Source: an uncultured Candidatus Nemicrothrix sp.
Lineage (GTDB): Bacteria; Actinomycetota; Acidimicrobiia; Acidimicrobiales; Acidimicrobilacustridaceae
Direction of reading: 5' to 3'
Assembly: GCA_903867185.1 (NCBI GenBank)
Contig: CAIPQK010000216.1
Coordinates: 1-36,023, forward strand
Length of the DNA stretch: 36,023 nt
Positions 1 through 36,023 of the stretch are shown in pieces. The position numbers and the translations under genes were made by a program. A model generated the notes under the pieces. It saw only the letters and a list, made by a program, of their open reading frames with translations, ran no database searches and had not been told where the DNA came from. Position 1 is the stretch's first letter, and the number at the start of each line of letters is the position of its first letter.

Positions 1-1568
1 ACGCGATCGTTTCGGCGTCTTCGAATGGTGGATTTTCGTTACGACTCGGCGATGTCTTGCGCTTCGGGACTGGACCATTCGGAACGGGAATCGTCGGTTG
101 GTTCCTTCTTGTCACTGCGCTGTTGCCATTGCTGATCGGGCGTCGTTGGCGACTTACGTGGGCAGTTCGCGGATGGGTGCTTGCGATTGTTGGATTCGGA
201 CTGGCGTGGGCTTTCGGCCAAGGCTGGTTGACCTCGGTTCTGCCGGCGCCGTCCATGCTTCTCGTTCCATCCGCGATCGGTATTGCTCTCGCCGCTGGTC
301 TCGGGATGGCTGCGTTTGAGATTGACCTTCCCGACTATCACTTCGGATGGCGACAGATCGTTTCACTCTTTGCGGCGCTGGCGTTCGTTGGTGCACTCGG
401 GCCCGCATTGCTTTCATCATTCTCCGGTCGTTGGGATCTACCGCGCGGCGATTTCAATCGCTCTCTTTCATTTCTTGGTGATGGCACGACCGACGGGTCA
501 TATCGAGTTCTTTGGCTCGGAGATGCGTCAGCGCTTCCACTCAAAGGCTGGAATCTAGATGCTCCGGCAGTTGACAATCTTGGACCGAACCGAACACTTG
601 CGTTTGCGACGACTATCGCCGGAACGCCGACAATCGCCGAACAATGGTCAGGCTCCGATTCTGGGGCGACAAGTAATCTTCAGCGCGCATTACAAACGGC
701 CTCGAATGGTGGAACTGCTCGACTGGGGGCGCTGTTGTCGCCAATGGCTGTCCGCTACGTGGTCGTTACGGTTGCGCCTGCTCCAGACCCATATGCGCGT
801 TCACGTGCATCCGTTCCTGCCGACTTACTTTCGGTGCTTGATGCGCAACTAGACCTTGCATCAATCACGGTAAACCCAGGCGTGCGTGTGTATCGAAACT
901 CGGCGTGGGCACCTGGCGTTGCGCTGCTACCGAGTGGTTCACAGCTTCCAGACGGCGGAACTTCGCTTGCCGAGCGAACTGATCGCGCACTGCAAAAATC
1001 GACGGCTGTCTTGACCGACTCTGCTCCATATGCCGAAGCGAAGGGTGATCTTCCGGGGCCAGGTGAAATCTATGTCGCTTCAGCAGGAGATGACTGGTCG
1101 CTCAAGGTGAATGGGAAATCGCTCGAGCGCTCGTCAGCGTTTGGATGGTCGAATTCATTCGCTGCCGACAGCGGGGGAGCCGCCACGCTTTCGTTCCAGA
1201 CGCCGGTGACTCGGTGGTTGCTTCTCGTCGGACAGGCATGTTTGTGGATCCTTGTCATCGTGTATCTCTTGCGGGTCCGTGTTCGAGAAGATGAGCGCAC
1301 AGATCTTCTGATGGTTGAAATCGTTCAGGTGCCTGAAGATGCGCCCGAAGAGTTCGCCAAGGAACACGAGCGGCCCGAAGGTCCAGATGTGCTCGACCGA
1401 ATTCTCATCGATACTGGCATCATTGATGCTCTTGATGTTGTTGCTGTGCAGGAACCTTCGAATATCGAGGGAGCGACAGCAACCCAACCACCGGAAATGT
1501 CTGCTGCAACAGACGTCGATCAGGATGTTTCCAATCGACGCCGTGGACGCCGGAGGCGATCGAAGTGA
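1..1568 (+). CDS. Large membrane family-2 glycosyltransferase, C-terminal part (5' truncated)
   Basis: The reading frame is open from the first base of the window, so the gene begins upstream and its catalytic GT2 domain is not visible. What is seen is about 520 residues. Four hydrophobic segments come first (around GIVGWFLLVTALLPLLIG, WVLAIVGFGLAWAFG, VPSAIGIALAAGLGMAAF and IVSLFAALAFVGALGPALL), then a polar extracytoplasmic stretch of roughly 270 residues. One more membrane helix follows (WLLLVGQACLWILVIVYLL), then an acidic cytoplasmic tail ending in RRRGRRRRSK. Known context: actinobacteria carry ~1000-residue GT2 membrane proteins directly before a DUF5719 gene, as here. The GT2 assignment therefore rests on context and architecture, not on visible catalytic residues. 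The stop overlaps the DUF5719 start, implying co-translation. A role in envelope glycan synthesis is inferred. Confidence 0.65.
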   Translation, partial: AIVSASSNGGFSLRLGDVLRFGTGPFGTGIVGWFLLVTALLPLLIGRRWRLTWAVRGWVLAIVGFGLAWAFGQGWLTSVLPAPSMLLVPSAIGIALAAGLGMAAFEIDLPDYHFGWRQIVSLFAALAFVGALGPALLSSFSGRWDLPRGDFNRSLSFLGDGTTDGSYRVLWLGDASALPLKGWNLDAPAVDNLGPNRTLAFATTIAGTPTIAEQWSGSDSGATSNLQRALQTASNGGTARLGALLSPMAVRYVVVTVAPAPDPYARSRASVPADLLSVLDAQLDLASITVNPGVRVYRNSAWAPGVALLPSGSQLPDGGTSLAERTDRALQKSTAVLTDSAPYAEAKGDLPGPGEIYVASAGDDWSLKVNGKSLERSSAFGWSNSFAADSGGAATLSFQTPVTRWLLLVGQACLWILVIVYLLRVRVREDERTDLLMVEIVQVPEDAPEEFAKEHERPEGPDVLDRILIDTGIIDALDVVAVQEPSNIEGATATQPPEMSAATDVDQDVSNRRRGRRRRSK

Positions 1569-3190
1569 AGCGCGTGTGGCGACTGCCAATCCTGATACTT
1601 CTTGCTGCGCTTTTGGCAACTGCGATGGTGGCGCAAGACAGCACCAGCGACGGGAATCGACCCAATGTGCGCCTCAACGAGATGGTTCCAACTGCGTCTG
1701 CTGATGATGCGCTTAGTTCCACCTGGTACTGCGCAGCGGGAACATCTACCGGTGTCGTGACTGGTGAGTCTGCAGGGTTTGCAGAACAGACTCTGACGAT
1801 TTCAAACGCATCTTCGAATGATGCAAGCGGATCGGTGACCGCGTACACCGAAAGCGGCACCACTGGGGTGAAGTCAGTGACCGTGGGAGCTCATGGTCAG
1901 ACAACGCTGCGGGTCAGCGACATTTTGAAGGCAGCGTGGGCGTCAGCGCTTGTTGAAGTTTCTGGCGGCGGAATCACCGTCACCCATGAACTTCTTGGGC
2001 CCGCCGGAAGATCGATAAGTGCATGTGCTTCGAGTCCGGGTGACAACTGGTATTTCCCTTCGGGCACGACTCGAGCCGGAACCCGTAACCTGCTGGCGCT
2101 GTTCAATCCGTTCCCGGGTGAAGCAACAGTTGACATCTCGTTCGATACCGAAGATGGTGCCCGAACGCCACAGCAGCTCCAAGGAATGGTTGTTCCAGGA
2201 GGGCGGGTCGTCAAGGTTGATGTCGGCGCAATCGTGACGCTTCGAGAACGAGTCTCCACCACGGTCCACGTTCGTATCGGCCGGGTGATCGCCGAACAGA
2301 TTCAAACGAGTGACGGGCGAACGAACACTGAGCAAGGCCTGACAGCAGTGCTCGGAGCATCGACAGTTGCGCCAATCTGGACCTTTCCAGTGGCGACTGC
2401 AGCATCGACGTCTGCACGCGAGGTTGTGTCGTTGATGAATATGAGTGACTCTGACACCGAGGTGCAAGTTCAGGTCCAACTCGACGATCCAAGATCAAAT
2501 GGCACTGTCGAACCATTTGTCGTCCAAGTCGCGTCGCATCGTTCGGCACAAATCGATCTTGGATCGGATCCTCGGATCCCTAAAACAGTTGGACGGTGGC
2601 TGATTGTGCGGTCGTCTGATGGCGCGGCAATTGTTGCCGAGCGATCAATCGGCACCGTTCGCGGCGCGGCTGGTGGAGGGTTTGCATTCACAATGGGTGT
2701 CCCCCTCGCTGCGACTACATGGCTCGGCACAGTTGCAGCAACAAGTGAGGTTTCTGCGACGCTCATTTCTGTGGCGAACCCTTCTGGGACGGAAACCGCG
2801 ACAGTGACGATCTCAGTACACTCCAAACGTTCCGTTGTTGCTAGTGCGGCAGCTACATCGATTCGCATCGCTCCTGGGCAGCGGCTTGTTTTGAATCTGG
2901 CCTCAGCGACTGTTGGTAAGACAGATGCTTCGGTTCAAGTGGAATCTGATCGCCCCGTCGTTGTGGGTCAATGGATGACCACAACGACACCGTTCGAGAT
3001 ACAAACGATTTCTGATTTCCCCGTCTTAGGAACAGAGTCGATACCTGTTGATGTCTTCACTTCTGTTCAAACGGTCGCTGAATCCGCATCGGTTCGTTCC
3101 GACGACACGGTTGCGCCCGAAACAACGACTACGACAGCAGCAGTGACGACCACCGTTGCGGCTAGTGCGACAACCACCACACGTCGTTAA
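1565..3190 (+). CDS. DUF5719 family exported protein
   Basis: This 541-residue protein begins with a signal/anchor (KRVWRLPILILLAALLATAMVAQ). The long remainder is rich in Ser, Thr, Val and Gly with alternating beta-strand character and two broadly similar halves, and it ends in a Thr-rich tail (TTTTTAAVTTTVAAS) like a wall-spanning linker. The size, the signal and the position after a giant membrane GT2 match the actinobacterial DUF5719 family, whose function is unknown. The GTG start overlaps the upstream stop codon and is preceded by GGAGG at 1552-1556 with an 8-nt spacer. It is probably an envelope partner of the glycosyltransferase; that is inference from co-transcription. No catalytic motif is visible. 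Confidence 0.7.
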   Translation: MKRVWRLPILILLAALLATAMVAQDSTSDGNRPNVRLNEMVPTASADDALSSTWYCAAGTSTGVVTGESAGFAEQTLTISNASSNDASGSVTAYTESGTTGVKSVTVGAHGQTTLRVSDILKAAWASALVEVSGGGITVTHELLGPAGRSISACASSPGDNWYFPSGTTRAGTRNLLALFNPFPGEATVDISFDTEDGARTPQQLQGMVVPGGRVVKVDVGAIVTLRERVSTTVHVRIGRVIAEQIQTSDGRTNTEQGLTAVLGASTVAPIWTFPVATAASTSAREVVSLMNMSDSDTEVQVQVQLDDPRSNGTVEPFVVQVASHRSAQIDLGSDPRIPKTVGRWLIVRSSDGAAIVAERSIGTVRGAAGGGFAFTMGVPLAATTWLGTVAATSEVSATLISVANPSGTETATVTISVHSKRSVVASAAATSIRIAPGQRLVLNLASATVGKTDASVQVESDRPVVVGQWMTTTTPFEIQTISDFPVLGTESIPVDVFTSVQTVAESASVRSDDTVAPETTTTTAAVTTTVAASATTTTRR

Positions 3191-3192
3191 CG

Positions 3193-3648
3193 ATGGAACG
3201 GTTACTCATCGCCGCAGCGCTGGTTGGTCTTGCTGTGGTTGTGGCAGTTTTCCTGCAACGCAGAAAGCCAGCGCCACCAGCCGACACGGAATGGAACATC
3301 CCGGTTCAACTCGATCGGCGCGACTTCTTGCGTCCCGAGGCGCCATGGCTAGTGGCGGTGTTCACGTCGTCTACCTGTGATGCCTGTTCGGGCGTCTGGT
3401 CAAAAGCTGTACATCTCGACGCTGGTTCTGACGGACCGGTCTGCGTTCAGGAGCTTGAGGCTGTTGCCGATGCGGACATACATCGTCGTTACGGGATCGA
3501 TGCGGTGCCTCTCGTACTTATCGCCGACGCAGACGGCGTGGTGCAACGTCATTTCCTGGGACCAGTAACGGCAACAGACTTATGGGCGGCCGTGGCTGAG
3601 GTACGAGTTCCGGGTTCAACACCGGGTCCGTGCGAGACCCACGACTGA
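3193..3648 (+). CDS. Membrane-anchored thioredoxin-like protein
   Basis: This is a 151-residue protein. An N-terminal hydrophobic helix (LLIAAALVGLAVVVAVFLQ) is followed by a basic RRKP stop-transfer. The thioredoxin fold then shows a strand WLVAVFTSSTCDAC with a CxxC active site (Cys-Asp-Ala-Cys) and a later cis-proline segment YGIDAVPLVLI. The fold places the redox site just after the first strand, as in thioredoxins and TlpA/DsbE-like proteins. Whether the domain faces inside or outside is not certain from sequence; the short N-terminus before the helix with basic residues after it leaves topology ambiguous. It starts 2 nt after the DUF5719 stop, so it is part of the same transcription unit. 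Substrate unknown. Confidence 0.75.
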   Translation: MERLLIAAALVGLAVVVAVFLQRRKPAPPADTEWNIPVQLDRRDFLRPEAPWLVAVFTSSTCDACSGVWSKAVHLDAGSDGPVCVQELEAVADADIHRRYGIDAVPLVLIADADGVVQRHFLGPVTATDLWAAVAEVRVPGSTPGPCETHD

Positions 3649-3649
3649 G

Positions 3650-5623
3650 TTAGTTCTCAGCCTCTGCGTCAGCCTCGAGGGCGATGTCAGCGGGAGCAGA
3701 GTCCTCGATGCCCTTCGGTGACGTAGGTACAGAAGTTCCGTTGTGTGGATTCGCCGAGGTTGAGCCCGCACGGGCTAACTCAAGTAGGCGCGAAACTTCA
3801 GTACCGTCGATCGTTTCGTGTTCGAGGAGTGCACGCGCAACAAGATCGAGGCCATTGCGATTTTCGGTCAGGACCGTGCGGCAACTTTCCTGGGCTTGCC
3901 GCAAGATGCGTTCGACTTCTTCGTCGATGACACGAGCGGTGTCATCGGAGTAGTCCCGCGTATGCATGAGGTCCTCGCCAAGGAAAACTTGACCCTGAGA
4001 GCCCCATGCCATTGGGCCAACACGAGTGCTCATGCCCCATTCTCGGACCATCTTGCGGGCGAGTTCGGTTGCGCCGACAAGATCGTTATTCGCGCCGGTA
4101 GAGACGACATCGAAGACGAGTTGTTCTGCCATGCGCCCGCCCATTCGCACGATCAACATGTCCTGGATGTAGTCCTGTCGGTAAATGTGGCGTTCTTCGA
4201 TCGGCAACTGCATCGTGACGCCGAGGGCCATGCCTGACGGGATGATTGTCACCTTGTGTAACGGATCGGCAGTGGGTAAGACGGCAGCACAAACGGCGTG
4301 ACCGGCCTCGTGGTAGGCGATCGCTTCCTTTTCAAGATCGGAAAGCGCCATGGAATCGCGACGCTGGCCCATAAGGATTCGGTCGCGTGCTTCTTCGAAG
4401 TTCCGCCGATGAATTTCAGTGGATCCTTCACGTACAGCGAAGAGCGCCGCTTCATTTACGAGGTTGGCAAGATCTGCACCACTCATACCGGGAGTTCCAC
4501 GCGCTACAAGATCAAGATCGACATCGGCGTCGACACGCTTGTGTCGGATATGCACATCAAGAATCTGGCGACGGTCTTCAAGTTCGGGCAGCGGAACAAC
4601 GACTTGGCGGTCGAATCGGCCCGGACGAAGCAGCGCGGGATCGAGGATGTCGGGGCGGTTCGTTGCCGCAATCATGACAATCCCGGTTGTGACTTCGAAT
4701 CCGTCCATCTCGGACAGCATCTGGTTAAGCGTTTGCTCGCGTTCGTCGTGACCGCCGCCTAAGCCGGCACCGCGCTTACGCCCAATCGAATCGATTTCGT
4801 CGACGAAGATGATGGCTCGGCCCATCTTTCGGGCGCTGTTGAACAAATCGCGAACGCGACTCGCGCCTACGCCGACGAACATCTCCATAAAATCAGAACC
4901 AGTGACGGACAGGAATGGCACTCCGGCCTCGCCTGCGACTGCGCGAGCGATGAGGGTCTTGCCTGTACCCGGAGGCCCAACGAGCAGAATTCCCTTTGGA
5001 ATACGCGCTCCGATTTCGGCGAATCGCTCGGGGTGTTTGAGGAAATCGATGACTTCGGTGACGTCCTGCTTGACACCTTCGTAACCAGCGACATCAGCAA
5101 ATGTGGTCGCGGGTCGTTCCGATGAATAGGTCTTTGCCTTGCTCTTCCCGATGGACATGATTCCGCCCATCTGGCCTGAGGCGCGGCGTTGCATCCAAAC
5201 GAAGAATCCGATGAGTAGTGCTACGGGCAGAAGCAGCGGGATAAGAGTGCTCCAGATGCTGCTCGTCGGCGACGAGTACTCGACACCCTTTTGGGTAAAG
5301 AGCGCTTGGTCGGCATCGGTTGGTTTGATTGGCCCAGTTGTAGAGAATTGCGAACCATCGTTAAGCGTTCCGGAGATGTGTCCGTTTGCATTATCGAATG
5401 TTGCCTTCTTGACGTCATTTCCGTTGAGGTCATCGATGAACTGTCCGTAGGAAATCTGGGTGCTTGGTGTGGACGAGGCGAGAAATTGCAGCCCGATGGC
5501 TCCGGCGATGACCGCCAGCAGCACGAAGATCGTCCAGCGTGGCCATCCGTGGTCGCCCCCGAATCGGTTGCCTTTTCCGTTTTCGCCGGGACCGGACGCG
5601 GGAGGGGGAGTGTCGGGACTCAT
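3650..5623 (-). CDS. ftsH: ATP-dependent zinc metalloprotease FtsH
   Basis: This 657-residue membrane AAA+ protease degrades misfolded or regulatory membrane and cytosolic proteins. Domain order: Pro/Gly-rich N-terminus, TM1 at ~28-50 ([20 protein letters not shown]), periplasmic domain, TM2 at ~124-146, AAA module with Walker A GPPGTGKT (~216-223), Walker B IIFVDEID (~271-278) and an SRH arginine finger region RPGRFDRQ. The peptidase domain carries HEAGH (~438-442), and the third metal ligand is likely the Asp in [11 protein letters not shown]. The length is typical. The start is fixed by a TAGGCT box 7 nt upstream, predicting a leaderless mRNA. The C-terminal tail is acidic. The stop codon lies one base from the stop of the convergent thioredoxin-like gene. 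Confidence 0.98.
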
Positions 5624-5630
5624 GGCTGGC

Positions 5631-5636
5631 AGCCTA
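5631..5636 (-). promoter_or_regulatory. Putative -10 box TAGGCT of ftsH (leaderless)
   Basis: On the minus strand TAGGCT ends 7 nt before the ftsH ATG. This fits the actinobacterial TANNNT consensus with transcription starting at the start codon. No clear -35 is visible. Confidence 0.6.
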
Positions 5637-5680
5637 GAGGCCGGTTAGGGAAATCCCGATCGCGCCCAGAGTCCGCTGAA

Positions 5681-5911
5681 TTATGGGGCGGTGAGATGAC
5701 CAGCAAGCGATGCGGGCCCACGGCGACGATCAACGAGTGTCCAGCCGTTCGGCACCGTCATCGAATCGGCATGTCGACGACAGACGTCGTAGTTCGCCGG
5801 ATGGGCCTCGTCGGCGAGGACATCGAGGAAGACGATTTGATCGCCGTAGTTATATTCAAATGTGGCCGTTGCCGGAGAGCCGCACCCCGGTCGGGCGCAC
5901 GAACGTGACAT
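5681..5911 (-). CDS. DUF3499 family small zinc-binding-like protein
   Basis: This is a 76-residue protein with CARPGC near the N-terminus and a distal VCRRHAD. The spacing resembles a small zinc ribbon (Cys-x4-Cys ... Cys-x2-His). The aromatic and hydrophobic core (TATFEYNYGDQIVFL) and the C-terminal VPNGWTLV match the actinobacterial DUF3499 family, which in mycobacteria lies beside manB and whiB2. Function is unknown. The start is supported by TAGCGT exactly 6 nt upstream. ftsH follows on the same strand but has its own promoter. The gene is divergent from the CPBP protease across a 62-bp gap. Confidence 0.8.
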   Translation of the reverse strand: MSRSCARPGCGSPATATFEYNYGDQIVFLDVLADEAHPANYDVCRRHADSMTVPNGWTLVDRRRGPASLAGHLTAP

Positions 5912-5917
5912 GTGTGA

Positions 5918-5923
5918 ACGCTA
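5918..5923 (-). promoter_or_regulatory. Putative -10 box TAGCGT of the DUF3499 gene (leaderless)
   Basis: TAGCGT on the minus strand is followed by 6 nt and then the ATG, the same hexamer and spacing as before the M3 peptidase gene. Confidence 0.6.
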
Positions 5924-5960
5924 TCGCCAGCAACCGTTCAACTTGTGGACCTCTGGCCGG

Positions 5961-5966
5961 TAGCCT
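5961..5966 (+). promoter_or_regulatory. Putative -10 box TAGCCT of the CPBP protease gene (leaderless)
   Basis: TAGCCT is followed by 7 nt and then the GTG at 5974. It helps choose that start over longer in-frame extensions that would run antisense through the DUF3499 gene. Confidence 0.55.
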
Positions 5967-5973
5967 CGCCGCC

Positions 5974-6987
5974 GTGGCCAAGCCTCGGAACAGTGCAGAC
6001 AATTTTTCAGAACCGAAACGGCCGGCACCGTCGTCGCGCACGAACGGACCAAATGGAGGGGTGCGAACCCCCAAAGGCAAACTCCCCATCGCTGCCCAGT
6101 CTCCAAAACGTTCGCGACGATTTCTCGGTGGTAGCTCTCCGGCAGTTGAGAGTCCTGTTTCGACGACGAATTCGGCTGATGATGCTGGCGACGTAACGGC
6201 TGATGCCCTCAGAAAAAAGAAGTATGCCTATGGGGCGGGCGCGCTGATCATCATTTTCCTTGGTGCGCAGCTCGTTTCTTCACTGGTGTACGCGCTCGTG
6301 CAGTCACGGACCACATACGACTTCACGACTCCGGCGGGTGTCGGAGCAGCGGTAGGGCAGGCCAGTGGTCAGTTTGCTGCCGGGCAAATGTTCTCAATCG
6401 CGGTACCGCCTCCGCTCTGGCTGACGGCGCTTATGCAGATTCCTTTGTGGCTTGGCCTTGGTGGGGCTCCAATTTGGTTCGCCATTAAAAAGGGCAAGGG
6501 TGTGGTTGCTGACCTTGGTCTTCGGATGAAGCTCGTTGACGCTCCGATCGGTTTGGCGGTTGGCGTTGCCTGTCAGCTGATCCTGGTGCCACTCGTCTAT
6601 CTGGCATTGCGACCGATCTTGGGTGTCAAAGATGTCTCCGCGGCAGCGCGTGAACTCACCGATCGAGCGACTGATCCGTTGTCGATTGTTCTGGTGTTCC
6701 TGATTGTCGGAATCGGCGCACCAATCGCTGAGGAGATTTACTTCCGTGGCATGGCGCAGCGCATCTTCGGACGCCGCCTCGGTAAATGGGCTGCGATCCT
6801 TGCTGCAGCAGCGTTCTTTGCCGCGACACATCTGCAGCCGTTGCAGTTCCCCGCTCTGTTGTTGTTCGGCGTGGTGCTCGGATTTATGGCGTGGCGCAGT
6901 GGCCGCCTTGGGCCGTCAATCTGGGCACACGTTGGTTTTAACGTGGTTGCCGCCACCGGTCTTCTTTTTCATATCGGCCCATCGTGA
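5974..6987 (+). CDS. CPBP family intramembrane metalloprotease (CAAX/ABI type)
   Basis: From the GTG at 5974 this is a 337-residue protein. A long basic, Pro/Ser-rich cytoplasmic N-terminus (~75 residues) is followed by several membrane helices. The C-terminal half carries the three CPBP/ABI motifs: EEIYFRG (Glu-Glu-x3-Arg) after PIA, a histidine in THLQPLQFP, and HVGFNVVA with His and Asn. These line the intramembrane active site in the Rce1-like family; substrates of most bacterial members are unknown. The start was chosen because of the -10 box at 5961 and because everything upstream in frame is antisense to DUF3499 and compositionally unlike protein. The gene stands alone before the GT-C gene. 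Confidence 0.88.
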   Translation: MAKPRNSADNFSEPKRPAPSSRTNGPNGGVRTPKGKLPIAAQSPKRSRRFLGGSSPAVESPVSTTNSADDAGDVTADALRKKKYAYGAGALIIIFLGAQLVSSLVYALVQSRTTYDFTTPAGVGAAVGQASGQFAAGQMFSIAVPPPLWLTALMQIPLWLGLGGAPIWFAIKKGKGVVADLGLRMKLVDAPIGLAVGVACQLILVPLVYLALRPILGVKDVSAAARELTDRATDPLSIVLVFLIVGIGAPIAEEIYFRGMAQRIFGRRLGKWAAILAAAAFFAATHLQPLQFPALLLFGVVLGFMAWRSGRLGPSIWAHVGFNVVAATGLLFHIGPS

Positions 6988-7023
6988 GTCAGGTGACAGG
7001 CGAAGGCTTCAGCCGAGTGACAC

Positions 7024-7029
7024 CATGGT
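7024..7029 (+). promoter_or_regulatory. Possible -10 box CATGGT of the GT-C gene
   Basis: CATGGT is followed by 6 nt and then ATG 7036. It deviates from TANNNT at the first base, so support comes mainly from the spacing shared with other genes here. Confidence 0.35.
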
Positions 7030-7035
7030 CTGGTC

Positions 7036-9603
7036 ATGACTGAGGACGATCTCATTAAACGGCCAGTTCAATCGTTGGCGGAAGTGGATCGAGACGATCC
7101 GATCGTCGCTGGCCTCGGTCGCGCCATCGATCCGCCAAGCCGTCCGATGCAGGCGATGCAGGCTATTGGTCGTGCATTTGGATCGTTAGGTCGCTGGGGA
7201 CCGGAATCGTGGATCACCCTGGCCATCGTTGCCGGATGTGTCCTGTTCACGTTCACGCAATTGAGTCCGAGCGATGTCTTCTCATCATCGACGCCCGCCG
7301 GCGGCGATATGGGCGCACACGTATGGGGTCCCGCCTACATGCGCGACCACCTTCTCCCGTCGTTCCGCCTTACCGGTTGGACGCCAGATTGGTATGCCGG
7401 CTTCCCTGCGTACCAGTTCTACATGGTGCTTCCTTCGCTTGCGATCGCACTTTTAAGTTTCATCATCCCCTACGGAATCGCGTTCAAACTCATCGCTATT
7501 AGCGGTGTGCTCACGTTGCCAATTGCGTGCTGGGCTTTTGCTCGGCTTACGCGGCTGCCATTTCCAGCGCCGCCCCTTTTCGCCGTTGCCGCGACGGCCT
7601 TCCTCTTCGATCGGTCGTTCTCAATTTACGGCGGGAATATTGCGTCGACGCTTGCTGGTGAGTTCGCGTTCTCAATTTCTCTGAGTTTCGCTGTGCTTTT
7701 TCTCGGCCTTGTTGGGCGAGGACTCGAGACTGGTCGTCAGCGAGTTATCGCCCCCATCGTCCTTGCACTCACTGGACTGTGTCACCTGATTCCCTTCTTG
7801 TTCGCTATAGGCGGGGCAATCGTTTGGTTACTTATCTCGCTTGTTCGTAAACCTGGATTCGTTAAGCGAGCGTGGTGGCTCGCATGCACCGGCACTGTCG
7901 GCGTTGCACTTGTCGCGTGGTGGCTGGTGCCGTTCTATTTGCAGTCCGGATACATGAACGACATGGGGTGGGAGAAGAAGACCAATTACGTCGACCTTCT
8001 TTTCCAACGCAAAATTCTCGATCCGCAGCTCGTCAACTCTCCGCCAATCCAGTGGGTTCTGGTTCTGGCACTGTTGGGTGTCGTGATGTCGGTCGCGTGG
8101 AAGCGACGCGGCGGATTATTCCTCGCTCTGCTCGGTTCGCTCACCGCGATCGCTGTTGTTGTTTTGCCGCAGGGGAAATTGTGGAACGCGCGGTTGTTGC
8201 CGTTCTGGTTCTTGATTCTGTATCTCCTTGCCGCTTTGGGTATTGCCGAACTTGGTCGAACAATCGCGGCTCTCACTTCACGTGATCCCGACACCCCGAG
8301 GCGGTCCGTCACCATCGCGACAGCGGTGATTGCCGCATTGGTGGGGATCACCGTTCTTGCCATGCCGCTTCGGGCGATGCCCGACACGATCGCGTTGGGG
8401 CCAGTCAAGGTTGATGTTGGGGGAGTGCGAGCCGACGGTCGTTACCACTGGCTGTTTTTGTCCACCAAAGAGTCGAGCTTTGTGCCGTCATGGGCCCGTT
8501 GGAACTTCAGTGGTTATGAAGGAAAGCCCGCGTATCCCGAATACCACGACATCGTTCAGACGATGGATACACTTGGTCAAAGCAATGGTTGCGGTCGAGC
8601 AATGTGGGAACACGAAGAACAGCACGACCGTTATGGCACGCCAATGGCGCTCATGCTGCTGCCATTCTGGACCGACGGTTGCATCGGTTCGATGGAAGGT
8701 TTGTACTTCGAGGCATCAGCAACAACGCCGTTCCACTTCCTGAATCAGGACGAGTTGTCGTATGGAGCTTCCAATCCGCAGCGAGATCTTCCCTACGTTC
8801 CCGGTCCGCCCGACCAGACGCAGTTTGATTTAGGCGTTCAGCATCTTCAGATGCTTGGCGTCAAGTACTACATGGCCATTACCGAACAAATGATTTCTTA
8901 CGGTCAGAAGAACTCTTCGTTGAAGCAGGTCGCGGCCTCTGGTCCATGGGTTGTCTTCGAAGTCACGGACTCACCGTTGATCGAACCGCTTGACAACAAT
9001 CCTGCGGTACTCACCGGAGTCGCACCGAAGAAGTGGCTTGGGGCCGTTACGCCTTGGTATCTCGACCCGACTGCATGGAACGTGTGGCCAGCCGCCGGTG
9101 GCCCAGATTCTTGGCAACGGATTACTCAGGGTGAGACTCCGACCGCAACGCCGACGACTCCGATGGCAGTTACCAATATCGCGACGGGTACAGACTCACT
9201 CTCATTCGATGTCACGCGACCGGGTTCTCCAGTTCTCGTGAAAGTTTCCTACTTCCCGAATTGGGAGATCTCAGGTGCTCAGGGGCCATGGCGAGTGGGA
9301 CCAAATCTGATGGTGGTCGTTCCTACCTCGAATCATGTGTCGATGCATTTTGGTATGACCACCATCGATTGGTCAGGTTGGCTCATCACGATTCTTGGGT
9401 TGGCTGGCCTGGTGCTGTTGTGGCGGGCCGGCCCAATTGCGATGCCCGATGCCAGACCTTGGCGCCGACCTCGTCCAGACCCAGTCGACGGTGTCGATGG
9501 CGAAGTCGCGGACAAATCTGAAAGCGATACCGACGCGAAATCGAATACGGACCTGAGCGATGCTGACAAGAACGCTGTCTCGCTACTGTCTGACTCTGTA
9601 TGA
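7036..9603 (+). CDS. Polytopic membrane protein, GT-C / PTPS-related family
   Basis: This is an 855-residue protein. A cytoplasmic N-terminus of ~58 residues precedes a first membrane helix (ITLAIVAGCVLFTF). A luminal-type loop follows containing PAGGDMGAHVWGPAY (Asp91, His95), in the place where GT-C enzymes carry their catalytic acidic residue. About a dozen further helices follow up to ~residue 460, then a soluble outer domain, a last helix (GWLITILGLAGLVLLW) and an acidic tail. The overall plan matches membrane proteins labelled '6-pyruvoyl-tetrahydropterin synthase-related' (Pfam PTPS_related), which are thought to be GT-C-like; no pterin activity is implied. The stop overlaps the downstream GT2 start (ATGA), suggesting a lipid-linked-sugar donor synthase plus an acceptor transferase. 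Donor and acceptor are unknown. Confidence 0.7.
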   Translation: MTEDDLIKRPVQSLAEVDRDDPIVAGLGRAIDPPSRPMQAMQAIGRAFGSLGRWGPESWITLAIVAGCVLFTFTQLSPSDVFSSSTPAGGDMGAHVWGPAYMRDHLLPSFRLTGWTPDWYAGFPAYQFYMVLPSLAIALLSFIIPYGIAFKLIAISGVLTLPIACWAFARLTRLPFPAPPLFAVAATAFLFDRSFSIYGGNIASTLAGEFAFSISLSFAVLFLGLVGRGLETGRQRVIAPIVLALTGLCHLIPFLFAIGGAIVWLLISLVRKPGFVKRAWWLACTGTVGVALVAWWLVPFYLQSGYMNDMGWEKKTNYVDLLFQRKILDPQLVNSPPIQWVLVLALLGVVMSVAWKRRGGLFLALLGSLTAIAVVVLPQGKLWNARLLPFWFLILYLLAALGIAELGRTIAALTSRDPDTPRRSVTIATAVIAALVGITVLAMPLRAMPDTIALGPVKVDVGGVRADGRYHWLFLSTKESSFVPSWARWNFSGYEGKPAYPEYHDIVQTMDTLGQSNGCGRAMWEHEEQHDRYGTPMALMLLPFWTDGCIGSMEGLYFEASATTPFHFLNQDELSYGASNPQRDLPYVPGPPDQTQFDLGVQHLQMLGVKYYMAITEQMISYGQKNSSLKQVAASGPWVVFEVTDSPLIEPLDNNPAVLTGVAPKKWLGAVTPWYLDPTAWNVWPAAGGPDSWQRITQGETPTATPTTPMAVTNIATGTDSLSFDVTRPGSPVLVKVSYFPNWEISGAQGPWRVGPNLMVVVPTSNHVSMHFGMTTIDWSGWLITILGLAGLVLLWRAGPIAMPDARPWRRPRPDPVDGVDGEVADKSESDTDAKSNTDLSDADKNAVSLLSDSV

Positions 9604-10541
9604 GTCCAAATTCTCGGAGAGTCGAAATTATCGCGGCGGTTTTGGTCGGGGGTGCTGCCGCGACCATCGCGGGTTCGCGGTGGCAGCGGGGACTTTCTTC
9701 GGTTCGCTCCGACCTTCGTCGGAGACGAGGGCTTCCTCCTGCACCAGGAATCGTTCGACTGAGCGTCATTGTTCCGGCGTTCAATGAAGAAGCTCAGATT
9801 CCCTCAACGATCTCATCACTACGCGATGGATTGGCTTCGTTCGTCTCGCGTTCGGATCTCGAAATCGTTGTCGTCGATGACGGTTCGTTTGACGGGACTG
9901 CAACTGCGGCGCGCTCGGCTGGAGCCGACCTCGTTGTGCGTCATGACGTCAACTTGGGAAAAGGTGCAGCGGTGCGGACGGGTGTGCTCGCCGCCACTGG
10001 TCGGTCAATCGTTTTCACCGATGCGGATCTGTCCTACTCACCGGAACAGATTCCTGCGTTGGTCGAGTTGCTTGAAGAAGGCTGGGATGTCGTCGTCGGA
10101 AGTCGTCGCCATACTGACACCACGACATTGGTCAAGGCTCGACGGTTGCGCGAAGTCGGCGGTCGCGTCATCAATCTTCTAACTCGAGCTGTCCTCTTGG
10201 GACGCTATCGAGACACACAATGTGGACTCAAGGGTTTTCGGTCCGATGTCGCACAACTCATTTTTTCTCACACGATGGTCGATGGATTCGCGTTCGATGT
10301 TGAGGTCTTTCATCTGATCGAGCGCTACCACCTTTCCTTGACCGAAATTCCGGTGACGATTGAAAATTCCTCACGATCATCGGTTCGGGTCGCTCGTGAT
10401 GGGCTTCGGCTTCTTCGTGACCTCCTGCGTGTGCGGCGATGGTCGGTCGAGGGCCGCTACGACCTGACCGCCAACGACCTTCTCGAGACTGGGTCTGTGA
10501 AGGGCGTCACCACCCCCGAGGTGGTCGACCCTCTCAACTAA
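9600..10541 (+). CDS. Family-2 glycosyltransferase, dolichyl/polyprenyl-phosphate sugar synthase-like
   Basis: This is a 313-residue protein. After a short hydrophobic N-terminal segment (IIAAVLVGGAAATIAG), a GT2 domain begins with LSVIVPAFNEE (~54-64), then VVDDGSFDGT (~91-100) for nucleotide binding, and FTDADLS (~139-145) as the DxD-like metal site. YRDTQCGLKGFR (~203-214) is the hallmark of the polyprenyl/dolichyl-phosphate glucosyl- or mannosyltransferase branch. It likely transfers a hexose from UDP- or GDP-sugar to a lipid phosphate at the cytoplasmic face, for use by the GT-C-like protein it overlaps by 4 nt. Which sugar is used cannot be read from sequence; the adjacent phosphomannomutase and isomerase make mannose plausible. 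Confidence 0.85.
   Translation: MSPNSRRVEIIAAVLVGGAAATIAGSRWQRGLSSVRSDLRRRRGLPPAPGIVRLSVIVPAFNEEAQIPSTISSLRDGLASFVSRSDLEIVVVDDGSFDGTATAARSAGADLVVRHDVNLGKGAAVRTGVLAATGRSIVFTDADLSYSPEQIPALVELLEEGWDVVVGSRRHTDTTTLVKARRLREVGGRVINLLTRAVLLGRYRDTQCGLKGFRSDVAQLIFSHTMVDGFAFDVEVFHLIERYHLSLTEIPVTIENSSRSSVRVARDGLRLLRDLLRVRRWSVEGRYDLTANDLLETGSVKGVTTPEVVDPLN
10509..10525 (+). other. Hairpin at the end of the GT2 gene
   Basis: ACCACC and GGTGGT form a 6-bp stem with a 5-nt loop inside the last codons of the GT2 gene, just before the manB promoter. There is no following T-run, so it is at best a weak terminator or pause site. Confidence 0.3.
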
Positions 10542-10544
10542 GGT
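10539..10544 (+). promoter_or_regulatory. Putative -10 box TAAGGT of the manB operon
   Basis: TAAGGT overlaps the TAA stop codon of the preceding gene and ends 8 nt before ATG 10553. It predicts a start at or within 2 nt of that ATG and therefore favours it over ATG 10577. Confidence 0.5.
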
Positions 10545-10552
10545 CGCACCCC

Positions 10553-11953
10553 ATGGCCCCCCACGATGCTGTCGCCATGGATGCCATTTTCAAGGCGTAC
10601 GACATTCGCGGCACTGTTCCCGACCAACTCGATGCTGCTCTCATGGAGCGCATTGGCGCAGCGTTTGCCCGTTTCGCAGCAGACACGACGGGGGCGAGTT
10701 CAATCCTGATCGCCCACGACATGCGCCCATCAGGACCTGAGTTTGCTGAGGTATTCGCTCGAGGAGCGACGAGTCAAGGCGTCGATGTCGTGCATCTCGG
10801 TTTGGCTTCAACCGACCTTCTCTTTTTTGCTGCTGGTCGCTTTGACATGCCCGGAGCGATGCTCACCGCCTCACATAATCCGGCGCAGTACAACGGCGTG
10901 AAGTTGTGCCTTGCTGGGGCGAAGCCCATTGGTGCCGAGACGGGCCTTTTCGACATTCGTGACATGACTGTGGATGGACTCAACCCTGTCGAAAAGCGGG
11001 GAAGCGTTTCTTCACGTAACGACGCGCTGAGCATCTTCGTTACGCATGTCCACTCATTCATCGATCCAAATGTCTTGCGTCCGCTGAGCGTGGTGGCTGA
11101 CACCGCAAACGGTATGGGTGGGCTTACTGCTCCTGCGGTGTTTGCTGAGCTCCCATTCACACTCGATGTTCTTTACGGCGAACTCGACGGAACATTTCCA
11201 AATCATCCCGCCGATCCGATTCAGCCCGAGAATCTGCGTGATCTGCAGGCTCGCGTTCTTGCGACAGGCGCCGATGTCGGTTTGGCATTCGACGGCGATG
11301 CCGATCGTGTCTTCCTGGTCGATGATGCCGGGGAGCTGGTCTCCGGTTCTCTTACCACTGCGATCGTTGCCGATTCGATGCTTACAAAGCATCCAGGTGA
11401 AATTGTTCTTCACAACCTGATCTGCTCAAAGGCCGTGCCAGAAGTGATCGTCGAACGCGGCGGCACTCCGGTTCGCACGCGAGTCGGCCATTCGTACATC
11501 AAGCAGGTGATGGCCGAGACCGGGGCCTGTTTTGGTGGAGAGCACTCTGGGCACTACTACTTCCGCGATAACTATCGAGCTGATTCCGGCATCATCGCTG
11601 CGATGGCAGTGCTTGAAGTCATGTGCGCTTCTGGCCAGAAGCTTTCTGAACTTCGCAAACCATTCGAGCGTTACGCCGCATCAGGCGAACTCAATACTGA
11701 AGTGCCCGATCCACTGGCAGTCATTGAATTTGTCGCCGAGCGATTTGCTTCTGCCGAACAAGACCGTCTCGATGGATTGACGATTGACCTCACGACAGGA
11801 GCCGCTGCGAATCCTGACGATCCGTGGTGGTTCAATCTGCGTCCTTCGAATACTGAACCACTTCTTCGCCTCAACCTTGAGGCGTCCGACGAGGCAGCTT
11901 GTGCTCGCCACGTTGCCGAGATCCGTGCCCTCATTGCTGAAGCGGCCGGCTGA
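10553..11953 (+). CDS. manB: Phosphomannomutase / phosphoglucomutase
   Basis: From ATG 10553 this is 466 residues of the alpha-D-phosphohexomutase family, interconverting hexose-6-phosphate and hexose-1-phosphate, here most likely mannose for GDP-mannose synthesis. The four domains are recognisable: N-terminal FKAYDIRG, the phosphoserine loop TASHNP (Ser ~107), the metal-binding loop DGDADRV, the sugar-specificity loop GGEHSGHYYF (the GEHSG form typical of phosphomannomutases), and the phosphate-binding RPSNTEP near the C-terminus. An alternative ATG at 10577 would remove 8 residues; the leaderless promoter favours the first. Followed without a gap by Trm112-like and SIS isomerase genes, an arrangement related to mycobacterial manB–Rv3256c. 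Confidence 0.93.
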   Translation: MAPHDAVAMDAIFKAYDIRGTVPDQLDAALMERIGAAFARFAADTTGASSILIAHDMRPSGPEFAEVFARGATSQGVDVVHLGLASTDLLFFAAGRFDMPGAMLTASHNPAQYNGVKLCLAGAKPIGAETGLFDIRDMTVDGLNPVEKRGSVSSRNDALSIFVTHVHSFIDPNVLRPLSVVADTANGMGGLTAPAVFAELPFTLDVLYGELDGTFPNHPADPIQPENLRDLQARVLATGADVGLAFDGDADRVFLVDDAGELVSGSLTTAIVADSMLTKHPGEIVLHNLICSKAVPEVIVERGGTPVRTRVGHSYIKQVMAETGACFGGEHSGHYYFRDNYRADSGIIAAMAVLEVMCASGQKLSELRKPFERYAASGELNTEVPDPLAVIEFVAERFASAEQDRLDGLTIDLTTGAAANPDDPWWFNLRPSNTEPLLRLNLEASDEAACARHVAEIRALIAEAAG

Positions 11954-11960
11954 ATGAGCC

Positions 11961-11966
11961 AAGGAG
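11961..11966 (+). promoter_or_regulatory. Shine-Dalgarno AAGGAG for the Trm112-like gene
   Basis: AAGGAG sits 5 nt before ATG 11972. It decides that start over the ATG at 11954, which lies upstream of the ribosome binding site and next to the manB stop. Confidence 0.7.
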
Positions 11967-11971
11967 CTCCT

Positions 11972-12208
11972 ATGTCACTTGATCCTCAACTCCTCGAAAT
12001 TCTGGCCTGTCCTCAGGACAAGGGCCCGTTGCTGTACTTCGCCGACGACAATCTTCTTTACAACCCTCGTCTACATCGCGGATATGAAGTTCGAAATGAC
12101 ATTCCGATCATGCTCATCGACGAAGCACGTGTTGTCGATGACGCTGAACATGAGCGATTGATGGCGAAAGCATCAGCGAATTTCATCAAACCAACCTTTG
12201 AGGTCTGA
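11972..12208 (+). CDS. Trm112 / UPF0434-like small protein
   Basis: This is a 78-residue protein beginning LDPQLLEILACPQDKGPL, the signature start of the bacterial Trm112-like (YcaR/UPF0434) family, followed by the typical YEVRNDIPIML segment. Most relatives have a zinc-like CPxC pair; here only the first Cys remains in CPQDKGPL, so zinc binding is unlikely. The family's eukaryotic members activate methyltransferases, but the role of bacterial ones beside phosphosugar genes is unsettled. Start chosen by the AAGGAG ribosome binding site. It lies between manB and the SIS isomerase gene with almost no spacing, so the three are probably co-transcribed. Confidence 0.85.
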   Translation: MSLDPQLLEILACPQDKGPLLYFADDNLLYNPRLHRGYEVRNDIPIMLIDEARVVDDAEHERLMAKASANFIKPTFEV

Positions 12209-12211
12209 GGA

Positions 12212-13249
12212 GTGATCCTCGACACCTTCGGGATGTTCGACGCAGCTGCTGCATTTCCCGAACAGCTTGCGCGGGCGCTTGACGTGTCGCGACTCGCCTT
12301 GGAAAAGGCCTCGCTTCCCGCACACGACGACATCGCAAACATTGTCTTGTTGGGAGCCGGAGCCGCTGGACAGGCTGGCGCAATCGTGCTCGAAGCCGTC
12401 GGTCCAACTATTTCTGTTCCCATTGTCGTGCATCGTGGCTACGGGGTCCCCAACTTCGTCGATGCATCGACTCTTGTGATTGCACTTTCATTCGATGGCG
12501 ACACCACCGAAACCTGTGAAGCAGCGCAGGATGCACTTGCCGATGGGGCGTCGGTTGTCTGCGTTAGCGGGGGAGGAACGCTCCAAGGGTGGGCGACCTC
12601 AAAGGGTCTTGTTCACTTGCCGGTTATGTCCGATGTCCCGGTTGAGCGGGCAGCACTCGGTGCGCTTTCCGTTCCTGTCCTGCTACTCCTTGAGCGACTC
12701 GGCTTGTATCCGGGCGCCGAGGCGTGGATCGAGCTCGCGATTTCCCAGACCACAGTGCGACGAAATGAACTCATCGCTGAGGACAACATTGCGCGGCGTC
12801 TCGCTCGCCGTTTAGGCCGAACATTTCCGATTATCTACGGCGGTAATGGCCCGGGAGGAGTTGCGGCTGATTGCTGGAAGTCACAATTCAATCTGAACGC
12901 GAAAGTCGCAGCATTCTCGAATCAGGTTCCTGAACTCACCCATGACGAGATCGCCGGTTGGGGTCAAGACGGCGATGTCACCCGTCAGGTCTTCCAAGTC
13001 TTTCTGCTCCGCCATGATTTCGAACACCCGCAAGTTGCTAGCCGCCTTGTCGAGGTTGAAGAAGTACTCGTTGAGGTCGTCGGCGCGGTGCATGTTGTGA
13101 ATGCCGCAGGCGAGGGACTCTTGGCGCAGATCTTCGACCTTGAACTCCTTGGACAATTTGTTTCCCTCCACGCTTCGATCGAACAGGGTGTGGACCCTGG
13201 CCCAGCTCCGGTCGTGGAAGAGATTGCGTCACGCGTCGGAGACGTCTGA
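12212..13249 (+). CDS. SIS-domain phosphoglucose/phosphomannose isomerase-like protein
   Basis: This is a 345-residue protein with a GTG start 3 nt after the Trm112-like stop and GAGG 8 nt upstream. An N-terminal SIS domain (IVLLGAGAAGQAG ~44-56, then VIALSFDGDTTET and VCVSGGG) is followed by a C-terminal bifunctional phosphoglucose/phosphomannose isomerase-type domain containing PIIYGGNG, WKSQFNLNAK, and PELTHDEIAGW. The last motif corresponds to PELNHNE in the archaeal and actinobacterial family, with the catalytic Glu preserved. Usual members interconvert fructose-6-P with glucose-6-P and/or mannose-6-P. With manB it would complete the path from fructose-6-P to mannose-1-P. Activity on each sugar is inferred. 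Confidence 0.85.
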   Translation: MILDTFGMFDAAAAFPEQLARALDVSRLALEKASLPAHDDIANIVLLGAGAAGQAGAIVLEAVGPTISVPIVVHRGYGVPNFVDASTLVIALSFDGDTTETCEAAQDALADGASVVCVSGGGTLQGWATSKGLVHLPVMSDVPVERAALGALSVPVLLLLERLGLYPGAEAWIELAISQTTVRRNELIAEDNIARRLARRLGRTFPIIYGGNGPGGVAADCWKSQFNLNAKVAAFSNQVPELTHDEIAGWGQDGDVTRQVFQVFLLRHDFEHPQVASRLVEVEEVLVEVVGAVHVVNAAGEGLLAQIFDLELLGQFVSLHASIEQGVDPGPAPVVEEIASRVGDV

Positions 13250-13255
13250 GCCGTC

Positions 13256-13261
13256 TAGACT
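13256..13261 (+). promoter_or_regulatory. Putative -10 box TAGACT of ahcY
   Basis: TAGACT lies just after the SIS gene stop, about 150 nt before the ahcY ATG. Transcription would begin near 13268, giving a leader of about 145 nt. The same hexamer precedes secA. No clear -35 was seen. Confidence 0.5.
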
Positions 13262-13267
13262 CTCACC

Positions 13268-13412
13268 AGGCTGAACGCAGGGTCAGAGGGCCACAGCCTC
13301 ACAAACGGTTGTTTCTGTGCTGATCTCCTTTCGGAGGTTCGTCTGCGACCGATATTTCCCTCTTGAATGACCCCCTAACCGGATCCCCCGGACCGCACAG
13401 AAAGTGCTGCAT
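13268..13412 (+). ncRNA. Structured 5' leader of ahcY, unassigned candidate cis-regulatory RNA
   Basis: Pairings read directly from the sequence form a closed multi-stem element. The outer helix is GGGTCA (13280-13285) with TGACCC (13368-13373), continued by GAGGG (13286-13290) with CCCTC (13358-13362), with a 5-nt TTGAA bulge on the 3' side. Inside are a hairpin CACAG/CTGTG (13292-13296 with 13315-13319) with inner AAAC/GTTT around GGTT, and a hairpin ATCTCC/GGAGGT (13323-13328 with 13333-13338) with a TTTC loop. A competing pairing AGGCTG/CAGCCT (13268-13273 with 13294-13299) is possible. A final hairpin GCAC/GTGC (13395-13398 with 13404-13407) puts AGAAA, the only ribosome-binding-like sequence, in its loop. 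I do not see the SAH, SAM-I, SAM-II or SAM-IV cores as I recall them. Confidence 0.5.
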
Positions 13413-14876
13413 ATGACTCTGACCGTTGACCGTTCTGATTCCGGCATTGATTACAAAGTTGCCGATCTCACCCTTGCGGGCTTTGGCCGCAAGGAGATCC
13501 AACTCGCCGAGCACGAAATGCCTGGTCTGATGTCCCTGCGCGCTGAGTTCGCCGATAGCCAACCCCTTGCTGGTGCGCGCATTGCTGGCTCGCTTCATAT
13601 GACGATCCAGACCGCAGTTCTTATCGAAACGCTCACGTGCCTCGGCGCCGATGTTCGCTGGGTCAGCTGCAATATCTTTTCGACGCAAGACCACGCGGCG
13701 GCTGCGACCGTTGTTGGCCCGAACGGGACCCTTGAACGACCAACCGGTGTCCCGGTTTTTGCTTGGAAGGGCGAAACGCTCGAGGAGTACTGGTGGTGCA
13801 CCGAGCAGATCCTTCGCTGGCCTGATGGCGGCGGCCCGAACATGATTCTCGACGACGGCGGCGACGCCACGCTTCTCGTGCACAAGGGCGTGGAATACGA
13901 GCGCACCGGAATCGTCCCCGATACCACCGAAGAAGATTCGGAAGAATGGGCGATTGTCCTTGACGTACTCCGTCGAACCGTGGCCAATGAGCCTGAGCTT
14001 TGGCACGGAGTCGCTGCCGATATCAAGGGTGTTACTGAAGAGACCACCACGGGCGTGCATCGTCTCTATCAAATGCAAGAAGCAGGGCAACTTCTGTTCC
14101 CTGCCATCAATGTGAATGACTCTGTTACCAAGTCGAAGTTCGACAATCTTTACGGGTGTCGTCATAGCCTCATCGACGGCCTCAACCGTGCGACCGATGT
14201 CATGATCGGCGGCAAGGTTGCTCTCGTCTGTGGTTACGGCGATGTTGGCAAGGGTTGCGCCGCTTCACTGCGTGGTCAAGGCGCTCGCGTCATCATCACC
14301 GAAATCGATCCGATCTGTGCGTTGCAGGCAGCGATGGAGGGCTACCAGGTAGCGCGCCTCGAAGATGTTCTCGACACGGTTGACATCTACGTAACTGCTA
14401 CCGGCAACTTCAACATCATCACCGCCGAGCACATGGCCAAGATGAAGCATCAAGCCATCGTGAGCAACATTGGCCATTTCGATAACGAAATCGACATGGC
14501 TGGCCTCAAGAAGATGAGCGACGTGCAACGAGTGAACATCAAGCCCCAGGTCGACGAATATGTCTTCCCCGACGGTCACTCAGTGATCGTGCTTGCCGAG
14601 GGTCGACTCATGAACCTTGGCTGTGCAACTGGCCACCCGAGTTTTGTGATGTCGAACAGTTTCTCGAATCAGGTCATCGCTCAGATCGAACTCTACGGAC
14701 ATACCGATTTCTATGAAAAGCAGGTGTACACGCTACCGAAGCATCTCGATGAGAAGGTGGCAATGCTCCACCTCGATGCATTGGGTGTGAAGCTCACCAA
14801 GCTCACCGAAGAGCAGGCGTCGTACCTCGGCCTTCCGGTCACGGGGCCGTTCAAGTCTGATCACTACCGGTACTGA
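13413..14876 (+). CDS. ahcY: Adenosylhomocysteinase (S-adenosylhomocysteine hydrolase)
   Basis: This 487-residue cytoplasmic enzyme reversibly splits S-adenosylhomocysteine into adenosine and homocysteine, relieving product inhibition of methyltransferases. Visible landmarks are the N-terminal substrate region ([38 protein letters not shown]), the NAD-binding glycine motif GYGDVGKG (~274-281), [17 protein letters not shown], and the conserved C-terminus ending KSDHYRY whose Lys and Tyr reach the neighbouring subunit's NAD. Length includes the ~40-residue insertion typical of the long bacterial form. ATG 13413 is preferred; GTG 13404 is an in-frame alternative but lies inside the ribosome-site hairpin. 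The structured leader suggests regulation, possibly by a methionine-cycle metabolite; that is inference. Confidence 0.98.
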
Positions 14877-14884
14877 TACCGTCC

Positions 14885-14919
14885 GACCCGTCCGCGGCCG
14901 TCTTGGTCTCGGACGGGTC
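14885..14919 (+). terminator. Strong inverted repeat downstream of ahcY
   Basis: GACCCGTCCG (14885-14894) and CGGACGGGTC (14910-14919) form a perfect 10-bp stem around a 15-nt loop, starting 8 nt after the ahcY stop. It lacks a T-tract, so it is a terminator candidate of the U-less actinobacterial kind or an mRNA-stabilising end. Confidence 0.55.
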
Positions 14920-14953
14920 ACGGTTATTGGCCCAATGGTTCTTGGGGGTTGTC

Positions 14954-15769
14954 ATGGAGCAGTTGTCGGGCAAGGTCGTGGTGGTCACTGGTGCGGCGAG
15001 CGGAATTGGTCTCGCACTCGTAAAGCGATTCGGTGCCGAGGGCATGAAGGTTGTCATGGCCGATATCGAAGTGCCGGCGTTAGAGGCAGCGTCTGCTTCA
15101 CTTCCAGCATCAATTGAACGCGTGACTGTCGCGTGCGATGTTTCCGATGGCGATCAGATCGAGGCACTGCGTCGATCTGCGATCGAGGCCTTTGGCGCCG
15201 TGCACGTTGTTTGTAATAACGCTGGCGTTGGTGGCGGCGGGTCAATGGCCGACATCAACATCGCAGACTGGAAGTGGGTCATCGATGTTGACCTCTGGAG
15301 CGTCATTCATGGCGTTCGCGTTTTCCTTCCGGGATTGCTTGAACAGGGCGAAGGCCACATCGTGAATACGGCGTCGGTCGCTGGTTTGTTCTCGGCGCCA
15401 TTCATGGGGCCGTACAACATCGCGAAATACGGCGTGGTCGCGCTTTCCGAGACCTTGTGCAGTGAATTAGCGATGCAGCAGTCAGAGGTTGGTGTCTCGG
15501 TGCTGTGTCCCTCGTGGGTCAAGACAAGGATCGCAAGCTCGGCTCGGAACAAGCCCGGAGTCAGCTCCGAAGAAGTCGACATGATCTCGGAACTCGCAGG
15601 ACCAATGATCGACGCCGGCATGAATCCGGACCTTGTTGCCGACGCTGTGATCGATGCAGTGAAGTCGAAGAAGTTCTGGATCACCACCCATGACGACACG
15701 CCGGCGGCTGTCACCTTGCGGACACGTTCCATCATCGACGGAACGAATCCTCCGCAACTGATGCACTGA
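14954..15769 (+). CDS. Short-chain dehydrogenase/reductase (SDR)
   Basis: This is a 271-residue classical SDR. It has the Rossmann start LSGKVVVVTGAASGIG (TGxxxGIG cofactor loop), an acidic residue at the end of the second strand (VVMADIE) suggesting NAD preference, CDVSD, the NNAGV motif, the catalytic Ser in NTASVAG and the catalytic YNIAK (Tyr-x3-Lys). Oxidises or reduces an unknown alcohol/ketone; the family is too broad to name a substrate. ATG 14954 is chosen because SDRs begin a few residues before the glycine motif; longer in-frame starts run into the ahcY terminator hairpin. A G-rich stretch ~5 nt upstream may serve as a weak ribosome site. Confidence 0.88.
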   Translation: MEQLSGKVVVVTGAASGIGLALVKRFGAEGMKVVMADIEVPALEAASASLPASIERVTVACDVSDGDQIEALRRSAIEAFGAVHVVCNNAGVGGGGSMADINIADWKWVIDVDLWSVIHGVRVFLPGLLEQGEGHIVNTASVAGLFSAPFMGPYNIAKYGVVALSETLCSELAMQQSEVGVSVLCPSWVKTRIASSARNKPGVSSEEVDMISELAGPMIDAGMNPDLVADAVIDAVKSKKFWITTHDDTPAAVTLRTRSIIDGTNPPQLMH

Positions 15770-15842
15770 GCGGCAACTACTTACATAGTTCCCTCCTTTG
15801 CTGAAAGTTCCGGGGACCCATGTCGTCTTTTGGAGTGCTCGG

Positions 15843-15848
15843 TAGTTT
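15843..15848 (+). promoter_or_regulatory. Putative -10 box TAGTTT of comF (leaderless)
   Basis: TAGTTT is followed by exactly 6 nt and then GTG 15855, matching the leaderless pattern and supporting GTG as the start. Confidence 0.6.
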
Positions 15849-15854
15849 TCCGCC

Positions 15855-16502
15855 GTGCTCCAGCGATGGCGTGGTTACGTCGATGACTTCCTCGAACAAT
15901 GGTTTCCAACGTTGTGCGTGCGCTGTGGTGCCCTCGGCGGTTCACCGTGTTCGGTCTGTACCGATCAGTTCGTTGGCGCTGCACCAATCCCTGAAATTCC
16001 GCCGCTCAAACGAGTTGCTGCGCTCCTTCGATACGACGAAATCTCTCGCCCGTTTATCGCTGATCTGAAATATCACGGCGGATGGAGTGTGGCCCGGCGA
16101 CTCGCTCCGGCGCTGTCGTTCTTGCTCGACGATGCCATTGATGCCCAACATCGCGACCTAGTCCTGACATGGGCTCCGACCATTCCCGAGCGAGCTCGAC
16201 GTCGAGGCTTCGATCAGGCGGAGGTGCTCGCGAGGGAACTGGCCCATCGGTCTGGTCAACCTGTCCGCCGGCTGCTCCGCCGGCTGCCTGGCGAGCATCA
16301 GACGGGCCGAAACCGCTCTGAGAGGGCTCAGGGGGTCCATTTCACTGCTGTGGGCCCTGTTCCAGACGTTGTTGTGGTTCTCGACGACGTCGTGACGACC
16401 GGATCCACACTGGCGGCAGCGGCCACGGTTCTGTGCGAAGCGGGCGCGCGCTCCGTTTTTGGACTGGCGTTGGCGGCAACCCCTGACTGGTCACAGATGT
16501 GA
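15855..16502 (+). CDS. comF: ComF family phosphoribosyltransferase-like protein
   Basis: This is a 215-residue protein. The N-terminal LCVRCG ... CSVC is the four-cysteine zinc-finger-like segment of the family. A PRTase-type domain follows with RGFDQAEVLAREL and the phosphoribosyl-binding loop VVVLDDVVTTGSTL. ComF proteins act in DNA uptake in competent bacteria, but actinobacterial homologues (Rv3242c-like) sit near secA without proven competence. The reaction is unknown. In many actinobacteria a hibernation-promoting factor gene lies between comF and secA; none is found here. Confidence 0.88.
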   Translation: MLQRWRGYVDDFLEQWFPTLCVRCGALGGSPCSVCTDQFVGAAPIPEIPPLKRVAALLRYDEISRPFIADLKYHGGWSVARRLAPALSFLLDDAIDAQHRDLVLTWAPTIPERARRRGFDQAEVLARELAHRSGQPVRRLLRRLPGEHQTGRNRSERAQGVHFTAVGPVPDVVVVLDDVVTTGSTLAAAATVLCEAGARSVFGLALAATPDWSQM

Positions 16503-16573
16503 GTCGGCGCCGGGAGCGGGGGGTCTCACCAACTGTTCACCCTCGTCTTGCCGTGACCTCAGGATGGCCTCGG

Positions 16574-16579
16574 TAGACT
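16574..16579 (+). promoter_or_regulatory. Putative -10 box TAGACT of secA
   Basis: TAGACT ends 10 nt before the secA ATG, predicting a leader of at most about 3-4 nt. No Shine-Dalgarno is present. Confidence 0.5.
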
Positions 16580-16589
16580 TGCCGTTCTC

Positions 16590-19307
16590 ATGGGCATCCT
16601 CGACAAGATTCTGCGCGCCGGCGAAGGCAAGAAGGTACGGGCTATCGAAGGCCTCGTGCCTGAGATCAATGCCCTCGAACCCGAAATCGAACGACTGTCC
16701 GATGAAGCACTCGCTCATCGGACCATTGAGTTTCGTGAGCAATTAGCCAATGGTGCTGATCTCGAGGACATCCTTGTCGAGGCGTTTGCTGTTGTCCGCG
16801 AGGCAGCTCGCCGCGAGATTGGCCAGCGTCACTACGACGTCCAGATGATGGGCGGCGCAGCACTGCATTTCGGATGGGTCGCAGAAATGAAGACGGGTGA
16901 AGGCAAGACCCTCGTCTCGACCCTTCCGGTGTATCTCAATGCGCTCGCCGGCAACGGTGTCCACATCGTCACAGTGAACGATTACTTGGCCACTCGAGAT
17001 TCCGACTGGATGGGGCGCGTTCATCGCCGCCTTGGAATGTCGGTTGGTCTGGTCATCCCCGGAATGAACGACCCGGTAGTGAAGCGTGCGCAATATGCGT
17101 GCGATATCACCTACGGAACGAACAACGAATTCGGATTCGATTATCTACGCGACAACATGGCGATGAGCCGTGCTGAACAGGTACAACGCGGTCGTTCCTA
17201 TTGCATCGTCGATGAAATCGACTCGATCCTTATCGACGAAGCGCGTACTCCGTTAATCATCTCGGGCCGGATCGCCGATGCAGCAAAGATTTACTACCAG
17301 TTCGCCTCAATCGTGCGAGGCCTTAAGCGTGACGTTCATTACGACGTCGATGAAGAGAAGCGCACCGTTGCGCCCACCGATGAAGGTGTCGAGGCCGTTG
17401 AGCGTGCCCTCGGAGTCGACAACATGTACGACGAGGTTTCTCAGAACCTCGTGCACCAGTTGCAGGCCGCACTTCGGGCCAAAGAATTGTTCAAGCGCGA
17501 CAAGGACTACGTGGTCCAGCATGGCCAGGTAAAAATTGTTGACGAGTTCACCGGCCGCATCCTCGATGGTCGTCGTTGGTCTGAAGGTCTGCATCAGGCT
17601 GTTGAGGCCAAAGAGGGCGTGAAGATCGAGGAAGAGAATCAAACACTCGCCACGATCACCTTGCAGAATTACTTCCGCATGTACGAGAAACTTGCGGGAA
17701 TGACCGGTACGGCCGAAACCGAAGCGTCAGAATTTCTCTCCACCTACAACCTTCACGTCGTTCCGATTCCGACACATCGGCCGATGGTGCGGCTCGACAA
17801 GGGTGACCTCATCTACAAGAGCGAGGACGCCAAGTTCAATGCGGTGGTCGATGACATCGCGGCACGCAGCGAAGCCGGTCAACCGGTGCTCGTCGGAACA
17901 ATCTCGGTTGAAAAGTCAGAAACCCTTTCTCGCTATCTCAATAAGCGTGGGGTCGCACACGAAATCCTGAACGCCAAACTGCATTTCCGTGAAGCCGATA
18001 TCGTCGCTCAGGCTGGGCGACTCGGTGCGGTGACGGTGGCCACCAACATGGCGGGACGTGGCGTTGACATCCTTCTTGGTGGAAACGCAGAAGGTCTCGC
18101 GGCACGCGATCTCGCGGCTGAAGGACTCGACCCTGAAACCGACGAGGGTCAAGCTCGCCTCGCGGAACTCTTTGCGCTCCACGAGCCGGAATGTCGCGAA
18201 GGTGGCGAAAAGGTTCGCGAGCTTGGCGGTCTTTACGTGTTGGGCACTGAGCGTCATGAAAGTCGACGAATCGACAATCAGCTTCGTGGCCGTTCTGGCC
18301 GTCAGGGCGACCCTGGCGAAAGTCGCTTCTATCTGTCGCTTGAAGACGATCTCATGCGATTGTTCGCGACCGGTGCCATGAACTGGGTCATGGGCAAGAC
18401 CCTCGACGACGACGTACCGATCGAAGCCAAGATGGTGAGCAAGGCCATTGAGCGGGCGCAGAACACCGTTGAACAGCGAAACGCTGAAATACGTAAAGAC
18501 GTCCTCAAGTACGACGAGGTCATGAACGAGCAGCGCAAGGTCATCTACCGACGCCGCGACCAAATTCTCGACAATGCCGACCTTCGTGACGAAGCCATGG
18601 GCTATCTCGCCGAGGCGATCGACACAACGATCTCCACCTTCTGTGTGAGCGATGAAGCAGGCGAGTGGGACCTTCACGGCCTGCATTCCGAAGTCGCAGC
18701 GATGTGGCCTACCGAACTCAGTGAAGAACATCTGCACGAGGCGCTGACGACCGATGATCTCTACGAAATGATCATGGGCGAAGCGACTGTGTATTACGAG
18801 CGTCGCGAAGCCGAATTCGGTGACGACACCATGCGTGAAGTTGAACGCCAGGTGATGCTGCGAATCATTGATCAGAAGTGGCGCGAACACCTTTACGAGA
18901 TGGACTACCTGCAAGAAGGCATCAACCTTCGTGCGATGGGTCAGAAAGATCCTCTCGTGGAATGGCAACGTGAGGGTTACGAGATGTTCGGCTCGATGAT
19001 GGCGGCCGTTGCGACCGACTTCGTTACCTATGTCATGCACGCTCAGGTAACGGTGACCGAGCAGAGCTCCGAACCGCAGGTGTCGAATCTGCAGTACACG
19101 GCACCCGTCGACCCCAGCGAGGCCCCGAGCGGCATGCAAGCCGCAGCGCGGGCTCAGGCGACTGCTGAAGGTCTCGATGTCCCTGCTGAAGCAATGGAAG
19201 AGTTCAGCAACGAACCCGTCGTGAAAAGTGAATGGGACAAGACCCCCCGGAATTCCCCATGCCCCTGCGGATCGGGCAAGAAGTTCAAACTCTGCCACGG
19301 CGCATGA
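16590..19307 (+). CDS. secA: Preprotein translocase subunit SecA
   Basis: This 905-residue ATPase drives export through SecYEG. Order: N-terminal MGILDKILRAGEGKKV, NBD1 with Walker A TGEGKT (~102-107) after EM, FDYLRDNMA, a DEAD-type Walker B in CIVDEIDSILIDEART, the preprotein-binding and scaffold regions, NBD2 with ATNMAGRGVDI and GRSGRQGDPG, and a C-terminal tail NSPCPCGSGKKFKLCHGA, the zinc site (Cys-x-Cys-x8-Cys-His) that contacts SecB or the ribosome. The full-length canonical form suggests the housekeeping SecA1. The last codon overlaps prfB by ATGA, so prfB is translationally coupled. Antisense open frames through this gene are codon-bias shadows. Confidence 0.98.
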   Translation: MGILDKILRAGEGKKVRAIEGLVPEINALEPEIERLSDEALAHRTIEFREQLANGADLEDILVEAFAVVREAARREIGQRHYDVQMMGGAALHFGWVAEMKTGEGKTLVSTLPVYLNALAGNGVHIVTVNDYLATRDSDWMGRVHRRLGMSVGLVIPGMNDPVVKRAQYACDITYGTNNEFGFDYLRDNMAMSRAEQVQRGRSYCIVDEIDSILIDEARTPLIISGRIADAAKIYYQFASIVRGLKRDVHYDVDEEKRTVAPTDEGVEAVERALGVDNMYDEVSQNLVHQLQAALRAKELFKRDKDYVVQHGQVKIVDEFTGRILDGRRWSEGLHQAVEAKEGVKIEEENQTLATITLQNYFRMYEKLAGMTGTAETEASEFLSTYNLHVVPIPTHRPMVRLDKGDLIYKSEDAKFNAVVDDIAARSEAGQPVLVGTISVEKSETLSRYLNKRGVAHEILNAKLHFREADIVAQAGRLGAVTVATNMAGRGVDILLGGNAEGLAARDLAAEGLDPETDEGQARLAELFALHEPECREGGEKVRELGGLYVLGTERHESRRIDNQLRGRSGRQGDPGESRFYLSLEDDLMRLFATGAMNWVMGKTLDDDVPIEAKMVSKAIERAQNTVEQRNAEIRKDVLKYDEVMNEQRKVIYRRRDQILDNADLRDEAMGYLAEAIDTTISTFCVSDEAGEWDLHGLHSEVAAMWPTELSEEHLHEALTTDDLYEMIMGEATVYYERREAEFGDDTMREVERQVMLRIIDQKWREHLYEMDYLQEGINLRAMGQKDPLVEWQREGYEMFGSMMAAVATDFVTYVMHAQVTVTEQSSEPQVSNLQYTAPVDPSEAPSGMQAAARAQATAEGLDVPAEAMEEFSNEPVVKSEWDKTPRNSPCPCGSGKKFKLCHGA

Positions 19308-20419
19308 GGGATTTCTCCGACGATCTCGCCGACCTTCGTCGCCGGATTGACGAAGCACGGGTCTATTTACGCATTGAGGAACTCCTCATTGCCCGTCCAC
19401 AACTTGAGACGGAAGCAAGTCGCCCCGATCTCTGGGACGATCCCGACCTCGCACGAAAGATCAACGGCGAACTCTCCGCCTGTACCGAGGATCTTGATCT
19501 CTATAAAAAATTGACGTCACGGCTTGAGGATGCGGAGATCTTGCATGAGCTGAGTCGTGAAGAAGGTGACGAGGCGGTTGAAACCGAAGTCGAAGTAGCC
19601 ATGGCTGCCTTGGCGTCCGATCTCGGCGAATTAGAACTGCGCGCGCTCTTCACCGGCGAATACGACGACACCAATGCAATCTGCGAAATTCAGTCGGGTG
19701 AAGGTGGTGCCGATGCACAGGACTGGGCGAACATGCTTTTGCGCATGTTCCTTCGCTGGGCCGAAAAACGCGGCTTCGATGTCGAACTCGATGAAGTCTC
19801 TGCCGGTAACGAAGCAGGAATCTCCTCGGCAACGTTTCTGGTCAATGGTCGCCATGCTTACGGTCGATTGCGTTCGGAACATGGCGTGCACCGTTTGGTT
19901 CGCATTTCGCCATTCAATGCACAGGGCAAACGCCAAACTGCGTTTGCTGCATTAAAGGTCACACCCTTCCTCGAAGATGTGCCCGACATTGAGGTCGACG
20001 AAAAGGACCTGCGCATCGATACGTACCGTTCCTCGGGCGCTGGCGGTCAGCACGTCAATGTGACCGATTCGGCGGTGCGTATTACCCATCTACCAACCGG
20101 AATCGTGACGTCGTGCCAGAACGAGCGCAGCCAGCATCAGAATAAGGACCGCGCCATGCAGATCCTTCGGGCGAAATTGGCAGAACGCCAGCGCGAAGAA
20201 CGACTTGCGGAACTTTCGAATATCCGTGGTGAACAGCGATCCGTGGGCTTCGGTAGTCAGATCCGTTCCTATGTGATTCAGCCCTATCAAATGGTCAAGG
20301 ACCTTCGCTCGGGCTACGAAGTCGGCAATGTCGACGCAGTCTTCGATGGTGACCTCGATGGTTTCATGGAGGCGTACCTTCAGTGGGAACGCAGTGGGGC
20401 CGATACCGCTGGCGAATAA
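19304..20419 (+). CDS. prfB: Peptide chain release factor 2 (RF2)
   Basis: This 371-residue class-I release factor reads UGA and UAA. The tripeptide anticodon SPF (~202-204, in RISPFNAQGKR) identifies RF2 rather than RF1. The GGQ hydrolysis motif lies at ~247-249 in SGAGGQHVN. The coiled-coil N-terminal domain is complete. The ATG overlaps the secA stop; the in-frame region upstream is secA sequence in another frame. No in-frame UGA or CTTTGA slippery site occurs, so the +1 programmed frameshift that autoregulates prfB in many bacteria is absent. Coupling to secA would set its expression. It converges on the ABC-F gene with 3 nt between. Confidence 0.97.
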   Translation: MRDFSDDLADLRRRIDEARVYLRIEELLIARPQLETEASRPDLWDDPDLARKINGELSACTEDLDLYKKLTSRLEDAEILHELSREEGDEAVETEVEVAMAALASDLGELELRALFTGEYDDTNAICEIQSGEGGADAQDWANMLLRMFLRWAEKRGFDVELDEVSAGNEAGISSATFLVNGRHAYGRLRSEHGVHRLVRISPFNAQGKRQTAFAALKVTPFLEDVPDIEVDEKDLRIDTYRSSGAGGQHVNVTDSAVRITHLPTGIVTSCQNERSQHQNKDRAMQILRAKLAERQREERLAELSNIRGEQRSVGFGSQIRSYVIQPYQMVKDLRSGYEVGNVDAVFDGDLDGFMEAYLQWERSGADTAGE

Positions 20420-20422
20420 GGC

Positions 20423-22030
20423 CTAAGCAAGGGCCACGAGTTCAAGCGACTCGGCCGAGAAGTAATCAAGTTGGCCATCGGGCATGAGCAAGATCCGATC
20501 GGGCGCAAGAGCTTCCACGAATTCAACGTCATGACTCACAATGACCATCGTTCCAGGCCACGCCGCGAGTGCTGCTCCAGTCGCCGATCGCGACATGGGG
20601 TCAAGGTTGTTCGTCGGTTCATCGAGCAGTAGCAGATTGTGATTTCCGGCGACGAGCTGAGCGAGTGCGAGTTTGGTTTTCTCTCCGCCGGACAACGTTC
20701 CCGCATCCTGAAAAACTTTCTCTCCGCTGAGACCAAACATTCCGAGCAATGAGCGGACTCCTTCATCGCCGAGTTCGGAATCTCTGCGCATATGTTCGAT
20801 CATGGAGACGCCGGAATCGATGCCCTCGTGTTCTTGCGCGTAGTACCCGGCAGAGACGTTGAGGCCGAATTCGAACTCCCCGAGGTCGGGCTCTGACTTC
20901 TCCGCCAGGATTTTCAACAAACTGGTCTTGCCAGCGCCATTGAGGCCCATAACCAGTAGTCGTTCACCGCGGCCGACATCAAAGGAGACATCGGCAAAGA
21001 CATCGTTCGATCCGTAACTCTTCCATAGGCCCGATGCGGTGAGAACCGTTCTGCCGCAACTCGCTGGTGGAGGGAAACGAAGTTCGATCGTTCGACGCGC
21101 CGCTGGCCCTTCGACTTTGTTCGAACGAATTCGTTCGGCACGGTTATCAAGGTTCTTTGCGACACGAGCGCGTTTCGCGGTCTGTCCGCGCATTGAGTCG
21201 GCAAGAGTTGAGAGGCGCTTGATCTCATTTTGTTGGCGTTCGGCCATCTTGCTGAGTCGCTCCTCGTCAAGTTCTCGCGACACGAGGTATTGGCTGTAGG
21301 TGCCGCGATATTCAACGATTTCGCCAGTTGCTTCTTCGGCTTCGCGGTCGAGGTGAATGACGCGAGTGATCGCTTCGTCGAGGAGGTCGAGGTCGTGGCT
21401 AATCACGAGAAGGGCGCCGCGGTACGAGCGAAGAAAGGTGAGGAGCCAGTCACGGGCATCGGCATCTAGATGGTTCGTCGGTTCGTCGAGAAGGAGAAGG
21501 TCGCTGCCCGCGAAAAGGATGCGCGAGAGTTCAAGGCGACGCCGTTCGCCTCCGGAGAGAGCCCCGATCGGTAGCTCTAAGCGGTCGGAGCGAAGACCGA
21601 GACCATCGACAAGCTTGCGGGCCTCGGACTCAGCGGCGTAGCCGCCATCGATCTCAAATCGCTCCTGAGCGTTGGTGAATCGAGTGATGTTCTGCTCGGA
21701 AGGGTCGTCTTCCATCGCTTGGCGAAGGGTCTCAAGTCGTCTGGCTGCGGCGTCGAGGCCACGGCCGGACAGCACGTGGGTAATGGCGAGCGTTTCGGGA
21801 TCCACGGCATCCTGGCGAGGATCCTGAGAGAGGTAGCCCGTGCCTCCCGACCGCTCGACGGTTCCGCGTTTTGGGTCGTTATCGCCGCCAAGAACACGGA
21901 AAAGGGTGGTCTTGCCGGCACCATTTCTCCCTACCAAACCGACTTTGTCCCCGGCCTGAACCTGGAAGGTGGTTCCATCGACGATGGTCTTCCCCCCGAT
22001 CTCGACAACGAGGTTTCGGACGTTAAGCAC
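20423..22030 (-). CDS. ABC-F family ATP-binding protein
   Basis: This is a 535-residue soluble protein with two ABC domains. ABC1 has Walker A GRNGAGKT (~34-41), signature LSGGERRRLELSR and Walker B LLLLDEPTNHLD. A charged linker (~250-320, rich in Glu, Arg and Lys) is the ribosome-contacting P-site tRNA interaction motif. ABC2 has GLNGAGKT, LSGGEKTKLALA and LLLLDEPTNNLD. No membrane domain is present, consistent with ABC-F translation factors that relieve stalled ribosomes or protect against antibiotics; the exact subgroup cannot be told. Starts with GTG; no convincing promoter or close Shine-Dalgarno is seen, and AGGAG lies 15 nt away. It may be read from the upstream membrane-protein unit. 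Confidence 0.92.
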   Translation of the reverse strand: MLNVRNLVVEIGGKTIVDGTTFQVQAGDKVGLVGRNGAGKTTLFRVLGGDNDPKRGTVERSGGTGYLSQDPRQDAVDPETLAITHVLSGRGLDAAARRLETLRQAMEDDPSEQNITRFTNAQERFEIDGGYAAESEARKLVDGLGLRSDRLELPIGALSGGERRRLELSRILFAGSDLLLLDEPTNHLDADARDWLLTFLRSYRGALLVISHDLDLLDEAITRVIHLDREAEEATGEIVEYRGTYSQYLVSRELDEERLSKMAERQQNEIKRLSTLADSMRGQTAKRARVAKNLDNRAERIRSNKVEGPAARRTIELRFPPPASCGRTVLTASGLWKSYGSNDVFADVSFDVGRGERLLVMGLNGAGKTSLLKILAEKSEPDLGEFEFGLNVSAGYYAQEHEGIDSGVSMIEHMRRDSELGDEGVRSLLGMFGLSGEKVFQDAGTLSGGEKTKLALAQLVAGNHNLLLLDEPTNNLDPMSRSATGAALAAWPGTMVIVSHDVEFVEALAPDRILLMPDGQLDYFSAESLELVALA

Positions 22031-22101
22031 CGATCAAGTCAAGCACTCCTGCGGGGGTCTCCCGACATCGGTGTCTTTGCGGGCATGGTTGGATGGCGTG
22101 A

Positions 22102-23964
22102 TTACCGCCGAGGTGATGGCCAAGCACTGCGGAAAATGGCTACCGGGTCACCCTTACGGCGGAGAGATTCAACGTGAATGAGGAGTTCTTGATCAACGCC
22201 GGCGAGTCCCAATGCTTCGGTGTCAACGCCACCACCACCGTTGGTGAGTGCTTGTGCAAGATCAGCGCGACCGGCGGCCATGAGTTGATGTTCCAGTTCG
22301 AGTTCATCGACGAAGAACTGCGCTCGCTCACTAGGCGAAAGCGGATCCCAACCTGCGATGTAGGTCATGTTTGGATCGGTGCGGAACCACCTGATTTCGT
22401 CGGCGCTCACGATCCAGAGAATGCCTGCTGGTTTGCGGCTTGAGAGCGAGCGTTCGGGGCCGAGATGACTGACCATGTCGTCTTCGGCGACAACCTCAAT
22501 GCCGGAACGCTCGAGTTGCAGACGGAGAGCATCGCCGTAGTCGCCGCGGACTGATCCTGTGGTGACCACGAGCAGGGGACCCGAACCGTCGAGTGCCCGA
22601 AGCGTTGGCTCTAAGAATCCGTTGAGGACAATGCCGGTCGAGGGGCTTGGGGGTTCGGCAGACGCGTTTGCGTCAAGAACGGGGCGCGTCGCCATGAGGG
22701 TGACGATCGTTGCTATTGCTGCAAGTAGACCTAGGGCGAAGCGGCGGACACCTCGCGACTGGACGACGTGCATGAGCGAAGACCAAAGCGACCAAGCGAT
22801 CGAGAGCCACCAGAGAAGCGCCAGTACCCACCACCAGCGCACAACCCAGTCGAAGACCGGGCCGATGACTCGTGATGTAGCTATGACTCCGCCGAGACTT
22901 GCGGCGACAGCGATCGTTTGAAGGCGAAGTGCCGCAAACGATCGCGTTCGCCATGCGATCCAAGCGGAACCAGCCATCGCTAGGAGGGGAAGGAGAAATC
23001 CGATGACTCCAGAACCAAGGAGCGCGCCGTCAGCTCCAGTTAGTTCGGTACGTCCGAGCCAAGGAGCAGCGGGGAATCGAAGTTGGTCGGCAGCAACATG
23101 AAGTCCGCTACTCAGCCCTGCGGGACTATCTCCGGGGGAGAGGAAGTAATGCGTGAGCGCACCAAGGTTCCCCGTCCCTGCCACCTGATCGACAACGACG
23201 GGCAGCCAACACCCAAAGAGAACGACGAACGAAATGCCGAGAATGAAGCGTCGTTGGGTGCGACCCGATGGAAGGAGGGAGTGAAAGGAGTTACGCCTCC
23301 AAGCGAGAAGCGAGATGGCTACTGCAATCATTGTGAGTATTGGGAGATAACCAATATGACTCTGCAGTTCGTAGGACGCGACGAAGAGCAGAGGTGGCCA
23401 CATCCATGCGTCGCCTTCAACGACAGACCAGGCCAATAAGGCAATGAGTACGAGTGGAAGGAGCGTGGTGAATGGATTCCACGGATTACGAATCATCGCG
23501 GGCCCCATTGCGTGCAGGAGCACAGCAGTTGCCGCCATGGTGCACGAGACGAGAGCGAGCCGACCTCTGCGCCATGCCACCAGACTCATTGCAGCGATCG
23601 TGAGTGCATTCAGCGTTGCTGCCGCGGTGAGGAGCGCTTCGGGTTTATCGCCGAAGAGGTGATACGGAATAGCGAGGAGCCAATACAGAAGCGGCCCGGG
23701 ATGGTTCCAGCCGAATCGTGAGTACGGGCCGACTAGGGGTGTGTGACGTCCAACGTCTTCGACGCGCAGGTTGAGGACTGCCCAATCACCGCTTGGTCGC
23801 CAGACAAGATCAAGTGCTGCACGACCAGCATCGATGATCGGCCACATCACCAACGCGGTGAGAAAAATCGCTACGACGATGCACGCGACATTCCAAGGGT
23901 CTCGCCACCATCGCTCGTTCCTACGGGTATCAGGACCGATGGTCGTCGAGTCAGACGATTGCAA
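22102..23964 (-). CDS. Polytopic GT-C-like membrane glycosyltransferase
   Basis: About 620 residues from a TTG at 23964. After the first helix (VACIVVAIFLTALVMWPII) comes an outer loop GDWAVLNLRVEDVGRHTPLVGP with acidic residues in the place of the GT-C catalytic Asp, then FGWNHPGPLLYWLLAIPY, a motif seen in many actinobacterial GT-C-like proteins. Ten or more helices follow, and then a C-terminal soluble domain (~residue 440 on) that is probably extracytoplasmic. Sugar donor and acceptor are unknown; lipid-linked sugar is typical for the fold. The start is uncertain: a GTG at 24093 would overlap the small gene at 23973-24089 and add a non-protein-like Arg/Pro/Cys stretch. TTG 23964 lies 9 nt after that gene's stop. 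Confidence 0.7.
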   Translation of the reverse strand: MQSSDSTTIGPDTRRNERWWRDPWNVACIVVAIFLTALVMWPIIDAGRAALDLVWRPSGDWAVLNLRVEDVGRHTPLVGPYSRFGWNHPGPLLYWLLAIPYHLFGDKPEALLTAAATLNALTIAAMSLVAWRRGRLALVSCTMAATAVLLHAMGPAMIRNPWNPFTTLLPLVLIALLAWSVVEGDAWMWPPLLFVASYELQSHIGYLPILTMIAVAISLLAWRRNSFHSLLPSGRTQRRFILGISFVVLFGCWLPVVVDQVAGTGNLGALTHYFLSPGDSPAGLSSGLHVAADQLRFPAAPWLGRTELTGADGALLGSGVIGFLLPLLAMAGSAWIAWRTRSFAALRLQTIAVAASLGGVIATSRVIGPVFDWVVRWWWVLALLWWLSIAWSLWSSLMHVVQSRGVRRFALGLLAAIATIVTLMATRPVLDANASAEPPSPSTGIVLNGFLEPTLRALDGSGPLLVVTTGSVRGDYGDALRLQLERSGIEVVAEDDMVSHLGPERSLSSRKPAGILWIVSADEIRWFRTDPNMTYIAGWDPLSPSERAQFFVDELELEHQLMAAGRADLAQALTNGGGGVDTEALGLAGVDQELLIHVESLRRKGDPVAIFRSAWPSPRR

Positions 23965-23972
23965 CGTCAGGT

Positions 23973-24089
23973 TCAGACGTCGTCGGGGTCGTACTCGCCA
24001 CGCTCGTAACGGCGGCGTCGGCTGATCTGGTTGGCAAAGGCAACGATGCAGATCACGGCAAGGATGGCGAAGATCGCGACAAGGATCAT
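23973..24089 (-). CDS. Small single-pass membrane protein (38 residues)
   Basis: Not recognised as a named family. The frame encodes one N-terminal helix (MILVAIFAILAVICIVAFA) followed by NQISRRRRYERGEYDPDDV. That is a hydrophobic segment, a basic cluster that would hold the tail in the cytoplasm, and an acidic end. ATG lies exactly 6 nt after TAGGCT, the leaderless promoter arrangement used by other genes here, which is good support for translation. It lies directly upstream of the GT-C-like gene on the same strand (9 nt), so it may be a partner or an assembly or stability subunit; that is inference. Coordinates could be off by one base. Confidence 0.6.
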   Translation of the reverse strand: MILVAIFAILAVICIVAFANQISRRRRYERGEYDPDDV

Positions 24090-24095
24090 GCACAG

Positions 24096-24101
24096 AGCCT
24101 A
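24096..24101 (-). promoter_or_regulatory. Putative -10 box TAGGCT of the small membrane protein gene (leaderless)
   Basis: TAGGCT on the minus strand is followed by 6 nt and the ATG. The same hexamer precedes ftsH. Confidence 0.55.
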
Positions 24102-24136
24102 GGCGGAACGGGACGGGAAGGAGGATCGATCGGAGA

Positions 24137-25285
24137 TCAGGGCCGCAAGGATCGACCGATAATTTCTTTCATGATTTCGGTAGTGCCGCCGTAAATGGTT
24201 TGAATCCGGGCATCTATATATGCCCGAGCAATCGGGTACTCGAGCATGTAGCCGTAGCCGCCATGAAGTTGGACGCATGAGTCGACGACACGCTTTTGAA
24301 GTTCGGTTGTCCACCACTTCGCCATCGCCGCCTCTTCGACGGTGAGCTCGTTGGCATTGAGTGCCTCGATGCATCGATCCTGAAACACCTCAGCGATTTC
24401 GACCTCAGTGGCAATTTCGGCGAGCACGAAGCGCGAATTCTGGAACGTGGCGATTGGCTGCCCAAATGCAGTGCGGTCGTGCGTGTACGCCAGCGTCCAG
24501 CGGAGAGCCTGACGGGCAGCCGCGACCGCACTGATGGCGATTGAAAGTCGCTCCTGCGGAAGGTTGTCGACAAGATGGGCAAAGCCCATTCCTTCAGTAC
24601 CGAGCAGGTTGGCGGCAGGTACACGAGCATCAGTGAAGAACAGTTCCGCTGTGTCCTGCGCGTGTAGGCCAACTTTTTCGAGATTGCGGCCGCGTTCGAA
24701 TCCGGGCGTGTCTCGCTCGATGACGATCAAGCTCATTCCCTTATGACGCTCTTTGGGGTCTGTCTTCACGGCGACGATGACAAGATCGGCATTGATGCCG
24801 TTGGTGATGAATGTCTTTGCTCCATTGACGACATAGTGATCACCGTCACGGATTGCCGACGTGGACATTGAGGCAAGGTCGGAACCAATTCCAGGTTCGG
24901 TCATCGCAATTGCAGTGATGAGTTCACCGGAACAGATTCCGGGGAGCCAGCGCTGTTTTTGATCCTCTGTCGTGAGTGAAAGGAAGTACGGAAGACAGAC
25001 ATCGTTATGAAGGGTGATTCCAAGACCCGATGGAGCGAAACCGGAATACGCGAACTCTTCATTGATGATGGTGTTGTACCGAAAGTCTTCGACACCTCCG
25101 CCGCCAAATTGCTCGGGTGCGTCGATTCCGAGAAAGCCGGCGCTGCCTGCAGCGGTGAATAACGTCCGATCGACGATGCCCTCGTGGTCCCAACGTTCGA
25201 AATTGGGAGCCACTTCTCGTTCGATGAAGGTACGAACCGATTGGCGAAACAGGTCGTGTTCTTCGGTGAAAATGGTTCTGCGCAT
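24137..25285 (-). CDS. Acyl-CoA dehydrogenase, long-chain (LCAD-like) type
   Basis: This 382-residue FAD enzyme catalyses alpha,beta-dehydrogenation of acyl-CoA in fatty-acid or amino-acid breakdown. Landmarks: AIAMTEPGIGSDLASMST and VVNGAKTFITNG (FAD and substrate binding), RTAFGQPIATFQ, QLHGGYGYMLEYP, and IYGGTTEIMKEI. The usual medium-chain catalytic Glu (YEGT) is Gly here (YGGT). LPQERLS supplies a Glu at the alternative position used by long-chain and isovaleryl-type enzymes, so activity is expected. The chosen ATG (MRRTIFTEEHD) lies 6 nt after TACGAT; the longer in-frame extension would enter the thiamine operon's control region. It is divergent from the thiamine operon. Confidence 0.93.
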   Translation of the reverse strand: MRRTIFTEEHDLFRQSVRTFIEREVAPNFERWDHEGIVDRTLFTAAGSAGFLGIDAPEQFGGGGVEDFRYNTIINEEFAYSGFAPSGLGITLHNDVCLPYFLSLTTEDQKQRWLPGICSGELITAIAMTEPGIGSDLASMSTSAIRDGDHYVVNGAKTFITNGINADLVIVAVKTDPKERHKGMSLIVIERDTPGFERGRNLEKVGLHAQDTAELFFTDARVPAANLLGTEGMGFAHLVDNLPQERLSIAISAVAAARQALRWTLAYTHDRTAFGQPIATFQNSRFVLAEIATEVEIAEVFQDRCIEALNANELTVEEAAMAKWWTTELQKRVVDSCVQLHGGYGYMLEYPIARAYIDARIQTIYGGTTEIMKEIIGRSLRP

Positions 25286-25291
25286 GCACCG

Positions 25292-25297
25292 ATCGTA
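25292..25297 (-). promoter_or_regulatory. Putative -10 box TACGAT of the acyl-CoA dehydrogenase gene (leaderless)
   Basis: TACGAT on the minus strand is followed by exactly 6 nt and the ATG at 25285. Confidence 0.6.
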
Positions 25298-25353
25298 GGG
25301 GACCAGTGCTACTTCGTAAGGCTTGGATCCGACGAACAGAACTTCGGTGCGGG

Positions 25354-25359
25354 TATGGT
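25354..25359 (+). promoter_or_regulatory. Putative -10 box TATGGT of the thiamine operon
   Basis: TATGGT lies 6 nt before 25366, where the riboswitch P1 stem begins, so transcription would start at the riboswitch edge. No clear -35. Confidence 0.5.
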
Positions 25360-25365
25360 GCAAAG

Positions 25366-25462
25366 CGAACACGGGAGTCCGGGAGGCCGGGCTGAGAGGG
25401 AAGAGCCGATCTCTTCCGACCGTTGCACCTGATCCGGGTCATGCCGGCGAAGGAAGTTTTCG
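25366..25462 (+). ncRNA. TPP riboswitch (THI element)
   Basis: The thiamine pyrophosphate aptamer is recognisable by its conserved blocks in order. These are ACGGGAGTC at the 5' side, the pyrimidine-sensor GGCTGAGAGGGA (around 25389-25401), a variable P3 extension, then ACCTGATCCGGGTCATGCCG (25427-25446) and GCGAAGGAAG closing P4/P5 and P1. It precedes a thiamine diphosphokinase and a thiamine transporter, whose product TPP is the ligand, giving classic feedback. No rho-independent terminator is seen before the ATG, which suggests translational or Rho-linked control. Confidence 0.97.
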
Positions 25463-25512
25463 GTTCACGCTGGTTTGTGCTCGTTCGTGTCGTCCTGCCT
25501 TAGGTGTTCGAC

Positions 25513-26214
25513 ATGTCGAATCAGAATGAAGTCTCGTCACGTGCGGCGATCATCGTGATGGGTGGAGTGGCGCCTGACCTGGGGTTGGCCACAGCGCTCG
25601 ACAGAAACGACGTAATCGTGATCGCAGCCGACTCGGGAGCGGTTCATGCCCAGTCTGCGGGTCTTTCCATCGATATTGCTGTTGGGGATTTCGATTCGAT
25701 CCCTCCCTTGCTCCTGCAGGAACTTGAGCGTGCAGGTGTGAGGGTCGAACGCCACCCTGTCGCGAAGGATGCCACTGATCTCGAACTCGCAATAGAGGTT
25801 GCGATACGGGAAGGGGCTGACGTCATTACGGTCGTGGGTGGACACGGCGGACGAGTTGATCAGTCGTTTGCGAATGCCTTCGTCATCGCTTCGCCGGCGT
25901 ACGCGCATATTTCGATGCACGCCATTCTCGATTCTGCTTTGGTTTCGGTTGTACATGGCGGGGGAGGCGTTACCTTTGTCGGGGCGCCTGGTGATGTCGT
26001 CACAATCCTTCCTCTGCACGGTGATGCGACAGGCTTGCGCACGGTAGGGCTGGAGTATCCACTCCGAGGCGAAACGTTGACTGCGGGCACGACGCGCGGT
26101 GTCAGCAATGTCCTGCTCGACCGTGAGGCAACTGTTTCGCTCGAGTCGGGCACCGTGCTTGTAGTGCGTCCTGGTCCTGAACTTTTTGTCAAAGAAATCG
26201 GAGAATCGAAATGA
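25513..26214 (+). CDS. thiN: Thiamine diphosphokinase
   Basis: This 233-residue enzyme transfers pyrophosphate from ATP to thiamine, making TPP in one step. The TPK fold motifs are VIAADSGAVHA, VGDFDSI (Mg/ATP-binding acidic cluster), KDATDLELAIE (Asp-x-Thr-Asp) and GGHGGRVDQSFAN (Gly-rich/Arg and Asp). The C-terminal beta domain has the thiamine-contacting TRGVSNVL. ATG 25513 is preferred to GTG 25504. The start codon lies inside the palindrome TTCGACATGTCGAA (25507-25520). It is first in a riboswitch-controlled operon and overlaps thiB by ATGA. Placing the kinase with the importer indicates salvage of external thiamine. Confidence 0.94.
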   Translation: MSNQNEVSSRAAIIVMGGVAPDLGLATALDRNDVIVIAADSGAVHAQSAGLSIDIAVGDFDSIPPLLLQELERAGVRVERHPVAKDATDLELAIEVAIREGADVITVVGGHGGRVDQSFANAFVIASPAYAHISMHAILDSALVSVVHGGGGVTFVGAPGDVVTILPLHGDATGLRTVGLEYPLRGETLTAGTTRGVSNVLLDREATVSLESGTVLVVRPGPELFVKEIGESK

Positions 26215-27332
26215 AGCGGTGGTTTGCTGTTGCTGCTCTTGCGCTTGTTGTACTCGCTGGGGCCTGTGGATCTTCAGGTTCGTCATCGAAACCGGCCGCA
26301 ACTATTGCGCCCGTTCTCGTGAACGGCGCCCTCCCTCGTTTCGATACTCCCGTGACATTGCGGGTCATGACCCATGATTCGTTCGCGGTTACTCAATCCG
26401 TGCTTGACGAGTTTGAAGCGGCCACGAATGTGAAGGTTGAATTGATCGCCTCAGGCGATGCGGTGGCAATGACCAACGCCGCGATCCTCACCGCGGGCAA
26501 CCCCGTGGCAGATGTGATTTTTGGATTCGACGAAAATCTTTTGGGTTCCGTTCTTGAGAGCAACCTTCTTCAGGCGTACACGCCACAGCGCTTGAGCACC
26601 GTTGATAAGTCCTATGTGCTTGATGCTTCGGGCATGGCGACCCCCATCGATCACGGCGATGTCTGCGTGAACTTTGATCGAGCTGCTTTCACAAATTCTG
26701 CAAACCAGATACCGACGTCATTCGATGGACTGATCCAGTCTCCCGTGACGAACAAGTTTGTGGTCGAAGATCCTTCAACATCGACCCCAGGGCTTGCGTT
26801 CATGCTTGCGACGATCGCCAAATTTGGCGGTGGCGACGACACTTCTGCGAATGCCAAGTGGCTCTCGTACTGGAAGCAGCTGAAGGCGAACGGTGTAAGC
26901 GTTGTAGATAGTTGGGAAACCGCCTACTACGGGAGTTTCTCTGGTGGCAGCGGTAAGGGCGATCATCCACTTGTTGTGAGTTACGCCTCGAGTCCTCCTG
27001 CGGAGGTTGCAGATACGTCGTTAGCGGCGGACGAATCTCCGACCGGTGTGATCACTGAGACCTGCTACCAGCAAACAGAATTCGCGGGAATACTCAGGGG
27101 CGCAGCAAACCCTCGAGCGGCGGCAACCTTTCTCGAATTCATGCTTGGCGGTTCGTTTCAAGCAGATGTTCCCGGACAAATGTACGTGTATCCCGTAGTG
27201 ATGGGTACGCCTCTCCCTGACACATTCGCCAAGTACACCGCTCCGGTTACGAATCCCCTGACGCTGCCATACACAGATGTCGCCGCTCATCGTGACCGCT
27301 GGATCGCTCAATGGTCGGCGCTCTTCCGTTGA
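26211..27332 (+). CDS. thiB: Thiamine ABC transporter substrate-binding lipoprotein
   Basis: This 373-residue exported lipoprotein has a signal peptide ending in LAGAC, with the predicted lipidated Cys19, then a Ser-rich linker. The mature domain starts VTLRVMTHDSFAVTQSVLDEFEA, as in TbpA/ThiB (the THDSF segment is characteristic), followed by ADVIFGFDENLL and PIDHGDVCVNFD. It binds thiamine or its phosphates outside the membrane and delivers them to ThiP. It has GGAG 7 nt before ATG (26200-26203), a clear Shine-Dalgarno, and overlaps thiN by 4 nt. Length is slightly above the enterobacterial ThiB. Confidence 0.94.
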   Translation: MKRWFAVAALALVVLAGACGSSGSSSKPAATIAPVLVNGALPRFDTPVTLRVMTHDSFAVTQSVLDEFEAATNVKVELIASGDAVAMTNAAILTAGNPVADVIFGFDENLLGSVLESNLLQAYTPQRLSTVDKSYVLDASGMATPIDHGDVCVNFDRAAFTNSANQIPTSFDGLIQSPVTNKFVVEDPSTSTPGLAFMLATIAKFGGGDDTSANAKWLSYWKQLKANGVSVVDSWETAYYGSFSGGSGKGDHPLVVSYASSPPAEVADTSLAADESPTGVITETCYQQTEFAGILRGAANPRAAATFLEFMLGGSFQADVPGQMYVYPVVMGTPLPDTFAKYTAPVTNPLTLPYTDVAAHRDRWIAQWSALFR

Positions 27333-29005
27333 TGGTTTCTGCCTCACAGTCTCGAGGTAGCAAACGCCGAAGCGCGTTGTGGCGACTCCTTGCGGCGGCT
27401 CCGCCCCTCGTCTTCCTAGGGGTGTTCTTCGCGTGGCCTGTTTCGGCGATCCTGCTTCGCGGATTGCGTCCGCATGGGTCGTGGAATTTCGCCGTATTTG
27501 GGGAAGTCTTCTCAGACCCATCGATGCGGCGGGTGCTGTGGTTCACGCTGTGGGAGTCGATTGCTTCGACAGTCCTCTGTGTCATCGTTGCCCTTCCAGC
27601 GGCAGCGATGTTTGCTCGTTTTCGGTTCAAGGGGAAACGGGTGTTGTGGTCGGCGCTTCTTGTGCCCTTTGTACTTCCAACGGTCGTCGTCGCGGTCTCG
27701 ATGCTTGGCGTCATCGGTGGTGGAGGACTCACGGGGGTCAATCTCAACGGAACTGTCTGGGCGATTCTGATCGCACACGTATTTTTTAACTACGCCGTAG
27801 TGGTGCGTACGGTTGGCGCAACGTGGTCGACGATTGATCCGCGACTCGAAGAATCGGCCCGAACATTGGGGGCGCCTTCGTGGCGGGTGTTCCGTGACAT
27901 CACGTGGCCGCTGATCCGGTCGTCGGTTGCCGCTGCCGCGTCAATCGTCTTTCTCTTCAGTTTCACCTCATTTGGGATTGTTCTTATCCTGGGCGGCATC
28001 AGTCATCGAACTCTCGAGGTTGAGATTTACGACCAAACCGCGAAATTTCTTCATCTCGACATAGCTGCAGTGCTCGCCATTGTGCAGCTCGTTGTCGTGG
28101 TCGTGATTCTGATGTGGTTCGGACGTTCCCAACGCCGAAGGTCAGTTCTTTTAGAGCAACGATCGGCTTCCGAAACCGAGAGGTCTACGGAAACCTCTCG
28201 ACAACGTTGGCTTATTCGCTCAAACATTCTCTTTATGGCGGTGCTCTTCGGGGTTCCGTTGGGTCTTCTTGTCGTTCGTTCCTTTTCGACCCCAAACGGC
28301 TGGGGGTTTGGCTTCTATCAAGCCCTCACTGATACCCGTGGCGGATCAACGTCGTTTGTTCCCCCAATCGACGCTGTAGGTAACTCTTTACTGTTCGCAC
28401 TTCTTGCGACGGCGATTGCCTTGGTGTTGGGACTTTGCGCTGCATGGGCGATCGTGGGCGATGGCTCCAAGAACTCGTCGATCTTCAGTCGTTGGACCGA
28501 TACCGCGCTCATGATTCCGCTGGGAACCTCTGCGGTGACCGTCGGCTTTGGATTTCTCATCGTGTTCGATGAACCCCCGTTGAACCTCCGCTCGTCGCTG
28601 TGGTTGATTCCCATCGCCCATGCGATCGTGGCGTTGCCGTTTGTCGTCCGATTGTTGGTGCCAGGGCTGAGGTCGATTGATCCGCGCCTGAGGGAAGCCG
28701 CATCGATGCTGGGCGCATCGCCTCGCCGTGTGTGGTGGACCATCGATGTTCCAATTGTCGGTCGGGCGCTTGCCGCCGCAGCCGGTTTCGCCTTCGCCGT
28801 TTCTTTGGGTGAGTTCGGAGCGACGGCGTTTCTGGCTCGTCCCGATCGTCCAACCATGCCGATTGCGATTTACCGCGCCCTTGGTCGACCAGGCGACTAC
28901 AACTTTGGTCAAGCAATGGCCATGTCGACAATTCTCATGGTGCTGACAATTGTTGTCGTAACAGTCATCGATCGTTTCCGTCCCGCCGGCGTTTCGGAGT
29001 TCTGA
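27332..29005 (+). CDS. thiP: Thiamine ABC transporter permease
   Basis: This 557-residue fused permease has two homologous six-helix halves, the hallmark of ThiP. The cytoplasmic EAA loops are visible as EESARTLGAPSWRVFRDITW in the first half and LREAASMLGASPRRVWW in the second. Both contact the ATPase. The ATG at 27332 shares its A with the thiB TGA (TGATG), favouring it over the ATG 21 nt upstream, inside thiB. Translational coupling with thiB is expected. Confidence 0.94.
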   Translation: MVSASQSRGSKRRSALWRLLAAAPPLVFLGVFFAWPVSAILLRGLRPHGSWNFAVFGEVFSDPSMRRVLWFTLWESIASTVLCVIVALPAAAMFARFRFKGKRVLWSALLVPFVLPTVVVAVSMLGVIGGGGLTGVNLNGTVWAILIAHVFFNYAVVVRTVGATWSTIDPRLEESARTLGAPSWRVFRDITWPLIRSSVAAAASIVFLFSFTSFGIVLILGGISHRTLEVEIYDQTAKFLHLDIAAVLAIVQLVVVVVILMWFGRSQRRRSVLLEQRSASETERSTETSRQRWLIRSNILFMAVLFGVPLGLLVVRSFSTPNGWGFGFYQALTDTRGGSTSFVPPIDAVGNSLLFALLATAIALVLGLCAAWAIVGDGSKNSSIFSRWTDTALMIPLGTSAVTVGFGFLIVFDEPPLNLRSSLWLIPIAHAIVALPFVVRLLVPGLRSIDPRLREAASMLGASPRRVWWTIDVPIVGRALAAAAGFAFAVSLGEFGATAFLARPDRPTMPIAIYRALGRPGDYNFGQAMAMSTILMVLTIVVVTVIDRFRPAGVSEF

Positions 29006-29006
29006 A

Positions 29007-29732
29007 ATGGATAGCGCATTTCTCTCGATCGATCATGTGTCTGTTCGTCACTCGAATTCGACGGCCGAATCGTTATGTGATGTCTCGTTCGACGTGGCTG
29101 CTGGTGAGGTGATTGCGGTGCTCGGATCTTCGGGATCGGGGAAGACCACGTTGCTCCGTGCGATTTCTGGCCTTCAAGCCGTTAGCACCGGCAACGTTGT
29201 TCTCGACGGGGTCGACATCACAAAAACTCCAACGCATTTGCGCGGAATCGGATTGATGTTTCAAGAGCACGCGTTGTTCCCGCACCTCGATGTGGCTGAC
29301 AACGTGGGTTTCGGTTTACGAATGGCCAAGATCCCCAAACCTGATCGAGAAGATCGGGTCGCTGAGGTTTTGGATCTCGTGGGCCTCATAGGGTTCGGAT
29401 CCCGAGACGTCGCCTCCCTTTCGGGCGGGGAGCGGCAACGAGTTGCACTCGCGCGAACGATTGCCCCTGCACCTCAACTGTTGCTTCTTGATGAGCCGAT
29501 GGGATCTCTGGATCGTGTGTTGCGAGACCGACTCGTTTCTGAACTCGGAGATCTCATCAATCGTCTTGGACTCACAGTCGTCTATGTCACCCATGACCGA
29601 TCGGAGGCCTTCGAACTGGCCGATCGCATCGCCGTGCTCGACCAAGGGAAGCTGGTGCAGTTGGATACCCCCGAGATTCTCGATGCGCAGCCCGCGAGTG
29701 CGCATGTCTCCCAGTTGCTCGGTCACCGCTAA
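29007..29732 (+). CDS. thiQ: Thiamine ABC transporter ATP-binding protein
   Basis: This is a 241-residue ABC ATPase with Walker A GSSGSGKT (~36-43), Q-loop MFQEHALFPHL, signature LSGGERQRVALAR, Walker B LLLLDEPMGSLD and switch His in YVTHDRSEAFELAD. The short length without a regulatory domain fits ThiQ. Context with thiB and thiP gives the substrate. GGAG at 28996-28999 is 7 nt before ATG. It is the last gene of the riboswitch operon; the next gene starts 27 nt later with its own possible promoter. Confidence 0.94.
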   Translation: MDSAFLSIDHVSVRHSNSTAESLCDVSFDVAAGEVIAVLGSSGSGKTTLLRAISGLQAVSTGNVVLDGVDITKTPTHLRGIGLMFQEHALFPHLDVADNVGFGLRMAKIPKPDREDRVAEVLDLVGLIGFGSRDVASLSGGERQRVALARTIAPAPQLLLLDEPMGSLDRVLRDRLVSELGDLINRLGLTVVYVTHDRSEAFELADRIAVLDQGKLVQLDTPEILDAQPASAHVSQLLGHR

Positions 29733-29747
29733 CTGCGGCACTTGCGA

Positions 29748-29753
29748 CACAAT
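29748..29753 (+). promoter_or_regulatory. Possible -10 box CACAAT of the SRPBCC gene
   Basis: CACAAT is followed by 6 nt and ATG 29760. The first base departs from TANNNT, so this is a weaker call supported by spacing. Confidence 0.35.
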
Positions 29754-29759
29754 GGGCGA

Positions 29760-30185
29760 ATGGATCTGATCGCAACCCTCGATGCTGCCTGCACGATCGA
29801 AGAATTGCGGGTATGGGTCGGCGACCTCGGCCGCTATCCGGAATGGCTCACAATCGTTCCGCGCTCCGAAAGCGAGCAGGGGAGCGACCCGAGCGCGTGG
29901 GCAGTTGAACTTCGGGCCAAGGTCGGTCCTATTGCCCGATCAAAACGTCTGCGTATGGTCCGCACGGTCGATGAGCCTGGCCACATCCGGTTTGAGCGGG
30001 CGGAAACCGACGGACGCAGCCATTCGCCGTGGGTGCTCGATGCGGTACTCGAGCCATGCGACGCGGGAGTTCGACTCACGATGGGTCTTCACTACGGCGG
30101 CTCCCTCGGTGCAGGTCTTTTTGAGCGCCTTTTGTCTGACGAGATCGATGCCTCGAAAGAAACTCTTCGCTCGCTAGTGGAATGA
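29760..30185 (+). CDS. SRPBCC (START-like) family protein
   Basis: This is a 141-residue protein of the helix-grip fold. It has an initial helix (ELRVWVGDLGRYPEWLTIVPR, with the family's typical 'YPEW' turn), alternating strands including WAVELRAKVGPIARSKRLRMVR and GHIRFERAETDG, and a final long helix (FERLLSDEIDASKETLRSLV). Such proteins bind hydrophobic ligands or act in polyketide or lipid metabolism; the ligand is unknown. Start chosen by the possible -10 spacing; an upstream ATG at 29751 is not in frame with it. Confidence 0.7.
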   Translation: MDLIATLDAACTIEELRVWVGDLGRYPEWLTIVPRSESEQGSDPSAWAVELRAKVGPIARSKRLRMVRTVDEPGHIRFERAETDGRSHSPWVLDAVLEPCDAGVRLTMGLHYGGSLGAGLFERLLSDEIDASKETLRSLVE

Positions 30186-30200
30186 GGTCTTGCGCTTCCG

Positions 30201-30206
30201 TAGCGT
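30201..30206 (+). promoter_or_regulatory. Putative -10 box TAGCGT of the M3 peptidase gene (leaderless)
   Basis: TAGCGT is followed by 6 nt and ATG 30213. It decides that ATG over the in-frame GTG at 30207, which would overlap the promoter spacing. Confidence 0.6.
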
Positions 30207-30212
30207 GTGCCT

Positions 30213-32012
30213 ATGACCGTGCACGAAGATACTGATCTCACCGCTGCCGATATTGCCTGGGACCTCGATCCGTTAGTCGATGGCAACGGCCAAGAGGGTG
30301 TCCACCAACTTCTTGAGCAGGCCGAAGCGCTCACAGGTGATCTCGAGCAATGGCGGGGCAGGATCGGCGAACTCGAAGTGCCGGATTTGGTGAGAGCGAT
30401 GTCGACTCTTGCCGAGATCCAGGATCGGCTTGGTCGCGCAGGTTCGTGGGTGTCGCTGCGCTTCGCAGTCGATACGTCCGACCCAGCACGTGGCGCAGCA
30501 ATGCAGAAGTTTCAAGAGCAAGCAACGGAGCTGTCGACTCGTTTGATTTTTCTCGAATTGGAATGGGCTGAAGTCCCCGAGCAACGCGCTTCAGTGCTGC
30601 TTGAGTCTGAAGAACTTGCGTTTTGTCGTTACTACCTTGAGTCGGCTCGTCGCTATCGACCGCATTTGCTGACCGAGCCGGAAGAAAAGATCCTGGCCGA
30701 GAAGGACGTCACGAGTTCATCGGCATGGAGCCGACTTTTTGACGAATTGAGTTCGGCCATCGTCGTCGAACTTCCTGAAGGGCCCACAAGTCTTGAACAA
30801 GGGCTTTCGCGTTTGGGTTCGCCGGATCGTGACGATCGCCGTATCGCTGCTGACGCAATCACCGTCGCCCTCGAACCCGGTTTACGAACGCGTGCCTATG
30901 TGTTCAACACGCTGATGGCCGACAAGACCACAGACGATCGACTCCGTTCGTACTCGTCGTGGGTCGCGAGCCGAAATCTGGCCAATCAAGCGAGCGATTC
31001 TTCGGTACAAGCATTGGTCGACGCAGTCGTCGATCGGTACGACATCCCTCAGCGGTGGTACCGGTTGAAGGCGCAACTTCTTGGTGTAGATCGCATCGCC
31101 GACTATGACCGCAACGCTTCGATCGCCTCGGTAGAAGAAGAGTTCTCGTGGTCAGAGGCCACCGAAATCGTCCTCGACTCCTACGGTTCGTTCTCAAGCG
31201 AGTTGGCCGGCGTAGTGAACACCTTCATCAATGACAACTGGATCGATGCGCCGGTGCGGCCTGGCAAGCGGCCGGGGGCGTTCTGCGCTTACACCGTGCC
31301 GAGTGCACATCCATTCCTGTTGCTGAACTGGACCAGTCGACGACGCGACGTTCTGACCCTTGCCCATGAACTCGGGCATGGTCTTCACGCCTATCTCGCT
31401 CGCGAACAAGGCGTGTTTCACCAATCGACACCGCTCACCTTGGCCGAAACCGCATCGGTTTTCGGCGAAACGGTCACCTTTGGTCGGCTTCTCGCCGACA
31501 CCAACGATCCAAACGCCCGCCTCGCTCTCTTGGCCGAGAGTCTCGAAGGTCAGATCGCCACCGTCTTCCGCCAAATCGCCATGAACCGTTTTGAGAATGC
31601 CGTGCATACGCATCGTCGCGAAATCGGAGAGTTATCGACCGAAGACTTCGCCGACGCGTGGGAGAGCACCCAACGCGCCATGCTTGGCGACGCGGTGGAA
31701 CTCACTCCGGGTTATCGCTCGTGGTGGAGTTACATTCCTCACTTCATCGGCTCACCCGGGTATGTGTATGCCTATGCCTACGGACAATTGCTCGCGCTCG
31801 CTGTCTACGCCCGTTACGAGACCGAAGGCGATGCATTCGTTCCGGCCTATCTCGATATGTTGCGCGCCGGTGGTTCGAAATCGCCCGAAGACCTTGGTCG
31901 CATCGTCGGTGTCGATCTCGCCGATCCGCGTTTCTGGGACGGCGGGCTCGCCATCATCGATGCGCAACTTTCCGCAGCCGAACAAGCAGCGAGAGACGCT
32001 GGACGACTCTGA
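30213..32012 (+). CDS. M3 family oligoendopeptidase (PepF-like)
   Basis: This 599-residue cytoplasmic zinc peptidase cleaves short peptides. The active site HELGH lies at ~385-389 in LAHELGHGLHAYLA, with the downstream Glu of LAETASVFGE (~411) as third ligand. The N-terminal two thirds are helical, forming the channel that excludes folded proteins. The C-terminal region contains the conserved Tyr/Gly-rich loop SPGYVYAYAYGQ. Typical of M3B oligoendopeptidases in length. Monocistronic, with a leaderless promoter; it converges on the flavin monooxygenase gene. Confidence 0.94.
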   Translation: MTVHEDTDLTAADIAWDLDPLVDGNGQEGVHQLLEQAEALTGDLEQWRGRIGELEVPDLVRAMSTLAEIQDRLGRAGSWVSLRFAVDTSDPARGAAMQKFQEQATELSTRLIFLELEWAEVPEQRASVLLESEELAFCRYYLESARRYRPHLLTEPEEKILAEKDVTSSSAWSRLFDELSSAIVVELPEGPTSLEQGLSRLGSPDRDDRRIAADAITVALEPGLRTRAYVFNTLMADKTTDDRLRSYSSWVASRNLANQASDSSVQALVDAVVDRYDIPQRWYRLKAQLLGVDRIADYDRNASIASVEEEFSWSEATEIVLDSYGSFSSELAGVVNTFINDNWIDAPVRPGKRPGAFCAYTVPSAHPFLLLNWTSRRRDVLTLAHELGHGLHAYLAREQGVFHQSTPLTLAETASVFGETVTFGRLLADTNDPNARLALLAESLEGQIATVFRQIAMNRFENAVHTHRREIGELSTEDFADAWESTQRAMLGDAVELTPGYRSWWSYIPHFIGSPGYVYAYAYGQLLALAVYARYETEGDAFVPAYLDMLRAGGSKSPEDLGRIVGVDLADPRFWDGGLAIIDAQLSAAEQAARDAGRL

Positions 32013-32031
32013 GTGTGTCAAATAGGCGGAG

Positions 32032-33483
32032 TTACTTGCGCCCGGTTTCGAATGGAGTGAGGTCGGGGTTCGCCACAGAGTCGCGGTAGTGATACATCGA
32101 GTACGGATACTGCGTAACGATTTTCCCTGAGGGACTCTCGTAGTAGTGCCCGCAACCCGCGTGCCAAACGTCGACTCCGGCGATGGCCTGCTGAAGCTCA
32201 GCGTTATAGGCGTCCATTGCTTCGCGATGCGGATCGATCCAGTCGATTCCGTCGCTGTCCATCTGTGAGAGCAATTCGAGGACGTAACCGACCTCGTATT
32301 CGGCCATTTGAATGAGCGAACCAGCGTTGTTGTTGGGTCCGTACAACATGAACAGGTTCGGGAAGCCCGTGGTGGTCACGCCGAGGTACGCCTCGGGTCC
32401 GTCGACCCATTCGTCATCAAGACTTCGACCATTACGCCCGGTGAAGGGAATGCGTGAGGCGAACTTGTCGACCACGTATCCGGTAGCGCACACGATGATG
32501 TCGACCTCGCGTTCAACACCATCGGCAGTCACGATGCCGTTTGGCGTGATGCGCTCGATTGCGTCGGTGATGAGTTCGACGTTCGGTCGATTGAATGCGG
32601 GGTAGTAGTCGTTCGAAAACAATGGTCGGAAGCAACCCCATGGAACATGCGGGGTGAGACCCTCACGTGTCTTCTCATCGTCGATGACAGAAATGGCGAC
32701 AGCACCGGCCCATTCGGCTCCACCGAGGATCTCTTTGTTGCTAAACGGAGCGTTTGGGCCGATGTAATTCATGATCGCGTCGCGATAGCCCTGAAGCGCC
32801 TCGGGATTCGATCGAAACTCCTCGATCTGTTCGGCGGGAATCGGAAACTCTTCTTTGGGAAGCACCCATTGAGGTGACCGTTGGAAGGAGTAAAGGGTGT
32901 CGGCGAGCTTGGCGATTTCCGGAATGCTTTGCACCGCACTTGCAGCACTGCCAATGACGGCGACGCGCTTTTCTGTTATGTCGAGATCGTGGGGCCATTC
33001 GCCCGTGTGAATCAATTCCCCAGAGAATGAATCGCGTCCAGCGATGTCGGGCCACTTTATTTCGCCGAACATTCCTTGCGCGCTGATGATGATGTCGGCG
33101 ACGAGAGTCTCACCAGTCGACGTCGTGACGACCCACTCGGCGGTGTCTTCGTTCCAGGTCGCACTGGACACGCCGGTGTTTAACTGGATCATCGGCCACA
33201 GATCGAGAGCGTCGACAGAGTCGCGCATGTACTCGAGGATCTCGGGCTGTGACGCGTATGACCGAGGCCACGACGGATTGAGGTTGAACGAAAACGAATA
33301 GGCATGGATCATGACGTCGCAGGAAAGGCCGGGGTAGCGACTGCGCTGCCATGTGCCACCGACGTCACCGTCCCGTTCAAGCACCTTGACGTCGGTGTAG
33401 CCCGCTTCACGGAACTGATAGGCGGAGATGATGCCACCCGGGCCTGCGCCGATGACGAGAATGCGGCGGTCTTTTCCGATCAT
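32032..33483 (-). CDS. Flavin-containing / Baeyer-Villiger-type monooxygenase
   Basis: This is a 483-residue enzyme. The FAD Rossmann motif GAGPGG sits near the N-terminus (ILVIGAGPGGIISA), followed by VGGTWQRSRYPGL. The fingerprint FSGELIHTGEWP matches FxGxxxHxxxW(P/D) of Baeyer-Villiger monooxygenases. The second, NADPH-binding motif is VIGSAASAVQ, where the middle Gly is Ala, a variation seen in some relatives. It would insert oxygen into ketones or oxidise heteroatoms; the substrate is unknown. ATG 33483 has GGAG with an 8-nt spacer; an alternative ATG at 33525 would add 14 residues that are not family-typical. Confidence 0.9.
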   Translation of the reverse strand: MIGKDRRILVIGAGPGGIISAYQFREAGYTDVKVLERDGDVGGTWQRSRYPGLSCDVMIHAYSFSFNLNPSWPRSYASQPEILEYMRDSVDALDLWPMIQLNTGVSSATWNEDTAEWVVTTSTGETLVADIIISAQGMFGEIKWPDIAGRDSFSGELIHTGEWPHDLDITEKRVAVIGSAASAVQSIPEIAKLADTLYSFQRSPQWVLPKEEFPIPAEQIEEFRSNPEALQGYRDAIMNYIGPNAPFSNKEILGGAEWAGAVAISVIDDEKTREGLTPHVPWGCFRPLFSNDYYPAFNRPNVELITDAIERITPNGIVTADGVEREVDIIVCATGYVVDKFASRIPFTGRNGRSLDDEWVDGPEAYLGVTTTGFPNLFMLYGPNNNAGSLIQMAEYEVGYVLELLSQMDSDGIDWIDPHREAMDAYNAELQQAIAGVDVWHAGCGHYYESPSGKIVTQYPYSMYHYRDSVANPDLTPFETGRK

Positions 33484-33602
33484 TGAAGGAACTCCTGCGG
33501 ACGGCGTGATGAACGAGGTCATCATCCTGCCTTGTCCGGCGCATCAGCGTGACCGATTCCCGACATGGTCAGCCGGTTGGCGAGGCAGGGGGGTTGCTGG
33601 GC

Positions 33603-33608
33603 TAGATT
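33603..33608 (+). promoter_or_regulatory. Putative -10 box TAGATT of tRNA-Leu
   Basis: TAGATT lies 43 nt before the mature tRNA 5' end, a usual distance for a precursor leader. No clear -35. The rest of 33484-33651 shows nothing else recognisable. Confidence 0.4.
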
Positions 33609-33651
33609 GATCACTCGCAAACCGGTCGCTTCGGCGCATCCGGGGGGCCAC

Positions 33652-33738
33652 GTCGGAGTGGCGGAATTGGCATACGCGCTAGACTAAGGATCTAGTGCCC
33701 GCAAGGGCGTGGGGGTTCAAGTCCCCCCTCCGACACCA
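33652..33738 (+). tRNA. tRNA-Leu, anticodon AAG, CCA encoded
   Basis: The acceptor stem is GTCGGAG (33652-33658) with CTCCGAC (33728-33734), discriminator A and encoded CCA. The anticodon stem CTAGA/TCTAG encloses the loop CTAAGGA, so positions 34-36 read AAG. The long variable arm TGCCCGCAAGGGCGT marks a class II tRNA, and discriminator A fits leucine. The T arm is GGGGG TTCAAGT CCCCC. It reads CUU and, if A34 is deaminated to inosine, CUC and CUA as well. AAG is an unusual leucine anticodon for bacteria. Confidence 0.95.
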
Positions 33739-33752
33739 AAGCAATCAGCTCT

Positions 33753-33778
33753 CGGCCCCGCCTTAGGTGGGGCCGTTT
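33753..33778 (+). terminator. Rho-independent terminator after tRNA-Leu
   Basis: CGGCCCCGCC and GGTGGGGCCG form a 10-bp stem (one G-T pair) around TTA, followed by TTT. It lies 15 nt after the tRNA end. Confidence 0.8.
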
Positions 33779-33822
33779 CGCGTTCGGCGGGGCACCGTTG
33801 GTGGGGGAAGTAAACCTTTCCT

Positions 33823-34143
33823 ATGAATTCACCGGAGTGCCCCATTTGTTCCCTGACCGATGTCGTGACCACGATCGATGGATTTGAGTGCGTCACCTGT
33901 GGCCATGAGTGGGTGGGCAACGACGATGGGCTTGGCGAGATCTACGACGCAAACGGAACTCTCCTCATGAATGGAGATTCGGTTGTCCTCGTGAAGGGAC
34001 TGCCGCTCAAGGGTTCGACCAACGCGCTCAAAATTGGGACGAAGTTCTCAAATATCCGACTTGTCTCCGGGGATCACGAAATTGATACCAAAATCAACGG
34101 ACAAGGAATCCTGTTGAAGGCAAAGTTCGTGAAAAAAGCTTAA
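33823..34143 (+). CDS. phnA: PhnA (YjdM) family zinc-ribbon protein
   Basis: This is a 106-residue protein. An N-terminal zinc ribbon CPIC ... CVTCGHEW (two Cys pairs) is followed by the PhnA core (DANGTLLMNGDSVVLVKGLPLKGS, then KIGTKFSNIRL and a final AKFVKK). The historical name comes from the phosphonate operon of E. coli, but PhnA/YjdM is not phosphonoacetate hydrolase and its function is unclear. It ends 9 nt before the second monooxygenase ATG, so they could be co-transcribed, though no functional link is known. Confidence 0.9.
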   Translation: MNSPECPICSLTDVVTTIDGFECVTCGHEWVGNDDGLGEIYDANGTLLMNGDSVVLVKGLPLKGSTNALKIGTKFSNIRLVSGDHEIDTKINGQGILLKAKFVKKA

Positions 34144-34152
34144 GGGGAAGTC

Positions 34153-36023
34153 ATGGCGATATCAGATCTGTACGAAGGCAACCCGCACGTAGGGCTTCCC
34201 ATCACCGATGACGACGCCACGATCGAGGCGATGCTCGCCGATGTGAGCATCCCGACGCTGGTGTTGTCGATGGTTCACATGACCGGCGACGCTTCGTGGA
34301 TCCGGGGACCGATTCGTCCGCTGGGTCTGTTCCTTAATGAAATCCAGGGATACCTGCCCGAGGACCAAAAGGCCGAGATCCGAGCACGCGCGCTCGATGT
34401 CATTCGTTCCTATCGCGACAGCGGTTGTGTTCTGCCGCCACCGCCTGATGAAGCACTGCTGCGCGAAATGATGGCCTGGCTTGTGTGCGAAGAAGTTCCC
34501 GCTGAGTACGTGCCGATGATGCTCGAAGATATGGAACTCGACGGAACCGACCAGCGCAGTGTCGTGAGTCATTCATCGGCTGAAGCTCGAGCAGCATTGC
34601 CAGTCGTGGTAATCGGAGCAGGGGAATCAGGTGTTCTTGCCGGCATTCGCCTCAAACAGGCCGGCATTCCCTTCACTGTCATCGAGAAGAATGCTGGCGT
34701 CGGTGGGACTTGGTACGAAAACTCCTATCCGGGATGTCGTGTTGATGTGGGCAATCACTTCTATTGCTATTCATTCGAACCGTCTGACCATTGGACCGAA
34801 TACTTCGCCAAGCAGCCAGAGATTCGGGCCTATTTCGAAGAAGTCACGAACCGTCATGATCTGTGGTCGCAGATTCGTTTCTCGACCGAGGTCGTGCGTG
34901 CAACTTGGGATGACGATGCCGGCCTTTGGCATGTTGTGGTGCGCACGAGTGACGGTCTTGAGGAAGTTCTTGATGCTCGCGCTGTCATCACTGCAGTCGG
35001 ACAGTTGAATCGACCCAAGATTCCCGATATTCCGGGCATCGAAACATTCGCTGGAGCGTCGTTCCATTCGGCGCGCTGGGATCACTCCATTGACTATGCC
35101 GGCAAACGCGTGATCATGATCGGAGCCGGCGCGAGCGGCTTTCAGATCGCGCCGACGATCGCGCCCGACGTTGCATCGCTCGTCGTATTCCAGCGCACCG
35201 CTCAGTGGATGTTCCCGAATCCGAACTATCACGAGAAGGTTCCGGCTGGACTGACGTGGGCGATTCAGCACCTACCGTTCTTCGGACGTTGGTATCGGTT
35301 CTTGTTGTTCTGGCCTGGTTGCGATGGTTCGCTGGCTAACGCCAAGATCGATCCCGATTGGCCGCATCAAGATCGCTCGATCAATGCCGCGAATGACATG
35401 GCACGACAGATGTTCACCGATTGGATCACCGGTCAGGTGGGCGACGACGCAGAACTGCTGGCCAAAGTCATCCCGGATTACCCGGCAACCGGCAAGCGCA
35501 CGTTGCAGGACAATGGCTCGTGGCTGAACGCGTTAAAGCGCGACAACGTTGAACTGGTGCGCACGGCAATCGACCACATCGATGCGACAGGTGTCGTGAC
35601 GGTCGATGGCCAGCGATATGACGCCGACATCATTGTGTTTGCAACCGGGTTCCAAATGAGCAAGGTGCTGTTCCCAATGGAGTTCATTGGTCGAGATGGA
35701 GTGTCGCTCAACGAGTTCTGGAGCGATCGTCCCTCGGCCTATCTCGGCATCACCGTTCCGGGGTTCCCGAATCTGTTCATGACCTACGGTCCAAGTACGC
35801 ATTTGAATCACGGTGGAAGTCTGATCTTTCACTCTGAATGTCAGATGCGTTACATCAGCAAGTGTCTTGACGAACTTGCACTCACCGGAGCGAAGTCGAT
35901 GGAACCGAAGCCGGAGCTTTACGAGGCGTACCACGCAAAGCAACAAGAGCTCATTAAGCAGATGGTGTGGTCACACCCGGGGATCACGCATACGCATTTC
36001 CGCAACGACGCCGGAGAAATCCA
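34153..36023 (+). CDS. Baeyer-Villiger monooxygenase with N-terminal extension (3' truncated)
   Basis: The frame runs off the window after 623 codons. The first ~150 residues form a helical extension (LPITDDDATIEAMLADVSIP, then GPIRPLGLFLNEI) absent from short family members but known in long-type BVMOs. The FAD motif GAGESG (~155), VGGTWYENSYPGCRVDV, the BVMO fingerprint FAGASFHSARWD (FxGxxxHxxxWD) and the NADPH motif GAGASG follow in order. It likely oxidises ketones to esters, substrate unknown. The ribosome site AGGGGA precedes the ATG by ~4-5 nt. It carries the classical motifs, whereas the nearby minus-strand monooxygenase is shorter and more divergent, so they are not a recent duplication. 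Confidence 0.9.
   Translation, partial: MAISDLYEGNPHVGLPITDDDATIEAMLADVSIPTLVLSMVHMTGDASWIRGPIRPLGLFLNEIQGYLPEDQKAEIRARALDVIRSYRDSGCVLPPPPDEALLREMMAWLVCEEVPAEYVPMMLEDMELDGTDQRSVVSHSSAEARAALPVVVIGAGESGVLAGIRLKQAGIPFTVIEKNAGVGGTWYENSYPGCRVDVGNHFYCYSFEPSDHWTEYFAKQPEIRAYFEEVTNRHDLWSQIRFSTEVVRATWDDDAGLWHVVVRTSDGLEEVLDARAVITAVGQLNRPKIPDIPGIETFAGASFHSARWDHSIDYAGKRVIMIGAGASGFQIAPTIAPDVASLVVFQRTAQWMFPNPNYHEKVPAGLTWAIQHLPFFGRWYRFLLFWPGCDGSLANAKIDPDWPHQDRSINAANDMARQMFTDWITGQVGDDAELLAKVIPDYPATGKRTLQDNGSWLNALKRDNVELVRTAIDHIDATGVVTVDGQRYDADIIVFATGFQMSKVLFPMEFIGRDGVSLNEFWSDRPSAYLGITVPGFPNLFMTYGPSTHLNHGGSLIFHSECQMRYISKCLDELALTGAKSMEPKPELYEAYHAKQQELIKQMVWSHPGITHTHFRNDAGEI

What the first reader, a model, noticed from the sequence alone, without database searches (positions are those of the whole stretch)
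33652..33738. tRNA-Leu with the rare bacterial anticodon AAG
The loop CTAAGGA flanked by a perfect CTAGA/TCTAG stem gives anticodon AAG. Bacteria usually read CUU/CUC with a GAG anticodon, and A34 is normally confined to tRNA-Arg(ACG). If TadA modifies it, this lineage would have extended inosine decoding to leucine; if not, an unmodified A34 reads CUU. CUU codons look common in this window's genes.
Basis: partly seen in the sequence, partly recalled or inferred. Interest (0 to 1): 0.55.

Follow-up and report, generated by a model that had tools for sequence, protein, structure and literature searches.

The report
Leucine tRNA switched to inosine decoding
A genus of lake bacteria has rebuilt one leucine tRNA to look like the arginine tRNA that bacteria normally edit to inosine, and most members examined have since dropped the leucine tRNA that normally reads CUA, so they probably read leucine codons in a partly eukaryote-like way.

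Summary
Window 33652-33738 (+) is a tRNA-Leu with anticodon AAG. No tRNA-Leu(GAG) was found in the genome. It is not a sequencing error: 18 of 21 genomes of the genus carry AAG, and one, G014, has the ancestral GAG.

Three results go further. (1) Against G014's GAG gene, G012's AAG gene differs in the anticodon arm only at positions 32, 34 and 38. The new loop, CUAAGGA, equals the TadA substrate loop of tRNA-Arg(ACG), CUACGGA, except at position 35. (2) tRNA-Leu(UAG), the normal CUA reader, was found in only 2 of the 18 AAG genomes. Its site beside clpP is empty in 14 of 17 genomes examined; a tree implies three losses. CUA is still used. (3) tRNA-Leu(AAG) occurs in at least 11 other genera of the class.

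Best reading: TadA edits A34 to inosine, and IAG plus CAG read all CUN codons. Inosine was not shown. Bacterial tRNA-Leu(IAG) is known in Bacilli, which keep UAG: a new variant of a known kind.

The parts
33652..33738 (+). tRNA-Leu(AAG) gene, 87 nt, CCA encoded
   Evidence: ARAGORN; RF00005, 55.7 bits
33684..33690 (+). anticodon loop CTAAGGA (positions 32-38); anticodon 33686-33688
   Evidence: loop tallies; same as the genus tRNA-Arg(ACG) loop CTACGGA except position 35
33679..33683 (+). anticodon stem, 5' side CTAGA
33691..33695 (+). anticodon stem, 3' side TCTAG
33603..33608 (+). TAGATT, a possible -10 element upstream of the tRNA
   Evidence: read by eye; a TAGATT- or TAGAGT-like block stands at a similar place in many genus and family loci; the consensus scan found no promoter, so weak

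Best explanation
The gene descends from the ordinary tRNA-Leu(GAG). In the ancestor of most of this genus G34 became A, and bases 32 and 38 became C and A, so that the loop copies the TadA substrate loop of tRNA-Arg(ACG) except at base 35 (shown by comparison). TadA then deaminates A34 to inosine (inferred). The resulting IAG tRNA reads CUU, CUC and CUA (inferred from wobble rules), while tRNA-Leu(CAG) reads CUG. That made tRNA-Leu(UAG) dispensable, and it was lost three times within the sampled genus, this genome included (empty site shown; the count rests on one small tree). Leu CUN is then decoded as bacteria decode Arg CGN: one I34 tRNA plus one C34 tRNA.
For: Gene and anticodon. Own tRNA set: Leu AAG, CAG, UAA and CAA only, while the Ala, Pro, Thr, Val, Gly and Ser(UCN) boxes each keep G34, U34 and C34 tRNAs. 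Genus, 21 genomes: AAG 18, GAG 1 (G014), neither found 2; UAG in 3 (G008, G012, G014). Outside the genus the homologous Leu gene is GAG in all 28 genomes in which I decoded it, of 40 searched (12, 16). G014 GAG and G012 AAG differ at 5 of 87 bases: loop positions 32, 34, 38 and two in the variable arm. A38 is in 33 of 46 distinct AAG gene sequences held and 0 of 23 GAG ones; C32 in 15 of 46 and 0 of 23 (not independent samples). The S. pyogenes TadA motif is YUAMGRA (PMC11472039, passages). With E. coli TadA, each tested change at 32, 37 or 38 blocked editing of an AAG tRNA (PMC11066159, sections 3.1 and 4.1). UAG loss: a CPBP-protease-like gene and clpP are neighbours on one contig without a tRNA in 14 of 17 genomes. 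Tree: G008, G011, G012, G013 form a clade (support 100); G012 (UAG+) pairs with G011 (UAG-), support 95, and G008 (UAG+) with G013 (UAG-), support 77; the other 12 genomes, all UAG-less, group with support 60. CUA is 1.3-3.8% of Leu codons in 8 UAG-less genomes sampled, and occurs 26 times in 13 of 22 window ORFs, among them those that look like FtsH and SecA (names are my reading). A TadA gene is present.
Against: No RNA data: inosine is not observed. tRNA-Arg(ACG), TadA's usual substrate, was not found in this assembly. In B. subtilis tadA is dispensable and unmodified A34 can read all CGN codons (PMC10454642, passages), so losing UAG does not strictly prove I34. In E. coli, A37G abolished the weak (about 15%) editing of an AAG tRNA on an archaeal body (PMC11066159), and this gene has G37, though so does the genus Arg(ACG) loop. 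A38 is not unique to AAG: 4 of 27 distinct UAG sequences have it. Two of 12 AAG genera lack A38 (g62, g47). No single TadA change tracks AAG across the class: residue 108 differs from D in 4 of 14 AAG genera and 9 of 59 other units, p 0.26. CUA use in UAG-less genomes is not higher than in UAG-bearing relatives sampled (0.6-7.2%).
Confidence: 0.8

Rival explanations
1. A34 stays unmodified and the tRNA reads CUU, CUC and CUA by super-wobble, so no extended TadA substrate range is needed.
For: B. subtilis without tadA decodes all CGN codons with unmodified A34 (PMC10454642, abstract and passages).
Against: For an AAG anticodon tested in E. coli, CUA decoding was below detection and CUC weaker than CUU (PMC11066159, passage). 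CUC is the commonest Leu codon here and no other CUC reader was found. Positions 32 and 38 changed together with 34, and A38 recurs in 10 of 12 AAG genera.
Confidence: 0.12
2. A tRNA-Leu(UAG) still exists but lies in an assembly gap, or moved or diverged beyond detection.
For: The assemblies are fragmented (own: 232 contigs). tRNA-Arg(ACG) is missing from this assembly for what looks like that reason. The RF00005 search missed a tRNA-Cys that ARAGORN found. Outside the genus the UAG pattern was found in only 24 of 40 genomes, so the pattern alone misses genes.
Against: BLAST with the genus UAG gene found it only in G008, G012, G014; RF00005 and ARAGORN gave none in own. The site beside clpP is intact and empty in 14 genomes, among them own, G013 (100% complete), G002 (99%) and G019 (98%) (completeness).
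Confidence: 0.06
3. The gene is a pseudogene or assembly error and is not used.
For: None beyond the rarity of the anticodon; the promoter scan found nothing.
Against: Intact tRNA by two programs, the gene conserved in 18 genomes, and no other CUU/CUC reader found.
Confidence: 0.01

Closest known systems
tRNA-Leu(IAG) of Lactobacillales (Streptococcus pyogenes, S. mutans, Oenococcus oeni)
   Same: AAG replaces GAG; TadA edits A34 there (S. pyogenes in vivo and in vitro, PMC11472039; S. mutans culture and S. pneumoniae TadA, PMC13249217; O. oeni as cited in both PMC11472039 and PMC8266599); the loop here fits the S. pyogenes motif YUAMGRA.
   Different: Those bacteria also have tRNA-Leu(UAG), and CUA reading by IAG is 'not required' (PMC13249217, results). 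Here UAG was not found in most of the genus, and the host is an acidimicrobial actinobacterium; the same paper says almost all bacterial Leu(AAG) genes in the genomic tRNA database are in Bacilli.
Bacterial tRNA-Arg(ICG) plus tRNA-Arg(CCG) decoding of CGN
   Same: Two-tRNA box, one I34 and one C34 (PMC3711424, abstract start in a listing); almost the same seven-base loop.
   Different: Amino acid, class II tRNA body, and A35 instead of C35, a position at which E. coli TadA takes no other base (PMC10586758).
Eukaryotic tRNA-Leu(IAG)
   Same: G34 replaced by A34/I34 in the CUN box.
   Different: Eukaryotes use the ADAT2/3 heterodimer (PMC8266599) and also keep a U34 tRNA for the A-ending codon (PMC13249217).

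Membership tests
Bacterial tRNA-Leu(IAG), edited by TadA | tRNA-Leu gene with A34 | tested here: met
Bacterial tRNA-Leu(IAG), edited by TadA | replaces the GAG isoacceptor | tested here: met
   AAG and GAG not found together in any of the 21 genus genomes
Bacterial tRNA-Leu(IAG), edited by TadA | loop fits the TadA editing motif YUAMGRA | tested here: met
   CUAAGGA; motif from PMC11472039
Bacterial tRNA-Leu(IAG), edited by TadA | TadA gene with catalytic HAE and PCxxC | tested here: met
   L042, (motifs recalled); best NCBIfam model is TadA, 145.8 bits, just under its 150-bit cut-off
Bacterial tRNA-Leu(IAG), edited by TadA | inosine at position 34 in the RNA | not testable with these tools
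   no RNA data
Bacilli-type Leu decoding (IAG beside UAG) | tRNA-Leu(UAG) retained | tested here: not met
   own genome and 15 further AAG genomes have no detected UAG gene (own also 5, 11); empty site in own and 12 of those 15; the other 3 were not examined at the site

The most novel reading that the evidence does not exclude
This genus has made inosine obligatory for leucine: with tRNA-Leu(UAG) lost in parallel, IAG plus CAG alone read the CUN box, an Arg-like two-tRNA scheme not seen in the papers read here. tRNA-Leu(AAG) is also present in 11 other genera of Acidimicrobiia, with differing loops and stems and usually A38, so the class probably made this switch several times and offers natural replicates of the first step of the eukaryotic G34-to-I34 expansion.
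Probability: 0.7. Interest if true: 0.68.

Novelty: new variant of a known kind. Interest (0 to 1): 0.58.

Why it matters
How I34 decoding spread beyond arginine is an open question that is hard to test in eukaryotes. Here one living genus holds the ancestral set (GAG+UAG+CAG), the intermediate (AAG+UAG+CAG) and the derived set (AAG+CAG), and related lineages supply further cases. If A34 is edited, CUA reading in these bacteria depends on TadA. A lake isolate outside the genus, IMCC26207, also carries Leu(AAG), so editing in the class can be tested in the laboratory if the culture is kept.

Tried and rejected
TadA residue D108 as the general key. The 18 TadAs found in genus genomes other than G014 all have Ser at the E. 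coli D108 position (17 from genomes with AAG found, plus G005, where no CUN Leu tRNA was found; no TadA hit in G001 and G003), and S. pyogenes has Asn. That looked like a rule. Over 14 AAG genera and 59 other units it failed: non-D in 4/14 versus 9/59, Fisher p 0.26. Tyr at 148 (3/14 versus 1/59, p 0.021) and non-R/K at 152 (6/14 versus 9/59, p 0.032) are weakly enriched, but five positions were tested, neither survives Bonferroni correction, and genera are not phylogenetically independent. Residues 26 (p 1.0) and 110 (p 0.15) showed no significant difference. Rows dropped before that count: G129, G142, G396, G227, G199, G233 (in genera with AAG but without a pattern match themselves), second copies in G251 and G215, G437, and four PDB sequences. 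Of the 59 other units (G014 counted as one) a GAG gene was decoded for 28; for the rest, absence of AAG rests on the class pattern search or was not tested. Two of the 14 AAG genera (g111, g181) are AAG by pattern only.

Loss of tRNA-Arg(ACG): not found in own, but 12 of 21 genus genomes have a match. Partial 3' copies nearby and a match that begins at a contig end in G019 suggest an integration site that breaks assemblies. In G008, G011, G012 and G013 it follows tRNA-Ser(GCT). In own, similarity to G008 stops at base 557 of contig C76, just past that Ser gene, and only 556 bases of contig remain. I treat it as a gap; this is an inference. CGU, CGC and CGA make up 519 of 642 Arg codons in the window ORFs, so something must read them.

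Class-wide count: the pattern matched 65 of 395 genomes and 16 of 184 genera; the reversed control pattern matched 8 genomes by my count. Two of the 16 genera (that of G053, whose Leu gene is GAG, and that of G063) look like chance matches; 12 genera including this one were confirmed as Leu(AAG) by ARAGORN, two (g111, g181) were not checked that way. The number of independent switches was not determined. The two genes beside the window tRNA were not found beside Leu(GAG) of G014 or the sister genera, nor beside the AAG gene of G008, G011, G012, G013, so homology there rests on the tRNA sequence.

The BLAST also gave 72-74% hits of 56 bases in G008, G011, G012, G013 and G014 that I did not identify; two of these genomes lack UAG and three have it. 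Not examined at the clpP site: G010, G017, G018 (AAG, no UAG found by pattern or BLAST) and G005.

Full report
What is there. The window is contig 216 of a 2.57 Mb assembly of 232 contigs, probably a metagenome bin (completeness 100, contamination 1.07). ARAGORN finds a single tRNA in it, tRNA-Leu(AAG) at 33652-33738 +, and RF00005 scores it 55.7 bits. The loop is CTAAGGA in a CTAGA/TCTAG stem. The class is Acidimicrobiia by record titles; no call names the genus.

The tRNA set. RF00005 gave 44 hits in the own genome, all decoded with ARAGORN. Leu: AAG, CAG, UAA (on two contigs) and CAA. Neither GAG nor UAG is there. Ala, Pro, Thr, Val, Gly and Ser(UCN) each have G34, U34 and C34 genes, so the U34 gap is special to Leu CUN and to Arg, where ACG was also not found (see Tried and rejected). 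The RF00005 search is not exhaustive: a tRNA-Cys found by ARAGORN on L026 is not among the 44. The absence of GAG and UAG therefore also leans on BLAST and pattern searches.

The genus series. A pattern for the four CUN-reading Leu anticodons over the 21 genomes of the genus (reversed control 0 in all) gave: G014 GAG+UAG+CAG; G008 and G012 AAG+UAG+CAG; 16 genomes, own included, AAG without UAG (CAG found in 14 of these 16, not in G002 and G010); G001 CAG only; G005 none. BLAST with the genus UAG gene found it in G008, G012 and G014 alone. Outside the genus, the homologous Leu gene is GAG in all 28 genomes in which I decoded it (12, 16), of 40 searched; the other 12 were not decoded (G056, with an abnormal 5' half, reads GAG by eye).

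The UAG loss is real. In G008 and G014 the UAG gene sits between a CPBP-protease-like gene and clpP; in G012 it is beside clpP with other genes between it and the CPBP-like gene (the names CPBP and ClpP are mine from the sequences). A clpP search found the gene in 17 of 21 genomes at E 1e-90 or better. In 14 of those 17 the two genes are neighbours on one contig with no tRNA between them; 13 of the 14 are AAG genomes and the other is G001. A tree of ClpP, CPBP and TadA from these 17 genomes (TadA missing for G001 and G003), with G014 imposed as outgroup, has G008, G011, G012, G013 as a clade (100), G012 with G011 (95), G008 with G013 (77) and the other 12 together (60). If UAG was never regained, this needs three losses; the nodes at 100 and 95 already force them.

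The loop was remodelled. G014's GAG gene and G012's AAG gene differ at 5 of 87 bases: gene positions 33, 35 and 39 (tRNA positions 32, 34, 38) and 47 and 56, which look like a compensated pair in the variable arm. The result, CUAAGGA, equals the genus tRNA-Arg(ACG) loop CUACGGA except at position 35. Among distinct gene sequences held, A38 is in 33 of 46 AAG, 0 of 23 GAG, 4 of 27 UAG and 0 of 7 CAG; these are not independent samples. The editing motif of S. pyogenes TadA is YUAMGRA (PMC11472039, passages read). In E. coli, each tested change at 32, 37 or 38 blocked TadA on an AAG tRNA (PMC11066159, sections 3.1 and 4.1 read). An A38 gain is what selection for TadA recognition would predict; that is inference.

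Codons. In 22 ORFs of the window that I judged real (9,942 codons), Leu is CUC 359, CUU 282, CUG 175, UUG 140, UUA 33, CUA 26 of 1,015. CUA occurs in 13 of the 22. In eight UAG-less genomes sampled, own included, CUA is 1.3-3.8% of Leu codons; in AAG+UAG genomes G008 and G012 2.0% and 2.1%; in GAG relatives 0.6-7.2% (crude ORF choice, about 20 kb each, 9 kb for G014). So CUA use did not rise. With GAG gone, the commonest Leu codon, CUC, has no cognate tRNA among those found unless A34 becomes inosine.

TadA. The genome has a TadA gene at C211:26800-27237, between tRNA-Ser(GGA) and tRNA-Ser(CGA), and one weaker deaminase-family match at C158 that looks like RibD (my reading). The 18 TadAs from genus genomes other than G014 (G005 among them; none found in G001 and G003) have Ser at E. 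coli position 108, Tyr at 148 and Leu at 152. In the S. aureus complex the 108 residue bonds to the 2'-OH of U33 and F148 stabilises G36; R26 and R152 narrow the C35 pocket in E. coli (PMC10586758, passages and one section read). That fits a pocket widened for A35, but across the class no residue is a rule.

How widespread. A Leu(AAG) pattern over 395 class genomes matched 65 of 395 genomes and 16 of 184 genera. ARAGORN confirmed AAG in 12 genera from 10 families, this genus included. In 10 of the 12 the loop has A38; g62 has U38 and g47 G38. One of the 12 (g144) has a gene identical to one in this genus, so it is not an independent switch or is a binning error. A scan of named genome contigs with a GTCGRAG-type pattern gave 86 stretches, 80 of them listed, among them IMCC26256 (complete, CP011489.1) and IMCC26207; PMC5962788 (passages) calls the latter a freshwater isolate, 'Candidatus Limnosphaera aquatica'.

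What is known. PMC13249217 (abstract and results read) reports that almost all bacterial Leu(AAG) genes in the genomic tRNA database are in Bacilli, that AAG and GAG do not occur together in a Lactobacillales family, and that those bacteria also have UAG. PMC8266599 (passages) says bacterial I34-Leu had then been reported only in O. oeni. My ten paper searches listed no paper, by title and abstract start, on Leu(AAG) in Acidimicrobiia or on a bacterium lacking Leu(UAG) beside IAG. Several of these lists were cut, and subscription papers are mostly not held, so this is not proof of absence.

Verdict. Real gene, real switch, real loss of the CUA-reading tRNA at its site; editing by TadA is the best but unproven explanation (0.8). 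A new variant of a known kind.

Noticed in passing
L242 (G002:C21:26805-26854), L244 (G001), L246 (G008), L245 (G011), L239/L243/L247 (G019): Partial 3' copies of tRNA-Arg(ACG) lie about 3.4-8 kb from the full gene in G001, G002 and G008, and on other contigs in G011 and G019, which suggests that this gene is an attachment site for integrating elements in the genus.
   Followed up: partly
L429 (G145:C7, contig of 19,028 bases; same length as SHUY01000032.1, Baikal-deep-G22): A genome of another family carries a tRNA-Leu(AAG) identical over 87 bases to that of G004. Its surroundings differ, though a distant (25%) homologue of the window's flavin-monooxygenase-like protein lies beside it. Horizontal transfer of a tRNA gene or a binning error.
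   Followed up: partly
   Followed up: no
L177, L176, L427, L199, L396, L402, L383, L382, L364 (TadA of G014, G023, G055, G059, G148, G226, G235, G342, G374): Asn replaces Asp at TadA position 108, the key residue of laboratory-evolved adenine base editors (PMC10586758), in nine genomes in which no AAG was found; GAG was decoded in four of them.
   Followed up: partly
L224 (G056:C10): A tRNA-Leu(GAG) whose 3' half is normal but whose 5' half does not match, so ARAGORN misses it; broken gene or assembly fault.
   Followed up: no
L263-L275 and further places (g108, family f46, genomes of about 1 Mb): 37 of 42 genomes of this genus of small genomes match tRNA-Leu(AAG); the 13 with loci have loop UUAAGGA. 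In the one sampled (34% G+C) CUA is 13% of Leu codons. UAG was not tested there.
   Followed up: partly
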